Shown: in pieces, positions 1 through 64,000 of the stretch
Position numbering within the stretch: position 1 is the first letter of the stretch
Layout of the letters: each line of letters starts with the position of its first letter
Assembly: GCF_003862495.1 (NCBI RefSeq)
Contig: NZ_RRCH01000010.1
Coordinates: forward strand, 1 to 64,000
Direction of reading: 5' to 3'
DNA: 64,000 bases
Source: Halocatena pleomorpha
Lineage (GTDB): Archaea; Halobacteriota; Halobacteria; Halobacteriales; Haloarculaceae
Position numbers and translations under genes: made by a program
Notes under the pieces: model-generated
Told to the model about the DNA's origin: nothing
What the model saw: the letters and a program-made list of their open reading frames with translations, nothing else
Database searches by the model: none

Positions 1-486
1 TGAGAACCCCAGCGTCGGGTGGTGCTACACCCGGCGCGTTTCAGTGAACGCGCACGCGCTTCCGCGCCACTGGCGTCCTCGTTTATCGTTGCCTCCGCCA
101 TCACACATAAAGGTACTGATGTAACGAATAATGTCGTGTTGGACTAACAACTGTTCTTCAGTCAAATCCCGGCCGAAATGGGACCGAACTATCGGATCAG
201 GAAGCGTTCTGTCGGATGATATCGTACTGATAAGACCTAGTGCAATCCGAACCGTGCGGTCGCAGTGCGGTGGCGGAGGCGGAGCGGTCGCGGCGGCGGA
301 AGACGCAGGTGTAGTCACCGCGAGCGTCAGCGAGCGGCTTTTTTTAGTCTTCCCGCGAGCGCAGCGAGGGGGAGCCAGCGAGAGCTTGCTCTCGCGTTGC
401 AGGTTTTTTGCGTGAGGGTGGCCTCCGGCCACCCGAACGCAAAAAAGTGGGAGTCTTTTTTCCCTTCGGTGTCGAGCACTCAGTCG
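1..486. other. Gene-free region with strong stem-loops and a purine-rich patch
   Basis: No convincing coding frame is present. At the left edge (about 9-73) three adjacent hairpins occur: stems 16-21/28-33, 34-40/47-53 and 56-59/64-67, enclosed by CCAG at 9-12 and CTGG at 70-73. At about 315-400 the + strand is rich in repeated GCGAGCG-like words. A long inverted repeat at 404-446 pairs TTTTTTGCGT with ACGCAAAAAA and contains an inner GGTGGCC/GGCCACC stem. The role is unknown; it may be a 3' end from an upstream gene, a regulatory leader or a repeat sequence. Open frames here on both strands have low-complexity Arg/Ala/Pro composition and were not called. Confidence 0.6.
404..446. terminator. 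43-nt perfect-stem inverted repeat upstream of the MutS-family gene
   Basis: The arms TTTTTTGCGT (404-413) and ACGCAAAAAA (437-446) are perfect complements, with an inner GGGTGGCC...GGCCACCC stem. A GC-rich stem flanked by T and A runs resembles a bidirectional terminator or processing signal, about 40 nt before the start at 487. The terminator role is inferred. Confidence 0.4.
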
Positions 487-2487
487 ATGGAGTTGGAGAC
501 CGTTCCGGGCGTCGGCGCGAGAACCGCCGAGCAGTTGTCTGCGCTTGATGATCCCGAGCGTGCGCTCCGAGAGGGGGATGTGACGACGATCGCACGGGCA
601 CCGAACATCAGCGAGGGGCGCGCGGCCCGCATCGCTCGCAACGCCATCCGCGAGCGACACGGTGATCAGGCGGAGTTCCTCCAAACTGATCGCGCGCGCG
701 AGTTGTACCAGTCGGCGCTGTCGTTGCTCCAAGAGCGCGCCGTGACAGACCACGCCCGAAAACACCTCGAAACGCTGTATCCGAGCACCAGCCAGTCGCG
801 CATCGAAGAAGTCAGGGCGTTCGTAGCCGAGGCCATCGACCACGAACCGGGATCAGCAGTGCTTGCGGCGTTGTCGGACGTGTCGCCCATCGAGTCCCCC
901 ACCAACCTGCGAGTGCGAGAACGGTGTGTCGCAACTGCCGACGCCGAGACGTACGCCCGTGCCGAACAGCAGTTTCCAGCGCTATCAGTGGAACTGGTCG
1001 ATGACGCCCGCGACCTCTCCGAGTTGGCCCGTGGCTACTCAACAGTGATCGCAGTTGATGAAGCGTTTGCCGGACTGGATCTCGGAGAGAACGTGCGCGT
1101 ACGCCCTGACGCGTTCGATCAGATCGACGAGATCGTCCCCGAACGGCTGCTTTCGTTCTTCGCCACGAACCGGGACCGACTGCGCGCTGCCGCGTCGGTC
1201 CACGAGATCGCAGGACTCGATCCGCCGTGTGATCTCGATACACTCGATGACTGTCTCGATCGCTTGAACGGGGATGGAACGATCGCGGGAGACGAGGAAC
1301 TTGCCCGACTCCAACGCGCGCTTGACGATCTCGACGCGGTGATCGCCACCGCCGAACGCGTGGCAAACGACCAGTTGCGTGACGCGATCCAAGAACGCGA
1401 TGTCACCATCGAGGGGGCTGATCTCCTCTCACTCGTCGAACAGGGTGCGCGCGTCGATTCGTTGCTCGAACGTGAGCTATCCGAGGAGTTCACCGAAGCT
1501 GTCGAGGCGGCCCGAGAGCACCTGTGTGAGACGCTTGCCGTGGAGGAGTACGACGCTATCGCGGAGCGAGTGTTTCCGGATGAACCAGCGTTCCCAGTCG
1601 AACGACGCCCAGAAACCGTGTCGCAGCTCCGGACGGAGTTGACAGCTGCCCGTGATCGTCGAGCCGAACGATTGAAAGCTGATCTTGCGTCCGAGTTGTC
1701 CGTACTCCGCGACCCAGCCGAAACGCTCGTCGATCAAGCACTCGAACTCGATGTTAAACTCGCCGTATCACGGTTCACTCAAGAGTTCGACTGTACACTG
1801 CCCACCATCAACCACGACGGAACTGAAACCGGCGTTCACATCGAAGGTGGACGCTCTCCACTGCTCGACGTTCCGTTTCACGCGGTCGAACCGGTCGAGT
1901 ACACCGTTGAGGGCAACGCACTCCTCTCGGGCGTGAACAGTGGTGGCAAAACCTCATTGATCGATCTCGTCGGGTTCGTCGTGATCCTCGCCCAGATGGG
2001 GTTACCCGTTCCTGCTGTTCGTGCCCGACTCGAACGGTTCGATTCGCTGTACTACCAAGCCAAAAGCCAAGGAACCCTCGATGCGGGTGCGTTCGAGGCG
2101 ACGCTCCGCTCGTTTGGCGATCTCGTTGCCGGAACAGGGAACCGATTGATTCTCGTCGACGAACTAGAGAGCATCACCGAACCCGGAGCCAGCGCGAAGA
2201 TCATCGCTGGCATCCTCGGGGCACTAGACGAACAAGGGGCGACGAGCGTGTTCGTTTCCCATCTGGCCGAAGAGGTTCAGGCCGCTGCCGACATCGACGT
2301 GCAGATCGACGGGATCCAAGCCGTTGGACTCGTGGACGGCCAGTTAGAAGTCAACCGCTCGCCCGTCAAAGGCCGGCTGGCACGGTCGACGCCGGAACTC
2401 ATCGTCGAAAAGCTCGCTACCGACGACGAAACCGAACACCGATTTTACGAGCGATTGCTGGCACGGTTCGATGATGACACCGACTGA
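487..2487 (+). CDS. MutS-family DNA-binding ATPase with N-terminal helix-hairpin-helix (MutS-related, haloarchaeal type)
   Basis: A 666-residue protein that starts with a helix-hairpin-helix-like segment (VPGVGARTAEQL, about residues 5-16) and a second GRAARI-like element near 40-60. This suggests binding to structured DNA. The middle is a long, acidic, mostly helical lever region. The C-terminal third is the MutS ATPase core: Walker A GVNSGGKTS near residues 481-489, Walker B LILVDELES near 554, then a family-typical SVFVSHLAEE segment. It lacks the N-terminal mismatch-recognition domain of canonical MutS, so it belongs to the MutS2/MutS5-like or 'MutS-related' haloarchaeal group. The ATG at 487 was chosen because the frame upstream encodes low-complexity Arg/Ser-rich sequence and the HhH begins right after it. 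Role inferred: processing of recombination intermediates or DNA structures. No mutL lies nearby. Confidence 0.85.
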   Translation: MELETVPGVGARTAEQLSALDDPERALREGDVTTIARAPNISEGRAARIARNAIRERHGDQAEFLQTDRARELYQSALSLLQERAVTDHARKHLETLYPSTSQSRIEEVRAFVAEAIDHEPGSAVLAALSDVSPIESPTNLRVRERCVATADAETYARAEQQFPALSVELVDDARDLSELARGYSTVIAVDEAFAGLDLGENVRVRPDAFDQIDEIVPERLLSFFATNRDRLRAAASVHEIAGLDPPCDLDTLDDCLDRLNGDGTIAGDEELARLQRALDDLDAVIATAERVANDQLRDAIQERDVTIEGADLLSLVEQGARVDSLLERELSEEFTEAVEAAREHLCETLAVEEYDAIAERVFPDEPAFPVERRPETVSQLRTELTAARDRRAERLKADLASELSVLRDPAETLVDQALELDVKLAVSRFTQEFDCTLPTINHDGTETGVHIEGGRSPLLDVPFHAVEPVEYTVEGNALLSGVNSGGKTSLIDLVGFVVILAQMGLPVPAVRARLERFDSLYYQAKSQGTLDAGAFEATLRSFGDLVAGTGNRLILVDELESITEPGASAKIIAGILGALDEQGATSVFVSHLAEEVQAAADIDVQIDGIQAVGLVDGQLEVNRSPVKGRLARSTPELIVEKLATDDETEHRFYERLLARFDDDTD

Positions 2488-2619
2488 TCGACCCCCGAAA
2501 CGAATGATTTATATTGATTCAATCCTATTCCATAGGAAAAAATATCGTACCAAATAAGTTTGGTTGGAGTTAGTACTGAGGGAGTTATACCTCCCCACTC
2601 AATAGCCAGTACCATCATC

Positions 2620-4029
2620 ATGGGAGAACGAGAAACATGGATTTCACGGGCAGGATTCATCTTCGCAGCCGTCGGCAGCGCTGTCGGTCTTGGAAACATC
2701 TGGCGGTTTCCGTGGCTGGCCGCACAGAACGGCGGTAGCGCGTTTCTACTCGTGTATTTGGTCATCGTGCTTGGTGTCGGCGTGCCGGGACTGCTGGCGT
2801 CGTTCGTCATCGGCCGTCGTTCCAAACGGAACCCAGTAGGCGCGTTCAAATCACTCGGAGGAGGGCGCGGCTGGGCGGCACTGGGCGGACTCTGCGTTGT
2901 CACGTCGATCGTGCTCATTTCGTTTTACACCGTCGTCGGTGGGTGGATCCTCCGGTATCTCTTCGAGAGTTTCACAGGTGCATACTTCACCCAACCGGCA
3001 GCCCATTTCAACAGCATCGCTTTCGGCACGCACGCGTTCCTCTATCAGGCGTTCTTTTTGCTCTTGACCGTCGGTATCGTCATGGCGGGTGTTCGAAAGG
3101 GGATCGAGGCGACGACCAAACTCATGACACCGGGAATTATACTACTTCTCGGGGGGTTGGCAGTGTGGGCGTTCTTCCAACCCGACACCGCTGGCGGGTA
3201 CGAATTTTATCTCGCATTCGATGTGCAGTATCTCGCTGATAACTTCCTCAGCGTGTTGAGCGCAGCGGCCGGACAGGCGCTCTTCACGCTCTCGATTGGC
3301 AGCGGAACGATGCTCACGTACGCTTCCTACCTCGAAGAGGATCGGTCGTTACCAGCGGACGGGTCGATCATTGCCCTGTTGAATCTCGGTGTCGGTGTGC
3401 TTGCGGGATTTGTCGTCTTTCCCCTGCTGTTCGCGTTTGTGGGTGAACCGACCAGTGGCGGTACTGGTGCGCTGTTCGTGAGCATCGCGGGCGCGTTCGC
3501 TACCCTTCCAGGGGGTCGGCTCATTGGCGGGGTGTTCTTTTTCACAATCCTGTTGGCAGCGTTGTCGAGTTCGATCAGCATGCTCGAAATTCCCGTTGCG
3601 TATCTCGTCGATGAGTTCGAGTACGATCGTCCGCGTGCTACGGGAGGGCTGTTCGTACTGGTCTTGGGTGCGGGCGCGATCAACGCGTTCGATTCGAACG
3701 TGTTCGAAATCGTCGCTGGCCCGATTGTGAACCAACTCCTCACACTCGGACTCATCGGCTTCATGCTCTACGCCGCGTGGATACTCGGTGATGAAGCCGT
3801 CGAGGAGTTCACAAAGGGAGGTGGGCCGATCGCGCGAGCGGTCGGCGTGCCGTGGCGGTACACTATTGGAACGATCCTTCCGCTGTTCCTGCTGTTCTCG
3901 TTCTATACGAACGTCATCGATCTCCTCGGAATCTCTCTTCCACCGGTGGCGGTGGTGGGATTGACAGTCCTCACCGGTTTCCCAGTCACTGGGTCGCTCT
4001 TTCAGGCCGGCCGCCCGAACAACGATTAG
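2620..4029 (+). CDS. SNF-family (neurotransmitter:sodium symporter) transporter
   Basis: A 469-residue, highly hydrophobic protein with about 11-12 membrane segments. Its N-terminus has the family signature: ISRAGFIFAAVGSAVGLG followed by NIWRFPW, the unwound TM1 region that binds Na+ and substrate. Later segments also fit the LeuT fold, such as the SIGSGTMLTYASY stretch of TM6-7. Prokaryotic members move amino acids or other small organic solutes into the cell with Na+. The substrate cannot be read from sequence. The ATG at 2620 sits immediately before the conserved TM1; an upstream in-frame start at 2560 would add 20 residues without family features. It stands alone, 132 nt after the MutS-family gene, with AT-rich sequence (2500-2560) as probable promoter region. 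Confidence 0.9.
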   Translation: MGERETWISRAGFIFAAVGSAVGLGNIWRFPWLAAQNGGSAFLLVYLVIVLGVGVPGLLASFVIGRRSKRNPVGAFKSLGGGRGWAALGGLCVVTSIVLISFYTVVGGWILRYLFESFTGAYFTQPAAHFNSIAFGTHAFLYQAFFLLLTVGIVMAGVRKGIEATTKLMTPGIILLLGGLAVWAFFQPDTAGGYEFYLAFDVQYLADNFLSVLSAAAGQALFTLSIGSGTMLTYASYLEEDRSLPADGSIIALLNLGVGVLAGFVVFPLLFAFVGEPTSGGTGALFVSIAGAFATLPGGRLIGGVFFFTILLAALSSSISMLEIPVAYLVDEFEYDRPRATGGLFVLVLGAGAINAFDSNVFEIVAGPIVNQLLTLGLIGFMLYAAWILGDEAVEEFTKGGGPIARAVGVPWRYTIGTILPLFLLFSFYTNVIDLLGISLPPVAVVGLTVLTGFPVTGSLFQAGRPNND

Positions 4030-4077
4030 CGCCTGTTCGTTCGCGCAACCAGACCGGGATCACGACGCACAGAATAG

Positions 4078-4550
4078 AATGGTGTTCTATCTTGTTTCAA
4101 GGAGAGAGTCCCGTCGTTCACGGCGTTGACGAGAGGCGATGCGTCTCGTTCGCACAGCAGAACGCTTCGCGTTCTGCGGACGGGCGTGAATCCAACATGG
4201 ATGTTCCGTTTCTGCCGTCACTGGTTGGCCCCCAAACGTTTCGCCCACGCCATGACACACGCAGTATCACGGGTTCCGCCATCTCCCTACCGGTAGGCCA
4301 CTGGGGGAGACGGGCCGCACTCCACCCATGTTTGCGGTGCGCGGGAAGCCCGGTCAAAAGGTGTGAACCGCGCGGTGATGACTCGCTTGCGGATGGGAGC
4401 GCTCGTGACAGCGCCGCAAGACGCTCCCGGTTGAGGGTCGAACCCCGCCCCGCCGACACCGGGAAAGTCAGTCTTGGAACCTACTCGGCACCGGGCCGGG
4501 GCTCCCCCTGTGTAAGGAAGCCCCGCCGTTTACGGCGGGGAGGATGTCAC
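4078..4550 (+). mobile_element. Decayed right end of an IS200/IS605-type (TnpB/IS1341-like) element
   Basis: The right boundary has the form I know from haloarchaeal IS200/IS605-type elements: a GTAAGGAAG lead-in, a GC hairpin (CCCCGCCGT 4521-4529 with ACGGCGGGG 4532-4540), then AGGATGTCAC at 4541-4550. The interior holds several strong hairpins: GCAGAACGC/GCGTTCTGC at 4157-4177 and ACGAGA/TCTCGT at 4129-4149. No TnpB reading frame survives; translation in all frames shows neither the Cys4 zinc ribbon nor the RuvC acidic motifs. The left boundary is uncertain. This may be a TnpB remnant or a non-autonomous derivative (PATE-like). The identification of the right end is from memory of related ends, not from a search. 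Confidence 0.55.
4360..4550 (+). ncRNA. Candidate omega-RNA (TnpB guide scaffold) 3' part
   Basis: In TnpB elements the guide RNA scaffold overlaps the tnpB 3' end and stops at the right end of the element, so its guide would begin at the flank after 4550. The last 190 bases here are GC-rich and contain several potential stems, ending with the 4521-4540 hairpin. Without a nearby tnpB it would need one in trans. No expression evidence; inferred from position and structure only. Confidence 0.3.
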
Positions 4551-4598
4551 TCGTCATTCTCACACTGCCGCTCTGCTGGTTGCTGCTTTCTCCGTTCC

Positions 4599-5006
4599 TT
4601 ACTCATCGCTCCAAATCGCGTATACACCGTACACGAAGCCGACGGCTGTGCCTTCCGTCACACTACTCGGAAGGACAATTATGACCTTCGCATCGCCTGT
4701 TACCAGTACAGAGTGTTGAACGACTACCCCCGAAAGCGTGAGAACGACAGCGCCGATGATACTCCAGATAGCGATACTCACGGCCTGTTCACCTCCATAG
4801 TCGCTTTTCACCAGCCAGTATCCGGCACAAAGTAACCCCATCGAGAGACCCAACGGGAACAGGATGCCAGAAACGACCGGAAACCTATGCGCGTCCTCAA
4901 TCAGGTGATCAAGGTGGGCAAGCCCAGTTACTAGTCCGAGACTGCCGATGATCATCCCACACGCCCAGCGTTGCGACGTGGGTGTTCCAGGCAGCTGATT
5001 GCTCAT
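4599..5006 (-). CDS. Four-helix membrane protein, probably a truncated sensor histidine kinase input module
   Basis: A 135-residue protein with four predicted membrane segments (about 14-32, 44-66, 73-97, 107-131) separated by short acidic loops. It stops right after the last helix (YAIWSDE). The topology and order resemble the N-terminal membrane part of haloarchaeal histidine kinases, which then continue with a charged linker and kinase domain. After the stop, another frame reads a charged stretch (KERRKQQPAERQ), which looks like a kinase linker. About 30 bases later the mobile-element end (4550) is reached. I infer that a kinase gene was truncated by that element, leaving only the membrane module. 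A free-standing membrane protein is the alternative. Confidence 0.6.
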   Translation of the reverse strand: MSNQLPGTPTSQRWACGMIIGSLGLVTGLAHLDHLIEDAHRFPVVSGILFPLGLSMGLLCAGYWLVKSDYGGEQAVSIAIWSIIGAVVLTLSGVVVQHSVLVTGDAKVIIVLPSSVTEGTAVGFVYGVYAIWSDE

Positions 5007-5059
5007 ACTGCGTTAATATGTGATCGGAAAATATTATATTACTGATTGATAGACAGTCC

Positions 5060-5782
5060 TTACCACTCATCACAGAAATTCTGTGTCGCGTACACCCGCT
5101 CGTCACCGATGTAGACGCCGATACCCTGACTGTCCCACCGACCGGTGAGGATGTTCTCACGGTGTCCTTTCGAGTTCATCCAGCCAGTGACGATCCGCTC
5201 TACGAGTTCGTCGGCGTCGGTGGCACCGACAAGACCGACGTACGCGAGATTCTCACCAACAGCCCGACACGTTCTCGGATACAGGCTCCCTAACCGGTCA
5301 TCAGGCCGTTCCCCTTCGGGACTGACGTGGCTGAAATATCCCCGTTCGGCCATGTCGTAGCTGTAGGTCCGGCCGATGCTGGCGATTTCGTCGTTGTGAT
5401 CAAGGCGAGAGAGGTTATTTTCTGATCTGATCGTATTGATTTGATCGTGAATACGCGCTTCGATCGTCTCGGAGTGTATCGATGTCTCGCTGGTGTTGAA
5501 GCGCGTAGAACCCGGATCCGACGTGCGTGGTTCACCCTCGTTCACGGCGTCGCCGGCAGCGTGGCGTGGTGTCTGGTCGGGGTTGAGTTTCGTATCGACT
5601 GGCAGTTCCCACACGAGCGGCCAGTCTGGGAGTGGCTCCGGCGTGTCTATGGCTCCGCTGTCTGTCTGAGCGATGTCGACCGCTCCCAGCGAGACGGCCA
5701 CTGAGAGCAGCACCGACACTAGGACGATACTGAACAGAATACGCATCGCGACACCGACAAATCGATCGATCGGTTGGCGCAT
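5060..5782 (-). CDS. Exported or membrane-anchored CAP (SCP/PR1) domain protein
   Basis: A 240-residue protein with an N-terminal hydrophobic segment (about 12-36), either signal peptide or anchor. A Pro/Asp-rich linker follows to about residue 100, then a CAP domain with its typical order: the helix IHDQINTIRSENNLSRLDHN, then YFSHVSPEGERPDDRL, the VGENLAY motif, the WMNSKGHRENIL motif and the closing strand VYATQNFC. The two His residues that often form the CAP cavity (in SHVSP and GHREN) are present. Bacterial and archaeal CAP proteins are usually outside the cell; their biochemical role is poorly known (lipid binding or protease-like in some). The gene lies between the truncated membrane module and galactonate dehydratase, same strand, 121 nt after the latter. 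Confidence 0.85.
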   Translation of the reverse strand: MRQPIDRFVGVAMRILFSIVLVSVLLSVAVSLGAVDIAQTDSGAIDTPEPLPDWPLVWELPVDTKLNPDQTPRHAAGDAVNEGEPRTSDPGSTRFNTSETSIHSETIEARIHDQINTIRSENNLSRLDHNDEIASIGRTYSYDMAERGYFSHVSPEGERPDDRLGSLYPRTCRAVGENLAYVGLVGATDADELVERIVTGWMNSKGHRENILTGRWDSQGIGVYIGDERVYATQNFCDEW

Positions 5783-5903
5783 AGCTACTACTCCCTCAGT
5801 GGAGATCGTTCCGCATCAGATCGACACCGAAACAACTGTACCAGGCGGGATGTGGCTGTACGCTCCATGGAACGGATTCGCTCCGCTCCTCCTTAGAACC
5901 CGG

Positions 5904-7055
5904 TTACCACTCCGCAATGCTTCCATCGGGATGCTCCCAGACTGGATTATGCCAGTCGACAGCTTCCTGTGCGCGTTCGCGCACCGTCTCCTCGTCAATA
6001 CGGATGCCAAGTCCCGGCTCGGTCGGCAGATCGATGTACCCCGCCTCATACTCGAACAAAGTCGGATCAGTCAGATATTCGGTTTCGTCGCTGCCTTCGT
6101 TGTAGTGGATATCGAGACTCTGTTCTTGGATGAGAGCGTTGGGTGAGGTTGCGTCCACCTGAACACACGACGCCAACGCGATCGGTCCGAGCGGACAGTG
6201 TGGTGCAATAGCCACGTCGTACGCCTCGGCCATAGCGGCGATCTTGTGCACCTCAGTGATGCCACCAGCGTGGCTGAGATCAGGCTGAATCAGATCAACA
6301 ACGCCCTGTTCGAGAAGGTCTTTGAAATCCCACCGCGAGAACATGCGTTCGCCAGTGGCGATAGGCGTCGTCGTACACGCAGCGAGCGCCGGAAGCGCTT
6401 CCTCGTGTTCCGGAAGCACAGGCTCTTCGATGAACATCGGATCATAGGGATCCAGTGCTTCCACGAGGCGTTTGGCCATCGATTTCGAAACCCGACCGTG
6501 GAAGTCGACGGCGATGTCGACGCTCTCACCAACGGCGTCCCGGACCTCGGCAAGCCGTTGTACTGCGTCATCGACTACGGCAGGGGTGTCAATGTGGCGA
6601 ACCGTCGCCGTTCCGTTCATCTTGAGCGCGGTGAAGCCGGCGTCAACCTTCTCACGGGCGGCCCGTCCCACTTCGGACGGCTCATCGCCGCCGATCCACT
6701 GATACACTCGAACGCGATCCCGTGCTCGTCCACCGAGCAGTTCGTAGACGGGAGCGCCGTACTGTTTGCCCTTGATGTCCCAGAGGGCCTGATCGATCCC
6801 AGCGATCGCTGACATCAACACGGGACCACCTCGGTAGAAGCCGCCGCGATACATCGTCTGCCAGTGTTTCTCGATGTGGCGGGGGTCAGCCCCGAGCAGA
6901 TAGGTGTCCATCAGTTCCTCAACGGCGCTCCGGACGGATTTCGCTCGTCCCTCGACGATCGGTTCTCCCCACCCAACGAGACCCGTATCCGTCGATATCT
7001 TGAGAAACAGCCATCGTGGCGGTACCTCAAACAGCTCGTACTCAACGATCTCCAT
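5904..7055 (-). CDS. dgoD: D-galactonate dehydratase-type enolase-superfamily enzyme
   Basis: A 383-residue enolase-superfamily protein that dehydrates a sugar acid, likely D-galactonate to 2-keto-3-deoxygalactonate. Metal ligands and catalytic residues fall where expected: ALKMNGT (near 148), VDFHGR with D184 and H186, FIEEP with E210/E211, ATGERMFSRWDF with E236, and the acid/base H286 in IAPHCPLGP. The order and spacing match the E. coli DgoD set within one residue. The ATG at 7055 gives the family's usual length and starts on the first strand (MEIVEYELFEVPPRW). An upstream ATG at 7100 would add 15 residues. It is divergent from orc1/cdc6. No other galactose-pathway gene is in the window, so the exact sugar acid remains open. 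Confidence 0.85.
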   Translation of the reverse strand: MEIVEYELFEVPPRWLFLKISTDTGLVGWGEPIVEGRAKSVRSAVEELMDTYLLGADPRHIEKHWQTMYRGGFYRGGPVLMSAIAGIDQALWDIKGKQYGAPVYELLGGRARDRVRVYQWIGGDEPSEVGRAAREKVDAGFTALKMNGTATVRHIDTPAVVDDAVQRLAEVRDAVGESVDIAVDFHGRVSKSMAKRLVEALDPYDPMFIEEPVLPEHEEALPALAACTTTPIATGERMFSRWDFKDLLEQGVVDLIQPDLSHAGGITEVHKIAAMAEAYDVAIAPHCPLGPIALASCVQVDATSPNALIQEQSLDIHYNEGSDETEYLTDPTLFEYEAGYIDLPTEPGLGIRIDEETVRERAQEAVDWHNPVWEHPDGSIAEW

Positions 7056-7187
7056 TTGGAGATCGTACGGACGCGAACGGATAACGCGTTTGGTGTTCAT
7101 CGACAAATACGAGCTGTCGCGGTCGAAGCCGTTCTGATCGGCTTGCGCCCAATCCTTATGTGTACTCGCAGGTGAGATGGATGTGGA

Positions 7188-8309
7188 ATGTCGGACGAGG
7201 AGATGCTGTCGTGGGACGAAACCGTGTTTCGAGACGAACACGTCTTTGAGATCGACTACGTCCCCGAAACCTTCCCCCACCGGGAGGAACAAACACGACA
7301 GCTCCAGTACGCCTTGCGGCCCGCAGTCCGGGGATCACGCCCGCTGAACGTGATGGTTCGAGGACCATCAGGAACAGGAAAAACCACAGCGTTACAGCTT
7401 CTCGCGTCCGAGCTTCAGGCTCAATCGAACGTAAACGTTGCACACGTGAACTGTCAGGTTGATTCAACCCGATATGCGGTTTTCTCGCGGTTGTTCGAGG
7501 AGATGTTCGAGTACGAACCGCCAGCGAGCGGGATTTCATTCAAAAAGCTGTTCGGACAGATAACTGACCGCCTCGTCGAACAAGAGGAAGTGCTCGTCGT
7601 CGCGCTCGACGACGTGAACTACCTGTTTTATGAGAGTGAGGCGTCGGACACGCTCTATTCACTCTTACGCGCACACGAAGCCCACACCGGTGCGAAGATC
7701 GGTGTGATTCTCGTCTCCTCGGATTTGGATCTCGACATCATCGAAGAACTCGATACGCGTGTTCAGAGCGTGTTCCGGCCCGAGGAAGTGTACTTTCCGC
7801 GGTATGACGAGCCGGAGATAATTGATATTTTACAGGAACGGGTCGACCGTGGATTTCACGAGGGCGTTGCCGGGGCGGACATCCTTGATCAAGTGGCGAA
7901 GCTCACCGCCAAGACAGGTGGAGACATCAGGGTGGGAATCGATCTCCTCCGACGGGCTGGGTTGAACGCCGAACTGCGCGCCAGCACCACAGTCGATATC
8001 GAAGATGTCGACCGAGCGTACGATAAATCGAAGTACGTCCACCTCTCTCGCCGCCTGCGAGATCTCAGCGATACCGAAATCGCGCTCATCAAAGCGATCG
8101 CAGAGCACGACGGCGAGCGGGCGGGTGTGGTGTACGAATCCTTCGAAGAGCGAACTGGACTGGGCTACACCCGATACTCAGAACTCATTAACAAACTCGA
8201 CCAGCTTGATCTCATCGACGCGGAGTACACGAGTGTCGACGGGCGCGGACGGTCGCGCAAACTGTCGCTAACGTACGAGGAATCCGCTGTGCTCGAACGA
8301 ATCGAGTAA
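7188..8309 (+). CDS. orc: Orc1/Cdc6-family replication initiator
   Basis: A 373-residue AAA+ protein: Walker A GPSGTGKTTA near residue 60, Walker B LVVALDDVNYLF near 138, sensor 1 at VILVSSDLD, and sensor 2 GGDIRVGIDLLRRA near 245. A C-terminal winged helix (about 285-373, DLSDTEIALIKAIAEHDGER onward) would bind origin recognition boxes. Haloarchaea carry many paralogues, only some of which control an origin. The intergenic space to dgoD is short (132 nt), not AT-rich, and shows no origin-box repeats or long G-run that I recognise, so it may be an orphan paralogue. The ATG at 7188 lies about 28 nt after an AATCCTTATG stretch, consistent with a leaderless mRNA. Confidence 0.9.
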   Translation: MSDEEMLSWDETVFRDEHVFEIDYVPETFPHREEQTRQLQYALRPAVRGSRPLNVMVRGPSGTGKTTALQLLASELQAQSNVNVAHVNCQVDSTRYAVFSRLFEEMFEYEPPASGISFKKLFGQITDRLVEQEEVLVVALDDVNYLFYESEASDTLYSLLRAHEAHTGAKIGVILVSSDLDLDIIEELDTRVQSVFRPEEVYFPRYDEPEIIDILQERVDRGFHEGVAGADILDQVAKLTAKTGGDIRVGIDLLRRAGLNAELRASTTVDIEDVDRAYDKSKYVHLSRRLRDLSDTEIALIKAIAEHDGERAGVVYESFEERTGLGYTRYSELINKLDQLDLIDAEYTSVDGRGRSRKLSLTYEESAVLERIE

Positions 8310-8344
8310 CCCACGACGAAGTGCCGTGCAACCACGAGAAGGAA

Positions 8345-8893
8345 TCACTGGTCGAAATACCACAGCACACCGATAACGAATATCGAGAAGAGACCGCCCA
8401 CGAGGAACATTAACACCGAATCGACCATGAAGAGTTGCGAAGTGGCCGCTCCAGCTTTGTTCACGCTGAACAGGAAGCTGAAGAGAGTGCTCACCCCGGC
8501 GAGCACGACGACCGCACCGAGCGCCCGGCGAAGAAAATCCCGGAGACGAAGCCGGTCGGACTTGCGGCCAGCAAACAACACCACCGCTTCGTTCGCCGGC
8601 GCGTACACAGTCATCTCCGTTCCTTTCTCCGAATAACCGACGCCGGACGGCTCGATGAGTTCCGCGTCCTCTAGCTTTCCCAAATGATAGTGGACGTTCT
8701 GTAATGACGTATCGATCTCGTCTCGGATCTCTGTGGGCGTCGATGGCTGCTCGTAGATGATCGATAGCACTTTCCGTGTCGTCGAGGCCGTCAGCGTCTC
8801 AAAGGCCTCCTCCGCCGCCTCATTATCGAGACCGAGAACGCGCGGCTCGTTTGGGGTCGATTGTGTCTCCCCACGTAGCGGCAACAAACTCAT
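8345..8893 (-). CDS. ArsR-like winged-helix regulator with two C-terminal membrane helices
   Basis: A 182-residue protein. The N-terminal part (about 22-100) is a winged helix: SIIYEQPSTPTEIRDEIDTS is the HTH, followed by QNVHYHLGKLEDAELIEP as recognition helix and wing. The C-terminus has two hydrophobic helices (about 121-142 and 155-178). DNA-binding proteins with membrane anchors of this type are common in haloarchaea; their signals are mostly unknown. The ATG at 8893 (MSLLPLRGE) is chosen because relatives begin with a similar MSLLPL segment; an alternative at 8917 adds 8 residues. Nested dyads lie just upstream (8927-8972), a likely self-regulatory site. Confidence 0.8.
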   Translation of the reverse strand: MSLLPLRGETQSTPNEPRVLGLDNEAAEEAFETLTASTTRKVLSIIYEQPSTPTEIRDEIDTSLQNVHYHLGKLEDAELIEPSGVGYSEKGTEMTVYAPANEAVVLFAGRKSDRLRLRDFLRRALGAVVVLAGVSTLFSFLFSVNKAGAATSQLFMVDSVLMFLVGGLFSIFVIGVLWYFDQ

Positions 8894-8926
8894 CAAATAA
8901 CTGTATATCGTCATCACCCATGATCG

Positions 8927-8972
8927 TTTTGATGTTTCAAACTTTCATTTGATACATTCAGCCCGATCAAAA
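8927..8972. promoter_or_regulatory. Nested inverted repeats upstream of the ArsR-like gene
   Basis: ATGTTTCAAA (8932-8941) and TTTGATACAT (8948-8957) are complementary at 9 of 10 positions, separated by 6 nt. They are flanked by a second dyad, TTTTGAT (8927-8933) and ATCAAAA (8966-8972). The site lies 34-79 nt before the ATG at 8893 of the minus-strand regulator. This is typical of an operator; binding by the adjacent regulator is an inference. Confidence 0.45.
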
Positions 8973-9272
8973 TCGACGGTCACGCTCGGGAAGCGGTCGG
9001 GAGAGAGAACGCAGCCAGTGGCGGAAAAAGAGGGCAAAGAACACCATTCCACCGACCTGCGCTGCAAGGAGTATGTACGTAGCAACCGTGATGGACGACA
9101 CGAATCCTCCCATGATGCTCACAAACCCGACCGCACAGACAATCGAGAGTACCCCTGCCCGACTGTTGCGGGTCCGCACTGATTCGAGCGCGAACCCAAT
9201 ACACAACGTGAACAATCCCGTCCCCAAAAATAGCGAGTCGAGAGTGAGGGTCACAAACAGGAAACTGAACAT
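8967..9272 (-). CDS. Small integral membrane protein, unknown function
   Basis: A 101-residue protein with three hydrophobic segments (about 1-28, 40-60, 64-84) and a short Arg-rich cytoplasmic tail (RHWLRSLSRPLPERDRR). It lies just upstream of the ArsR-like membrane regulator on the same strand, about 74 nt away, and could be co-transcribed. I do not recognise the family. The composition and long open frame support a real gene. Confidence 0.6.
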   Translation of the reverse strand: MFSFLFVTLTLDSLFLGTGLFTLCIGFALESVRTRNSRAGVLSIVCAVGFVSIMGGFVSSITVATYILLAAQVGGMVFFALFFRHWLRSLSRPLPERDRRF

Positions 9273-9663
9273 GTGTGCTGGATCTTACCGAACCCTAATA
9301 CCAGTTCCGGATTTCGCTGCTTCTAAGCGCTCTACCGACACGTTCGTGCTTGATCGATGTTCATATCGTGTACCAGCTCATCGTTTCTGTTACTACCGTA
9401 TATCTGTCAGATGGTTGGGTGTATATGGGAAGATTTTCTCACTCACTGTCTCCTTCTCGATCTTTACTGACTCTATGGTTCCAACCGTAATTCACCAGAA
9501 ATAGATGGATGACTCGGACTGGATAGCAGTGATCAGTAATGGATAGATGTCTCTCAGCAGTATCAATCGGATTTCGATCTAGCTCCCCTCATCCATTTAT
9601 TATCTTTACTGATGGCCAGGAGATAGAGATAAAGTAAAGTAGTAGGCGACGTACATCCATACG
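9273..9663. other. Intergenic region upstream of glpABC
   Basis: 391 nt without a convincing gene. It is AT-richer than the surrounding genes and must hold the promoter of glpABC and of the minus-strand membrane protein. TATA-like words are seen at about 9594-9601 (ATTTATTA) and 9628-9634 (GATAAAG). The repeated word GGATAGATG-like (near 9502 and 9540) has no clear meaning. Confidence 0.6.
9604..9639. promoter_or_regulatory. Inverted repeat before glpA, candidate operator
   Basis: CTTTACT (9604-9610) and AGTAAAG (9633-9639) are perfect 7-nt complements, 29 nt apart centre to centre, about three helical turns. They end 24 nt before the glpA start, where a leaderless promoter's TATA box would sit, so a bound regulator could block transcription. 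Which regulator is unknown. Confidence 0.4.
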
Positions 9664-11358
9664 ATGGTAAATGCTCCGACAGTGCTCGTAATCGGAGGTG
9701 GTTCAACCGGGTGTGGGATCGCCCGTGATCTCGCAATGCGGGGGTTCGACATCACGCTCGTGGAGAAAGGCAACCTCACAAACGGGACGACCGGGCGGAT
9801 GCACGGGTTGCTTCACAGTGGCGGGCGGTACGCCGTCGCGGATCAGGCCAGCGCCAAAGAGTGTATCGCGGAGAACCGTATTCTCCGCGACATCGCCAGC
9901 CACTGTGTAGAGATGACCGGCGGGTTGTTCGTCCAGCGACCCGAGGACTCCGGTGAGTATTTTCGGAACAAGCTACAGGGCTGTCGTGAGTGTGACATTC
10001 CGACAACCGTGCTTTCGGCCGCGGAAACCAGAGCGAAAGAGCCGGCGTTAGCCGAGGATGTCGAACGGTCGATCGCCGTACCGGACGGGGCGATCGATCC
10101 GTTTCGGCTCTGTGTCGCCAACGCTCTCAGTGCCCAGCGACACGGGGCGCGTATCGAGACGCACGCGGAAGTCACCGATGTTCTGGTTGAAGACGACACG
10201 GTGGTCGGGTGTAACGTGCGTCATCACACCGGACCGGGAAAGCGCACACATCGAGCGCCGGGAACGACCGAAGAGATCCGTGCAGACTACGTCGTGAACG
10301 CCACCGGGGCGTGGGCCGGCCAGATCGGTGAACTGGCTGGAGTCGATATCGAGGTTCGCCCCTCGAAAGGAGCGATGGTGATCATGAACGTTCGGCAGGT
10401 CGATACGGTGATCAATCGCTGCCGTCCCAAAGGCGACGCGGACATCATCGTGCCCCACGAAACGACGGCGATCCTCGGAACAACCGACAAGGAGGTGGAC
10501 GATCCGGAAGGGTATCCCGAAGAACAGTGGGAAGTCGATCTGATGATCGATGAGCTATCGGAACTGATTCCCGTCCTTCGTGAGTCTCGGTCTATCCGCT
10601 CGTTTTGGGGCGTTCGGCCGTTGTACGAACCGCCAGGAACGGGGACGGCGGATCCGACGGACATCACGCGGGATTTCTTTTTGCTTGACCACGAGGAGCG
10701 TGATGGACTGGCGGGGATGACCAGCATCGTCGGCGGGAAGTTCACTACCTATCGGCTGATGGCCGAACGGATCTCTAATCACGTGTGTGAACAGTTCGGG
10801 AGCAAGGCCGACTGTCGGACCGCAGAGGAACCGTTGCCCGGCAGCGAGGACTTCGAGGTGCTCCGAGACCACATGGAGGCGTTCGGACTCCGATCCCCGA
10901 TCGGCCGCCGGAGCACCCAGCGGCTCGGTAGTCGCGCCGAGGAGGTGCTGACGACCGACGGTCCCAACCCCGTGCTGTGTGAGTGCGAGGCGGTAACGCG
11001 CGCGGAGATACAGGACGCGATCGATCAGTCTGGAACGGACCTCAACGCCGTCCGCATCCGGACCCGTGCCTCGATGGGCAACTGTCAAGGTGGGCTGTGC
11101 TGTCACCGGATGGCGAACGAACTCCACCCCGAACACGAGGAGCCGACCGTTCGGACGGCGCTCGATGAACTGTATCAAGAGCGTTGGAAAGGACAACGAC
11201 ACGCTCTGTGGGGTGAGCAGCTCTCACAAGCGATGTTGAACCACGTGCTTCATGGAACGACAATGAATCGTGACCACGACCCTGCGCGACAGGAGACGCT
11301 GGATTTCGACGCCTTCGACACGGGTATCGAACGAACGAGGGCTTCGGATGGCGATTAG
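9664..11358 (+). CDS. glpA: Anaerobic-type glycerol-3-phosphate dehydrogenase subunit A
   Basis: A 564-residue flavoprotein that oxidises sn-glycerol 3-phosphate to dihydroxyacetone phosphate. The N-terminal FAD-binding motif [15 protein letters not shown] is at residues 9-23. The substrate domain includes [13 protein letters not shown] and the second FAD region [15 protein letters not shown]-terminal BFD-like [2Fe-2S] domain holds [12 protein letters not shown] and the [12 protein letters not shown] cluster (about 438-485). It is the first gene of glpABC and overlaps glpB by 11 nt. In haloarchaea this operon is induced by glycerol; the upstream region carries a candidate operator. No glpK is in the window. 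Confidence 0.95.
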
Positions 11359-12595
11359 CGATGACGTGATCGTCATCGGTGGAGGACTCGCCGGAAGCAT
11401 GAGCGCGTTGTCGGCGGCAAAGGCTGGTGCGTCCGTTCGTCTCATTTCCCACAAAGAGAGCACGCTCCGCCACGCGAGCGGTCTCATCGACGTACTCGGC
11501 TACCCCACTGAGGGTGACCAACCGGTTGTGAATCCGTTCGATGCACTGGACGAGTTGCCCGACGAGCATCCGTACACCGTCGTCGGAGAGTCCGGGATTC
11601 GGGAGGGTCTCGCACTGTTCGATGAGATCACGGGCGATCTGTACGCCGGTACCCACACCGACCGGAACGCGCTCGTGCCGACCCAACAGGGAACGGTCAA
11701 ACCGACAGCGCGGTATCCCCGATCGATGGCCGCCGGGATCGGAAACGACCGGGAGACGCTGCTCGTGGGGTTTGAATCGCTCCCTGACTTCGACGCACCG
11801 TTGGCTGCCGACCATCTTGAAGCTGTGAACGTTCCGTTCGCGTCCCGTGGGGTGACGGTTCCGTTCCCTGCAGATCTCAGGGTCGACGCGAAATACACCC
11901 GATTTGCGACGGCACTCGAACGCGAGGAAACGACGGCGGCACTCGCTGAGACGGTCGAATCTCATCTCGACGGAGCTGAACGCGTCGCGTTCCCGGCGCT
12001 GCTAGGCAGGGATAACGACGGGTCGGTCCGATCCAGCCTCGAATCTCACCTTGGGGTCTCCGTCTTCGAACTCCCCGGCGGGCCGCCGAGTCTCCCCGGA
12101 CTTCGGCTGGTGGATCGACTGTCCGAGGCGTTGGACGCGGCTGGCGTACACCGTTCTACCGGCGTTCCGGTCGTCGGCCGCGAAACTGCGGGGGATCGCG
12201 TCAGCTCGGTGCTCGTCGATCGCGGAAATCACACTCCTCATCCCTACCACGCGTCGGAGTTCGTGCTCGCCACGGGGGGACTCGTCGGGAAAGGGATCGA
12301 CTCCGACAGAAACGGTGTTCACGAACCGATCTTCGATTGCCACGTCCCCCATCCGAAGGATCGATACGACTGGTTCTGCGGAGACGCCTTCGGGGATCAC
12401 CCGTTTGCCCGCTTCGGTGTCGTTTCGGACGGCGAACTCCGGCCAGTCGACGCACAGGGCACCGTCGAACACGAGAATCTCAGAGCCGCGGGAAGCGTCC
12501 TTGGTGGCGCGAATATCGCGGCCGAAAAATCCGGCAGTGGAATCTCACTCGCAACCGGCGCACTCGCAGGACGACTCGCAGCCGAGGCGATCTGA
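11348..12595 (+). CDS. glpB: Anaerobic glycerol-3-phosphate dehydrogenase subunit B
   Basis: A 415-residue flavoprotein subunit with an N-terminal dinucleotide fold ([18 protein letters not shown], residues 7-24) and a C-terminal FAD-associated segment ([19 protein letters not shown]) near 380-400. GlpB couples GlpA to GlpC and passes electrons toward the membrane quinone. The ATG at 11348 lies inside the last codons of glpA (11-nt overlap) and is directly followed by the nucleotide-binding motif. The longer frame from 11270 would only add residues read from glpA in another phase. Translational coupling in the operon is likely. Confidence 0.93.
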
Positions 12596-12598
12596 CCC

Positions 12599-13915
12599 AT
12601 GAGCAACGACCAACACACTGACCACGATCGACTATCGAGCGAACAAACGGCAGAGGTGGCTACCGCCGAAACGACCGTACCGCCGAGCGATGAACGGACG
12701 ACGGATCTCCGCCCGGGCGCGGATAACTGTTACAAATGCACAGCGTGCGATACGTCGTGTCCAGTTGCCGAGGTGGACGACGAATTTCCCGGACCGAAGT
12801 TTCAGGGACCAGAGCAGTGGCGACTGAAACGATCGGAGGACACGGACATCGACGACTCGATCATGTCCTGTTCGAACTGTATGCGGTGTGATAGTGCTTG
12901 TCCATCAGGTGTCCCGTTGAGCCAGATGCACAACACGGCCCGAGGCGAGTACGTTGAGGGAATGAGCAAGCTGTCACGGGAGTACGTGCGCAACCGAATC
13001 CTCGCCAACTACGGGCGACTCGCGCGTCTCGGGAGTCGTGTACCCCGATTGACAAACTTCGTGATGGGCAACCGCGTGACGAAGTGGTTCAACGAGCAGC
13101 TGCTCGGTATCACGAGCGAACGGGAGTTTCCCGCGTTCGCCACACAAACGTTCCGGGAGTGGTACGACGAACGCGGCGGGTCGAAAATCGAAAGCGAGGA
13201 CCGACGAATCGCGTATTTCCACGGCGATTACTCGAACTTCAACACGCCAGAAGTCGCAAAGGCGTTGGTGCGCGTGTTCGAGTCGTTTGGCTATGAGGTC
13301 GCCGTTCCCGAGCAGCGGTGTTCCGGAACGCCGATGTTCGCAAATGGGATGCTCGAAGACGCCCGTCGGGCCGCCGAGTTCAACGTCCAGACCTTTTCGA
13401 AGTTGATCGATGAGGGGTATGACATCGTCTGCTCGTGTACCTCCTGTTCGATGGCGCTCCGACAGGAGTATCCCGAGCTGTTTGACTTCGAAGATACCGA
13501 ACTGGTTGCCACGCACACCTACGAGGCGATCGAGTATCTGCGTCTCCATGAAGATCTCGACGAAGCGATCAGCGAGACCGAACTCGAAGACGAGCCCGCG
13601 CTGGCCTACCACGCCCCGTGTCACGCTCGTAATCAAGGACTTCACCGGCAGGCTCTCGAACTGCTCGACGAGCTTGAGGGTGCCACGATCGAGGACGTTG
13701 GTGATTCTTGTTCTGGAATCTCCGGCACTTACGGCTGGAAAGAAGAGAAATACGACTACTCGATGGAGATTGGCGAAGAGATGTTTGAGGAGATGGAGGA
13801 CGCTGCGGGAACTACCGGACTGACGGAGTGTCCAACCTGTGCGATGCAGATGGAACACGGCACCGGCTACGAGATCAACCATCCACTCGAACTGATCGAG
13901 AAAGCACTGGTTTGA
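12599..13915 (+). CDS. glpC: Anaerobic glycerol-3-phosphate dehydrogenase subunit C (iron-sulfur)
   Basis: A 438-residue iron-sulfur subunit that passes electrons from GlpAB to the quinone pool. Two ferredoxin-type [4Fe-4S] motifs are seen, CYKCTACDTSCP near residue 44 and CSNCMRCDSACP near 91, then two Cys-rich CCG domains (CSCTSC near 279, and HAPCHARNQGLH plus TECPTC further on). The first ~40 residues are acidic and probably disordered. It starts 3 nt after glpB, so the three genes form a compact operon. Confidence 0.93.
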   Translation: MSNDQHTDHDRLSSEQTAEVATAETTVPPSDERTTDLRPGADNCYKCTACDTSCPVAEVDDEFPGPKFQGPEQWRLKRSEDTDIDDSIMSCSNCMRCDSACPSGVPLSQMHNTARGEYVEGMSKLSREYVRNRILANYGRLARLGSRVPRLTNFVMGNRVTKWFNEQLLGITSEREFPAFATQTFREWYDERGGSKIESEDRRIAYFHGDYSNFNTPEVAKALVRVFESFGYEVAVPEQRCSGTPMFANGMLEDARRAAEFNVQTFSKLIDEGYDIVCSCTSCSMALRQEYPELFDFEDTELVATHTYEAIEYLRLHEDLDEAISETELEDEPALAYHAPCHARNQGLHRQALELLDELEGATIEDVGDSCSGISGTYGWKEEKYDYSMEIGEEMFEEMEDAAGTTGLTECPTCAMQMEHGTGYEINHPLELIEKALV

Positions 13916-13970
13916 TACGCCTCCCAGTGAGCGATGTCGAGAAGCAACGTCGATTCACCAATTACACCAG

Positions 13971-14188
13971 GTGCGGCTCGAAGACCATGTCTACGAACGT
14001 ACCAAATCGAAAAAATATGACGACGAATCGTTCAGTGAGGCCGTCGAGCCCTCATCGAGAGGCAGTCCCTCCGGCAGCTCCAAGCTGTCTTCGATGGGGA
14101 GCAGGTAGCTGAAACGCACAAGACTGTTGAAGCCACCGACCAGAACGACCGCGAAGCGTCCAGTAATGTTTGGGAACAGCGCGGATAA
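13971..14188 (+). pseudogene. Frameshifted VapB-type antitoxin remnant
   Basis: From GTG 13971 the frame reads VRLEDHVYERTKSKK then YDDESFSEAVE. This matches the DNA-binding N-terminus of haloarchaeal VapB-like antitoxins (pattern xVRLexxVYERixxxKxxdESFSEAiexL). The frame then drifts and ends at 14108. A shift of one base near 14050 restores a continuation, LIERQSLRQLQAVFDG followed by EQVAETHKTVEATDQ, to a stop at 14188, which resembles the toxin-binding C-terminal half. No proper ATG start and no vapC follow. I conclude it is a decayed antitoxin. The family assignment is from memory of the motif. Confidence 0.6.
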
Positions 14189-14344
14189 CCATCGACGCGA
14201 GTTTCGTTCTCAGTGTCACTGTCGCTTCGAGAACAGCCTCGCCGTCCTCGAAACGTACCGGTAGATCCGGCCAGAAGGGCATCGCACGCCCGACAATCGG
14301 GCCACAACTGAACGTTTAACCCGCGATCGAAAGAAAGACGAGAC

Positions 14345-15292
14345 ATGCAGACGCACATCGTTCCGGTCGGGTTTGACTACGATCGGCTTATCGCGCCGCT
14401 CGTCCGGGATCAACTCGACGTGAGTCGGGTCATCCTCCTCGAAGGCGCTGTCGGAAGCGAGGCCAACGTAGAGTATTCCCAACGTCTCGCTGAGAAGCTC
14501 GAAACGGATTTCAGAAACCTCCTCGGAGCACAGACGGAGCGCTTTGTCATCGAGGACGTGTACGATTACGACACCGCTTTCGAACAGGCGTACGATCTCA
14601 TCAACGAGGAACTCGATGGCGAGTCGACAGACGCCGGTTCGGAACCGTCGGCTGACCAGCGAGAGGTGTGGGTCAACGTCTCCTCAATGCCTCGAACAGT
14701 CAGTTTTGCGTTTGCGACAGCCGCTCACTCCATCATGGTTGAGCGTCAGAGCGACCGCGAGCGCATCCATACCTACTACACCGTGCCCGAGAAGTATCTC
14801 GAAACCGAGCTCGCTGAAGAACTCCGCAATGGGATCGATCTGCTGTCGGAGATCAAGACATCGGAGGTGGCTGACGAGCGCATTGATGAGTGGATGTCCG
14901 ACGCCCGCACGATGCTTGATGAGTTCGATAAACGAGGGACGACGATCGGCGCGAAACGTGTCGGTGACGGTCATATCCTCGAACTCCCCGTGGCGTCGTT
15001 TTCGAACGTCAAACCGTTCGAAGAACTCATCCTCTTTACGCTCGGAGAACACGGCGAGTTCGAAAGCGTTTCCGAGTTGGCCCAAACGCTTGCACGCGAT
15101 CTGAACGAGGAGTACACCAACAGCTTCCGGTCGAAAGTGATCTACAACGTCGACCGACTCGGTCCCGGCGGGAAAGGCTACATCGAACAGGAAGAACAGG
15201 GCAAATCCTACCGCACGCGACTCTCCCGGATCGGTGCGCTGTGGGTCAGGTCACACGCTGACGAAAACGACCCGAGTGATTCTGCGATGTGA
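14345..15292 (+). CDS. HFX_2341-type (DUF6293) predicted transcriptional regulator
   Basis: A 315-residue protein. The N-terminal half (about 1-150) reads as a Rossmann-like alpha/beta sensor: the first strand MQTHIVPVGFDYDRL, a helix, the strand RVILLEGAV, then EVWVNVSSMPRTVSFA around 110-130. This layout is reminiscent of CARF/Csa3-like ligand-binding domains. The C-terminal third (about 215-305) has a winged-helix pattern: EELILFTLGEHGEFES, helices, then the KGYIEQEEQGKSYRTRLS wing. This agrees with haloarchaeal DUF6293 proteins. Its ligand is unknown. It stands alone after the antitoxin remnant. The fold is inferred from strand/helix pattern. Confidence 0.7.
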   Translation: MQTHIVPVGFDYDRLIAPLVRDQLDVSRVILLEGAVGSEANVEYSQRLAEKLETDFRNLLGAQTERFVIEDVYDYDTAFEQAYDLINEELDGESTDAGSEPSADQREVWVNVSSMPRTVSFAFATAAHSIMVERQSDRERIHTYYTVPEKYLETELAEELRNGIDLLSEIKTSEVADERIDEWMSDARTMLDEFDKRGTTIGAKRVGDGHILELPVASFSNVKPFEELILFTLGEHGEFESVSELAQTLARDLNEEYTNSFRSKVIYNVDRLGPGGKGYIEQEEQGKSYRTRLSRIGALWVRSHADENDPSDSAM

Positions 15293-15426
15293 ATCTTTAT
15301 CAACTGGGTCATTCCGTCAGCTCTCTGTAAGTCGGTCGTTGCGCTCCGACTGACGTTCGCTGTTGAACGCTACAAACTCATGAATCGCAACGCCGTTCGG
15401 TGCAGCGGTCTTAGCGATCTCGACCA

Positions 15427-16134
15427 TCACGCGAGTTTTTTCACACGTACCGATAGTGCGAGAAACGTCGGACCTATTGTCAACACCACCGCTCCGGCGG
15501 CTGCCACCTGCAGCGCGGTGACGCCAAGCCACGGTGTCGCGTCTGGAACAGGCAGTATCGTGTGGTGTGGATCACCAACGATCGGATAGAAGTAATCCAC
15601 GAGGAGATCCGCCGTGTACCACGCCACCGCGACCGCGACCGCGCGGACGGGGAAGTCGGCGTACCGGTGGAGGACGAACGCCTCAACCACCATCAGCAGG
15701 TGGCTCCAAAAGAGGAAATTGTACATCGCAGGAGAGAGATATCCCCACGCCGGGAAGAACGCTAACAACACGTACGGCGTCCACAGTCCGAGCTTGATGC
15801 AGCCGAAAAACGCGAGTGCATTCATGATCTCGCTCTCCCGGCCGAGTTTCCAGAGCGCGATGCTACAGGCGATGAACAACGTCCCAGCGGGGCTGTCAGG
15901 AACGAACGGCCACATCACGACTGGTGTCATGGCAAACTGTGGCCAGTAGTACCAGAAGCCAAACGCCGTTCCGAGCAGATTGATCCCGACCACGAGCCAC
16001 GCGAGCCGCAACCCGAGGTCTTCGATCGGCTTGGGAACCGGCGTGACGTACCACGGAAGGTCCTCTCGTGGGGGAAGTCCCGCAGAAGACCGCAAGCGGT
16101 CGTACCAGCCCGCTACCGCGTCGATGATTGCCAT
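15427..16134 (-). CDS. DUF1405-family multi-pass membrane protein
   Basis: A 235-residue protein with a soluble N-terminal 35 residues, then about six hydrophobic segments. The pattern (LPWYVTPVPKPIEDLGLR, then WPFVPDSPAGTLFIA, then SHLLMVVEAFVLHRYAD) is that of the DUF1405 family. These are conserved in Bacillus and haloarchaea but have no assigned role. ATG 16134 gives MAIIDAVAGWYDRL; a GTG at 16146 would add four residues. It is divergent from pdxS. Confidence 0.75.
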   Translation of the reverse strand: MAIIDAVAGWYDRLRSSAGLPPREDLPWYVTPVPKPIEDLGLRLAWLVVGINLLGTAFGFWYYWPQFAMTPVVMWPFVPDSPAGTLFIACSIALWKLGRESEIMNALAFFGCIKLGLWTPYVLLAFFPAWGYLSPAMYNFLFWSHLLMVVEAFVLHRYADFPVRAVAVAVAWYTADLLVDYFYPIVGDPHHTILPVPDATPWLGVTALQVAAAGAVVLTIGPTFLALSVRVKKLA

Positions 16135-16197
16135 ATTAGTAGACACCTTTTCGTGCCCACACCTGTGTCTTCCGTCGTGGGATCGCTATCAATACTC

Positions 16198-16236
16198 CCC
16201 CACGCGCTGCCCACTCAGCACTCCTGTGGCGTGGGG
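16198..16236. promoter_or_regulatory. Inverted repeat in the divergent DUF1405/pdxS promoter region
   Basis: CCCCACGC (16198-16205) and GCGTGGGG (16229-16236) are perfect complements separated by 23 nt, between two divergent starts (16134 and 16292). A TATA-like TTAAGTA at about 16262-16268 suits pdxS at leaderless distance. The repeat could be a shared operator; purely inferred. Confidence 0.35.
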
Positions 16237-16291
16237 ACCAGTGACAGGCATAGACAGACCGGTTAAGTAGGTCCGGGACCGTGCTCAATAT

Positions 16292-17200
16292 ATGAACGGC
16301 ACAACAGATATCTCGGAGCTAAAGCGCGGCACTGATCTGGTCAAACGCGGATTTGCGAAAATGCAGAAAGGCGGTGTCATCATGGATGTCGTCACCCGTG
16401 AACAGGCTCGGATCGCGGAAGACACCGGTGCGGTCGCAGTCATGTCGCTCGAAGCCGTTCCTGCCGACATCAGAAAGCGCGGTGGTGTCGCACGGATGGC
16501 CGATCCCGGTGCGCTTGATGAGATCATCGACGAAGTTTCGATTCCGGTGATGGGGAAATGCCGGATCGGCCACACCAAAGAGGCCCAGATCCTCGAAGCG
16601 AGCGGGGCAGACATGGTCGACGAAAGCGAGGTTCTCACCCCAGCCGATAACGACTACCACATCGAAAAGGAGTCGTTCACCGCCCCGTTCGTCTGTGGCG
16701 CGCGCAACCTTCCCGAAGCACTCCGTCGGATCGATGAGGGTGCTGCGATGATCCGAACCAAGGGGGAAGCAGGCACTGGCGACGTCAATCAGGCAGTTAC
16801 CCACCAACGCGCCATCAAAAGTTCGATCCGGGAGATCGAAGGGAAAACCCCTGAGGAACGAGCAAAGTGGGCCAGAGAACACGAAGCGCCCGCCGATCTC
16901 GTTCACGAAACCGCAAAGCGGGGCCGTCTCCCCGTTGTGAATTTCGCTGCCGGTGGAATAGCGACGCCGGCCGACGCAGCACTCATGATGTACCATGGCT
17001 GCGATGGCATTTTCGTCGGTTCAGGCATTTTCGGCGCGGAAGACCCCGAGGCGATGGGCCGCTCGATCGTTGCGGCTGTTAACAACTGGGACGATCCAGA
17101 ACGACTCGCAGAGATCGCAACCGGTGTCGGCCGAGGGATGAAAGGGCAGTCGAACGTCCAAATGAGTGACGAGGAAAAACTGCAATCTCGCGGAAACTAG
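16292..17200 (+). CDS. pdxS: Pyridoxal 5'-phosphate synthase lyase subunit PdxS
   Basis: A 302-residue TIM-barrel enzyme that makes PLP from ribose 5-phosphate, glyceraldehyde 3-phosphate and ammonia delivered by PdxT. Signature segments are [13 protein letters not shown] (catalytic Asp/Lys region), [42 protein letters not shown] and [15 protein letters not shown]. The length is typical. pdxT is not adjacent. Four or more PLP enzymes in the window (aminotransferases at 32626 and 46388) would use its product, but no operon link exists. Confidence 0.95.
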
Positions 17201-17314
17201 CCGACCGCCCGAATGCGATCCTGCACAAAGCTATCGATAATATATTCATACAGGTTGTGTCATGATATAACATACCAACGAAAGTTAACGTATCCGTCTC
17301 TGTAATCAGCGCAC

Positions 17315-18280
17315 GTGCAAACAAGCGTTATCGGTTCGGACCGAGACGAACGATACTGGTTTCGTGTTCAGGTCGTTGCGCGTCAGGAGTCATACCGTCA
17401 GTTGTACGGTGTCCCAGCGAGATTGAATCCGTGGGCGATGCGCGCGCGGTCTCAAGTGACGCGATACACGCCCCATTGGGACGATTGGACCCCACGCGCC
17501 GCGGGATTCCTCGTGGATCTGTTTCAACGGGAGGCCGCAGTACAAGAGCACGACGGACGGTATGAATACGTTATCGAATACGTCGGGTGTGTCGTTGCTG
17601 AGACACGCTCACAGGCACAGTCCCGGCTCGAAACCCACCTCAAACACGGTTCGTTCCACAGCGTCGACCTTCATGAGATCGACGCCGAGACCGCAAACCG
17701 CCTCGAATCCACCTCCGCAACGACGCAGGCGATCGAACACCAGATTGCGGTCCACCCCCTGATCGATGGTGAATACACCCCCCACGTTCCTGAGATCCAC
17801 CTCAGTGTCGACGCCGGGGAGACGATCATCGGTGTCGTCCGACTGGTACTATCACGCGAGCAACTCACAACGCAGATAGCACGTGCCCGCGAGTACCGCA
17901 AGCGTGCGTACGGTTGGGGACGGTTCAACCTATCGCTAGATGTGAGTAAGTACAGAAACGAACGACTGCTTGCGATCTTAAACGCGGTCGGTGACAACGA
18001 CCACGGAGCACTGATCGGGTCGGTGTCGCTCACCGAAACGCCGGACGTTGCGCTTGCGTTGGTGCTGTCTCACGATCCGGTCGAGCAACTGTTACAACTT
18101 GCGACACGCCGGACGGTTCAGGCCGGGGAAACGGCACAGTGGAACGTTCCTCTGGAGGACGCCTCGCTCGACCGATTCCTCACCCACGCTGAGCGGGCAC
18201 TCGAAACCGAAGCGCCGACCGTCGTTGGTCCCAGTCAGTTTCTCGACGCCGACGAGAACGAGCCGATCACAGTGACGTGA
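17315..18280 (+). CDS. Uncharacterised haloarchaeal protein with GTG start
   Basis: A 321-residue soluble protein that I do not recognise. It begins with GTG at 17315; no ATG fits near the N-terminus. The first ~75 residues are aromatic and Arg-rich (MRARSQVTRYTPHWDDW). The middle has repeated LV-strand/helix units. It has no membrane segment, signal peptide, Cys cluster or nucleotide-binding loop. Base and codon use look like neighbouring core genes. It ends 1 nt before the convergent homoserine kinase gene. Confidence 0.65.
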   Translation: MQTSVIGSDRDERYWFRVQVVARQESYRQLYGVPARLNPWAMRARSQVTRYTPHWDDWTPRAAGFLVDLFQREAAVQEHDGRYEYVIEYVGCVVAETRSQAQSRLETHLKHGSFHSVDLHEIDAETANRLESTSATTQAIEHQIAVHPLIDGEYTPHVPEIHLSVDAGETIIGVVRLVLSREQLTTQIARAREYRKRAYGWGRFNLSLDVSKYRNERLLAILNAVGDNDHGALIGSVSLTETPDVALALVLSHDPVEQLLQLATRRTVQAGETAQWNVPLEDASLDRFLTHAERALETEAPTVVGPSQFLDADENEPITVT

Positions 18281-19162
18281 TCAGTGAGAACACAACTGTG
18301 CGCCCGCTCCGATCTCGGTTTGGTACGCACGCGATTCGACGCCGTGATCAGCGAACGAATCGATCATGACGTTTGCGACCGTCCGTTGTTGCTCCTCTTG
18401 ACAGATTGCGATGATCGCTGGTCCGGCACCGCTGATCGTGACGCCGGTCGCACCGTTCTCCAGTGCGGTCTCACGAACGGACTCGTAGCCGGGAATGAGA
18501 TCAGAACGGACGGGCGTGATGATGGTGTCGTGCATTCCCTGGCCCACGAGTTCCGGATCACCACGTGCCATCCCGGCCGTGAGCGTCGCGGCCTTTCCAA
18601 CGGTGTCGACGACTTTATCAATCGTCGTTCGCTCGGGGAGTACTTCTCGGGCTTCTCGTGTAGAAACGACGACTTCGGGCAGGCAGACGACTAACGAGAT
18701 GTCGGTCTCAATCTGAGTGATCTCGTGGTCCGTTGCGATAGTGAATCCACCGAGGATAGCGGGGGCAACGTTGTCGGTGTGAGCAGTGCCTGAGACGACC
18801 GCCTCACCTTTTGCGGCGATCGGCACCAACTCTTTTTTGGAGCGCTTTCGATCGTACAGATCGTTAAGCGCAACCGCTGCTGCGGCCGCACTCGCCGCCG
18901 ATGAGCCAAGCCCCGACGCCGGACGAACACCTTTGTCGATCTCGATGTGAGCTGGTGCGTCGAGCGCGCGGGCGACAGCGCCGACCGTGTTCTTCTCGGG
19001 GTCCTCCGGGATGTACTGACTACCGACGCCTCGCACGTCGATCGTCGTCTCGTCGGCTTTATTGACGTGCACGACATCCGCCGGGCGGTTGAGGGCAACA
19101 CCGAACACGTCGAAACCGCTCCCAAGGTTCGCACTCGTCGCAGGGGCCCGGACGGTAACCAT
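18281..19162 (-). CDS. thrB: Homoserine kinase
   Basis: A 293-residue GHMP-family kinase that phosphorylates L-homoserine for threonine synthesis in the cytoplasm. The N-terminal motif VRAPATSANLGSGFDVFG and the ATP-binding GHMP loop PASGLGSSAASAAAAA (near residue 82) are present. The C-terminal glycine-rich motif GATGVTISGAGPAI closes the active site. Length and start fit the family. It is not next to other threonine genes in the window. Confidence 0.94.
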   Translation of the reverse strand: MVTVRAPATSANLGSGFDVFGVALNRPADVVHVNKADETTIDVRGVGSQYIPEDPEKNTVGAVARALDAPAHIEIDKGVRPASGLGSSAASAAAAAVALNDLYDRKRSKKELVPIAAKGEAVVSGTAHTDNVAPAILGGFTIATDHEITQIETDISLVVCLPEVVVSTREAREVLPERTTIDKVVDTVGKAATLTAGMARGDPELVGQGMHDTIITPVRSDLIPGYESVRETALENGATGVTISGAGPAIIAICQEEQQRTVANVMIDSFADHGVESRAYQTEIGAGAQLCSH

Positions 19163-19333
19163 GTCATCGCGTTAACCGAGCGGGCGGATAAATGTACCCG
19201 AATGTGTCTGTCGGTGCGCGATGTCTCTCGACTGTATGCAATACATACCAAGACGACAATCGACAGTATATCGTATAAATCGAGGAATATGTTTTAATAG
19301 AGTGCAATCTCACTATAGAGATAGTGATGACAT

Positions 19334-19435
19334 ATGCAGACAGGGATGTACGAGTGTTACGCTTGTGGGGAGGTGTTTGAAACGGCGCACAATCTTCGGC
19401 ATCACGAGCAGAAAGACCACGTTCCGGATCGGTGA
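19334..19435 (+). CDS. C2H2-type zinc-finger microprotein (33 aa)
   Basis: A short frame of 33 residues begins with ATG 19334 and has the spacing C8-X2-C11-X12-H24-X4-H29, a classical C2H2 finger (MYECYACGEVF, then HNLRHHEQKDH). An AT-rich stretch with GTTTTAATAG (about 19291-19300) lies about 35 nt upstream. Haloarchaea encode many one-domain zinc-finger proteins of under 70 residues, with roles mostly unknown. It is 57 nt before a flavoprotein gene in the same direction. Confidence 0.65.
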   Translation: MQTGMYECYACGEVFETAHNLRHHEQKDHVPDR

Positions 19436-19492
19436 GGAACAAGATGGCTATGGATGGGAATCGACTTACGGGGTGGACACGGAACATTCCGT

Positions 19493-20839
19493 ATGATTGG
19501 CATCGTCGGTGGCGGCATCGCCGGATTAGCGGCGGCGTACCGACTACAGCGCGCGGGACACGACGTGCAAGTGTTCGAGGCGAGCAGCGACGTGGGTGGG
19601 TTAGCAGCGACGTACGAGACATCAGGGGACCGCATTGAGGCGTTTTATCACCACCTTTCGAAGTCCGAGCAGACGATTGTCGACCTCGCTACGGAGTTGG
19701 GCGTCGGGGACCGCGTTGAGTGGCACGTCGGCAAGAACGCCTACTACGTCGATGGGAGCGTCTACCCGATGGACACGCCGTGGGAGATCCTCTCGTTTCC
19801 GCACTGGAGCGTTTATGATAAGTTCAGGCTGGGGATGTTGACGCTCGATGTCGACGTACGCGGCGGTGTACCATCGTTCGACACCTACGAGCGGTTGGAG
19901 GATTTCGAGCACGTGCCTGTCAAAGAGTTCGCTGTCGAGCACACCACTCAGAACGTGTATGAGACGTTTTTCGATCCGTTGCTCGACGCGAAATTCGGCA
20001 GCCGAAAAGACGACGTGAGCGCGGCGTGGCTGCTCGGCCGAATCAAGTTCCGTGGCGAGCGTGATCTCCTCCGTGGGGAGGTGCTCGGCTACATTGAGGG
20101 CGGATTCGGCGTGCTGCTCGACGCGCTCGTTGCGGCGGTCGGGAAGGAAAACATCACCACCGACGCGCGGGTGACCGACCTTGCGGTTAAGAAGGAGGTA
20201 CAGTCGCTGACCGTCGAGACGGAGGGGGAAACGACGACCCACGATGTCGAGGACGTGATCATCGCCACGATGCCGAACGTGTTGGAATCGCTCACCGGCT
20301 ATCCGTGCGAGATCGATTTTCAGGGATCAGTGTGTGCTGTCCTCGAAATGGACGAATCACTGATGGATACCTACTGGCTCAACGTTGCTGATGACGCTCC
20401 TTTCGGCGCGCTCATCGAGCACACAAACTTCATTCCCACCGACCGGTACGGTGGCGAGCATCTGCTGTACGTTGCCAGCTACATTCAGGACCAATCGGAA
20501 GACCTCTGGCAGATGAGCGACGAGCAGGTCACAGAACACTGGCTATCAGGGATCGAGGAACTGTTTCCGCAGTTCGATCGGGATGCCGTCACCAACGTCC
20601 GGATCGCGCGCAACCCCAGAACAGCCCCGATCTACGAGCGCGGCTACCTCGATATGGTGGTGCCGTACGATCTCGGTGCAGAAGTCGGTGATGGGATCTA
20701 CTACGCAGGGATGGCGAGCCAAGCACAGTATCCTGAACGGAGCCTGAACGGTGGGATTTTGGCTGGCTACGCGTGTGCTGACCGCATCATCGAAGCAGAC
20801 GATACCGAGAGCGAGCGCGTCGATCCGCTTGAAGCCTGA
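19493..20839 (+). CDS. FAD-dependent amine oxidase/UDP-galactopyranose-mutase-like oxidoreductase
   Basis: A 448-residue flavoprotein. ATG 19493 is immediately followed by the FAD-binding fold IGIVGGGIAGLAAAYRLQ and by FEASSDVGGLAATYE, the second FAD contact. The C-terminal GIYYAGMASQAQYPERSLNG also fits FAD binding in amine-oxidase-like proteins. Similar proteins sit in desaturase, protoporphyrinogen-oxidase and nucleotide-sugar families, often linked to glycan synthesis; the substrate is not clear here. An upstream in-frame ATG (19454) would place 13 extra residues before the nucleotide fold, so the later start is preferred. Confidence 0.82.
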   Translation: MIGIVGGGIAGLAAAYRLQRAGHDVQVFEASSDVGGLAATYETSGDRIEAFYHHLSKSEQTIVDLATELGVGDRVEWHVGKNAYYVDGSVYPMDTPWEILSFPHWSVYDKFRLGMLTLDVDVRGGVPSFDTYERLEDFEHVPVKEFAVEHTTQNVYETFFDPLLDAKFGSRKDDVSAAWLLGRIKFRGERDLLRGEVLGYIEGGFGVLLDALVAAVGKENITTDARVTDLAVKKEVQSLTVETEGETTTHDVEDVIIATMPNVLESLTGYPCEIDFQGSVCAVLEMDESLMDTYWLNVADDAPFGALIEHTNFIPTDRYGGEHLLYVASYIQDQSEDLWQMSDEQVTEHWLSGIEELFPQFDRDAVTNVRIARNPRTAPIYERGYLDMVVPYDLGAEVGDGIYYAGMASQAQYPERSLNGGILAGYACADRIIEADDTESERVDPLEA

Positions 20840-21004
20840 TCGAACTGGGCTGTGGACAGTCACGCACGGACCGCCGGAAGAAAGCGGCCACCGCTCTCGT
20901 CTCGATGTCCATCAAGCGAACGCCGGAAGTCGGTCAGTGTAACAGCGACTGATTGCACCCGTTTGTCGTCTCGGGTGTGCAGTTTCAGGAACGTCGAACG
21001 GTCG

Positions 21005-21619
21005 TCACTCCTTTGACGCGTCCGAGGACGAACCGTCTGACATCCCGACCGCATTGCCGAGTTCGACATCATCGGGTTCATCAGAGCCACCGGCAGTGAC
21101 CTCGCCGTCCTCGGTCTCGACGTACACGTCGTCGGCGTATCCACCGACAGCGTTGGGTTGATCGAGGTTGCCGTCGAGCTCTGCGAGCCGCTCGGGTGTT
21201 TTCGGTGCCGCCGGGAGATCGTCGGGACGGAACTCTCCGAGTGGCTCTTCAACGGTGATGTCGTGGGCTTCGAAGAACTCCTCGTACCGATGGTAATGAT
21301 CGTTGATCTCGGTGACCGGAATCTCCATCATCTCCACCCAGCCGTGGTTATAGAAATCGAAGTTGCCTTGAATGTGGGTGATTTCCCGCGCCTCTGCCTC
21401 TGAATAGCCTGCTTTGAGTGCTGCCGTGTACGCGTCGATCGACCCATCAAACAGCCCGTTCAAATGGTCGCGCCGCTCGGTACGGTGGTCCTCGTCGGCC
21501 TTCTTGAGGAAGATGTTGGTGTGGAGACGAACCAATCCAGCGTGGGTGAGCGAGCGAAGCCCCGGAAGCGTCAACGCCTGTTTCGTGGCCCAATGACGGG
21601 CGTTTTGCCTGATTTTCAT
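21005..21619 (-). CDS. DUF6149-family haloarchaeal protein
   Basis: A 204-residue soluble protein matching my memory of the DUF6149 family. The N-terminus is basic and helical (MKIRQNARHWATKQALTLPG). The middle carries the conserved segment EAREITHIQGNFDFYNHGW followed by VEMMEIP, and the C-terminal half is acidic and probably disordered from about 150. Its function is unknown. It is on the minus strand between two oxidoreductase genes on the plus strand, 221 nt from the one at 21841. Confidence 0.75.
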   Translation of the reverse strand: MKIRQNARHWATKQALTLPGLRSLTHAGLVRLHTNIFLKKADEDHRTERRDHLNGLFDGSIDAYTAALKAGYSEAEAREITHIQGNFDFYNHGWVEMMEIPVTEINDHYHRYEEFFEAHDITVEEPLGEFRPDDLPAAPKTPERLAELDGNLDQPNAVGGYADDVYVETEDGEVTAGGSDEPDDVELGNAVGMSDGSSSDASKE

Positions 21620-21840
21620 TATCCGAGGCTACGGGATACGCACACATCAATGTGACCGAGACTGCGTCCACGATGCGACACGAAAATCAAAAATAAACTT
21701 ATCCATGCGGAATATAGATTTATACCGTCCGAAAGCGAGGAATGGACCGCATACCGTGTGATCGCTCGATCGGGATGATAATACATGGTGGATAAGCGAG
21801 ATAGCAATTCACATTAAGCGCGCCTCCGTATCGGCTTCGC

Positions 21841-23103
21841 ATGGGCACGTCGCACGTAATTATTGGCGACGGCATCGCGGGAAGTTCAGCCGCGGAAACG
21901 ATCCGCGAGGCCGACCCCGCTGCCGACATCACCGTACTCACCGACGAGGGTGAGGCGCTTTACAATCGGATTCTTATCAAGGAGTTTTCAAAGGGAAAGA
22001 TCCCAGAAGGACCCATCTCAATCCACCAGCCTGACTGGTACCGAGAGCGAGACATCGAACTCCGGTTGAACACGATGGTAACCCGGGTCGACACCGACGA
22101 GCAGGTGATTCACACCCACAAGGAGGAGACGATTGAGTACGATACCTTGTTGGTGGCGACAGGAGGAACACCCGCACAACTCCCCGTTGAGAACAGCGAC
22201 GCCGACGGCATCCACCACTTCTGGACGTTCGAGGACGCGCGGGCGATCCAAGAACACGCTGCCGACGCCGACACGGGTGTGATCGTGGGTGCAGGGCTGC
22301 TCGGCATCGACCTCGCAGCAATCTGTGGGGCACAGGATGTTTCTGCCAACTACATGATGCGTGGGAACACGTGGTGGCGTTACGCGTTGAGTGAGGAGGG
22401 TGCCGAAATCATGCACAACGCGATGCGCGAACAGGACGTCACGCCGGTGTTCGAGAGCGGTGTCGAGCGCTTCGAAGTCGATGCGGACGGACACGTGACG
22501 GGCGTCGTCGATCCCAACGGTGAGCAGTACGATGCCGATTTCGTCGGTGTTGCGATCGGACTCGACTTCAACACGGAATTTCTCCGGGGCAGCGGCATCG
22601 AACTCACTGACAACGGCGCGATCGTGACCGACGAACAGATGCAGACGAACGTCGAGAACGTGTACGCGGCGGGCGATGTGACGTACTTTTACGACACCAT
22701 CCTCGGTGAACAAGCCCAAAACGGCGCGTGGGGAAGCGCAAAAGAGCAGGGATCGATCGCTGCCACGAACATGGTCCGGGACACCGGTGAAGACGTTGAG
22801 GAAGCCACGTTCCACTGGGTGTCGTCGTACTCGATCACTCACTTCGACTTCCCGTTCCTCTCATTTGGTCACCCCACCATCGGGGACGACTTCGTGGAAC
22901 GCAAATATTCGGAGACAGAGTGGCGACGCGTCGTACTCAAAGACGGGCAAGTCATCGGTGGCGTGCTCATCGGGGATCTCGCGCCACAAACCACCCTCAA
23001 ACGGCTCGCCCGCCAGGGAATCGACGTGAGCGATCGGACGGACGCCCTCCTTGAACAGACGATCGACATCGAGCAATTCAATCCGCCAGAAGCCGAACAG
23101 TAA
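21841..23103 (+). CDS. FAD/NAD(P)-dependent pyridine nucleotide-disulfide-type oxidoreductase
   Basis: A 420-residue protein of the rubredoxin-reductase/NirB N-terminal type. The FAD fold HVIIGDGIAGSSAAETI is at residues 5-21, the NAD(P) fold GVIVGAGLLGIDLAAI near 145, and TNVENVYAAGDVTYF near 270 is the second FAD loop. A small C-terminal domain follows (about 320-400). No redox Cys pair is visible, so it is probably a reductase for a partner protein, not a disulfide enzyme. The partner is not evident. Confidence 0.85.
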   Translation: MGTSHVIIGDGIAGSSAAETIREADPAADITVLTDEGEALYNRILIKEFSKGKIPEGPISIHQPDWYRERDIELRLNTMVTRVDTDEQVIHTHKEETIEYDTLLVATGGTPAQLPVENSDADGIHHFWTFEDARAIQEHAADADTGVIVGAGLLGIDLAAICGAQDVSANYMMRGNTWWRYALSEEGAEIMHNAMREQDVTPVFESGVERFEVDADGHVTGVVDPNGEQYDADFVGVAIGLDFNTEFLRGSGIELTDNGAIVTDEQMQTNVENVYAAGDVTYFYDTILGEQAQNGAWGSAKEQGSIAATNMVRDTGEDVEEATFHWVSSYSITHFDFPFLSFGHPTIGDDFVERKYSETEWRRVVLKDGQVIGGVLIGDLAPQTTLKRLARQGIDVSDRTDALLEQTIDIEQFNPPEAEQ

Positions 23104-23171
23104 TCGAACAGTTCGCTCGATCGTAGTAGAAGTTCCGAAGGTGTTTTGATCCGGACTGCGTAGCCAGCAGT

Positions 23172-23585
23172 ATGCAAAGCGGTGGGAGCAACGACATGAC
23201 GCTGGCGTTCGAACTCGAAGCGCTGAAACGGCTGGCGGAGCCGGATGTGGTGTTTACGGACGCCCGTCAGTGGACATCGTACATCGGCGTCGTCTCCGAG
23301 AAACCGACGTACGTGGTAACGAACTTCACACGAAAAAAACGCATCCGACAGGACTTTTTCTCCGGTCCTCGGGGCGAACGGGAAAGTCTCGAAAACGTCA
23401 AAGAGCAGTTCGACACGGATCGCCACGTGTTCGTCGGCACGAGCGACGAGGACGAAGCCCTGGCGCAGGAAACGGACTGGGAGTATCTCGACATCGAAGA
23501 CGCGGCTACGGCCGCCGACTGGACGCTCGGGTCCTCTGAAACCCAATCGACTCGGAACGAACCCGAACGCGACGATTGGCCCTGA
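23172..23585 (+). CDS. Conserved haloarchaeal protein (DUF7124-like)
   Basis: A 137-residue soluble protein. Conserved-looking segments are MTLAFELEALKRL, YVVTNFTRKKRIRQDFFSG and DTDRHVFVGTSDEDEALAQ, which match my memory of haloarchaeal DUF7124. The alternating strand/helix pattern suggests a small alpha/beta fold; no catalytic motif is visible. The C-terminal 25 residues are acidic. An internal ATG (codon 9) may be the real start. Confidence 0.65.
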   Translation: MQSGGSNDMTLAFELEALKRLAEPDVVFTDARQWTSYIGVVSEKPTYVVTNFTRKKRIRQDFFSGPRGERESLENVKEQFDTDRHVFVGTSDEDEALAQETDWEYLDIEDAATAADWTLGSSETQSTRNEPERDDWP

Positions 23586-23639
23586 TCCCTCTCCCTTATC
23601 GGTATTGTAACAACCCCCCTGCTCGAATAGTCGAAAAAG

Positions 23640-24500
23640 ATGTCACTACAGATTGGTAAGTCGCTGCGCAACGGATTCGATCGTGCTACGAACCGCAACG
23701 CTGGACTCCTGTTCGTGATGTTTTTCTTCGTCTCGCTGGCGTCGACGATCGTCACAAACACAGCGACAGCTGTAGCGTACAGGCGTCTGGCCGAGCTGTC
23801 TAAAGAGATGTCCGAGGAGCCGCTTCCGGTGTCTGATTGGTTGCTGCCTTCGGTATCAGTTCCGGTGCCGTTCGAGATCATCCTCGTTCTGCTTGTGCTG
23901 CTGTGGATCGCTAGCGAGGCTGTTCAGGTGATCTCCGATCGGACGTTCATCAGCGAGGAGACGGAACGACTCCACGAACCGACCCGGTGGATCGGTTGGG
24001 CAACGCTATCGAGTCTGGCGTTCGTAGCCTTTTTCAATTTTCTGTTGTTTTTCTACATCTCTTCGGTCGTTTTTCTTGGGGTACTCACCCCGGTGCTCGG
24101 CCTGTTCTGGGCGTTGATCGGTGGCGTCGGAACGCTAGTTCTTAGCCTCCTCCTGTTCTTTACTCGCCAAGAGATCGCAACCAGAGACGTCGGTCCGATC
24201 GAGGCGATGACCGGAAGTTGGTCGCTGGCTCGCACCAACGAAATCGAACTGTTCGGACTCGGTGTGGTGTTGATTCTCATCGAAGCTGCTCAGAGGTTCC
24301 TCGTTCTCGCTCTCGGATCGGTCAGACAACTTTTCACGATTGTCGCTTCCTCTCTCCTTGGTGCTGTGGCATTGGTATTTTTCAGCGCTGTCGTCGCACA
24401 AGCGTACCGCCAGCTCCGTTTGGAACGAGAGGATGATGGTTCCGAGACGACTGCGGACTCGTTGGATCCCAACGACGAGTGGGACGATCCACCGCTGTGA
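23640..24500 (+). CDS. Multi-pass membrane protein (haloarchaeal, DUF7847-like)
   Basis: A 286-residue protein with about six hydrophobic helices (near 20-42, 75-95, 120-150, 150-172, 200-225, 225-250). A soluble acidic tail ends with DPNDEWDDPPL. The repeat of long amphipathic N-terminal segment (IGKSLRNGFDRATNRNAGLL) and membrane segments is typical of haloarchaeal membrane proteins of the DUF7847 or glycerophosphodiesterase-membrane-domain type. Function unknown. Confidence 0.7.
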   Translation: MSLQIGKSLRNGFDRATNRNAGLLFVMFFFVSLASTIVTNTATAVAYRRLAELSKEMSEEPLPVSDWLLPSVSVPVPFEIILVLLVLLWIASEAVQVISDRTFISEETERLHEPTRWIGWATLSSLAFVAFFNFLLFFYISSVVFLGVLTPVLGLFWALIGGVGTLVLSLLLFFTRQEIATRDVGPIEAMTGSWSLARTNEIELFGLGVVLILIEAAQRFLVLALGSVRQLFTIVASSLLGAVALVFFSAVVAQAYRQLRLEREDDGSETTADSLDPNDEWDDPPL

Positions 24501-24543
24501 CGTATGCCAACCGTTTTCGCCTCACATTTCGTATAGAACCGGT

Positions 24544-24732
24544 ATGGCACACCAGTCAGACGATGGCGTGAACGTCGAGGTAGAGGTCGAAGTGGAAGTC
24601 AACGAGAACGAGCTCGAAATCGAGGTTGGCGATACCCGCACTGCAGAAGCGGATCTCGAAGTCGAAGGTCTGGAGATTGAAGTCGAAGTCGAGATCGAAC
24701 GAGAGAACGGAGACGACGAATCCGAGGACTGA
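24544..24732 (+). CDS. Very acidic small protein with alternating Glu/Val pattern
   Basis: A 62-residue protein. After MAHQSDDG it is dominated by EV/EI alternation (VNVEVEVEVEVNENELEIEV) and two further blocks. About 24 of 62 residues are Glu or Asp, and there is only one Lys/Arg cluster. Alternation of acidic and beta-branched residues suggests a single amphipathic beta-sheet or fibre-like strand, with one face hydrophobic. It sits 43 nt after a membrane-protein gene and 39 nt before the DUF5815 gene. Function unknown; a low-complexity artefact is unlikely, because start and spacing fit an operon. Confidence 0.6.
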   Translation: MAHQSDDGVNVEVEVEVEVNENELEIEVGDTRTAEADLEVEGLEIEVEVEIERENGDDESED

Positions 24733-24771
24733 GAGCGCGGTCCTTAACCGTTCGCCAACAGTACCGTTCGT

Positions 24772-25302
24772 ATGGCAGAGCCCCGCGTCCCAGGGGGAAC
24801 AGCGTCCGAACTCTCGTTACCGTGTGGTGAATCGATCGACTACCACGATCTCGACATGGGACTTCGAGAGATCGCGTGTGCGTGTGGGCAGTCCCACGCG
24901 GTCGTTATGGATGTTCACCCGTTGAGTCGGTTTGTCCCTGAGGATCTTGTAACAATTCTGAATGATGTCGTCGAAACGACCGACGGCGCTCCCTTTGGAA
25001 CGATGCACATCATGGGAATGGTCATGGAAGAATACCCCGATCGGGTAGTCAGTGCGGAGGCCAGTGACGACGGCACTGTCGGCTTTACACAAGTATGGCT
25101 GACTGATGACCACGCCCGACGCCTCCACGAGGTGGTTGTTGAGCTCGTCGTGGAACTCATGGAACACGCCATCAGTCACACCGACGATGACGACGCGACT
25201 GCGGAGTTCGAATCGCAGATGCTCGAATTCGACGTTGCCGCTTTCGTCGATGCGTACCGGACCCAACGGGAGTTCGAGGACGAATACGACACTCCCGCCT
25301 GA
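24772..25302 (+). CDS. DUF5815-family haloarchaeal protein
   Basis: A 176-residue protein matching DUF5815 from memory. The N-terminus MAEPRVPGG and LPCGESIDYHDLDMG is followed by REIACACGQSHAVV, where three Cys (LPC, ACACG) may bind zinc. HEVVVELVVELMEHAISH is a conserved helix, and the C-terminus is acidic. The role is unknown. It is preceded by the Glu/Val-rich microprotein and followed by a short HTH-like gene on the same strand. Confidence 0.75.
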   Translation: MAEPRVPGGTASELSLPCGESIDYHDLDMGLREIACACGQSHAVVMDVHPLSRFVPEDLVTILNDVVETTDGAPFGTMHIMGMVMEEYPDRVVSAEASDDGTVGFTQVWLTDDHARRLHEVVVELVVELMEHAISHTDDDDATAEFESQMLEFDVAAFVDAYRTQREFEDEYDTPA

Positions 25303-25384
25303 CGTTCAACGAGCGTCTACGGCGATACGACACGTCAAACGAGGGGGTACTGTCTTTATGGTACTCGCAACAGTGTGTATCCGT

Positions 25385-25606
25385 ATGTCCGTCCACCGGG
25401 GTGAGTTCGAACGGATTCAAGATGTGATCGCGTCGGTTGAGCCTGACGAACCGCTGACTGCGCGGGAAATCCTCGATCTCCTCGAAGAACACGGTGAGGC
25501 GTTCGACAGCACCCACCAGATCGCCACGATTCTCGGCCGATGCGCCGGTTCGGAAGTCGAGGTCATCCATGAACATCCATACCGATACCGAATTTATCCC
25601 GACTGA
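25385..25606 (+). CDS. Small winged-helix-like protein
   Basis: A 73-residue protein: MSVHRGEFERIQDVI, then the helix pair TAREILDLLEEHG and HQIATILGRCAG, then a short wing ending in YRIYPD. The order fits a minimal winged helix, as in small haloarchaeal conserved regulators. A TATA-like TTTATG lies about 28 nt before the ATG at 25385, suggesting a leaderless transcript of its own. The assignment is by secondary-structure pattern only. Confidence 0.6.
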   Translation: MSVHRGEFERIQDVIASVEPDEPLTAREILDLLEEHGEAFDSTHQIATILGRCAGSEVEVIHEHPYRYRIYPD

Positions 25607-25747
25607 GCACATCGCGTTTTGAATTCGTCCTGTTCCTACTGCCGTTTCCCCGTTGCTGCCGCCGGCTCGTGCCGTTAGTCAGGGACGCCGACGCGCTGTT
25701 TCCGAAATTCGTAATCGGTTTCCGTCTTTCGTAGAATTTCGCCGGGC

Positions 25748-25753
25748 TTATTA
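25748..25753 (+). promoter_or_regulatory. TATA-like box of carB
   Basis: TTATTA at 25748-25753 is 24-29 nt before ATG 25777, the position expected for a leaderless archaeal mRNA. It argues for the start at 25777 over the upstream ATG at 25756. Confidence 0.45.
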
Positions 25754-25776
25754 CGATGTGCGAACGCTATCAGGTA

Positions 25777-28700
25777 ATGAGTGACGAGAAGCGGACGATT
25801 CTGTTGATCGGAAGCGGTCCGATTCAGATCGGGCAAGCAGCCGAATTCGATTACTCAGGCGCACAGGCGTGTCGCGCGCTCGAAGAGGAGGGTGCGCGGG
25901 TCGTGCTCGTCAATTCCAATCCTGCGACGATCATGACTGATCCGGAGATGGCCGATAAGGTGTACATCGAGCCGATCACGACCGACGCCATTGCGGAAGT
26001 GATCCGCAAGGAGAACCCCGATGGGGTCATCGCGGGGCTTGGTGGTCAGACGGGGCTGAACGTGACGGCCGAACTCGCGGAGCAGGGCGTTCTCGAAGAA
26101 CACGACGTGGAGATCATGGGGACGCCGCTTGACACTATTTACGCGACCGAGGACCGGGATCTGTTCCGCGAGCGGATGAAATCGATCGGACAGCCGGTGT
26201 GTCGGTCGGAGACGGTCACTGAGATGGATGAAGTCGAAGACGCCGTCGAGGCCGTGGGTGGACTCCCAGTGATCATGCGGACGGCGTACACGCTCGGTGG
26301 CAGCGGGAGCGGCGTCGTCGCGGAGATGGACGAACTGAAAGAGCGCGTCCGAAAGGGATTCCAGCTGTCGCGCAATCACGAGGTACAGATCACCGAGTCG
26401 ATCGCCGGTTGGGTTGAGTTGGAGTATGAGGTGATGCGCGACGAGTCGGATTCGTGCATCATCATCTGTAACATGGAGAACATCGACCCGATGGGGATCC
26501 ACACCGGTGAATCCACCGTTGTCACGCCGAGTCAAGTGATTCCCGACGACGGCCACCAAGTGATGCGGACAGCAGCGCTCGACGTGATCCGCGACCTCGG
26601 GATTCAGGGCGGCTGCAACATTCAGTTCGCGTGGCGCGACGACGGCACGCCGGGCGGGGAGTATCGTGTGGTGGAAGTCAATCCGCGCGTCTCGCGGTCC
26701 TCAGCACTGGCCTCGAAGGCAACCGGCTACCCGATCGCCCGTGTCACCGCAAAAGTCGCGCTCGGCAAGCGTTTGCACGAAATCGAAAACGAGATCACAG
26801 GCGAGACGACCGCGGCGTTCGAACCAGCGATCGATTACGTAGTGACGAAAGTTCCCCGGTGGCCCAAAGACAAGTTCGAGGATGTCGATTTCACGCTCGG
26901 GACCGCGATGAAATCGACAGGGGAAGCGATGTCGATCGGACGGACTTTCGAAGAAAGCCTACTCAAGGCGCTCCGATCGAGTGAGTACGAGCCCAGCGTC
27001 GACTGGGCGGCGATCGATGATGACGCGCTCGAATCAGCGTATCTCGAAACGCCAACCCCTGATCGTCCGTACGCCATATTCGAGGCGTTCGATCGTGGGT
27101 ACAGCGTCGAGGAGGTTGTGGCACTGACAGGGATCGAACGCTGGTACGTCGAACGGTTCGGACGGATCGCAGAAGCCGCCAGTGCGGCACAGAACGGCGA
27201 ATTCGAACCGGCTGCTGAAACCGGCTTCACGAACCGACAGGTCGCAACGATCGCCGCGGCGGAGGACACAGCCACGGCTGATGCGTCCGAATACGGATCC
27301 GGCACGGCGGCACCACAGGAGCAGATCGACGCGGTTGAACAGGCGGCTGTCGACCGGCAGTTCAAGCAAGTCGACACCTGCGCCGGTGAGTTCGCTGCCT
27401 CCACGCCGTACTACTACTCCGCGCGCGATCCAGTGAGTAACAGCGAGGCACAAAGCGCTGGTAGTTGGATACAGTCCGGCGATGTCGAGAACGATCACAC
27501 CGAAGTGCAGGTCGATCGGGATGTCGATAGCGTTGTGGTTGTTGGCGGCGTCCGATCCGCATCGGACAAGGCGTCGAATTCGACTACTGTTCGGTACACG
27601 CGGTCCACGCGCTGGAGGAACTCGGTATCGAGGCCCACGTGGTGAACAACAACCCCGAAACGGTGAGCACGGACTACGACACGTCCGACGGACTGTTCTT
27701 CGAGCCGATCACGGCTGAGGAGGTCGCTGATGTCATTGAGGAAACTGGTGCCGATGGCGTGATGGTGCAGTTCGGTGGCCAGACATCGGTTAACATCGGC
27801 TCGTCGTTAGAAGCCGAACTCGACCGTCGGGGGGTGGACTGCACGATACTGGGCACCTCCGTCGACGCGATGGATCTCGCTGAAGACCGGGATCGCTTCA
27901 ACGCGCTGTTGGAGTCGTGCGGCATCGCCCAGCCGGAAGGTGGTGCGGCGCGCAGCGAAGAGGAAGCGCTCGAACTTGCCCATGACATCGGCTATCCGGT
28001 GCTCGTGCGGCCCTCATACGTGCTCGGCGGTCGGGCGATGCGGGTCGTCTACAGCGACGAAGAACTGCAAACGTACATTGAGGAGGCCGTTCGCGTCAGT
28101 CCGGAGAAGCCGATCCTCATCGATCGCTTCCTTGAGGACGCTGTGGAACTGGATGTCGACGCGGTGTCCGACGGTGAGAACGTGCTTATCGGGGGCATCA
28201 TGGAACACGTCGAAAACGCAGGCGTTCACTCCGGTGATTCGGCGTGTATGATCCCGCCCCGCTCGCTCGGGAGGGAGATCAACCGTCGCGTGCGCGAGGT
28301 CGTTGAGGACATCGCCCGCGAACTGTCGACCGTCGGGCTGTTGAACGTCCAGCTTGCCGTCCAAGACGGCGAGGTGTACGTCCTTGAGGCCAACCCCCGC
28401 GCCTCGCGGACGGTCCCCTTCGTCTCGAAAGCGACCGGCGTACCAATCGCAAAGCTCGCCGCGAAAGTGATGGCCGACCGGTCGCTACCCGAGCTTGATG
28501 TGACCGAACACGTGCCAGCGCAGACGAGCGTTAAGGAAGTCGTGCTTCCGTTCGACCGCCTCCCCGGTAGCGACCCCCGGCTCGGTCCGGAGATGAAATC
28601 TACCGGCGAGATCATGGGTACTGCACAGTCGTTCGGAAAGGCCTACGACAAGGCCCAAGACGCCACGGACAAACCGGTCCCGGCAGACGGAACGGCCGTC

Positions 28701-28988
28701 GTAGACCTCCCCGTTGATGGCTTCGAGGAGTACTTCGATATCGTGTCGTTCGAGGAGACCGAAGCGTTCGAGGAGGCGATCCGAGAGGGAGAGATCGACC
28801 TGATCGTCTCGCGCGACCGCGACCCCCTTGAAGTCGCCGTTGAGGAGTCAGTGACGTACTTCTCGACCGTCCCCAGCGCAGAGGCCGCCTTAGAAGCCAT
28901 CCACGCCAAGGAGGACGATCTCGACGTGATGGCTGTCGAAGAACGCCCCACTAAAGAAGAATACTGGGGACAGCCCAAAAACGAGTAA
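25777..28988 (+). CDS. carB: Carbamoyl-phosphate synthase large subunit, interrupted by a one-base frameshift
   Basis: This locus encodes a full CarB of about 1,070 residues, which makes carbamoyl phosphate for arginine and pyrimidines. The first half runs in one frame from ATG 25777 (LLIGSGPIQIGQAAEFDYSG) through the first ATP-grasp domain and oligomerisation domain to VVVVGG near 27549. There a base seems to be missing: GGCGGCGTCCG where GGCGGCGGTCCG is expected for GGGPIRIG. The first frame then runs into a stop at 27645. The second half resumes in the next frame (RIGQGVEFDYCSVHAVHA...) through the second ATP-grasp and allosteric domains to 28988. Both halves look well conserved and lack other stops. 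The break may be a sequencing error or a real recent mutation. The second part could otherwise start at GTG 27639. carA is not adjacent. Confidence 0.9.
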
Positions 28989-29064
28989 GCGCTCTCGGGG
29001 AGTGCTGCTGTTCCCAGCGTCAGTATAACAGAAGAAATATTACTTGCTGCTTTCATGAGGATGC

Positions 29065-29340
29065 ATGGCCGCTGTGACTCGTTCGGAAGCTAACGCCTAC
29101 GGATTCCGACTGATTCGTTCGCTTCTATTTACCGTTTTCGGCGGCGGGAGCATGATCGCACTCGGATCACTGTGGTTCTCGCTCGGAATCCAGGGATCAG
29201 TGAGTGTCCTCTTGATCGGCGTAGTCACTGTCGTCCTCGGAGTGTGTGTGATCCTCTCGGGAGTGTCGGGGCTTTTCTATAAAATCATCGCTGATGGCGT
29301 CAAACGCGGTATCGAACGCGCGAACGAATCCGAGGAGTGA
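29065..29340 (+). CDS. Small two-helix membrane protein
   Basis: A 91-residue protein with two hydrophobic segments (about 17-42, 46-72) and a charged tail (KRGIERANESEE). It starts with ATG 29065, 76 nt after carB. I do not recognise the family; the two-helix hairpin and length resemble many haloarchaeal proteins of unknown function. Confidence 0.6.
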   Translation: MAAVTRSEANAYGFRLIRSLLFTVFGGGSMIALGSLWFSLGIQGSVSVLLIGVVTVVLGVCVILSGVSGLFYKIIADGVKRGIERANESEE

Positions 29341-29372
29341 TCCCGAAGCTCCATCCGTCAAACACCGATCTC

Positions 29373-29642
29373 CTACTCGTCGGTGTCGAGATACTGCTGT
29401 CCGATGTCTGTTAGATGATACCGGGTGTTGCATTTGCGCAGAAACCCGTGGTCACATAACGTCTCGCACCGCTTTTCGGCAAACGAGACGTGAAGTCCGA
29501 GCATTCCTGCCGCCTCAGGACACAGTCCCGGACCGTGTTTGCCGAAGTAGGTGAGCAACCGATCGTCGACCGATAACATCCAATCGAGCGATTCCACACT
29601 GTCCCAATCTGATCGTTTCGAGTTCGCACTCACATGTGTCAC
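29373..29642 (-). CDS. Winged-helix protein of the PhiH1-repressor-like type
   Basis: An 89-residue protein. The segment WMLSVDDRLLTYFGKHGPG, then LCPEAAGMLGLHVSFAEKR and LCDHGFLRKCNTRYHLTDIG with QQYLD, is the helix order of small haloarchaeal winged-helix regulators, including PhiH1-repressor-like proteins. It starts with a GTG at 29642; the ATG further in (codon about 22) would lose part of the N-terminus. It could be a leftover of a virus or a housekeeping regulator. Target unknown. Confidence 0.55.
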   Translation of the reverse strand: MTHVSANSKRSDWDSVESLDWMLSVDDRLLTYFGKHGPGLCPEAAGMLGLHVSFAEKRCETLCDHGFLRKCNTRYHLTDIGQQYLDTDE

Positions 29643-29876
29643 CGTACTGCGTAGCTGATAGTCGTTTGTTACTGACTACCATATCATTAGACACCATTCG
29701 TGATAAATATTGCGACCCTAGAAATGGAATTCCCACGATTATCCATTACCATCGTTAAATACTCTCCAATACAACGCAAATAATGTTCAACCGGATCTAT
29801 AGTGGAAAATCGTTTAGTTTTGAGCGCCGGTTAACCGTGTCCCCCAACCAAGACCGGACAACCGACCGACCGCGGT

Positions 29877-32504
29877 TCACTCTTCGTCCTGATCCAGCAG
29901 ACGGCGCATGAACCGCGTTTGTTGGGAGACAGAGAGTTGACCGGTCGGTTCGAGTGGCTCATCGAGTGAGGGGGATGAGACCGTCAGATCATGGCGGTCG
30001 GTGGCGATCGATTCGACCTGTTCGCGGGTGTATGCGTTCGGAACGTACTCGAACGCCACGTACTCTTCGAGTTGATCGGTCAGCCGGTCCGGTTCGTCAT
30101 CAGCGAGTTGGGTTGCCAACAGCTCACCGAACGACATGTGGCCGCTGTTGGCCGGTGCGAGAACGTGGCGCGAGCCGTCGAGTCCCGTTCCCATTGCGAC
30201 GGCTTGGTTGTACGTCGCTCGGTTGACCATCTCGATCGACGTTTGAAGACTCGCGCCGAGCGAGCGGAACGTCGATCGACGAACTGACAGCAACCACTCA
30301 CTCGGATCGGCGCTGTCATAGCGGTCTTCGAGTGTTTTGGCGGCTTCTGTGAGCGCAGACCGGAGGCTAGACCGGTGAGAGTCCCCGGCTCCGCCGTCCG
30401 GGGCCAACCACTGGTGATCAGTGCGTCCGGCAAGCGCGTCGACTAGTGTCGTCTCCTGTCGTGCTCGTCCGTGATCAGCGGCGTGTCTCGTGACTGGTGG
30501 ATCGAACGTTAGCACGGGGCTGAGATCACCCAGTTCGTCTTCGAATGCGAGGCGCTGTAGCTCCCGGCGAGTTTCCTCCCAGATCGCCATCCCGCCCGAA
30601 TCATAGCGACCGTCGCCGTCGTCGTCGCGCCACGGATATCCGCGTTCGCGCCACTGATCGAGTTCATCGGCCATCGATCGGAGCTGGTCGTCATCGCTCG
30701 TTCGGCCGGCTTGAACGAGCGCGGGCACCGTGTAGGACGCAGCCGCGTCGCGCGTGCCGGCGCGCTCGATGATCCGTTTCACGTCCGCGAGCGAAATCGG
30801 ACCGTTTTCGATCGCTTTCCGAGTGAGACGATCGAGCAGGTCGACGCGGTGTGCACTCCCCCACTGCTGTGGTCGGTCGCCTGCTCGCCACCCTGCACAC
30901 GGTCCGTTGTTCCAATTCACGACGTAGCCACTCGATGGGTTCGTGACGTGGGTCTCAAGTCCGAGTCCAACGCGCAACTCCTGCCACTCGTGGGCAGCAC
31001 CGGGTGTTGGTAGCCGATGGTCAAGCGCCGGATTACGTTCCGGAACCTTCCCCGTGTGGATAAAGGCGATGTTCTCCTCGTCAACGTAGTGGAAGTTGAA
31101 CGTGAACGGGAACGCAGACAGCCGCTCTTTGAATCCTGCTATATCGTTCTCAGTTCCGATGTTGGCCCACATGAGCGCGGCGTCAAGTTCTTGGTGACGA
31201 GTCGTCGTGCGCTGACACCACGCGACTCGCTCCGCCGGGTTCCACGCGATAACTGGCATCTCGCTGCCGTTTTCCTCGATCCGGGCAACCTCTTGTTCGA
31301 CGACACGAACGTCGGGGTCGCCCTCCACAATCGAGCCGAGAATCGACGCCCGGTGAACGACGGTCTCGGTCGCCATCTCGTGGTACTCCCCGTTCCACTC
31401 GTATCGGTGATCGTCCTCGGGATGAAGATCGACGGCAATGGTGTCGACCTGATCATCGCGCCCACTCGTCACCGTCCACGCGAACTCCGGCGTCCGCCCG
31501 ACGATGACGCCTGGTGCGCCGACCGTGCCGATTCCCGTCACGTCGTAGTCCGCGCCGTGGAGACCGATCTGATGGATCACCGGCGGTTTGAAATATCCCA
31601 TCTGGGGCCCACCCCCTAACATCGGCTGTCCCGTTTCAGCGTGCTCCCCGCTCACGATGAGCGCGTTACTCCCCCATTTGAAGCCCTCCATGACGCCCTT
31701 GCCGCGCCTGTCCAGCAGATCAACGAGTGAAAAATCGGTCTCGATGCCCCACGGTTCAGCGCCCAACGCGGCGTTAACAAACCGGAGTTGCTCGTCAGGC
31801 ACGTCCTCGTAGTTGGGCACGTCCTCACCACCGTCGACCGTCAGTTCCGCTTCCTCGATCGACGTGGTGTGTGTCTCCCGAATCCGGAGCCAGTTCCGAT
31901 CCCCGAACGCTTCGTAAGCCGCCTGCTCGTCGTCGAGTGACTGTTTGAGCCGGGCAAGCTCGCGCGCATTTGCGAGTTCGTCACCGCCGCCGATACCGAA
32001 TCTCCCGATGAGATAACTCAACGCCGCGATCGAATCCATTGCCGACCACGGCTCAGGAGCGTGAGCAAGCGCGGTGAACGTTCCTGGAAGTTGTCCGTGA
32101 GTTGCCATCTCGATCATTTTCCGGTTCACGCCATCAGCAAACGCGTCCAAAAGCAACTGTGTCCGCTCCGACGCGCGCTCATACTGGGCTTTGATCTCCG
32201 CTTTGCTGTACAGATCCCGCCGAACCTCGATGTCGGATTGTAGCTGTGAGGGACCGAGTACACCCGCGCTGTCGCCGTACCCGACGTGTCGGAGTACGTC
32301 CATCTCGAACAGTCTATCACGCGCCTGCACGTAGCCGTTCCCGAACGCCAACGCGTACAGATCCTCAGCGTACACGTGGCTGACGCCGTATGCGTCCGTG
32401 AAAATCGTCGCGCGTTTTCCATCTGTCCCGCGAACCGTCTCCACTGAGAGACTGGTCCCACCCAACAACACGCCGGTCGATCGGAGAAACGTGCGCCTGT
32501 CCAT
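29877..32504 (-). CDS. Exported penicillin-acylase-family Ntn hydrolase
   Basis: An 875-residue protein. The N-terminus has a twin-arginine motif (MDRRTFLRSTG) and a short hydrophobic stretch, so Tat export is likely. The body is a penicillin acylase precursor: the alpha part runs to about residue 278, and the nucleophile is Ser279 in KWGSNALIVSG, where self-cleavage would expose the serine. Later conserved segments include NFHYVDEENIAFIHTG and YVVNWNNGPCAGW, then the C-terminal SGHMSFGE. The family cleaves amides (beta-lactams, acyl-homoserine lactones, other N-acyl compounds). The substrate here is unknown. It is monocistronic on the minus strand. Confidence 0.85.
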   Translation of the reverse strand: MDRRTFLRSTGVLLGGTSLSVETVRGTDGKRATIFTDAYGVSHVYAEDLYALAFGNGYVQARDRLFEMDVLRHVGYGDSAGVLGPSQLQSDIEVRRDLYSKAEIKAQYERASERTQLLLDAFADGVNRKMIEMATHGQLPGTFTALAHAPEPWSAMDSIAALSYLIGRFGIGGGDELANARELARLKQSLDDEQAAYEAFGDRNWLRIRETHTTSIEEAELTVDGGEDVPNYEDVPDEQLRFVNAALGAEPWGIETDFSLVDLLDRRGKGVMEGFKWGSNALIVSGEHAETGQPMLGGGPQMGYFKPPVIHQIGLHGADYDVTGIGTVGAPGVIVGRTPEFAWTVTSGRDDQVDTIAVDLHPEDDHRYEWNGEYHEMATETVVHRASILGSIVEGDPDVRVVEQEVARIEENGSEMPVIAWNPAERVAWCQRTTTRHQELDAALMWANIGTENDIAGFKERLSAFPFTFNFHYVDEENIAFIHTGKVPERNPALDHRLPTPGAAHEWQELRVGLGLETHVTNPSSGYVVNWNNGPCAGWRAGDRPQQWGSAHRVDLLDRLTRKAIENGPISLADVKRIIERAGTRDAAASYTVPALVQAGRTSDDDQLRSMADELDQWRERGYPWRDDDGDGRYDSGGMAIWEETRRELQRLAFEDELGDLSPVLTFDPPVTRHAADHGRARQETTLVDALAGRTDHQWLAPDGGAGDSHRSSLRSALTEAAKTLEDRYDSADPSEWLLSVRRSTFRSLGASLQTSIEMVNRATYNQAVAMGTGLDGSRHVLAPANSGHMSFGELLATQLADDEPDRLTDQLEEYVAFEYVPNAYTREQVESIATDRHDLTVSSPSLDEPLEPTGQLSVSQQTRFMRRLLDQDEE

Positions 32505-32625
32505 ATATTGTAATCAATTGATGTATAGTGATAAAACATCTACCAGGAGTATCGGGGTATTTATCTGGCCGTATCGGACTGAAAATTCAAGCCGCGCGTT
32601 CGTCGTTCGAGCGCGCGTTGGTAGG

Positions 32626-33762
32626 CTACGAACGGCGCTGTTCGAGCGATTCTTCGAGGGCTGTGAGAAGATACTGGACGTTCGCGAGCCGGGCAGACCG
32701 GCCCATACAGCCGATGCGGAACACCTCTCCGGCGAGATCTCCGAGTCCCGCAGCGATTTCGATGCCGTACTCGCTTAATAGATGGTCGATGAGCACCGAC
32801 TCGTCCACATCGTCTGGAACACGCACGGTGTTCAAACTGGGGAGCCAGTACTCCTCGGCAGCGTACCGGTCAAGACCGAGATCCGCCAGCCCCGAAACGA
32901 GTGTTCGTGCCACCTCCCGGTGGCGTTCCCAGCGCCGCTCGATCCCCTCCTCTGCGACCAGTCGGAGGGCCTCCCGAAGCGCGTACACGTTCGTGATCGG
33001 CGCGGTGTGATGATACGAACGTTCTGTGCCCCAGTATCCTTCTAGTAACGACAGATCGAGATACCACGACCGGACGGGCGTCTCGCGGGTGAGGATCCGA
33101 TCCATCGCCCGATCCGACAGCGTGATCGGACTCGCTCCTGGTGGACAGGAAAGACATTTCTGAGCGGCCGAATACGCGATGTCGATGTCCCACGCGTCGA
33201 CGCGCAGCTCGACACCCCCGAGCGAGGTGACAGTGTCCGCGATCACGAACGCGTCGTGAGCGTGAGCGATCGCAGTCAGTTCGGACACCGCGGGCTGGCG
33301 GACACCGGTGCTTGTTTCGGCGTGAACGAATCCGAACACCTCTGGCTGGTGGGTTTCGAACGCATCACGCACGTCAGCCGGATCGAGTGGCTCGCCCCAC
33401 GGTGCGTCGACTGAGACAACCGCACCACCAGCCCGTTCCGCCATGCTCGCCATTCGGTGGCCGAAATACCCGTTTGACGGCACGAGCACCGTATCCCCTG
33501 GCTCGACCAAGTTGGCGAACGCCGTTTCCATCGCTGCCGATCCCGTCCCGCTGATCGGGAGCGTCCACTGGTTGTCCGTCCGAAACACGTATCGGAGCAA
33601 CTCCTGGACCTCGTTCATCACGTCGAGAAAAGCGGGATCAAGGTGGCCGACCAGCGGCGTTCCCATCGCGCGCAACACTCGGGGGTGAACATCGCTCGGA
33701 CCGGGACCCATGAGCGTTCGCACCGGCGGTGTCAGTTCGTCAACAACTGGTGCGTCGGTCAT
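32626..33762 (-). CDS. Alanine-glyoxylate/serine-pyruvate-type PLP aminotransferase
   Basis: A 378-residue class-V aminotransferase. The N-terminal motif LMGPGPSDVHPRVLRAMG is that of AGT/SPT enzymes. HAETSTGVRQP, VIADTVTSLGGVELRVDAW and the PLP-binding lysine in YSAAQKCLSCPPG are all present. Such enzymes move amino groups between alanine or serine and glyoxylate or hydroxypyruvate. No neighbour specifies the donor. ATG 33762 gives the expected length. It is followed (toward lower coordinates) by the penicillin acylase gene, same strand, 121 nt away. Confidence 0.85.
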   Translation of the reverse strand: MTDAPVVDELTPPVRTLMGPGPSDVHPRVLRAMGTPLVGHLDPAFLDVMNEVQELLRYVFRTDNQWTLPISGTGSAAMETAFANLVEPGDTVLVPSNGYFGHRMASMAERAGGAVVSVDAPWGEPLDPADVRDAFETHQPEVFGFVHAETSTGVRQPAVSELTAIAHAHDAFVIADTVTSLGGVELRVDAWDIDIAYSAAQKCLSCPPGASPITLSDRAMDRILTRETPVRSWYLDLSLLEGYWGTERSYHHTAPITNVYALREALRLVAEEGIERRWERHREVARTLVSGLADLGLDRYAAEEYWLPSLNTVRVPDDVDESVLIDHLLSEYGIEIAAGLGDLAGEVFRIGCMGRSARLANVQYLLTALEESLEQRRS

Positions 33763-33864
33763 ACGCCGTAGCTACTGCCAACGGCGGGAAAAGCACACCG
33801 GTACAACCATCTACAGATTGAAAAGTACAAAAGATATATACCACATACTGAATTACATTATTAT

Positions 33865-34116
33865 ATGAGTAAAAAGAAATCTTTACGTATGGCGATCAGT
33901 GAACTCCGGGAGCTAGGCGAGCACGTTGCGCATCGTCGCGATCTCCAGAAATTGTATGCAGCTGAACTGTTTGTTCTACTGATTACAGTGACCGCAGTCG
34001 GCTTCAGTATTGACGCTGGTGTGCTCTCCTTCATTGAGGGAATGGTGTTGTTGGCCGTGGCTACGATGATTGAGCTACTGGTTGAGGCGCGCGTCACCGG
34101 CTCTGGTCGTCGATAA
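33865..34116 (+). CDS. Small membrane protein, unknown
   Basis: An 83-residue protein with a charged N-terminus (MSKKKSLRMAISELRELGE) and two hydrophobic helices (about 33-49, 51-72) ending in a short basic tail. An AT-rich block (33820-33864) lies just before ATG 33865. The N-terminal amphipathic helix followed by two membrane helices is typical of small haloarchaeal membrane proteins. Function unknown. Confidence 0.55.
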   Translation: MSKKKSLRMAISELRELGEHVAHRRDLQKLYAAELFVLLITVTAVGFSIDAGVLSFIEGMVLLAVATMIELLVEARVTGSGRR

Positions 34117-34181
34117 CAATGGGGACCACTGGCGTCGGACTACCGGTCGCCGTTTTTCGACTAGCTTTTCCGTATATTCAG

Positions 34182-34206
34182 ATGATACCACACACCGTGG
34201 CATCAT
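34182..34206. terminator. Hairpin between two small genes
   Basis: ATGAT (34182-34186) and ATCAT (34202-34206) pair, with an inner CCAC/GTGG stem and a five-base loop. The T/A-rich sequence that follows, with ATTTAAAC (about 34221-34228), makes it either the terminator of the gene ending at 34116 or an operator ahead of the next gene. Confidence 0.35.
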
Positions 34207-34265
34207 AATACGATATTATTATTTAAACACAGAGTATATATCGTGCTGAGAAATAGCAAAATTTG

Positions 34266-34445
34266 ATGGGAGAACGACCGGACACCATCGATGATTCATT
34301 TCGAGTAGACGCAGATAGTTCCCTTCCCGTACCCGATCTCGATGAGTATGCGTCCTACGAGGATGGGGATAGATACGTCATCTGTGATCGATCGAACGCC
34401 AACGCGTGGATCAGATCGGATAGTCCAACGACGTTGTCTCGGTGA
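34266..34445 (+). CDS. DUF7331-like small haloarchaeal protein
   Basis: A 59-residue acidic protein, with the segment YEDGDRYVICDRSNANAWIRSD near the C-terminus, shown here split as DGDRYVICDR and NANAWIRSD. This motif matches short haloarchaeal DUF7331 proteins from memory. No function is known. The first ~25 residues are acidic and Ser-rich. Start ATG 34266; a TTG three bases earlier is possible. Confidence 0.6.
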   Translation: MGERPDTIDDSFRVDADSSLPVPDLDEYASYEDGDRYVICDRSNANAWIRSDSPTTLSR

Positions 34446-34530
34446 GTCGGTGCAACGAGATTCCGCTACCGGGAAGCAACGCTCAGAGACCACGACCGTT
34501 TTGCGTCAGCATGACTGTGACAGCAGGCCG

Positions 34531-35778
34531 TTATCGACACTCCGAACAGACGTATCGGGTTGGATCGAGCATCGGTTCGTCCAGTGGGGGAATAACGTGT
34601 GACCCACACGTCACACACCACGTCCAGTAGCTGATCCCGGTCCCGATATCGTCCGCCGCACGAGTCGCCCGAACACGATCATCCGTCTCGATCTCGATAC
34701 AGCGTTCCGAAACGGCGGTCACCGTCCCATCGATGGAAGCGTGGTGTGGGATGCTGATACCCGTGGAACTGGGCGTGGCGATCATCTGTCCCGTCTCGAC
34801 GCGGTCACCCGGTTCAACGATCGGCTCACTCGGTTCGACGACACCCTCGAACGCGGCGTTAGTGATCATCGGAATTCGCACGTACTCCGGGGTGATCGTC
34901 GCCGTCGGTTCGGTTTCCATCTCGTGTTCGCTGCGATCGTACTCCGCGAGGATGTTGATTCGGTTCCCCCCGAGCGTATGCTTTGTTGCGGTCTCCGCGT
35001 CGATCACGAGAAGACAGTTCGTACGCTTGCGGATGCCGAACCGATCGGGTGGTTCATCGATCGAGAAACACCACCCCGGTCCGCCATCAGCCAGCACCGC
35101 GTCGGCTGGCAGTTCCGTGATTGGACGGCCGGCCGCCCGAAGCAGCTCGGTTGCAGGCGTCCCGATCGGTGCCCGTAAAAACCGATGCCGGGGTACCATG
35201 CCATCAACGTGGACGTACTTATGCGTCACCGGCGTGCCGTCCGCGAGGGTTCGATACAGGTTGTAGATGGATTCGGTGTTTTGAACGATCCATCCGTGAT
35301 CCATCGGCAGATCGTTACCGATCACCGTGTCGTCAACGATTCGGAGCAGCACGCTTTCCATTCCGTATTCGTATCGGTCGTCCGTGTAGGCGAAGACGAC
35401 GCCGGTCTCAGTGTCGTCGATTGGCAGTTCGTCGGGCTGATACACGGTCGCGTCGGTCGCTGCTTCCAACTCCCTCGTGTGCTCGTCGCGGTCGACTTCC
35501 TTTGCGGCCACAACGATCACGTCGAACAGCCGATCGAGCAGCGCGTCGAACAGCGCCGCCAACGCCGCCGTATGCGTTCGCCCGAGCCATTTGTCGACGA
35601 AGAAGTTCGGTTCGCTCTCCTGATGGTTTATGAGTAACGAATCAACACCTTCCGCGCGCTCCCACTTGGCGTATGAAGGGAATCCAGCCCCGCCGGCTCC
35701 ACTGATACCGGCGTTGCGTATGGTCGTCGTCAGCTCCGGTACAGCTGTTTGATCGAGCCGTGATAGCGAGACACCCAT
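34531..35778 (-). CDS. NuoF/RnfC/PduS-like oxidoreductase subunit without Fe-S motif, with C-terminal zinc ribbon
   Basis: A 415-residue protein. The N-terminal GISGAGGAGFPSYAKW is the flavin/NADH-binding loop of the NuoF/RnfC/PduS group. The middle (about 200-240) contains an SLBB-like segment with PADAVLADGGPGWCFSID, and about 310-375 reads as a lipoyl-like barrel sandwich (GDRVETGQMIATPSSTG and ASIDGTVTAVSE). PduS and RnfC normally carry two [4Fe-4S] CxxCxxCxxxC motifs; none is seen. Instead the last 30 residues have two Cys pairs (C388/C391 and C411/C414), a probable zinc ribbon. Its electron partner is not evident. It lies alone on the minus strand. Confidence 0.7.
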   Translation of the reverse strand: MGVSLSRLDQTAVPELTTTIRNAGISGAGGAGFPSYAKWERAEGVDSLLINHQESEPNFFVDKWLGRTHTAALAALFDALLDRLFDVIVVAAKEVDRDEHTRELEAATDATVYQPDELPIDDTETGVVFAYTDDRYEYGMESVLLRIVDDTVIGNDLPMDHGWIVQNTESIYNLYRTLADGTPVTHKYVHVDGMVPRHRFLRAPIGTPATELLRAAGRPITELPADAVLADGGPGWCFSIDEPPDRFGIRKRTNCLLVIDAETATKHTLGGNRINILAEYDRSEHEMETEPTATITPEYVRIPMITNAAFEGVVEPSEPIVEPGDRVETGQMIATPSSTGISIPHHASIDGTVTAVSERCIEIETDDRVRATRAADDIGTGISYWTWCVTCGSHVIPPLDEPMLDPTRYVCSECR

Positions 35779-35949
35779 GATTTATTGTTATATTGCCCCC
35801 ACACCTCTATAGAACTTTTGAAATTTACCATTCAACACAATAAATGAGCCATTCGTGTACATGTTGAATCGGCAGTCACCTCGCAGGGTAGGGCTGTTTT
35901 CTCCGAAACGTCCAGTTCATCTGTGGTGACATTCATCCGTTCGCCACCT

Positions 35950-35981
35950 CATGTCAAACTGACCCAAACGCATTTGACATG
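35950..35981. promoter_or_regulatory. 9-bp inverted repeat before the PaaK-like gene
   Basis: CATGTCAAA (35950-35958) and TTTGACATG (35973-35981) are exact complements, 23 nt start to start (about two helical turns). It ends 20 nt before ATG 36001, so a dimeric repressor there would cover the basal promoter. This geometry is that of a typical operator; its regulator is unknown. Confidence 0.5.
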
Positions 35982-36000
35982 GCATTACAAATTAACATTA

Positions 36001-37290
36001 ATGTCGTATAGTATGATCGAAACGGCTGACCGAGAGCAGTTGCGTGCGTTACAGTCCGAGCGACTGCGTGATGTCGTGGCGTACGCCCGCGAGAACGTGC
36101 CGTTTTACCGGGAAGCGTTGGACGACGCCGGCTTGTCGCTGGGTGACATCGACGGGATCGAAGACTGTTCTCGACTGCCGTTCACCACCAAAAACGACTT
36201 TCGAACGGAGTATCCCGATGGATTGTTCGCGGTCGAGTGGGACGCTGTCCAGCGGATTCACGCGTCGTCGGGAACGACTGGCAGACCGAAGATCGTGTCG
36301 TACACCGACGAGGATCTCGGCGTTTGGCGGTCGGTGATGGCCCGGTCGTTGGTCACAGCAGGCGTCACGGCGGACGCTGTCGTTCAGAACGCGTATGGGT
36401 ATGGGTTGTTCACTGGCGGGTTGGGGTTTCACGACGGTTGTGAGGAACTCGGGGCGACAGTGATCCCTGTCGGCGGAGGAAACACGGCGAGACAGATCGA
36501 ACTGTTAGTGGATCTCGACTGTGATGTGCTTGCCTGCACGCCGTCGTACTGTCTGTATCTCTCCGAGGAGATGGAACGGCGATCGATCGATCCACACGAG
36601 CTTCCCCTCTCGACAGTGTTGATCGGTGCTGAACCGTTTACTGATCCGATGCGCGAGGAGATCGAGGCGGCACTGGGTGTTACCGCCATTGATGTGTACG
36701 GGCTGTCGGAGATCATCGGACCCGGTGTTTCGATCGAGTGCGCGGCGGCACAGGACGGACTCCACGTCTGGGAGGATCATTTCTATCCCGAGATCATCGA
36801 TCCCGAGACTGGCGAAGTGCTTCCGGATGGCGAGCGGGGTGAACTCGTTATCACGACGCTCACCAAAGAGGCTCTTCCACTCTTACGCTACCGGACGGGC
36901 GACATCACGTCACTCACCCGCGAACCGTGCGCGTGTGGGCGCACGCACGTCCGAATGGACAACGTCGCGGGACGAACCGATGATCTACTCATCGTTCGTG
37001 GTGTGAACGTGTACGCCAGTCAGATCGAGGCGGCGATGCTCGATATCCGGGATGTCGCCCCCCACTACCGAATCGATCTCAGTCGAGAGGGTGCGCTCGA
37101 TCGGATAGCAATAACGGCCGAGCACCACGAGAGCTACGAAGATGATCCCACAGCACTCGAAGCACGGATTCTCGATCGGCTGGACACAACGCTTGATCTA
37201 ACACCGGATGCGATCACCGTCGTCGAACCCGACACGATCGAGCGCACAGAAACCGGAAAGGTGCAGCGGGTGTTCGATCATCGAGACTGA
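36001..37290 (+). CDS. Phenylacetate-CoA ligase-like (PaaK family) AMP-forming enzyme
   Basis: A 429-residue adenylate-forming enzyme of the PaaK type. Motifs are RIHASSGTTGRPKIV (P-loop-like ATP motif, about residues 84-98), YGLSEIIGPG, LLRYRTGDITSLT, and IVRGVNVYASQIEAAM. The C-terminal lysine region is ERTETGKVQRVF. It activates an aromatic or related acid with ATP and CoA; the exact acid is unknown. ATG 36001 is chosen, giving MSYSMIETADREQLRALQ; a second ATG lies four codons later. A strong inverted repeat (35950-35981) precedes it. It leads a group with pterin dehydratase, LWR-salt protein and a HAD hydrolase. Confidence 0.85.
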   Translation: MSYSMIETADREQLRALQSERLRDVVAYARENVPFYREALDDAGLSLGDIDGIEDCSRLPFTTKNDFRTEYPDGLFAVEWDAVQRIHASSGTTGRPKIVSYTDEDLGVWRSVMARSLVTAGVTADAVVQNAYGYGLFTGGLGFHDGCEELGATVIPVGGGNTARQIELLVDLDCDVLACTPSYCLYLSEEMERRSIDPHELPLSTVLIGAEPFTDPMREEIEAALGVTAIDVYGLSEIIGPGVSIECAAAQDGLHVWEDHFYPEIIDPETGEVLPDGERGELVITTLTKEALPLLRYRTGDITSLTREPCACGRTHVRMDNVAGRTDDLLIVRGVNVYASQIEAAMLDIRDVAPHYRIDLSREGALDRIAITAEHHESYEDDPTALEARILDRLDTTLDLTPDAITVVEPDTIERTETGKVQRVFDHRD

Positions 37291-37331
37291 GCACCCCGAC
37301 TGTTATGTGCGATCCCGCCGTTCGATCGGGT

Positions 37332-37613
37332 ATGACGGAGACGTTATCCGACGAGGAGATCGAGGCGTCGCTGCCCGAACGCTGGGAACGCGACGGTGAG
37401 GAGATCGTCCGAACCTACGAATTCGACAGCTACCTCGACGGCGTTGGATTCGCGGCGGGAATCGGTGGGATCGCCCAGTCAGCGTTCCATCACCCCGAGA
37501 TAACGATCGGGTGGCGTGAGGTCGAGGTACGTCTCACGACCCACGACGCGGGCGGTGTCACCGAGAAAGACATCGATCTCGCTGAGCAGTTCGAGGACCT
37601 TCGTGAATCGTGA
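37332..37613 (+). CDS. Pterin-4a-carbinolamine dehydratase
   Basis: A 93-residue PCD/DCoH protein. The conserved AFHHPEITIGWREVEVRL segment carries the His-His-Pro active site, and LTTHDAGGVTEKDIDLA is the second signature. The enzyme dehydrates 4a-hydroxytetrahydropterin to recycle the cofactor of aromatic-amino-acid hydroxylases. A hydroxylase is not in the window. It starts 41 nt after the PaaK-like gene and overlaps the next gene by 4 nt (GTGA), so translational coupling is likely. Confidence 0.9.
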   Translation: MTETLSDEEIEASLPERWERDGEEIVRTYEFDSYLDGVGFAAGIGGIAQSAFHHPEITIGWREVEVRLTTHDAGGVTEKDIDLAEQFEDLRES

Positions 37614-38011
37614 CCGATCTAACGGCAGAGTACGTCTTTCGCGTTCGCTTCCGGCTGCAACCCGACCCGGACGTTCGGATCGATCCCGAGACGTTCGAGA
37701 CGCTACTGTCGTGGCCCGCCGCTCAGCCGGGAGCGGAGGACTGGCTGTTTTTCCGCGATCATCTCTGGCGTGGTGCGGTCAACGACCAGCTCCCGCTCCG
37801 TGAGTTGGCTGAGAACGCGCTGGGATCGGTTGCTGTTGAACACGTCGCGTTCGTCGAGTTGCGAACCAGTGAGGCGTATCTCGACGCGCTGAAAGCCGCC
37901 ATCAAGAACGCGCTCGAACGCCAACCGTCGCCGTTCGGGAACGCCGCGAGTGCCGACGAAGTGATAAAAAACTACCTCGGAAGTTCGATTCACGTCCGGG
38001 AGCCACGCTGA
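37610..38011 (+). CDS. LWR-salt protein (haloarchaeal family)
   Basis: A 133-residue acidic protein with the motif FFRDHLWRGAVND, which gives its family the name LWR-salt, and the C-terminal EVIKNYLGSSIHV. The FVELRTSEAYLDALKAAI helix is also characteristic. Function unknown. It begins with GTG inside the TGA of the pterin dehydratase gene (4-nt overlap). Confidence 0.8.
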   Translation: MTDLTAEYVFRVRFRLQPDPDVRIDPETFETLLSWPAAQPGAEDWLFFRDHLWRGAVNDQLPLRELAENALGSVAVEHVAFVELRTSEAYLDALKAAIKNALERQPSPFGNAASADEVIKNYLGSSIHVREPR

Positions 38012-38057
38012 AGTCAGCAGAAAAGCTAAGCGTGTTCGCAACGTACAGAGTTGTCCG

Positions 38058-38732
38058 ATGGATTCGACGCTTGAGTCGTACGATTTTTGGGTATTCGATC
38101 TCGACGGAACCCTTGTTGATGTTGAATCGAGCTACACGAGCGAAGTAATAACGACCGTCGGGGACCGACTCGGCCACGAGTTTTCTGAGTGGGAGACGAC
38201 GGCGCTCTGGTATGGATTCGGCACCCACCGCAACACCCTTCTTGCGGAGAAAGGGATCGATCCAGCCCACTTCTGGTCCGTGTTCCACGACGTTGAGGAC
38301 GCCGAGGCGCGCGCGGCAGCCACGTTCCTGTACGACGACGCCGAGCGACTCCTCTCGACGCTTGACTGTCCGATCGGCGTAGTAACACACTGCCAGCGGT
38401 ATCTTACTGATCCGGTGCTTGATCAGCTCCACATCCGAGACTGGTTCGACGCCGTGTTCTGTTGTACTGATGAGACTGGCTGGAAACCGGATCCGACACC
38501 GGTGTACGAGACGCTCGCACGGATGGGCGTTCATAGCAACGACGCCAGCGATGCGGGGGTGCTCGCCGGCGACAGTCCACAGGACATCGGCGCGGCGTGG
38601 AACGTCGGACTTGACGGCATTCACGTCGAACGGCACGGCCACGACAGACGCGGGATCTGTGTTCTCGGTGACCAGCGGGTGGCACAACTCGACGAGATCG
38701 GTGCCTCCCATCGCAGCCCCGCAACGGATTGA
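38058..38732 (+). CDS. HAD-superfamily hydrolase
   Basis: A 224-residue HAD hydrolase. Motif I is WVFDLDGTLVD (nucleophile Asp at about residue 14), motif II is GVVTHCQ, motif III is the lysine in GWKPDPTPVYE, and motif IV is LAGDSPQDIGAAWN. A helical cap lies between I and II, as in phosphoglycolate-phosphatase-like enzymes. The natural substrate is probably a small phosphorylated metabolite. It ends 1 nt before the convergent moeA-type gene. Confidence 0.87.
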   Translation: MDSTLESYDFWVFDLDGTLVDVESSYTSEVITTVGDRLGHEFSEWETTALWYGFGTHRNTLLAEKGIDPAHFWSVFHDVEDAEARAAATFLYDDAERLLSTLDCPIGVVTHCQRYLTDPVLDQLHIRDWFDAVFCCTDETGWKPDPTPVYETLARMGVHSNDASDAGVLAGDSPQDIGAAWNVGLDGIHVERHGHDRRGICVLGDQRVAQLDEIGASHRSPATD

Positions 38733-38733
38733 G

Positions 38734-40779
38734 CTACAGCCGATCGTAACCAGGGCGGTCATCGAAGCTGTCTGCGTCAGTGATAGCCGACGCGGCCGTC
38801 GAATCCGTGTTGATACCCACACCGGCCGCCGACAGAGCGGCACCGAGTGCGGTCACGCCGTCTTTGTCCGTTCGATCCGGGTGTGCCAGCACGAACACGC
38901 GTTCGGTCCCCACCGGAACGAACCCGACATCAAGCCGATCAGCGGTCGACCGAAGCCCGAGTCCGACAGCAGCCGTTCCGTCACGTACCGACTGCACCGG
39001 ACTTTCGTGGGCACGAACAGCGAACTCGAATCCATCGATCGAGTCGATACACGCTTGGGGCGATTCCGATCGCTCGGCTGCCAGCGCGTCGATCGCGTTG
39101 GTGAGCGTCGCTCGCAGCCCTGAATCAGTGGTCCGGTTAACAAAACGGAGCTTCCGATCGACGAGATCCGCCAGTCCGGTCACGTCGGCGGGATTGCCCG
39201 CTGGAACGACCAGCCCCCACTCTCGTGTCCACCCGCCCAGTAGCGTCGCTTCGAATCCGAGCGCGGCGGTGAGACTGGATTCGAGATCGTCCTCGTCGGC
39301 GGAGGCCGCGGTCGAAACGGTTCCAGAGGTGATGACTGCGACATCAACGACGCCGTTTCGCAGCCGTCTGCGACCTGCTTGGCTCCCCATTCCGAGATAG
39401 CGGGGACGATCAATGCGGTCGAGCAGTTCCGAAAACGCGGGATCGTCCTCACCGACACCGAACACCGACGGCGGACGAACAGCCGGAGAGAACAGCGACA
39501 CCTCGACGCGTTCTCCCGTAGAGATCTCGTGAGTATCGGGGTGCATCTCCACGACGCCGTCGGCTTCGACGAGGCTTGTCGTCGCTCCGCTCCCTTTATC
39601 GACGGGGTACACGAGTAGCTCGCCGTCGAGACCGATCTCAGAGACAGTATCGTCACTAGCAGTGGTATCGACAGCACGTGTTTCGTCCGAACCGCTCTCG
39701 ACCAGCCCAACGGGAAGCAAACGCAACCGTCCTTCGCTGTACCGTTCTCGGTGTGCCATCCGACCCGTGATCGTCGTGGTCCGCGGAGTCGGCTGTCCGG
39801 CGGCGCGCCGGATCGCTGGCGCGAGAAACGTGTCGAATATCGTGAGTGCTGAGACGGGATAGCCGGGGAGTCCGACGTAGGCGGCGTTTTCGAATTCACC
39901 AACCAGCATCGGCTTGCCGGGCTTGACCGCCACGCCGTGAACGAGGAGTTCGCCTTCCTGTTCGAGAACGCGGTAGACGACATCGACCGCACCAGCACTC
40001 GTCGATCCCGACGATACCACGAGATCACACTCGTTTGCAGCCTGTCGGAGCACGCGCTCCATCTCCTCGTAGTCATCACCAGTGTGTGGATACCGTTCGA
40101 CGGTGCCACCAGCGGCTTCGACGCCAGCCGCGATCGTGTAGCTGTTGACATCGTAGATCTGTCCGGCTGCGCTGTTCAGTGGCTTCCCCGGACGGACGAG
40201 TTCCTCGCCCGTGGAGATGATTCCGACGCGCGGCGCACCAACGACTGGTACCTCACTGACGCCCAGTGCAGAAAGGAGACCGATCTCACGAGTGGTCAGT
40301 CGGGTTCCCGGACCGAGCGCCCGCTCGCCCGCCGCGATGTCCGTGCCGGCAGCCATCACGCGTTTGCCGGGCGCAGCGCTCGTTCGGAGCTCAACCCGAC
40401 CGTCGCGTTCATCGGTGCGCTCAACCATCACGACGGCGTCTGCACCCGCCGGCAGCACCGCTCCCGTCGAGATCGCCACACATTCGCCTGACTCGATTTC
40501 CGTCTCTGGCTCGGTTCCCGCGTGGATGGTTCCGACGCGATCGAGTTCGACAGGATCGGTTTCAGTAGCGCCGAACGTGTCCCGCGCTTTCACCGCGTAG
40601 CCGTCGACGCTCGCCCGGTCGAACCCCGGAACGTCGATCGGAGCGTCAAGTCGTTCAGCGAGGACACGACCCCGTGCTGCTCGCAGCGGCACCCGCTTGG
40701 GATCGCCAGTGAGATCGAGCGATTCGATGGTCTCATGAACCGATTCGGGCGACGCCAGCTCTCGGAACTCCTTTCTCAT
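38734..40779 (-). CDS. moeA: MoeA-type molybdopterin molybdotransferase fused to a periplasmic-binding-protein-like domain
   Basis: A 681-residue protein. The first ~400 residues are MoeA: SVDGYAVKARDTF, STGAVLPAGADAVVMV, STGEELVRPGKPLN, SSGSTSAGAVDVVY and LPGYPVSALTIFD. From about 460 the C-terminus has the substrate-binding-like domain found in MoeA-LysR fusions (RYLGMGSQAGRRRLRNG, then VGLGLRSTADRLDVGFVPV). Such fusions may sense molybdate or oxyanion, or the adenylated molybdopterin; the domain's ligand is unknown. ATG 40779 is chosen because the upstream frame is Arg/Gly-rich. It overlaps the upstream moeA gene by 4 nt. Confidence 0.88.
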   Translation of the reverse strand: MRKEFRELASPESVHETIESLDLTGDPKRVPLRAARGRVLAERLDAPIDVPGFDRASVDGYAVKARDTFGATETDPVELDRVGTIHAGTEPETEIESGECVAISTGAVLPAGADAVVMVERTDERDGRVELRTSAAPGKRVMAAGTDIAAGERALGPGTRLTTREIGLLSALGVSEVPVVGAPRVGIISTGEELVRPGKPLNSAAGQIYDVNSYTIAAGVEAAGGTVERYPHTGDDYEEMERVLRQAANECDLVVSSGSTSAGAVDVVYRVLEQEGELLVHGVAVKPGKPMLVGEFENAAYVGLPGYPVSALTIFDTFLAPAIRRAAGQPTPRTTTITGRMAHRERYSEGRLRLLPVGLVESGSDETRAVDTTASDDTVSEIGLDGELLVYPVDKGSGATTSLVEADGVVEMHPDTHEISTGERVEVSLFSPAVRPPSVFGVGEDDPAFSELLDRIDRPRYLGMGSQAGRRRLRNGVVDVAVITSGTVSTAASADEDDLESSLTAALGFEATLLGGWTREWGLVVPAGNPADVTGLADLVDRKLRFVNRTTDSGLRATLTNAIDALAAERSESPQACIDSIDGFEFAVRAHESPVQSVRDGTAAVGLGLRSTADRLDVGFVPVGTERVFVLAHPDRTDKDGVTALGAALSAAGVGINTDSTAASAITDADSFDDRPGYDRL

Positions 40780-41990
40780 CGGTGTGCCTCCCAGTTTTCG
40801 ACCGTAACCAGTTCGTCTTCCGGAATCCCTTCGCGTGATTCGGGAACGACGACCCATCCATCCGTGAAGGCGACACTTGAGAGGACTCCCGCGCCGCTCG
40901 CGTAGGTTGTTGTGGCGATCGGTTGCTCTCCGGATCGTTCGATCGTTACGCGCGCGTACGTCCGCACACCCGGCTCGCTGTGGATCTTCTGGGCAAGGCG
41001 GGCCTCGGTGGTGGGGTGTGGCTCACACGGATAGTGGCCGACGTGCTTGACCAACGGCCGGAGAAACTGCACGGCAGTGACGATGCAGGCGACCGGATAG
41101 CCGGGCAGCATGACGACCGGCGTCTTGTCGACGACGCCGAGAGCAACCGGATGACCGGGCGAGAGTGCCACCCCGTGGACGATCACTGTTCCTCGTTCCG
41201 AGATCACGGATGGAACGAGATCACGCTCACCGACGCTTGTGCCACCGGTGGTGACGACGATGTCGGCGGTGAGGTCCCGCTCGATGGCGGCGCGCAACGC
41301 CTCGAACTCGTCAACCACGATGTCCCGATAGATGGGTGTTCCACCCCACCGGTCGACGTACTGAGCGACCGTCTGGCCGTTGGTCTCGATGGTCTCTCCC
41401 GGCTCTGGTGTGGATTGGACTAACTCTTCACCAGTCGGAATCACGCCCACAGTCGGGCGTTCGTACACCGAGACTTCCGAGACACCCGTGGATTTGAGCA
41501 GCCCGAGATCGGACGGCCGAAGCTGATGGCCGGGATCGAACAGTCGCTGTCCTGTCTCCACGTCTTCACCGACCGGAGCGACGTTCTCCCCACCCGCGAC
41601 AGCTCCGAAGATCTCCACCTCTTCCTCTTCGTCGTGGCGTTCAGTTTTCTCGACCTGTACCACCGCATCAGCGCCTTCTGGGAGCTTCTGGCCGGTGTCG
41701 ACCGGAACGACGCTGTTCGGACCGACTGTTTCGGTCGCTCTGAGTGTCACCGGCGAGCGATCGTTCGCCCCGAACGTGTCCCGAGCGCGAACGGCCCACC
41801 CATCCATCGCCACCCGCCGGTAGGCTGGAACGTTACGGTTGGACCGCACAGGCGCAGAGAGCACCCGCCTGTCCGCGTCCGAGACAGACAATCGCTCGGT
41901 TTCGGTGAGCGGCTCCGTGATCTCGAACAGTTGTTCTTGAGCAGCCTCCACCCGGGTTACCGAACTGAACCCTCCGCTCGCGTCCGTCAT
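40776..41990 (-). CDS. moeA: Molybdopterin molybdotransferase
   Basis: A 404-residue MoeA that inserts molybdate into adenylated molybdopterin. Motifs are AYRRVAMDGWAVRARDTFG, DTGQKLPEGADAVVQVE, VIPTGEELVQ, VTTGGTSVGERDLVPS and MLPGYPVACIV. It is the promoter-proximal copy of a tandem pair; it overlaps the second copy by 4 nt (ATGA), so the two are probably co-translated. Archaea often have two MoeA paralogues, one of which may handle tungsten. The first copy ends with ordinary domains only. Confidence 0.93.
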   Translation of the reverse strand: MTDASGGFSSVTRVEAAQEQLFEITEPLTETERLSVSDADRRVLSAPVRSNRNVPAYRRVAMDGWAVRARDTFGANDRSPVTLRATETVGPNSVVPVDTGQKLPEGADAVVQVEKTERHDEEEEVEIFGAVAGGENVAPVGEDVETGQRLFDPGHQLRPSDLGLLKSTGVSEVSVYERPTVGVIPTGEELVQSTPEPGETIETNGQTVAQYVDRWGGTPIYRDIVVDEFEALRAAIERDLTADIVVTTGGTSVGERDLVPSVISERGTVIVHGVALSPGHPVALGVVDKTPVVMLPGYPVACIVTAVQFLRPLVKHVGHYPCEPHPTTEARLAQKIHSEPGVRTYARVTIERSGEQPIATTTYASGAGVLSSVAFTDGWVVVPESREGIPEDELVTVENWEAHR

Positions 41991-42129
41991 ATCTGACCGT
42001 CACCGCGATGTAACAAAAACGTCCCGGGGGAAAGGGAACGGGACGGACGAAGAGCGCACCAGATAGGAGTGACAGTGTGATCGAACGTGTTTCGGGGGTT
42101 TTTTCGCCTATGCGGCTCTAGGTATAGGT

Positions 42130-42492
42130 ATGTCTGCCCTACGTGATGCGGTTCGGGAACTTGGGTTGCCCGATTCGGTGTTCGTCGATGTGGGGGAGTC
42201 CGACGACGCGTACGTCCTTGTCGTTGATCTTCCGGGAGCAACCTCGGAGACCGTAGACGTGTGGGTGAACGATCGCCAGCTCCGAATCGAAGCCCGCCGC
42301 GAAAAGGAGTCCCCGACCGAGTTCCGGTATCTTCAGGAGGATCGGTCGATGTTCATCGATATCACGCTACCGCTTCCGCCGGATGTCGACACCGACGCGG
42401 ACGTAGACGACGGGGCGACCATCCACCGGGGCGTTCTCGAACTCAGATTGCCGAAGTCGACCGGGCGTCGGATCCCGATCACGGAGGGCTGA
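42130..42492 (+). CDS. Hsp20/alpha-crystallin small heat-shock protein
   Basis: A 120-residue small chaperone. The alpha-crystallin domain runs from about 20 to 110: YVLVVDLPGATSETVDVWV, YLQEDRSMFIDITLPLP, and GVLELRLPK. The C-terminal IPI tripeptide (RRIPITEG) is the I-x-I motif used for oligomer contacts. It starts 12-15 nt upstream of an ABC1-kinase gene, probably in one operon. Confidence 0.9.
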   Translation: MSALRDAVRELGLPDSVFVDVGESDDAYVLVVDLPGATSETVDVWVNDRQLRIEARREKESPTEFRYLQEDRSMFIDITLPLPPDVDTDADVDDGATIHRGVLELRLPKSTGRRIPITEG

Positions 42493-42507
42493 GGTGGCAG
42501 ATCGGTG

Positions 42508-44172
42508 ATGCTCCGCGCGTACCGGCGGTTTTTCGTCGTCGCGTGGCAGTTCCTTCCGCTTTTCTTCGCATTCGCCCGCGACCGACACCGGTTTCTCCTG
42601 TTCGGTGACGGCCGGCGGGTGTCGAGCGAACAGCACCGCGAACGCGCGCGTACCCTCCGACGCTCCTTTCTCACCCTCGGACCGACGTTCATCAAACTGG
42701 GACAACTACTTTCGACACGACCAGACATCCTTCCACCGGAGTACATCGACGAGTTGACCCAACTACAAGACCGGGTTCCGCCCGCGCCGTGGCCCGAGGC
42801 GAGAGACGTAATCGAATCCGAACTCGGTCCTATCGATGAGACCTATGACAGCTTCGATACCGAGAGCATCAGCGGTGCGAGTCTCGGACAGGTGTACACC
42901 GCCGAGTTCGACGACGAGACCGTGGCGGTGAAAGTCCGCCGTCCCGGCATCGAGCCGCTCGTCCGGACTGACCTGCGCGTCATCAAGTTCTCTGTCCCCC
43001 TGTTGGTGCCGTTCGTCGATGACGCCCAGGCGTTCTCGCTCGAAACGCTCGCTGAGGAGTTCTCACGGGTTATCCGGCAGGAAATGGACTACGAGCGGGA
43101 GGCAACCATGCTCCGCGAGATTCGCGGGAATCTCACCGACGACGATGTCCGTGTGCCAGCGGTTGTCGACGAACGATCGACCGGCCGTGTGCTCACGATG
43201 GAGTACGTCGGTGGAACGAAGATAACCGATATCGACGACGACGACACACTCGGCATCGATCGTACCCGTCTCGCGGAGACGCTCGAACGAGCGTACTTCG
43301 AGATGATCATCGACCACGGCGTGTTTCACGCCGATCCACATCCTGGGAATTTGGCGGTCGAACCCGACGGAACACTCGTATTGTACGATTTCGGAATGAG
43401 CGGTCGGGTCGATCCGTTCATCCAAGATCGGATCGTCGATTTCTACATCGCCATCGCAAACCAAGATACGGACGCCATTCTCGACGCGCTCATCGAGATG
43501 GGGACACTCAGTCCCGAAGCCGATCGGGAGGTGATGGCAGAGGTGATGGAACTCGCAATCGCTGACGCTCGGGGTGAAGAGATCGAACAGTACCGCGTCC
43601 AACAGATAGTCAATCAGATCGAAGACACGATTTACGAGTTCCCGCTCCGCCTACCGCCGAATCTCGCGCTCGTGCTCCGGGTGGCAACCGTCGTTGAAGG
43701 CGTCTGTGTCACGCTGGATCCGGAGTTCGATTTCGTCACAGTCGCAACGGAGTTTCTGCGCGAAGAGGGGTACCTCGAAGCTACTGCGCGCGAATTCGTC
43801 CGCGAACAGCTCGACACCTTCGAACGGGCGACGCAATCGACGCTGCGCGTGCCACCAAAACTCGAACGCGCGTTGGACCGCGTCGAACGCGACAGCCTCG
43901 TCGTCCAATCCGAACTGAACGACCCTGACGGCGTGCTCAATACCCTTGCCAAACGGCTTGTACTCGGAATGGGGCTATCTACTGGTGTGCTCTCGACCGT
44001 GGCGCTGTACATCTCTGATGCGTTGTTCGGAGCGCTTCTCATGACGGTCCTCTCGTTTGGTATTGCTGTGGTGCTGTATCACTCGTTCCGGAAACAACGG
44101 GGCATCCGTGCGCGACCGCAGTTCACGCGCCAGAGCATGCGTCAACGAGAGGACGAGCGAATCGAGGACTGA
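42508..44172 (+). CDS. ABC1/AarF/UbiB-family kinase-like protein
   Basis: A 554-residue protein. Motifs in order: LGPTFIKLGQLLSTRPDILP (KxGQ), SGASLGQVYTAEF (Ala-rich replacement of the Gly loop), VAVKVRRPGIEP, MDYEREATML, FHADPHPGN (catalytic) and LYDFGMSGRV (metal-binding). The C-terminus has two hydrophobic helices (about 485-505, 508-527) that may anchor it to the membrane. In bacteria the family supports ubiquinone synthesis, and it shows ATPase activity. In haloarchaea it may act on menaquinone or lipid metabolism. ATG 42508 was chosen; GTG 42505 adds one residue. Confidence 0.9.
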   Translation: MLRAYRRFFVVAWQFLPLFFAFARDRHRFLLFGDGRRVSSEQHRERARTLRRSFLTLGPTFIKLGQLLSTRPDILPPEYIDELTQLQDRVPPAPWPEARDVIESELGPIDETYDSFDTESISGASLGQVYTAEFDDETVAVKVRRPGIEPLVRTDLRVIKFSVPLLVPFVDDAQAFSLETLAEEFSRVIRQEMDYEREATMLREIRGNLTDDDVRVPAVVDERSTGRVLTMEYVGGTKITDIDDDDTLGIDRTRLAETLERAYFEMIIDHGVFHADPHPGNLAVEPDGTLVLYDFGMSGRVDPFIQDRIVDFYIAIANQDTDAILDALIEMGTLSPEADREVMAEVMELAIADARGEEIEQYRVQQIVNQIEDTIYEFPLRLPPNLALVLRVATVVEGVCVTLDPEFDFVTVATEFLREEGYLEATAREFVREQLDTFERATQSTLRVPPKLERALDRVERDSLVVQSELNDPDGVLNTLAKRLVLGMGLSTGVLSTVALYISDALFGALLMTVLSFGIAVVLYHSFRKQRGIRARPQFTRQSMRQREDERIED

Positions 44173-44182
44173 GCACACGCCA

Positions 44183-44293
44183 CTAACGGAGTGCTTCAGA
44201 ACGGGAGCCGAATTTTCCCTCCGCAACCAGGGTTGAGTCTGCAACCACCTCGGATGGCAACGAAACGGGGATGCTTTTTCGATCTGAGAGCAT
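44183..44293 (-). pseudogene. Truncated ribbon-helix-helix (CopG-like) remnant
   Basis: A 36-residue frame with SIPVSLPSEVVADSTLVAEG followed by KFGSRSEALR and a stop. This resembles the start of CopG/RHH proteins (strand, then LPxEVVxxidxLVxxGxFxSRSEAIR) but ends where the second helix should continue. It directly follows the wHTH gene on the minus strand, 20 nt after its stop. It may be a truncated regulator or an unrelated coincidence. Its short length keeps confidence low. Confidence 0.4.
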
Positions 44294-44313
44294 TATTGTT
44301 GGCGGTGAGATGA

Positions 44314-44643
44314 TTACTCCTTGAGTGGTTCGGTGTTCTGTCTCCCGAGTGCGGCAAGTTCGGCGTTCAGCTCCACGATCAGCTGCCCCACGCGGCTGTC
44401 GAGATTGTAGCGGTAGCGTCGTCCGCCCGCCGTCTCCGTGACGACGCCGCATTCGACCAGCGTGTCGATGTGCCGCCGCACGCTCTGGCGGCTTACGCCC
44501 GCGAACTCCGCGAGTTCGGTCTGCGTGAACTCCTTTTTCGGGTCGGCCTGCACCAACGCGTCGATCAGCAGGTGGACGCTGTTGTGCTGACAGAGATACA
44601 GCCAGCCGGATGGGTAGGCGATCCGACGCTCTTTCGTGGACAT
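44314..44643 (-). CDS. Winged-helix DNA-binding regulator
   Basis: A 109-residue regulator: SVHLLIDALVQADPK precedes the HTH FTQTELAEFAGVSRQSVRRH, and the wing VVTETAGGRRYRYNLDSRVG follows. It ends in a helix (LIVELNAELAALG), perhaps for dimerisation. Start ATG 44643 (MSTKERRIAYPSGWLYLC) is preferred; ATG 44673 adds ten residues. It is divergent from an AT-rich unknown gene at 44768; a hairpin-like dyad (44719-44734) lies between. Confidence 0.75.
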   Translation of the reverse strand: MSTKERRIAYPSGWLYLCQHNSVHLLIDALVQADPKKEFTQTELAEFAGVSRQSVRRHIDTLVECGVVTETAGGRRYRYNLDSRVGQLIVELNAELAALGRQNTEPLKE

Positions 44644-44718
44644 CTTCTCTGGATCAGCCTGTGACCTATGCATGGATTCATAGATGTATCACAAGTATAT
44701 AAGCATTGTCTCATACAT

Positions 44719-44734
44719 GCTACTTCAAAGTAGC
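44719..44734. promoter_or_regulatory. Dyad between divergent wHTH and unknown gene
   Basis: GCTACTT (44719-44725) and AAGTAGC (44728-44734) are perfect complements with a two-base centre. A half-palindromic TCTC-N6-GAGA (44751-44764) follows. The location between two divergent starts is usual for operators of self-regulating winged-helix proteins. Confidence 0.4.
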
Positions 44735-44767
44735 AACGCTTACAATCAGGTCTCATATACGAGATGT

Positions 44768-45091
44768 ATGAACAAGCATGAAATCATGTGCTCGATATGT
44801 CGTGTGCTCGTAACAAACCATGCATACGGGAAACCACTTCCACGTGATGTGATACTGAAAAATGCATCCTTTCCTGCTCACGAAGGGGACACAGCAAAGA
44901 TCGCTTTCGATGCTGTTCGACGCAAGAGGTTCATTACCACTTGCGGCAAACGAGGCATTCAACTTGACAGTTCGGAGTTTGGATCACTCATACAGTTTCT
45001 CCATGACGAGTGTGGCTGGGAGCGGTTCGAGTTAGAACTACGTATCAAACACTTCGAAGGGTGGGATGATATTCAGTGGCATGAAGAGTAG
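44768..45091 (+). CDS. Unknown 107-residue protein in AT-rich DNA
   Basis: A 107-residue protein. The segment GDTAKIAFDAVRRKRFITTC, then GKRGIQLDSSEFGSLIQFLH and DECGWERFELELRIKHFEG are its most distinctive parts. I recall similar short proteins scattered in haloarchaeal genomes and plasmids, but cannot name the family. Two N-terminal Cys (MCSICRV) may form a metal site. The gene is AT-richer than both neighbours and lies beside a divergent regulator, which hints at transfer. Confidence 0.55.
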   Translation: MNKHEIMCSICRVLVTNHAYGKPLPRDVILKNASFPAHEGDTAKIAFDAVRRKRFITTCGKRGIQLDSSEFGSLIQFLHDECGWERFELELRIKHFEGWDDIQWHEE

Positions 45092-45093
45092 TA

Positions 45094-46269
45094 TCACACC
45101 GCGACATCAGCCCAAACCAGCCTGTGATCTGACGCCGCCTCTACGTCCCGTCGCAGCCCTCGCTTGTTCGCGTTCTCGCTGGGCCACACCACCGCGGAGT
45201 CACAAACCGAGAGATCCGGCGAGGGGAGCACATAGTCGACTTGCTGTCCGAATTCGGCCGTGAGATACGGGGAGCCAGCCTGCGCGCCGCCGGGACTCGT
45301 GGGGAACCGTCGGGTGTTGAACTCACCGTCGAGGAAATACGTGTTCACAGCCCGGAGCGTCTCCCCGTCTCCGGGGCTGGCGTTCATGTCGCCCAGCAGC
45401 ACGTAGGACGCGTTGTCGTGGAGACCGCCGCGCTGTTCGTTGTCGTCGTACACGTAGCTCGCACCATCGGCGTAGTCGGCCAACAGTCGGATCTCGTCGT
45501 GACAGCGCTTCCCGTTGAAGTTCTCCGGCCCATCGAACACGGGCGGCGTCGGGTGGGCCAACAGCGTGTGGACGGTGGTGTCAGGACAGGCAATGGGTAC
45601 ATCAACGTGGGTTTTCGAGGAAAGTCGGAAGCGATCCGCCTCTTTGTCGGTGAGACGCACATCATAGGTGGGATCGCGAACGATCTCGCTGTCGGGCATA
45701 TCTTGCCACCGAAACCGCCGAAACGACCGGATCGCGTCGGTTTCGATCGGATATCGGCTGATGATCGCCAGCGCGTACTGACCAGGGTACTGGCCGAAGC
45801 CGTAGGCGTCGTCGGCGTAGCCCTGATCGCCGGGGGTGTCGTCGACCGTGCCGTCGTTGTCGAGATCCATCCCGCTATGGACGCCCGTGTTGCTCGGTGG
45901 CGTATACACGTACGGATACTCGATACCGGTGAGGTCCTCGCGCTGGGGAACACACAGATAGTTCTTGACGAACGCTCGGGTGTTCGTCGGCGTGGCCGGC
46001 ACGTCTTTGACTGCACTCGCCTGTCTGTTGTTGACGAGTTCGTTGAGCGCGAGGACGTCCGGACGCACCTCCTGAATCACCCGCGCGGCAGCCGCCGCCT
46101 GTGGATCGCCCCGGCTCTGCACCTGTTCCGTTGTGAGATTCTCGATATTGTACGTCGCGAACGTAACCGACTGAGGAATCGACCGACCGCCGACGATCCC
46201 ACTGAGTGATGCTGTTGCGACCGCTGTCCCACTCATTGCCAGAAACCCGCGTCGTGACGTGTGTTCCAT
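45094..46269 (-). CDS. Exported endonuclease/exonuclease/phosphatase (EEP) family protein
   Basis: A 391-residue protein with a Tat-like N-terminus (EHTSRRGFLAMSGTAVATA). The EEP fold follows: VTFATYNIENLT, VRPDVLALNEL, LLGDMNASPGDGETL (catalytic Asp-Asn) and DHRLVWADV (catalytic His). A DLDNDGTVDDT stretch near residue 140 looks like a calcium-binding insertion. Substrates of exported EEP proteins include nucleic acids and phospholipids; none is indicated. The strong downstream neighbour on the opposite strand is the 107-aa unknown. ATG 46269 places the signal at the N-terminus. Confidence 0.85.
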   Translation of the reverse strand: MEHTSRRGFLAMSGTAVATASLSGIVGGRSIPQSVTFATYNIENLTTEQVQSRGDPQAAAAARVIQEVRPDVLALNELVNNRQASAVKDVPATPTNTRAFVKNYLCVPQREDLTGIEYPYVYTPPSNTGVHSGMDLDNDGTVDDTPGDQGYADDAYGFGQYPGQYALAIISRYPIETDAIRSFRRFRWQDMPDSEIVRDPTYDVRLTDKEADRFRLSSKTHVDVPIACPDTTVHTLLAHPTPPVFDGPENFNGKRCHDEIRLLADYADGASYVYDDNEQRGGLHDNASYVLLGDMNASPGDGETLRAVNTYFLDGEFNTRRFPTSPGGAQAGSPYLTAEFGQQVDYVLPSPDLSVCDSAVVWPSENANKRGLRRDVEAASDHRLVWADVAV

Positions 46270-46387
46270 GCACGAACAGATCATAGAACATGAATATTTA
46301 TTCTTTTGATTCGAATGTTCATTCTGTTCGAGGGGGGAATCGAGCGCACAGTGGTGGTATTTTCTCCCTTCGGTGTGAACGATCTGT

Positions 46388-47455
46388 ATGGACATCGAGC
46401 CGTTTACGCTGGAGCGCTGGTTTGCGGCCCACGAACACGAGGCAGACATCATGCTTGCTGAAAGCGGAATTCGGAGTCTTTCCGCGTCTCGATTCGATCT
46501 CGATGTCGGGAAACTCGGATACGTAATCCCGACTAACGGCGATCCGTCGTTTCGGGCCGAGATTGCCGCTCGGTACGGTCGTGACCGGGACGAAGTGGTG
46601 TTTACCTGTGGGACACAGGAAGCGAACTTCCTCGCGTTTCTGTCGCTGTTGAATGAGGACGACCACGCCGTTGTCGTCACCCCAACCTATCAATCGCTGC
46701 GTGCAGTTCCCGAGTCGCTCGGAAGCGTCACGCGCGTGGAGTTGACGCCGCCCGAGTGGTCGCTCGATCCCGACGCGGTCGCGGAGGCCATGCGCCCGGA
46801 GACGACGCTCGTCGTCGTAAACAACCCCAACAATCCGACGGGAAAGTACCATTCTGAAGAGACGATGAACGCTGTGTACGAGTTGGCTGCCGACAACGGC
46901 GCGTATCTGCTGTGCGATGAGGTGTATCGGTTGCTGGCCGACGACCCGATTCCACCCGTAACCAGCATGGGACCGTACGGGATTTCGACGACCAGTCTGA
47001 CGAAAGCCTACGGATTAGCCGGACTTCGCTTTGGGTGGCTAGCAGGACCGCCGGAAGTCGTTTCGACGGTTAATCATTGGAAGGATTACACCACGATCTC
47101 GCCGTCACCGTTCGGCCAACACGTCGCTAAACAAGCGATCGACGCGGAAGACGAAATTCTCGTCGAAAATCGGACGCTGGCTCAAGAACACAAAGCGGAG
47201 ACCCAGAGCGTGTTAGAAGCGCACGGGCTCGATTGGTACGATCCCGTCGGTGTCAACGGCTTCGTGACCGTTCCGGACGGGTTTGCGACCGGACGATCGT
47301 TCTGTGAACGGTTCCTTCGAGAGGAGAGCGTGGTTCTCGCACCAGGCGACGCGTTCGGTGTGCCTGACCGTTTTCGGATCGGATTCGGACTGGCGCGCGA
47401 GGAGTTGAACGAGGGGCTGTCCCGGCTCGATTCGTTCCTCTCGCGCCACGAGTAG
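46388..47455 (+). CDS. Class I/II PLP-dependent aminotransferase
   Basis: A 355-residue fold-type-I enzyme. Motifs are VVVNNPNNPTGKY, YLLCDEVYRLL and the PLP lysine in SLTKAYGLAGLRFGW; the C-terminal arginine lies in RFRIGFGL. It is shorter than most aspartate aminotransferases (about 390), which is common for this archaeal subgroup. The substrate is undetermined. It precedes the eIF5A gene by about 60 nt, but a promoter element for eIF5A lies in between. Confidence 0.87.
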   Translation: MDIEPFTLERWFAAHEHEADIMLAESGIRSLSASRFDLDVGKLGYVIPTNGDPSFRAEIAARYGRDRDEVVFTCGTQEANFLAFLSLLNEDDHAVVVTPTYQSLRAVPESLGSVTRVELTPPEWSLDPDAVAEAMRPETTLVVVNNPNNPTGKYHSEETMNAVYELAADNGAYLLCDEVYRLLADDPIPPVTSMGPYGISTTSLTKAYGLAGLRFGWLAGPPEVVSTVNHWKDYTTISPSPFGQHVAKQAIDAEDEILVENRTLAQEHKAETQSVLEAHGLDWYDPVGVNGFVTVPDGFATGRSFCERFLREESVVLAPGDAFGVPDRFRIGFGLAREELNEGLSRLDSFLSRHE

Positions 47456-47484
47456 CGCGCTACCGGTGCTAATGCTTCCAAACC

Positions 47485-47491
47485 GTTTATA
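47485..47491 (+). promoter_or_regulatory. TATA-like box for eIF5A
   Basis: GTTTATA at 47485-47491 is 24-30 nt before ATG 47515, preceded by the purine-rich AAACC expected for a BRE. It predicts a leaderless mRNA. Confidence 0.5.
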
Positions 47492-47514
47492 CCAGCACGC
47501 CTGATACACGCGGT

Positions 47515-47889
47515 ATGGCGAAACAACAGACGGAAGTTCGTGATCTACAGGAAGGCAGCTACGTGATGATCGATGAGACGCCGTGTGTGATCAACTCTTA
47601 CAGCACGGCAAAACCCGGCAAGCACGGGAGCGCGAAAGCCCGTGTCGAGGGGAAAGGCGTGTTTGATGAACGGAAGCGCAACTTCACTCAGCCCGTCGAC
47701 GCGAAGGTGTGGGTGCCGATCATCGACCGAAAACAGGGTCAGGTCATCAGCCTCAACGGCGACGACATGCAGGTAATGGATCTAGAAAGTTACGAGACGT
47801 TTACGATGCGGGTTCCAGACGGGTTGGACCCATCTCCTGATGACGAAATCGAGTATCTCGAACACGAGGGCCAACGGAAAGTCGTCTGA
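47515..47889 (+). CDS. eif5A: Translation initiation factor 5A (aIF5A)
   Basis: A 124-residue protein that eases peptide-bond formation at stalled ribosomes. The hypusine-site loop reads [14 protein letters not shown], with the lysine to be modified at K36. The N-terminal SH3-like and C-terminal OB domains are of normal length. It is followed 26 nt later by an agmatinase-family gene and, after a NIF3 gene, by deoxyhypusine synthase, i.e. its own modification pathway. Confidence 0.96.
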
Positions 47890-47915
47890 TCAGCTTATTC
47901 TACTCTACCACCAAG

Positions 47916-48737
47916 ATGTTTCCCGGAGCAGTAACTGATCGAGAGTCGGCTGCGTACGTGATCGTCGGTGCGCCGCTCGACGTTTCGACGACGTTCCAAC
48001 CCGGCACTCGATTTGGGCCGGATCGAGTGCGACTGTTCGCTCGGTCGTTTGAGGATTACGACCACCACACCGGGGGTCACTTCTCCGAGCTTGGCGTTCA
48101 TGACGACGGAGACCTCCATGCGTGGGACGACGCCCAGGAGTATCTCACGTTTCTCGGCGGGAAGCTCTCTGACATCCGCAATGAGGGAGCGATGCCGATC
48201 CTCATCGGTGGGGAGCACACCGTCAGCCGCGCCGGTGTTCAGGCGTGTGAGCCGGACGTGTTCGTTGCACTCGATGCGCATTTGGATCTCCGGGCGGAGT
48301 ACGACGGGAATCCGTCGAGCCACGCCACCGTCACCCACCACGCGCTCGAAACCGCAGAGGAGGCGATCATTCTCGGTGCCCGAACCGGTGACGAGGCCGA
48401 GTGGGAGCGAGCGAGCGCCGGTGATGTAACTGTCGTCGAGCCAGACGAACTGTCGGACTGGCTGGCGTCCATCTGTGACCAATCACCGGTGATCGACGGC
48501 TCGGTGTATCTGAGTATCGACATCGACGCCGCTGATCCGAGTGTTGCGCCCGGTACCGGAACGATGGAGCCGTTCGGACTCGGTTCGTGGGAGATGCAAG
48601 AAGTGGTTCGCACGCTTGCACCGGCGTGCGTCGGCTTCGACGTGGTAGAGGTGAGCGACCGTGACGACGGACAGGCGGCGACACTCGCCGGGAAGTTGCT
48701 CCGGTCGTTCGTCTATCAACACGCCGCTGAGACATGA
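47916..48737 (+). CDS. speB: Agmatinase/arginase-family ureohydrolase
   Basis: A 273-residue ureohydrolase. Binuclear-manganese ligands are seen in order: LIGGEHTV (His), ALDAHLDLR (Asp-His-Asp) and SIDIDAADPSVAPGTGT (two Asp). Agmatinase hydrolyses agmatine to putrescine and urea. In Haloferax work this gene next to eIF5A is linked to hypusine formation, and the position here agrees. Sequence alone cannot separate agmatinase from related guanidino-hydrolases; the neighbourhood favours the former. Confidence 0.88.
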   Translation: MFPGAVTDRESAAYVIVGAPLDVSTTFQPGTRFGPDRVRLFARSFEDYDHHTGGHFSELGVHDDGDLHAWDDAQEYLTFLGGKLSDIRNEGAMPILIGGEHTVSRAGVQACEPDVFVALDAHLDLRAEYDGNPSSHATVTHHALETAEEAIILGARTGDEAEWERASAGDVTVVEPDELSDWLASICDQSPVIDGSVYLSIDIDAADPSVAPGTGTMEPFGLGSWEMQEVVRTLAPACVGFDVVEVSDRDDGQAATLAGKLLRSFVYQHAAET

Positions 48738-48765
48738 CTCTCTTTTGTTGAGATGATGGTCTCGA

Positions 48766-48915
48766 ATGATACTTGATACGAACTGTCTCGTTGCTCTCCG
48801 AGACAGCGATGACGGCGCGAAAACCAAATCAGCCGAACTCGAAGCGACGGGATTGTCGCTCCGTCTCCCATCCATCGTTGTTTGGGAGTTCTCTTTCGGG
48901 GCCGAAGCACGATGA
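48766..48915 (+). pseudogene. VapC-like PIN-domain toxin fragment
   Basis: A 49-codon frame: MILDTNCLVALRDSDDGAK, then AAELEATGLSLRLPSIVVWE, and a stop 8 codons later. The pattern fits the first half of PIN toxins: the catalytic D4 in MILDTN and the acidic E41 in VWE are present, but the remaining half with the other catalytic acids is missing. No vapB lies upstream. It probably is the scar of a lost toxin-antitoxin locus. (The second quoted segment begins at residue 23.). Confidence 0.55.
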
Positions 48916-49037
48916 ACCGGTCGTTACAGACAACAGTGACTTCGAGACGTCGACGGGTTGCGCGTGGAGTGGTACCGAACTTGACACCGTTGTCCGTATC
49001 GCCCCACGTTTTTGGTACGCTCTCCTCAATCTGGGGT

Positions 49038-49796
49038 ATGGAACTGCCAGAGCTGTGTGATCGACTGGATGAGCAGCTTCGTGTCGACGCGTTCGCTGAT
49101 ATCGACGCAAGCGCAAACGGATTACAGGTCGGACCGCAACAAGCCGAGATCGACCACGTCGCGCTCGCGGTCGACGCCGCCGTGGCGACGATCGAGGAAG
49201 CTGCGACATTGAACGCGGATCTCCTTCTCGTTCACCACGGGCTGTCGTGGGGGGGATTCGAACGAGTGACCGACCGGACATACGAACGGATCGCGCCGCT
49301 GATCGACAACGACATCGCACTGTACGCCGCTCATCTTCCCCTCGATGGTCACCAGCAGCTGGGGAACGCGGCTGGAGTGGCCGACCGGCTCGGTCTTGTG
49401 GATCGAGCGCCGTTCGGATCGGTGGGAACGGAACGGATCGGTCAACGCGGTCGGCTTCAGGAACCGGTGCCCACCGAGGAGCTGGCCGATCGGCTCACGA
49501 CGCTCGAAAACGAGCGCGTACAGACGCTTCCCTTCGGACCAGAGCCGATCGAACGCGTGGCGATCGTCACTGGCAGCGGCGTTGATTGGATTGACGAAGC
49601 CAGCAACGTCGGCGTGGACGCGCTCATCACTGGCGAGGGTAAACAGCAGGCGTACCACGAAGCCAAAGAGAGCTCGCTCACCGTCTTTCTCGCTGGACAT
49701 TACGCCACCGAGACGTTCGGCGTCCGCGCGCTCGGATCGCTGCTCAATCGGTGGGGAATCGAAACGTCGTTTATCGATCATCCGACCGGACTGTAA
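49038..49796 (+). CDS. NIF3/YbgI-like dinuclear metal-centre protein
   Basis: A 252-residue NIF3-family protein. The metal ligands are in LLLVHHGLSWGG (His-His), YAAHLPLDGH and near the C-terminus GHYATETFGVRAL (His and Glu). It is often annotated as GTP cyclohydrolase I type 2 or a cell-stress protein, but no activity is certain. ATG 49038 starts at MELPELCDRLDEQL; the longer frame upstream is basic and unconserved. Confidence 0.87.
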   Translation: MELPELCDRLDEQLRVDAFADIDASANGLQVGPQQAEIDHVALAVDAAVATIEEAATLNADLLLVHHGLSWGGFERVTDRTYERIAPLIDNDIALYAAHLPLDGHQQLGNAAGVADRLGLVDRAPFGSVGTERIGQRGRLQEPVPTEELADRLTTLENERVQTLPFGPEPIERVAIVTGSGVDWIDEASNVGVDALITGEGKQQAYHEAKESSLTVFLAGHYATETFGVRALGSLLNRWGIETSFIDHPTGL

Positions 49797-49871
49797 CCGG
49801 CCGACAGCGGTCATCTTCCTGAAACGCACAGGGATCGCGTCGTTGAAACGCCTGCCCCCCGCAACGGTGTC

Positions 49872-50882
49872 ATGAACGACGCTGATTCCGACGACGGAGA
49901 GACACCACGAACGGAGTTTCAACACGATCCGATCGACCACATGGATCTCCGTGCGGGCATGACGGTCGAGGAACTGATCGGAGAGTACGGCAACGCGGGC
50001 ATTGGCGCGGCCAATATCCACGACGCGACCGATATCGTCGCAGAGATGTTCGCGGACGACACGACCGTGTTCTTCGGACTCGCAGGCGCGATGGTTCCCA
50101 CCGGGATGCGTGCGATCGTCGCGGATCTGATTCGAGACGGCCATATTGACGTGCTCGTCACAACAGGGGCGAACCTCACCCACGACGCCATCGAGGCCAT
50201 CGGCGGCAAACACCACCACGGGGAAGTCGGCGGAGAGCACGCCGACCGCGAACACGACGAACAGCTCCGCGATGAAGGAGTCGACCGCATTTACAATGTG
50301 TATCTCCCGCAGGAACATTTCGCGCTGTTCGAGTCACATCTCCGCGAGGAAGTGTTTCCGGCGTTCGAAGAGCCGGTGAGCATTCGAGCGTTCACCGAAC
50401 AGCTCGGGCGCGCGAACGCCGCCGTCAACGAGCGCGAGGAGATCGACGAGGAGCCGGGAATTGCCGCTACAGCCGCCGAACACGATGTTCCGGTCTACGT
50501 CCCTGCGATCCAAGACTCCGTACTCGGACTTCAGGCGTGGCTCCGCTCACAGGTTGCTCCGTTCTCGCTCGACGCGCTGTCGGATATGTCCGAATTAAAC
50601 GATATCGCGTACGAGGCGGACAGCACAGGTGCCTTTGTCGTCGGTGGCGGCGTTCCGAAAAACTTCGTGTTACAGACGCTGCTTGTCACGCCGAAAGCGT
50701 ACGATTACGCGGTCCAGCTGACAATGGACTCGCCTCAAACCGGGGGACTGTCCGGCGCATCGCTCGATGAGGCCCGTTCGTGGGGGAAGCTCGAAAAGAA
50801 CGCGCGCAACGTTTCTGTTTATGCCGACGCTACCGTGACGCTACCACTGGTCGTAGCCGGCGCACTGGATCGGATCGCATGA
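49872..50882 (+). CDS. dys: Deoxyhypusine synthase
   Basis: A 336-residue enzyme that transfers the aminobutyl group of spermidine (or an equivalent donor) to the eIF5A lysine with NAD+. VTTGANLTHDAIEAIGG is the NAD-binding loop, the active-site lysine is K263 in GGGVPKNFVLQ, and SGASLDEARSWGKL is the C-terminal segment. It acts on the eIF5A encoded 2 kb upstream. Start ATG 49872, 75 nt after the NIF3 gene. Confidence 0.93.
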   Translation: MNDADSDDGETPRTEFQHDPIDHMDLRAGMTVEELIGEYGNAGIGAANIHDATDIVAEMFADDTTVFFGLAGAMVPTGMRAIVADLIRDGHIDVLVTTGANLTHDAIEAIGGKHHHGEVGGEHADREHDEQLRDEGVDRIYNVYLPQEHFALFESHLREEVFPAFEEPVSIRAFTEQLGRANAAVNEREEIDEEPGIAATAAEHDVPVYVPAIQDSVLGLQAWLRSQVAPFSLDALSDMSELNDIAYEADSTGAFVVGGGVPKNFVLQTLLVTPKAYDYAVQLTMDSPQTGGLSGASLDEARSWGKLEKNARNVSVYADATVTLPLVVAGALDRIA

Positions 50883-50917
50883 CTACCGGGTCTCGGTCAC
50901 TCGTTTCCTGTCGGTAA

Positions 50918-51988
50918 TCAGTAGACATCATCTTCCACAAACCGTTGAGCGATGCGTTGTGCACCGCGTGCGGCAGCGGTCACCGGTTCCTCGGGCGCGG
51001 TTACTTCGACTTCGTGCTGGAGTTCCTTGCTGAGTCGATCCTCGAATTCTTGAACGAGACCGGGGATGCAAGCCATGCCACCGGTCAGAACGATCGGCTC
51101 CTCTAAGGTTTGCTTGTAGATCTTGATGTATCTGTTCGCCAGTTGAGGAAGGAACTCGTTTGCGATCTCGTTGACGGCCTCATCGACGTACCGATCGAGC
51201 GCGTCGACCACGCTGCGCTCGATCGTGAACTCGTGGGTCCCGCCACCGGGTTGCTGAATGATGTCGGTAAACGGCTGGAAGTTGTTGAAATCGCCGTGTT
51301 CTTCTTTGTACTCTCTCGCCGTGGTCTGATCGATGTTCACCCGGCCCTGGGTTTCTTCCTCGACGTTATTAGCGATCCACCGATCAACCTCGTTGCCGGT
51401 GACCGATCCCGTTGAAAATCCGGACAGCTGTTCACCACGGCGGTAGGCACACGCTTCGAGGTTCGTCGATCCCATGTTGATCGCAATGAAGATCCGCTCG
51501 ATCGCGTTCAACCCGCCGCCGAGCGCCGGAACCGATCCACACAACGACTCCGGATAGCTCCGGATGAGCTGGCTTCCGATGCCACTCTGTTCGATCACTT
51601 CTGCGAGATTCGACAGTCCCCGCTCGTTGTCGATCGTCGGAATGGCGTACACTACAACGCTGTCCTCGGGAACGTTGTTGGCCCGCGCGAATTTGTTGAA
51701 AAACGTCGCAGCGGTTTCGGCTCGTTCGTCGTCCTCAGGCAACCCCGACCGAAGCATGAACTGCACTCGCTCGGGATACTCGTTTGCTGCCTCCTCGCCG
51801 TACACCGCACGGCGTTTCCCTGTTAACACGTCCTGGTACGTCGCTAAACACGTGAGCGTCTCGTGGGTGCGAACGACGTTGCCTTGTGGCTGTACCAGAA
51901 CTGTTCGGGTGCTTCCCAACTTCACACCGACTGGAGTCGGACTCTCTTCGTCTAGTTCTTCCTCTTCGTCCATTTCCTCATCGAGCAT
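50918..51988 (-). CDS. Salactin-type actin homologue
   Basis: A 356-residue actin/MreB-superfamily protein. The ATP-binding core reads VGVKLGSTRTVLVQPQG (phosphate 1), IFIAINMGSTNLEACAYRRG (phosphate 2) and IVLTGGMACIPGLVQEFED (adenosine loop). The rest, for example the QQPGGGTHEF hinge and STGSVTGNEVDRW, matches my memory of Halobacterium salactin, which forms dynamic filaments. The N-terminal acidic stretch (DEEMDEEEELDEE) is an extension. It is convergent with deoxyhypusine synthase and lies 183 nt downstream of a gene with an ArlD/E-type domain. Confidence 0.82.
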   Translation of the reverse strand: MLDEEMDEEEELDEESPTPVGVKLGSTRTVLVQPQGNVVRTHETLTCLATYQDVLTGKRRAVYGEEAANEYPERVQFMLRSGLPEDDERAETAATFFNKFARANNVPEDSVVVYAIPTIDNERGLSNLAEVIEQSGIGSQLIRSYPESLCGSVPALGGGLNAIERIFIAINMGSTNLEACAYRRGEQLSGFSTGSVTGNEVDRWIANNVEEETQGRVNIDQTTAREYKEEHGDFNNFQPFTDIIQQPGGGTHEFTIERSVVDALDRYVDEAVNEIANEFLPQLANRYIKIYKQTLEEPIVLTGGMACIPGLVQEFEDRLSKELQHEVEVTAPEEPVTAAARGAQRIAQRFVEDDVY

Positions 51989-52050
51989 GTTGCTACCCTG
52001 TTTTAGCTCCTGGTACTTAGCATCGTCCGTATGGTCCTGAATTTTTCATT

Positions 52051-52067
52051 GATATATAAATATAACC
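52051..52067 (-). promoter_or_regulatory. AT-rich promoter region of salactin
   Basis: The minus strand reads GGTTATATTTATATATC at 52067-52051, a strong TATA-like run 63-79 nt before the salactin start at 51988. It suggests an own promoter with a short untranslated leader, in addition to possible read-through from the upstream gene. Confidence 0.45.
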
Positions 52068-52171
52068 TATAATATAGAAATATGGGACAGACACGCATTA
52101 CGAAAGGTACGCCGATGATTAATCTCCCTGTTGAAAAGCTGTCCACTGTGACGGACGGCACGGATCACCAC

Positions 52172-53125
52172 TCAGTAGAAGACCATCCCTTCAGCACTGA
52201 GCGAGGCGATTTTAGCGGCGTAGACGAAGTTGAGGAGATGGTCGCCGCGGTCGAACGTGTCGAAGCCATTTCCGTCTCGGTAATCGATCCACTGGAGTCG
52301 TTCTTTGAGTTGTTCGGCCACGGGTTCGGTCATCCAACCGATTTCTCGATACCGATCGAGTGCCTCGGTCGCCCCGTGGGTGCCTGCTTCGAGCGTGAGA
52401 AACTCTAGCCAGTCAGTGATGAACGTCTCGGCTTCGTCGGTGGCCAGCGCCGTGAGATACGGTTTCTCTCCGATCCGTTTGGAATCGATTCCCGCGATCA
52501 TGAGCAATCGCTTTCGCTGTTCTTCGGTCGGATCCTCGACGTGGGTTCGGTGTTGTTCCGGTGGCTCGGACCACACGAATCCGTGTATCTCCGAATCAGA
52601 CAGTGATGAAACAATACTCGTGTCTACACAGTCTGCGATCGTCCGAAGCTCCTCCACTGGATAGTTGATCGGATCAATAACGACGCTGTCAGGGGATTCA
52701 TCACTATCATGGCGCTCAGTAGCCGCCTCTGAAACGGCGGTCGTACCACTGGCGTGGTCCAACTCCGGCGCGTCGTCTCCAGTTGATTCAGCGACAAACT
52801 GAGTGAACACAGCTTCATCGGTAGCGTTGTCACCGATCATAGAGTTTTCCGGCTCCGAATTACGAGACACATTGTGATCGTTATGCAGCGACCCATCCGT
52901 TCGTCGTTCGGTGGGACTGGCCCATTCGAATTGGTCGTTCGGCGTCGTTTCAGCGAGTGGTTCAGTCGACGAGACTGCGTCGGTTTGGGTGGTGGTTCGA
53001 TCGGACGTTTCGGTGTCATCGGCCGTCCAAACGAATCCGTACTCTCGGGATTCAGCGTCTGACGCGTCATCTACGCGCCCATCGTGGGTTTCAGACACGT
53101 CGAAATCGCTCGAATCCACCACCAT
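52172..53125 (-). CDS. Acidic protein with C-terminal ArlD/ArlE (FlaD/E)-type domain
   Basis: A 317-residue protein. The first ~190 residues are acidic, Ser/Thr-rich and probably disordered. The last ~110 residues (KPYLTALATDEAETFITDWL, LEAGTHGATEALDRYREIGW, and DRGDHLLNFVYAAKIASL) have the order of the archaellum accessory FlaD/FlaE domain: Trp-Leu-Glu-Phe helix, alanine-rich helix with Y-x-x-I-x-W, and DDHLxxLxYxAKLA-like C-terminus. No other archaellum gene is in the window. It is upstream of salactin on the same strand. The domain match is from memory. Confidence 0.65.
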   Translation of the reverse strand: MVVDSSDFDVSETHDGRVDDASDAESREYGFVWTADDTETSDRTTTQTDAVSSTEPLAETTPNDQFEWASPTERRTDGSLHNDHNVSRNSEPENSMIGDNATDEAVFTQFVAESTGDDAPELDHASGTTAVSEAATERHDSDESPDSVVIDPINYPVEELRTIADCVDTSIVSSLSDSEIHGFVWSEPPEQHRTHVEDPTEEQRKRLLMIAGIDSKRIGEKPYLTALATDEAETFITDWLEFLTLEAGTHGATEALDRYREIGWMTEPVAEQLKERLQWIDYRDGNGFDTFDRGDHLLNFVYAAKIASLSAEGMVFY

Positions 53126-53230
53126 CGCCTTTCACTGATGTGCGTAACAACAGCACAACAATCTTTCCTCATCGGTTGAGATGTAGAATCCGACAAACGA
53201 CCCCACGCCCAAACAACTTATGGGTGGGCA

Positions 53231-53244
53231 GCGGATATATCCGC
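53231..53244. promoter_or_regulatory. Perfect 14-bp palindrome
   Basis: GCGGATATATCCGC reads the same on both strands. It lies in the 255-nt space between the ArlD/E-domain gene (start 53125, minus) and the zinc-finger gene (end 53381, minus). The palindrome encloses a TATATA core and could be an operator about 106 nt before the downstream gene's start. Confidence 0.4.
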
Positions 53245-53380
53245 ACGGTATAAGCAATCGATAGCCCAGCAAGACGCCCGATGACGATGACCACGGACTG
53301 AGTCGGACTCGGCACCCGGCAGTGATGAACCCTATGAGTTCCGAGGGAACACTTGTCTACGGACGGATCGACGAGACGGA

Positions 53381-53617
53381 CTACTGCATAACAGAAATCG
53401 CGTCTCGTACACGGTGGAGATCGCCGTCGATGCCTGCTCCTGAACAGTCCTCTGTGGGACATTCATAATGCCAGCCGTCTTTCGTCGCGCGTCGCTCCGG
53501 AAAGCGCTCGCCACAGCATTCACAGAACAGTTGGGCGTCGGTACACGTATCTTGGTGGAGTTCGAGTTCGAGTTTCGTGGCGAACGTCCGCTTGCAGTTC
53601 CTACAGCTGTGAACCAT
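53381..53617 (-). CDS. HVO_2901-type zinc-finger protein
   Basis: A 78-residue protein with a C5-X2-C8-X12-H21-X3-C25 finger (SCRNCKRTF, LELHQDTC), then a second treble-clef-like set with FCECCGERF and YECPTEDC. The pattern and length match the HVO_2901 family of haloarchaeal zinc-finger proteins from memory. Such small proteins often affect growth, biofilm or stress, but this one's role is unknown. Confidence 0.75.
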   Translation of the reverse strand: MVHSCRNCKRTFATKLELELHQDTCTDAQLFCECCGERFPERRATKDGWHYECPTEDCSGAGIDGDLHRVRDAISVMQ

Positions 53618-53676
53618 ATTCCCGTTTCGGCCGCCAACGACTATAATGTTACCGACACGAAGCCATAGTGTATTGA

Positions 53677-55899
<2,223 letters not shown>

Positions 55900-56019
55900 A
55901 CGAAATTAGTATTATAACCACTTACCTCCGTCTATTTGCTATACAGTCCACAAATACATCCTGATTTTCAAAATATCCATGAATCATGGTTATATATTTT
56001 AAGCCAGTATCTATCATGT

Positions 56020-57759
56020 ATGAGGTTGCACTACCAACGTGCAAATCCCGATACAGGGGGTGAATCGTTTTTATTACGGTTCGAGGAGGTTTGTTCAGAT
56101 CGAATCGCATGCCTGCTCGTGAACTCCGGGCGTGGCGTCGATGTTGACGATCTCCTCGACGAATCGCGTGGCGAATATCTCATGGGTATTGTCGTCAATA
56201 ACGCTCATCCGGAGTGTTACTGTACACTGGGTAAGAACGCGCGTGATGATGTACCGATCTACGTGACACACCAGACGGCCCAGATCGTAGCGACAGCGCT
56301 TACAGGACCACACGCACGCACAATCGAGCAGCCCGAAACCGTCCTTGAACAGATGGTTGTCGTCGACGGATGGCACCAGTTCGTAGACGGGGTACAGTTG
56401 CATCCAGTCCCAGTGGGTCACGCTCCTGGTGCCGCAGGGTTCCTATTCGAGATCACCGACGGGAAGCGCTACCGGACGCTGTTCATTGCTGATGAGTACA
56501 CCGTCCGACAGGCCGGTGGCTATCCCGGCGTGTCACTCGATCTTGACATCGAAATCGACGCGATGATTGTCACTGACGCCGTCGATCAGCCGGTACAATC
56601 GGCACTTACGGAGGCGTGTTCGATCATCTGTGAGCGCGCCAACACCGGTTCGACGGTACTCATTACCGCTGACGAGCCGACGGGGCTACACGTCGCCGGG
56701 TTGTTAGGCCGACTCGATCAGTCGCGTTCAGTCACCATCCTCGGTCGGATCGCAACCTTATGGGAGGAGTTCGGCTACTCGGCTCCGAACGTCACGATCG
56801 ATCCCGAAGATCGGCTAGAGGCGCTCAGCTCCGGATCGATCGCGGTTGCGACGCCGACCACACCCGTTCAGGGACTGTCCGGGCGACTGTTCGAGGAACT
56901 TTCCGACGACCCTGAGGCGATGGTGGTTCGGCTCACACACGGGGAAGCCACGCCGATGTCGGCGTCACAGTGTATGGTGCAATCGCTTCCGTGGCAGAAT
57001 CTTCCAACCCGAGACACCCTCAGTACGGTCATTGACGCCTTCAATCCTGTACAGGTGGTGGTTGCGGATCGCAACGCGACAGACGACCGTGGCGTTCCCG
57101 CCTGTGACAGCTTCGTCTGGTGTATCGATGACGATTTGGTGTACACACTCTTCGACGGTGCCCGCTGGGTCGCGCCTGCCGAAGTCGATCCCGACACCGA
57201 GCACCGGATTCGAAACCGCGTGAGCGATCGGTACGAGGAACCGCTGTTGAGCGAGCACGGACCATCGATACCGCTCTCGCAGTACAGCGAGCAGGATCTC
57301 GTTGCGGAAGGGATCGACGCCGAGGCGATCAACGAGCAGATCCAAGATCCACCGACTCAGTCCGAAACGCCGGAACAAACTGCGACTCCAATGGCCCCAC
57401 CCGTCGTCTCCGACACGACAGCCGAATCGAGCGCAACCGACGGCGGCACCACCTCGATCGGTGTCTCTTTAGCAGCACTCAACGACCAGCTCACTACCGT
57501 CCGGTCGATGATCGACGGTCGAACACATCGCGCGAGCGTTGTGGATGCCGGAGACGGTGTGTACCTGTTCCGTGTTCAAGATCCTCCAGCGGCGTTCGAA
57601 CACGGCCAAGAGGTGTCTCTCCTCGTTGCCGCCGACAAGGAGCACGGACTGAACCAACGTCAGAAATCGCAACGACAAGCTGAGACTGAACACACCGCTG
57701 AGGGAGATAACCCCGAGACGGATTCCGAACCCTCCGATGTCTCGACTGAAGCGGTGTGA
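56020..57759 (+). CDS. Metallo-beta-lactamase-fold protein with degraded metal motif
   Basis: A 579-residue protein. The first ~400 residues have the layout of a haloarchaeal metallo-beta-lactamase-fold/beta-CASP protein: LLVNSGRGVDVDDLL, VGHAPGAAGFLFEITDG, then STVLITADEPTGLHVAG. The metal motif HxHxDH is replaced by NNAHPECY (N61, H63, E65, C66), so three of the four ligand positions differ. A disordered Ser/Thr/Pro/Gln-rich linker (about 435-490) and a small C-terminal beta domain follow. It may bind RNA or a partner without cleaving. ATG 56020 begins MRLHYQRANPDTGG. Confidence 0.65.
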   Translation: MRLHYQRANPDTGGESFLLRFEEVCSDRIACLLVNSGRGVDVDDLLDESRGEYLMGIVVNNAHPECYCTLGKNARDDVPIYVTHQTAQIVATALTGPHARTIEQPETVLEQMVVVDGWHQFVDGVQLHPVPVGHAPGAAGFLFEITDGKRYRTLFIADEYTVRQAGGYPGVSLDLDIEIDAMIVTDAVDQPVQSALTEACSIICERANTGSTVLITADEPTGLHVAGLLGRLDQSRSVTILGRIATLWEEFGYSAPNVTIDPEDRLEALSSGSIAVATPTTPVQGLSGRLFEELSDDPEAMVVRLTHGEATPMSASQCMVQSLPWQNLPTRDTLSTVIDAFNPVQVVVADRNATDDRGVPACDSFVWCIDDDLVYTLFDGARWVAPAEVDPDTEHRIRNRVSDRYEEPLLSEHGPSIPLSQYSEQDLVAEGIDAEAINEQIQDPPTQSETPEQTATPMAPPVVSDTTAESSATDGGTTSIGVSLAALNDQLTTVRSMIDGRTHRASVVDAGDGVYLFRVQDPPAAFEHGQEVSLLVAADKEHGLNQRQKSQRQAETEHTAEGDNPETDSEPSDVSTEAV

Positions 57760-58433
57760 ATAGCGTTTTCGACTGTTTCGAAGCTTCTGATCCCCGACAT
57801 CGAGCCGACTGCCGAGTTTCCGCGCACAACGCGTCTGTTGGAAGGCAAACTATCCAGTCGGCCAAATACATCTCACAGCGCAAGGATCTCAGTGAAACTG
57901 TAGGCTTCTCTTGAGCTCATAGAAAAATGGGGGGAGAATATCCCCCACGACTTCCGTGATGACGTACCCAAGCTACCGCCGATTGTGTTCTGTTGTCTTT
58001 CCTCTGACACTTATGACAGCTACGCTAGTGGTATCACGCTCCGGTGTGAGAGCCGGAGCGTTCCGACAGGCGATTTGACCGACCCACGATTCGATGCCGT
58101 CGTCCACATCCTGACCCACTCGCCGACACACGAATCGGATGGGTATGCGAGACCGACGTGCAACAGGAATCCGGAGGCCCGGCTCCGACAGTGATACGTG
58201 TCGCGTGTCGGTTGGTTCGATTCATGTGTCCCGATATTTCTCCGACGACCGACATCACAAGGCTACCACGGCCATCGTTCGTTTCGGTCTGTGGTGCCAT
58301 GCCAACCACACTCTTCGTTCGTCCTCTGGATGTATAATACTCCCAGTTGTCTCAAACGGCGATTTTATCGTGTCGAAATAACAGATTTAATTGCAATAAT
58401 TATAATTTCCATTATTTGTATTAGGCATAATAA
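57760..58433. other. 674-nt gene-poor region
   Basis: No reliable gene. It holds a perfect hairpin ACGCTCCGG (58036-58044) / CCGGAGCGT (58053-58061), a GGGGG/CCCCC stem near 57928-57949, and an AT-rich end (58380-58433). Short frames on both strands have no recognisable features. It might be the remains of a lost gene or mobile element. Confidence 0.55.
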
Positions 58434-59441
58434 TCACGGGTCGGTCGCGTATTCGGCGTACACCGCCCACGATGGATCGGTTTCGGGATGTCTGACCCGT
58501 GTCCCATCGACGTACACCCCCCTACCGGTGTGGGCTGTTCCAACAACAGCGGCGTCCGTTCCCCGGTCATGGAGCGCAGCAACAACGCGGTCAGCGTGCT
58601 GTTTCGGTGCTGTGATGAGGAGTGTCCCGGAGCTAGTCGCGTGCCACGGTTCGATATCTAGATACGCACACACGTCATCAACAGCGGGTTTCGTTGGCAC
58701 TGTTGTGCTGTCGATCTCCAATCGTAGTCCGCTGCTGGCTGCGAGTTCGGTCAACCCCCCTTGGAGTCCGCCCTCAGTCGCGTCGTGGATCGCCGTCACC
58801 GGTAGCTCGCCAGCAGTGAGCGCATCCCGGACCGTATTCGTTTCGGAGAGCCGTCGTTTAGCGGTGGCGATGGTGTCCTCAGGGAGCGACATGCGATCAC
58901 CGAACAGCGTCGTGAGCAGTCCGACGGCTTCGACCGCCGGTCCGGTCGTGACGATCACCTGATCGCCTGGTTGGGTGCCGTCTGGTCTGATGATATCGTC
59001 GTGGTCCCCGACCGCGAAGGCGGTTGCGCTCCCGATCCACGGATACTCACAGCCTTCATACCGGGCGGTGTGGCCGGTAACGACGCTGACGCCAAGCTCC
59101 GTCGCCGCGTCGTCGATAGCACTCCAGAGCGTCCCGAACTCCGCATCAGTCATTGACGGCGGCAGCGTGAACGAGATCGAGAGGAATTGAGGGGCAAAGC
59201 CACTGACGGCTACGTCAGCCAGCACGATGTTGAGGGCGAATCGGGCCGCGCGCTCAAAGCCCAGCGCTGGGAGGATCGATATCGGATCTGTTGCCACAAC
59301 AAGCGCGCTGTCGTTCACGTCGATGACACCGAAATCCACGCCAGGCGTCGGACCGAGCCGGACATCCTCACGGGACGCACCGAGGTTCGGATGGATGTAC
59401 TCCTCGAAGAACCCCCTGTCGATCTTGCCGTAATCGGGCAT
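58434..59441 (-). CDS. HypE/AIR-synthase-related protein
   Basis: A 335-residue protein of the PurM/HypE superfamily. N-terminal segment VIDVNDSALVVATDPIS with LNIVLADVAVSGFAP forms the ATP-binding half, VIVTTGPAVEAVGLL and AIHDATEGGLQGGLTELAAS the second half, the latter a HypE/PurM hallmark. No hydrogenase genes are visible, so a role in [NiFe] maturation is uncertain; haloarchaea often carry HypE-like proteins of unknown function. It is the third of a minus-strand pair with a small protein at 59483. Confidence 0.82.
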   Translation of the reverse strand: MPDYGKIDRGFFEEYIHPNLGASREDVRLGPTPGVDFGVIDVNDSALVVATDPISILPALGFERAARFALNIVLADVAVSGFAPQFLSISFTLPPSMTDAEFGTLWSAIDDAATELGVSVVTGHTARYEGCEYPWIGSATAFAVGDHDDIIRPDGTQPGDQVIVTTGPAVEAVGLLTTLFGDRMSLPEDTIATAKRRLSETNTVRDALTAGELPVTAIHDATEGGLQGGLTELAASSGLRLEIDSTTVPTKPAVDDVCAYLDIEPWHATSSGTLLITAPKQHADRVVAALHDRGTDAAVVGTAHTGRGVYVDGTRVRHPETDPSWAVYAEYATDP

Positions 59442-59482
59442 GTGGTCGGTATAGGTGTGGCTCTGTCCTGTACGGTTCGATC

Positions 59483-59746
59483 TCAGACCGCCTCATCCGG
59501 CGCGTGGGTTTCGGCCATCCGCGTTGCTTCCGTGGCATACCGCTGGCGACGCTGCTCGTCGTCAACCGGTTCGAGGGTATCACGCGGAAGGTCGACCGCC
59601 GCCGTCACTTCGGTTCGAGAAAGCATGGTCGCAGAGAGTTCCTTTTGGTGATAGCGGTCGCCGTCGGTGGTCGCGTAGACGACCGTGATGAGATTTCGCG
59701 TGTCGTATGATCGCTCGACCATCCACAGGCGAACGTCGTCGGCCAT
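59483..59746 (-). CDS. Small conserved haloarchaeal protein (DUF7967-like)
   Basis: An 87-residue acidic protein: [20 protein letters not shown], then [15 protein letters not shown], and [19 protein letters not shown]. These match, from memory, small conserved haloarchaeal proteins of unknown function. The ATG at 59746 is preferred over 59818, whose extra 24 residues look unconserved. It lies upstream of the HypE-like gene on the same strand. Confidence 0.65.
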
Positions 59747-59840
59747 ACACGCTGTACCGGCCGCGACGGTTTGTAGCCACCGAACTGGCACAGCATACCA
59801 CTCGTCACCTTCAACCATCCACGACCGCTATGGGACAGTG

Positions 59841-61595
59841 ATGGATCGCACGGCTGTTCGTGATCGTGCTCGTGAACTGCCCCGCGAGCCGGGCGTGTAC
59901 CAGTTCCTCGATGAGGAGTCCGTGGTGTTGTACGTGGGGAAAGCGGTAGCGTTGCGCGATCGAGTTCGGTCCTACGCCGATCCACGATCCGCACGGATCG
60001 GCCGGATGATCGAGCGTGCCGACACCGTATCAGTCGCGGTGACGGACACGGAAACCCAAGCGCTGTTGCTGGAGGCGAACATGATAAAGCGCCACCAGCC
60101 ACCGTACAACGTCCGGTTGAAAGACGACAAGTCGTATCCGCTGGTGCAGTTGACCGACCACTCTGTTCCCCGCATCGAGATCACCCGAGATCCGGACGCG
60201 GCGGCGACTGTGTACGGACCGTACACCGACAAAGGCCGGGTCGAAACCGTGGTGAAGGCTGTTCGGGAACTGTACGGCGTCCGTGGCTGTTCGGATCACA
60301 AGTACGCAAACCGAGACCGGCCCTGTCTCGACCACGACATTGGCCTCTGTACCGCCCCGTGTACGGGCGAGATCTCACAAGCGGCGTATTTGGAAGATGT
60401 CGAGTCGGTCAAACGCTTTTTCGAAGGAGAAACAGGCGTGCTCACCGATCCACTCACACGAGCGATGGACACCGCGAGCAACGCCCAGCAGTTCGAGCGC
60501 GCTGCGAACCTCCGTGACCGGCTCCACGCTGTCGAGGCGTTTCACGGCGACGGCGGCGCGGCCGTCAGCACACGCGAAGAACGGACTGTCGACGTGCTCG
60601 GCGTCGCAATTCAGGGATCGACGGCGACCGTCGCTCGCCTCCACAGCGAGAACGGCAAGCTCGTTGATCGCGAGCGTCACACTCTTTCCGGGGCTGGCGT
60701 CGACGCGTCCGCCACAGAGCATCCGGATGGGAGTGCGGCTGTCTTGAGCGCGTTCATCCCGCAGTACTACGCCGAGCGTCGGCTTCCTGACACACTGTTG
60801 TTGCCCGAGCGACCGACCGACAACGACGTTGCCGACTGGTTAGAGACCGAAGGGGTTGCGGTAACGATCCCCGGTGCTGGTCGAGAGGCGAAGCTGGTTG
60901 AACTCGCACTGAAAAACGCCCGGCGAGGAACCGACCGCACCGACGAAGGAGCATTGCTCTCCCAAGCGCTCGGTTTGGATTCGATCGACCGTATCGAGGG
61001 GTTTGACGTGAGCCACGCCCACGGACGGGCCGTTGTTGGTAGCAACGTCACGTTCGTCGATGGCCAACCGAAGAAGTCCGCCTACCGACGGAAGAAACTC
61101 ACCGACCGGAACGACGATTACGCGAACATGCGCGAACTGATCGGCTGGCGTGCCGAACGCGCTCGTACAGAACGAGACGACCGTCCTGAGCCGGATCTGT
61201 TGCTCATCGATGGTGGCTCAGGACAGCTCGAGGCTGCTCAGCAGGCACTTGCAGAGTGGGAGTGGGAGATCCCGTGTGTCGGGCTCGCAAAAGCGGAGGA
61301 AACGGTCATCACCCCCAACCGGACGTTCGATTGGGCCAGCGACGCGCCACAGCTCCACGTGCTTCAGCGCGTCCGGGATGAGGCCCACCGCTTTGCCGTC
61401 CAGTACCACCAAACGCTGCGCGATGACATCCAGACCGTTCTGGACGACGTGCCCGGGATCGGACCGAAAACCCGAGCAAACCTACTCCGGCGGTTCGGAT
61501 CGGTCGACAACGTCAGAGCCGCCTCACTCACGGAACTCGAAAGCGTCCCTGGCGTCGGAACACAAACGGCGGAAACGATCGAGCAACGGCTGTAG
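59841..61595 (+). CDS. uvrC: Excinuclease ABC subunit C
   Basis: A 584-residue UvrC, which makes both incisions in nucleotide-excision repair. A GIY-YIG domain starts at [18 protein letters not shown] (residues 18-35). Cys residues in [20 protein letters not shown] and [10 protein letters not shown] form the probable Fe-S cluster. Then comes the UVR helix hairpin, the RNase-H-like nuclease with [14 protein letters not shown] and [13 protein letters not shown], and C-terminal HhH pairs ([25 protein letters not shown]). ATG 59841 is preferred; the upstream extension is Ser/His/Arg-rich and unrelated. uvrB is 1.2 kb away on the other strand. Confidence 0.94.
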
Positions 61596-61654
61596 GATAC
61601 TACTGCTATTCGATCCACGAAACACTTACCCCCCTGTCCGGGGTATGTTATCAT

Positions 61655-62728
61655 ATGAACAGCCCGTTGTACAGGGCAGAGCAGTTGACGGCGCGGTGGA
61701 CGCTGCGTCAGTTTGCGGCGTATTTCATCGCGCTCTTCGTGCTCGCGGGCGTGTTCACGCTGTCGGCAATCGATCCCGTGTTTACCGCTGGGCTAGTGGT
61801 GCTCGGTGTCGTCATCGCGGGGATGGCGAGCGCCGTGGAGATTGTCAGGGCCTACGAGAAGCGGGCGCTTTCAGTGGTGGGCGAGTACCGGGGGCTGCTC
61901 GATCCAGGATTGCATTTCGTCCCGCCGTTCGTTTCTCAAACGTATCGGTTCGATCTCCGGACACAGACGCTTGACGTTCCCCAACAGGAGGCGATCACGC
62001 GGGACAACTCGCCGGTGACCGCCGACGCCATCGTGTACATCAGGGTGATGGATCCCGAACGCGCGTTTCTCGAAGTCGACGACTATCGCCGGGCTACGTC
62101 GCTGCTGGCACAGACCACACTCCGGGCAGTGCTCGGGAATATGACGCTAGACGATACGCTCTCTCAGCGCGAAGATATCAACGAGCGCATCCGTGCAGAG
62201 CTCGACGAACCGACCGACGAGTGGGGCGTGCGCGTCGAAAGTGTCGAGGTTCGGTCAGTCGAGCCGACGCAGGGCGTCGTGAGCGCGATGGAACAGCAAT
62301 CCGGCGCAGAACGCCGCCGCCGGGCGATGATCCTCGAAGCACAGGGCGAGCGCGTGAGCGCCATCGAGCGCGCAGAGGGGGACAAACGGGCGAACGTCAC
62401 CCACGCAGAGGGTGAAAAACTGGCCCAGATTCTCGAAGCCCAAGGAAACGCTGTGTCGACGGTGCTCGGTGCGAGAGCGGCTGAATCAATGGGTGAACGC
62501 GCAATTATCGATACTGGGTTAGAAACGCTCGGAGCGGTCGGCCAGAACGATTCGAACGCGTTCGTCTTTCCTCAGGAACTCACGTCGCTGCTCGGTCGCT
62601 ACGGAACGCGTCTCTCGGGCAGCGACGTGCGGAGCGACGCTACAGAATTGGAAAGCCAGCTGCTCGATCCGGAAACGCGCGAGCTGCTCGATCTCGATTC
62701 GATCGAAGCGATCGGTTCAGGTGAGTGA
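61655..62728 (+). CDS. SPFH/band-7 (stomatin-like) membrane protein
   Basis: A 357-residue protein. Two N-terminal hydrophobic stretches (about 20-40, 45-65) are followed by an SPFH domain (VVGEYRGLLDPGLHFVPPF, LRTQTLDVPQQEAITRDN, ADAIVYIRVMDPERAF). A long Arg/Glu/Ala-rich coiled coil (about 215-280, AERRRRAMILEAQGERVSA) and an alpha-helical tail complete it. Such proteins form ring-like membrane assemblies and often partner with a NfeD-like protease; none is in the window. Confidence 0.88.
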   Translation: MNSPLYRAEQLTARWTLRQFAAYFIALFVLAGVFTLSAIDPVFTAGLVVLGVVIAGMASAVEIVRAYEKRALSVVGEYRGLLDPGLHFVPPFVSQTYRFDLRTQTLDVPQQEAITRDNSPVTADAIVYIRVMDPERAFLEVDDYRRATSLLAQTTLRAVLGNMTLDDTLSQREDINERIRAELDEPTDEWGVRVESVEVRSVEPTQGVVSAMEQQSGAERRRRAMILEAQGERVSAIERAEGDKRANVTHAEGEKLAQILEAQGNAVSTVLGARAAESMGERAIIDTGLETLGAVGQNDSNAFVFPQELTSLLGRYGTRLSGSDVRSDATELESQLLDPETRELLDLDSIEAIGSGE

Positions 62729-62809
62729 TCTACCGAAGACGCTCGTGTATGCTTCGCGGCTGAAAAACAGGTCGTCCAGGTTGACGGTGGCGAGTTCGGG
62801 GTCGCTCAT
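62717..62809 (-). CDS. Possible 30-residue ORF coupled to uvrB
   Basis: ATG 62809 overlaps the uvrB stop (TGATG on the minus strand). The peptide ([20 protein letters not shown] and ten more residues) is acidic and its end overlaps the SPFH gene by 12 nt. The coupled start favours translation, but the size and overlap keep it doubtful. Confidence 0.3.
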   Translation of the reverse strand: MSDPELATVNLDDLFFSREAYTSVFGRSLT

Positions 62810-64000
62810 CAGAACTCCTCGGTTTCTGGCGCGATTCCCTCCTCATCCAGTTCGTACGCGTCCTCGATCTCCCGGATGCGATCCCGGATGTCCGCAGCCA
62901 GCTCGAATTCGAGGTTGCTCGCAGCCTCGTCCATCCGTCGTTCGAGATCCGCGATGTACTGTTCGGCTTCAGTGGACGAGTCGGGTTCGACGCCCGCCAC
63001 GCTCTGGGTATCAGTGTCGCTGCCGGGCAGCGTCGTCTCCCCGACTTCCTTTTGGATCGTTTCGGGCGTGTAGCCGTGGTCTGCGTTGTACTGCTGTTGG
63101 ATCTCGCGGCGACGCTTTGTTTCCTCGATCGCTGCCCCCATCGCGTCGGTCGTTTCGTCGGCGTACAGCACCACGGTTCCGTTGACGTTGCGGGCTGCCC
63201 GGCCCATCGTTTGGACGAGCGTGGTCGTTGACCGCAGAAAGCCCTCCTGATCCGCGTCGAGGATCCCGACGAGCGACACCTCCGGGATGTCGAGTCCCTC
63301 CCGGAGCAGGTTGATGCCGACAAGCACGTCGAACTCACCGAGACGCAGCCCACGGACGAGTTCGTGTCGTTCGAGCGTATCCGTCTCGTCGTGCATGTAC
63401 TCGACCGCGACGCCTGCCTCATCAAGATATTCAGTGAGATCCTCGGCCATCCGCTTTGTCAGCGTCGTCACCAACACCCGTTCGTCGTTCTCAATTCGGT
63501 CGTCGATGCGGTTGAGGAGATCATCGATCTGGCCCTCTGTCGACGCGATTTCGACGCTAGGATCCACGAGATGGGTCGGACGGACGATCTGCTCGACGAT
63601 CTGATCGGAGTGCTCGCGCTCGTACTCTCCGGGTGTTGCACTGACGTACAGCCTGTCTCCTGTTCGTGCTTCGAACTCCTCGAACGACAGCGGACGGTTG
63701 TCGTAGGCCGTCGGCAGCCGGAAGCCGTTGCTGACGAGCGAGTCTTTGCGGGATTTATCGCCAGCGAGCTGTCCCCGGATCTGCGGTAGCGTCTGGTGGG
63801 ATTCGTCGACGACGGTGAGGAAATCATCGGGGAAGTAGTCCAGTAGGGTGTACGGCGGGTCGCCGGACTCGCGGTCGCTCAGATGCACGGAGTAGTTCTC
63901 GATACCCGAGCAGTACCCCGCTTCCCTGAGCATTTCGAGATCGAACGTAGTGCGTTCCTCGATGCGCTGGGCCGCAACCAGATCACCCTCTCGTTCGAAA
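62809..64000 (-). CDS. uvrB: Excinuclease ABC subunit B, C-terminal part (gene continues past the window edge)
   Basis: The visible ~397 residues are the second half of UvrB, the damage-verifying helicase-like subunit. From the N-terminal side: [15 protein letters not shown] (DExx box region), [53 protein letters not shown] (motif V), [12 protein letters not shown] (motif VI) and the terminal UVR helix [20 protein letters not shown]. The 5' part lies beyond position 64000 on the minus strand. It faces uvrC, with the SPFH gene between. Confidence 0.93.

Follow-up and report, generated by a model that had tools for sequence, protein, structure and literature searches.

Salactin of Halobacterium salinarum, an actin-like protein, forms filaments that extend from polar foci and show dynamic instability, a behavior known from this species only; what anchors them was not stated (PMC10746226). 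Deletion of the salactin gene (VNG0153C) left motility unchanged and disturbed DNA distribution at low phosphate, and a role in DNA segregation was proposed by its discoverers, who also reported MamK as the nearest actin subfamily (PMC10746226). ArlD belongs to the euryarchaeal switch complex ArlCDE, which binds CheF and ArlH and was proposed to contact the polar cap, whose composition is not known (PMC8978795). Polar foci of ArlD-GFP were observed in Haloferax volcanii (PMC11588486). In this organism, arlD and HVO_1202 form one transcriptional unit, and in a csmR mutant both rise along with all archaellum and chemotaxis units; HVO_1202 is not called an actin there (PMC13286277), and in the literature searched this gene was mentioned solely in that paper. 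In hypha- and spore-forming haloarchaea, the archaellum, CetZ, and PilB3 pili have been lost, while an 'MreB-like' family has expanded (PMC10067837). This family may be salactin, since genomes of the clade carry two to five salactin copies.

Our literature search for a pairing of ArlD and salactin found no paper describing it. Both families are known, and the archaellum-independent ArlD-salactin pair is a new combination of known parts. The salactin paper contained no informative neighborhood because relatives of Halobacterium were examined, in which the link to arlD is seemingly missing. In the other haloarchaea, the gene context is clear and leads to the archaellum.

The two genes of the window

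The window, i.e. the whole stretch of 64,000 nucleotides from Halocatena pleomorpha that was analyzed, is contig C2 of a draft genome (3.65 Mb, 61 contigs, 96.6% complete). Both open reading frames were found at the coordinates of the earlier note, on the minus strand and separated by 183 bp. The locus has the following features:

50918..51988, minus strand: salactin, actin-like filament ATPase, 356 aa with an acidic N-terminal tail (PF25229, NF053533)
52007..52060, minus strand: putative salactin leader with a TATA-like AT-rich stretch (52051-52060) and a block common to five strains, GAAAAATTC...ACGGANGATG...TAAGTACCAGGAG
52172..53125, minus strand: ArlD ortholog with N-terminal extension, 317 aa (PF04659; ArlD clade)
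52196..52522, minus strand: ArlD/E helical domain, residues about 202-310 (match to a clade HMM)
52568..52684, minus strand: ArlD N-terminal linear motif, residues 148-186, VVIDPINYPVEELRTIAD...EIHGFVW, which corresponds in the alignment to NPRDYDLDELRKMA, the beginning of short ArlDs
52685..53125, minus strand: acidic low-complexity N-terminal extension, residues 1-147, special to the clade and absent in short ArlDs
53024..53125, minus strand: second, degenerate motif copy, residues 1-34, MVVDSSDFDVSE...EYGFVW (internal alignment)

The downstream gene encodes salactin, as the earlier note had proposed: its product matched all 335 of 335 positions of the Pfam family Salactin, PF25229 (E 1.5e-183; 609.8 bits, cut-off 27.1), and scored 593 bits against the NCBIfam equivalog NF053533 (cut-off 400). 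It thereby belongs, over its full length, to the same family as the H. salinarum protein. The published context of the latter consists of DNA repair and replication genes with poor synteny (PMC10746226), whereas salactin lies behind arlD in the window and in the majority of genera. A sequence search of the PDB returned no relatives of salactin or of the ArlD protein at useful E-values.

Three salactin genes are present in the H. pleomorpha genome, with the paralogs located on contigs C42 and C14 (L005, L006). These two lack ArlD and have ordinary metabolic neighbors, with siroheme/heme-pathway genes and a DoxX/AsnC neighborhood in their surroundings; the C14 copy has a very long branch in the salactin tree. 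The salactins of the Halocatena/Actinarchaeum group fall into a single clade; slow evolution marks those linked to ArlD, and the additional copies change faster. Upstream of the ArlD-linked copy, an alignment of five strains revealed the conserved leader block 3′ of the TATA-like stretch; this block was not found at the clade's remaining salactin genes. Judged from these sequence elements, salactin in the Halocatena/Actinarchaeum clade may have its own promoter.

For the upstream gene, the earlier note had described an acidic protein on the same strand with a C-terminus resembling the ArlD/E domain in residues 205-317. The domain was recovered there by PF04659 (Arch_fla_DE) at residues 220-307 (E 4.3e-14; 52.7 bits, cut-off 21). 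The likeness goes further than a shared domain. Residues 148-309 align with residues 1-155 of the ArlD of locus L062 (26% identity, E 3e-14), which adjoins arlCE within an archaellum cluster. Within the N-terminal motif, DPINYPVEELRTIAD of the window protein corresponds to NPREYDPEELRSAA of the archaellum-cluster ArlD; P152 is invariant, and E159 and R161 are almost invariant. The ArlDs are set apart from nearly all ArlCE domains by a branch of SH-aLRT 97 in a tree comprising 89 ArlD/E domains; the 65 rows of this branch, which include the window protein, show salactin-adjacent and cluster ArlDs intermixed, in a tree built from few columns and with some long branches of unsure placement. The window domain itself is divergent (branch length 1.33). 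Because of the end-to-end alignment and the place within the ArlD clade, the upstream gene is assigned as an ArlD ortholog that carries an extra N-terminal extension. Alignment and tree also ruled out that the domain is shared with ArlE rather than ArlD. A viral origin was rejected, as a close-relative search of 2.9 million viral contigs gave no relative and no PHROGs family was found.

The structure model of the ArlD protein (mean pLDDT 49.9) reaches moderate confidence in the C-terminal helices only, where helices were predicted, with modest confidence, at residues 229-262, 267-279, and 293-308. The extension mostly has a pLDDT below 50 and is predicted to be disordered; residues 1-145 contain 25% D/E and 5% K/R. 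The putative degenerate copy at its start repeats the motif plus the trailing GFVW. Internal repeats as good were obtained in 0 of 1000 shuffles for the Halocatena marina protein (clear) and in 40 of 1000 for the window protein (marginal), and no second copy was detectable by internal alignment in strain YIM 93972.

The ArlD frame is open in five clade strains, and its residue pattern is conserved. Among these strains, dN/dS was 0.03-0.18 for the ArlD core, 0.29-0.76 for the N-terminal arm, and 0.03-0.05 for salactin, with many dS values saturated; in the two unsaturated comparisons, the core had 0.18 and 0.03 and the arm 0.47 and 0.40. The core is under purifying selection and the arm evolves fast. 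The low core values therefore mark ArlD as a maintained protein in a lineage without archaellum.

Distribution of the pair and its ties to the archaellum

Adjacency of the two genes in many haloarchaea, suggested as a check by the earlier note, was analyzed at salactin loci from 93 genomes, representing all 28 salactin-bearing genera within a sample of 292 Halobacteria genomes. Salactin lies directly 3′ of an ArlD gene on the same strand in 70 of the 93 genomes and 25 of the 28 genera, among them Halohasta, Halorhabdus, Halobellus, Halobaculum, Halocatena, and Actinarchaeum, and the pair is kept in five strains of the Halocatena/Actinarchaeum clade. The median gap is 98 bp, with several 4-bp overlaps. 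Neither of the outcomes that the earlier note named as refuting, adjacency confined to this genome or a lacking ArlD/E profile match, was obtained. At the first 60 mapped loci, ArlD was the neighbor family in 38 cases, followed by CheC with 10. Salactin is apart from arlD in 23 of the 93 genomes, including 8/8 of genus g15. In genomes with the pair, the archaellum clusters L056-L059, L061, and L063 contain ArlCE and no separate ArlD, so the part of ArlD seems to fall to the gene next to salactin in those species.

Profile searches of the 292 genomes identified salactin in 140, the ArlD/E domain in 230, and archaellin in 231. Every one of the 140 salactin genomes carries an ArlD/E domain, and archaellin is present in 137 of them; the co-occurrence of salactin and archaellin gave a Fisher odds ratio of 28 (p 5e-16, not phylogeny-corrected). 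Salactin without archaellin was found only in the window genome (G000), Actinarchaeum halophilum YIM 93972 (G183), and H. marina DFN5 (G277), and exactly these three also have an ArlD/E domain without archaellin. In each of them, the only ArlD/E gene is the one adjoining salactin. Genome-wide searches of the three found no archaellin, ArlJ, or CheF; the ArlJ search returned distant T2SSF proteins only (E 1e-8 to 1e-16), whereas true ArlJ scores below 1e-200. The absence of archaellum genes, previously noted for the vicinity of the pair, thus extends to the whole genome, with a single PF04659 match. The window protein shares with ArlD of H. volcanii the N-terminal motif, the ArlD/E domain, and the clade, but its genome lacks an ArlCE gene, ArlJ, archaellin, and CheF, it bears an extra acidic N-terminal arm with a putative duplicated motif, and its partner gene is salactin. 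A role in an archaellum together with ArlCE, ArlH, and CheF is not borne out by the gene content of the window genome.

Loss of the archaellum was accompanied by loss of salactin in other genomes of salactin-bearing genera, namely G014 and G288 (99% complete) and G184 and G206 (93-94%). Conversely, G219 kept the archaellum and lost salactin, leaving cheD-arlD without it. Salactin is absent from 94 of the 231 archaellated genomes, and archaella therefore do not need it.

Several loci place the pair or its members directly within motility operons. Two loci have two salactins inside the archaellum operon: in L026 the order is cheC-cheD-arlCE-arlF-arlG-salactin-arlCE-arlH-salactin-arlCE-arlH-arlI, and L027 is the same with one fewer arlH resolved. 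The salactins of this genus group with Halovenus in the tree. A segment comprising motor switch and actin is duplicated in these genomes (L026 in G117, L027 in G268), with three ArlCE genes in both loci and two ArlH genes in L026. The order cheC-cheD-arlD-salactin was found in L037 and L038. In L035, L037, and L055 of genus g31, another ArlD/E gene is located ~2.5 kb past salactin, with a histidine-kinase gene on the opposite strand in between.

The salactin of H. volcanii matched PF25229 at E <= 1e-100. Because of this match and the order cheC-cheD-arlD-salactin in other Haloferacaceae, HVO_1202 is, judged by gene order, very probably salactin. The H. volcanii unit consists of arlD plus a single downstream gene, like the window pair, but unlike it belongs to a working archaellum/chemotaxis locus. 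Since most relatives with the pair are archaellated and the pair lies within an archaellum/chemotaxis cluster in several genera, its motility link is real and ancestral.

Outside the haloarchaea, no ArlD/E neighbor of salactin was found in Methanocella-like and Archaeoglobus-like genomes (lineage names inferred). At the Archaeoglobus-like loci, the genes after salactin encode a coiled-coil protein and a MinD/ParA ATPase, at some of these loci also a T2SSF platform protein, and in the Methanocella-like genomes some salactin copies are followed by a prepilin peptidase. As a lead only, these neighbors fit a general tie of salactin to type IV filament machines and polar positioning. The loci L105-L118 (Archaeoglobus-like) possibly represent an undescribed actin-MinD positioning operon.

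Possible functions of the pair

The earlier note had suggested that the two proteins form a polar or segregation apparatus, with the ArlD/E domain as adaptor between the filament and the membrane or pole. A functional pair is supported by the wide adjacency, the survival of archaellum loss, and selection on the ArlD core; a polar location in H. pleomorpha, an adaptor role, and DNA segregation are possibilities. The pair has outlasted the loss of the swimming motor, which points to a role of ArlD with the filament that is independent of this motor, and a functional partnership able to do without the archaellum is in our view quite likely. ArlD is probably the pole-side partner of salactin, presumably binding it, in an old haloarchaeal module that here occurs without an archaellum. 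For an actual pole anchor, the chances are slightly short of even. By this mechanism, ArlD would anchor, nucleate, or regulate salactin filaments at the cell pole and, in swimming relatives, tie the filament to the polar archaellum/chemotaxis hub. In Halocatena and Actinarchaeum, archaellum and CheF have been lost and the pair was retained and remodeled, with ArlD gaining the acidic arm with its second motif copy and salactin becoming duplicated. The extra motif copy could raise the valency of ArlD, and the pair may serve polarity, hyphal growth, or DNA distribution in this motor-less clade. Against this reading stands above all the H. salinarum salactin mutant, which is normally motile and has a defect in DNA distribution, together with the many archaellated species that have no salactin. 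The 23 genomes with the two genes apart and the possible own promoter of salactin in the clade also weigh against it.

That defect and the dynamic instability, both described for H. salinarum with the DNA phenotype at low ploidy (PMC10746226), are what speaks for salactin being mainly a ParM-like chromosome-partition filament, with ArlD as an adaptor to pole or DNA in the clade and a secondary link to the archaellum. We regard this as unlikely, because salactin tracks the archaellum and not DNA genes, occurring without archaellin in only three of the 292 genomes, and because non-haloarchaeal salactin adjoins genes for MinD/ParA, pilus-type T2SSF, or prepilin peptidase. At the locus itself, the search for centromere-like repeats gave only scattered short repeats in two or three copies, mostly within coding regions, and a profile search of the ArlD protein for a DNA-binding domain (up to E 1) matched PF04659 alone. 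The type II plasmid partition system ParMRC has a dynamically unstable actin-like filament, as salactin, but also a ParR-type DNA-binding partner and centromere-like repeats, neither of which is found at the window locus; with no repeat array and no DNA-binding adaptor, a system of this type was rejected. In the magnetosome actin system, MamJ is the acidic tether of MamK. An actin-like filament with an acidic low-complexity partner is thus common to MamK/MamJ and salactin/ArlD, but magnetosomes, to which MamK/MamJ belongs, have no counterpart in the window system.

Shared regulation, i.e. co-expression with polar structures and no physical partnership, would agree with the response of ArlD/HVO_1202 with all archaellum and chemotaxis units in the csmR mutant (PMC13286277) and with lineages in which arlD and salactin are unlinked. 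It is improbable nonetheless: ArlD, with its core conserved, is the sole ArlC/D/E-type gene kept after archaellum loss, right beside salactin, and once the archaellum is lost, co-regulation with it gives no reason for keeping ArlD. The divergent domain and the fast-changing arm could also mark ArlD as a relic from the lost archaellum that persists through a promoter or operon in common with salactin. Such a relic would decay, whereas the frame is open in five strains with a conserved residue pattern and low core dN/dS, making this explanation very improbable. Nothing favors chance adjacency in this genome, and its probability is practically negligible given the pair in 25 of 28 genera.

In a broader version of the polar-partner reading, which we put forward as possible rather than probable, salactin would generally belong to the polar apparatus of type IV filament machines (archaella and pili), maybe as a part of the archaellar polar cap or fixed to it, and ArlD would be the protein by which salactin docks. 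The hypha- and spore-forming clade would then have reused the module, without the motor, for polarity or tips. The pair turns two points into testable questions, namely which factor keeps salactin filaments at the pole and which tasks ArlD has beyond motor switching. The hypha-forming clade offers a natural experiment, as its motor is gone and ArlD and salactin are still together, and if HVO_1202 is salactin, the arrangement is available in the genetically tractable H. volcanii.

Further elements upstream of arlD

A block conserved in five strains is located upstream of arlD at 53276-53348 (plus strand). Against the Rfam C/D-box families, it matched sR41 (E 1.3e-4) and sR-tMet (E 0.0024), both under the curated cut-offs, and it is a possible haloarchaeal C/D-box guide RNA. 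At 53381-53617 (minus strand), a 78-aa open reading frame contains paired cysteines and a C2H2-like CxxC...HxxxxC pattern, CRNCKRTFATKLELELHQDTC, and possibly encodes an unannotated small zinc-finger protein.
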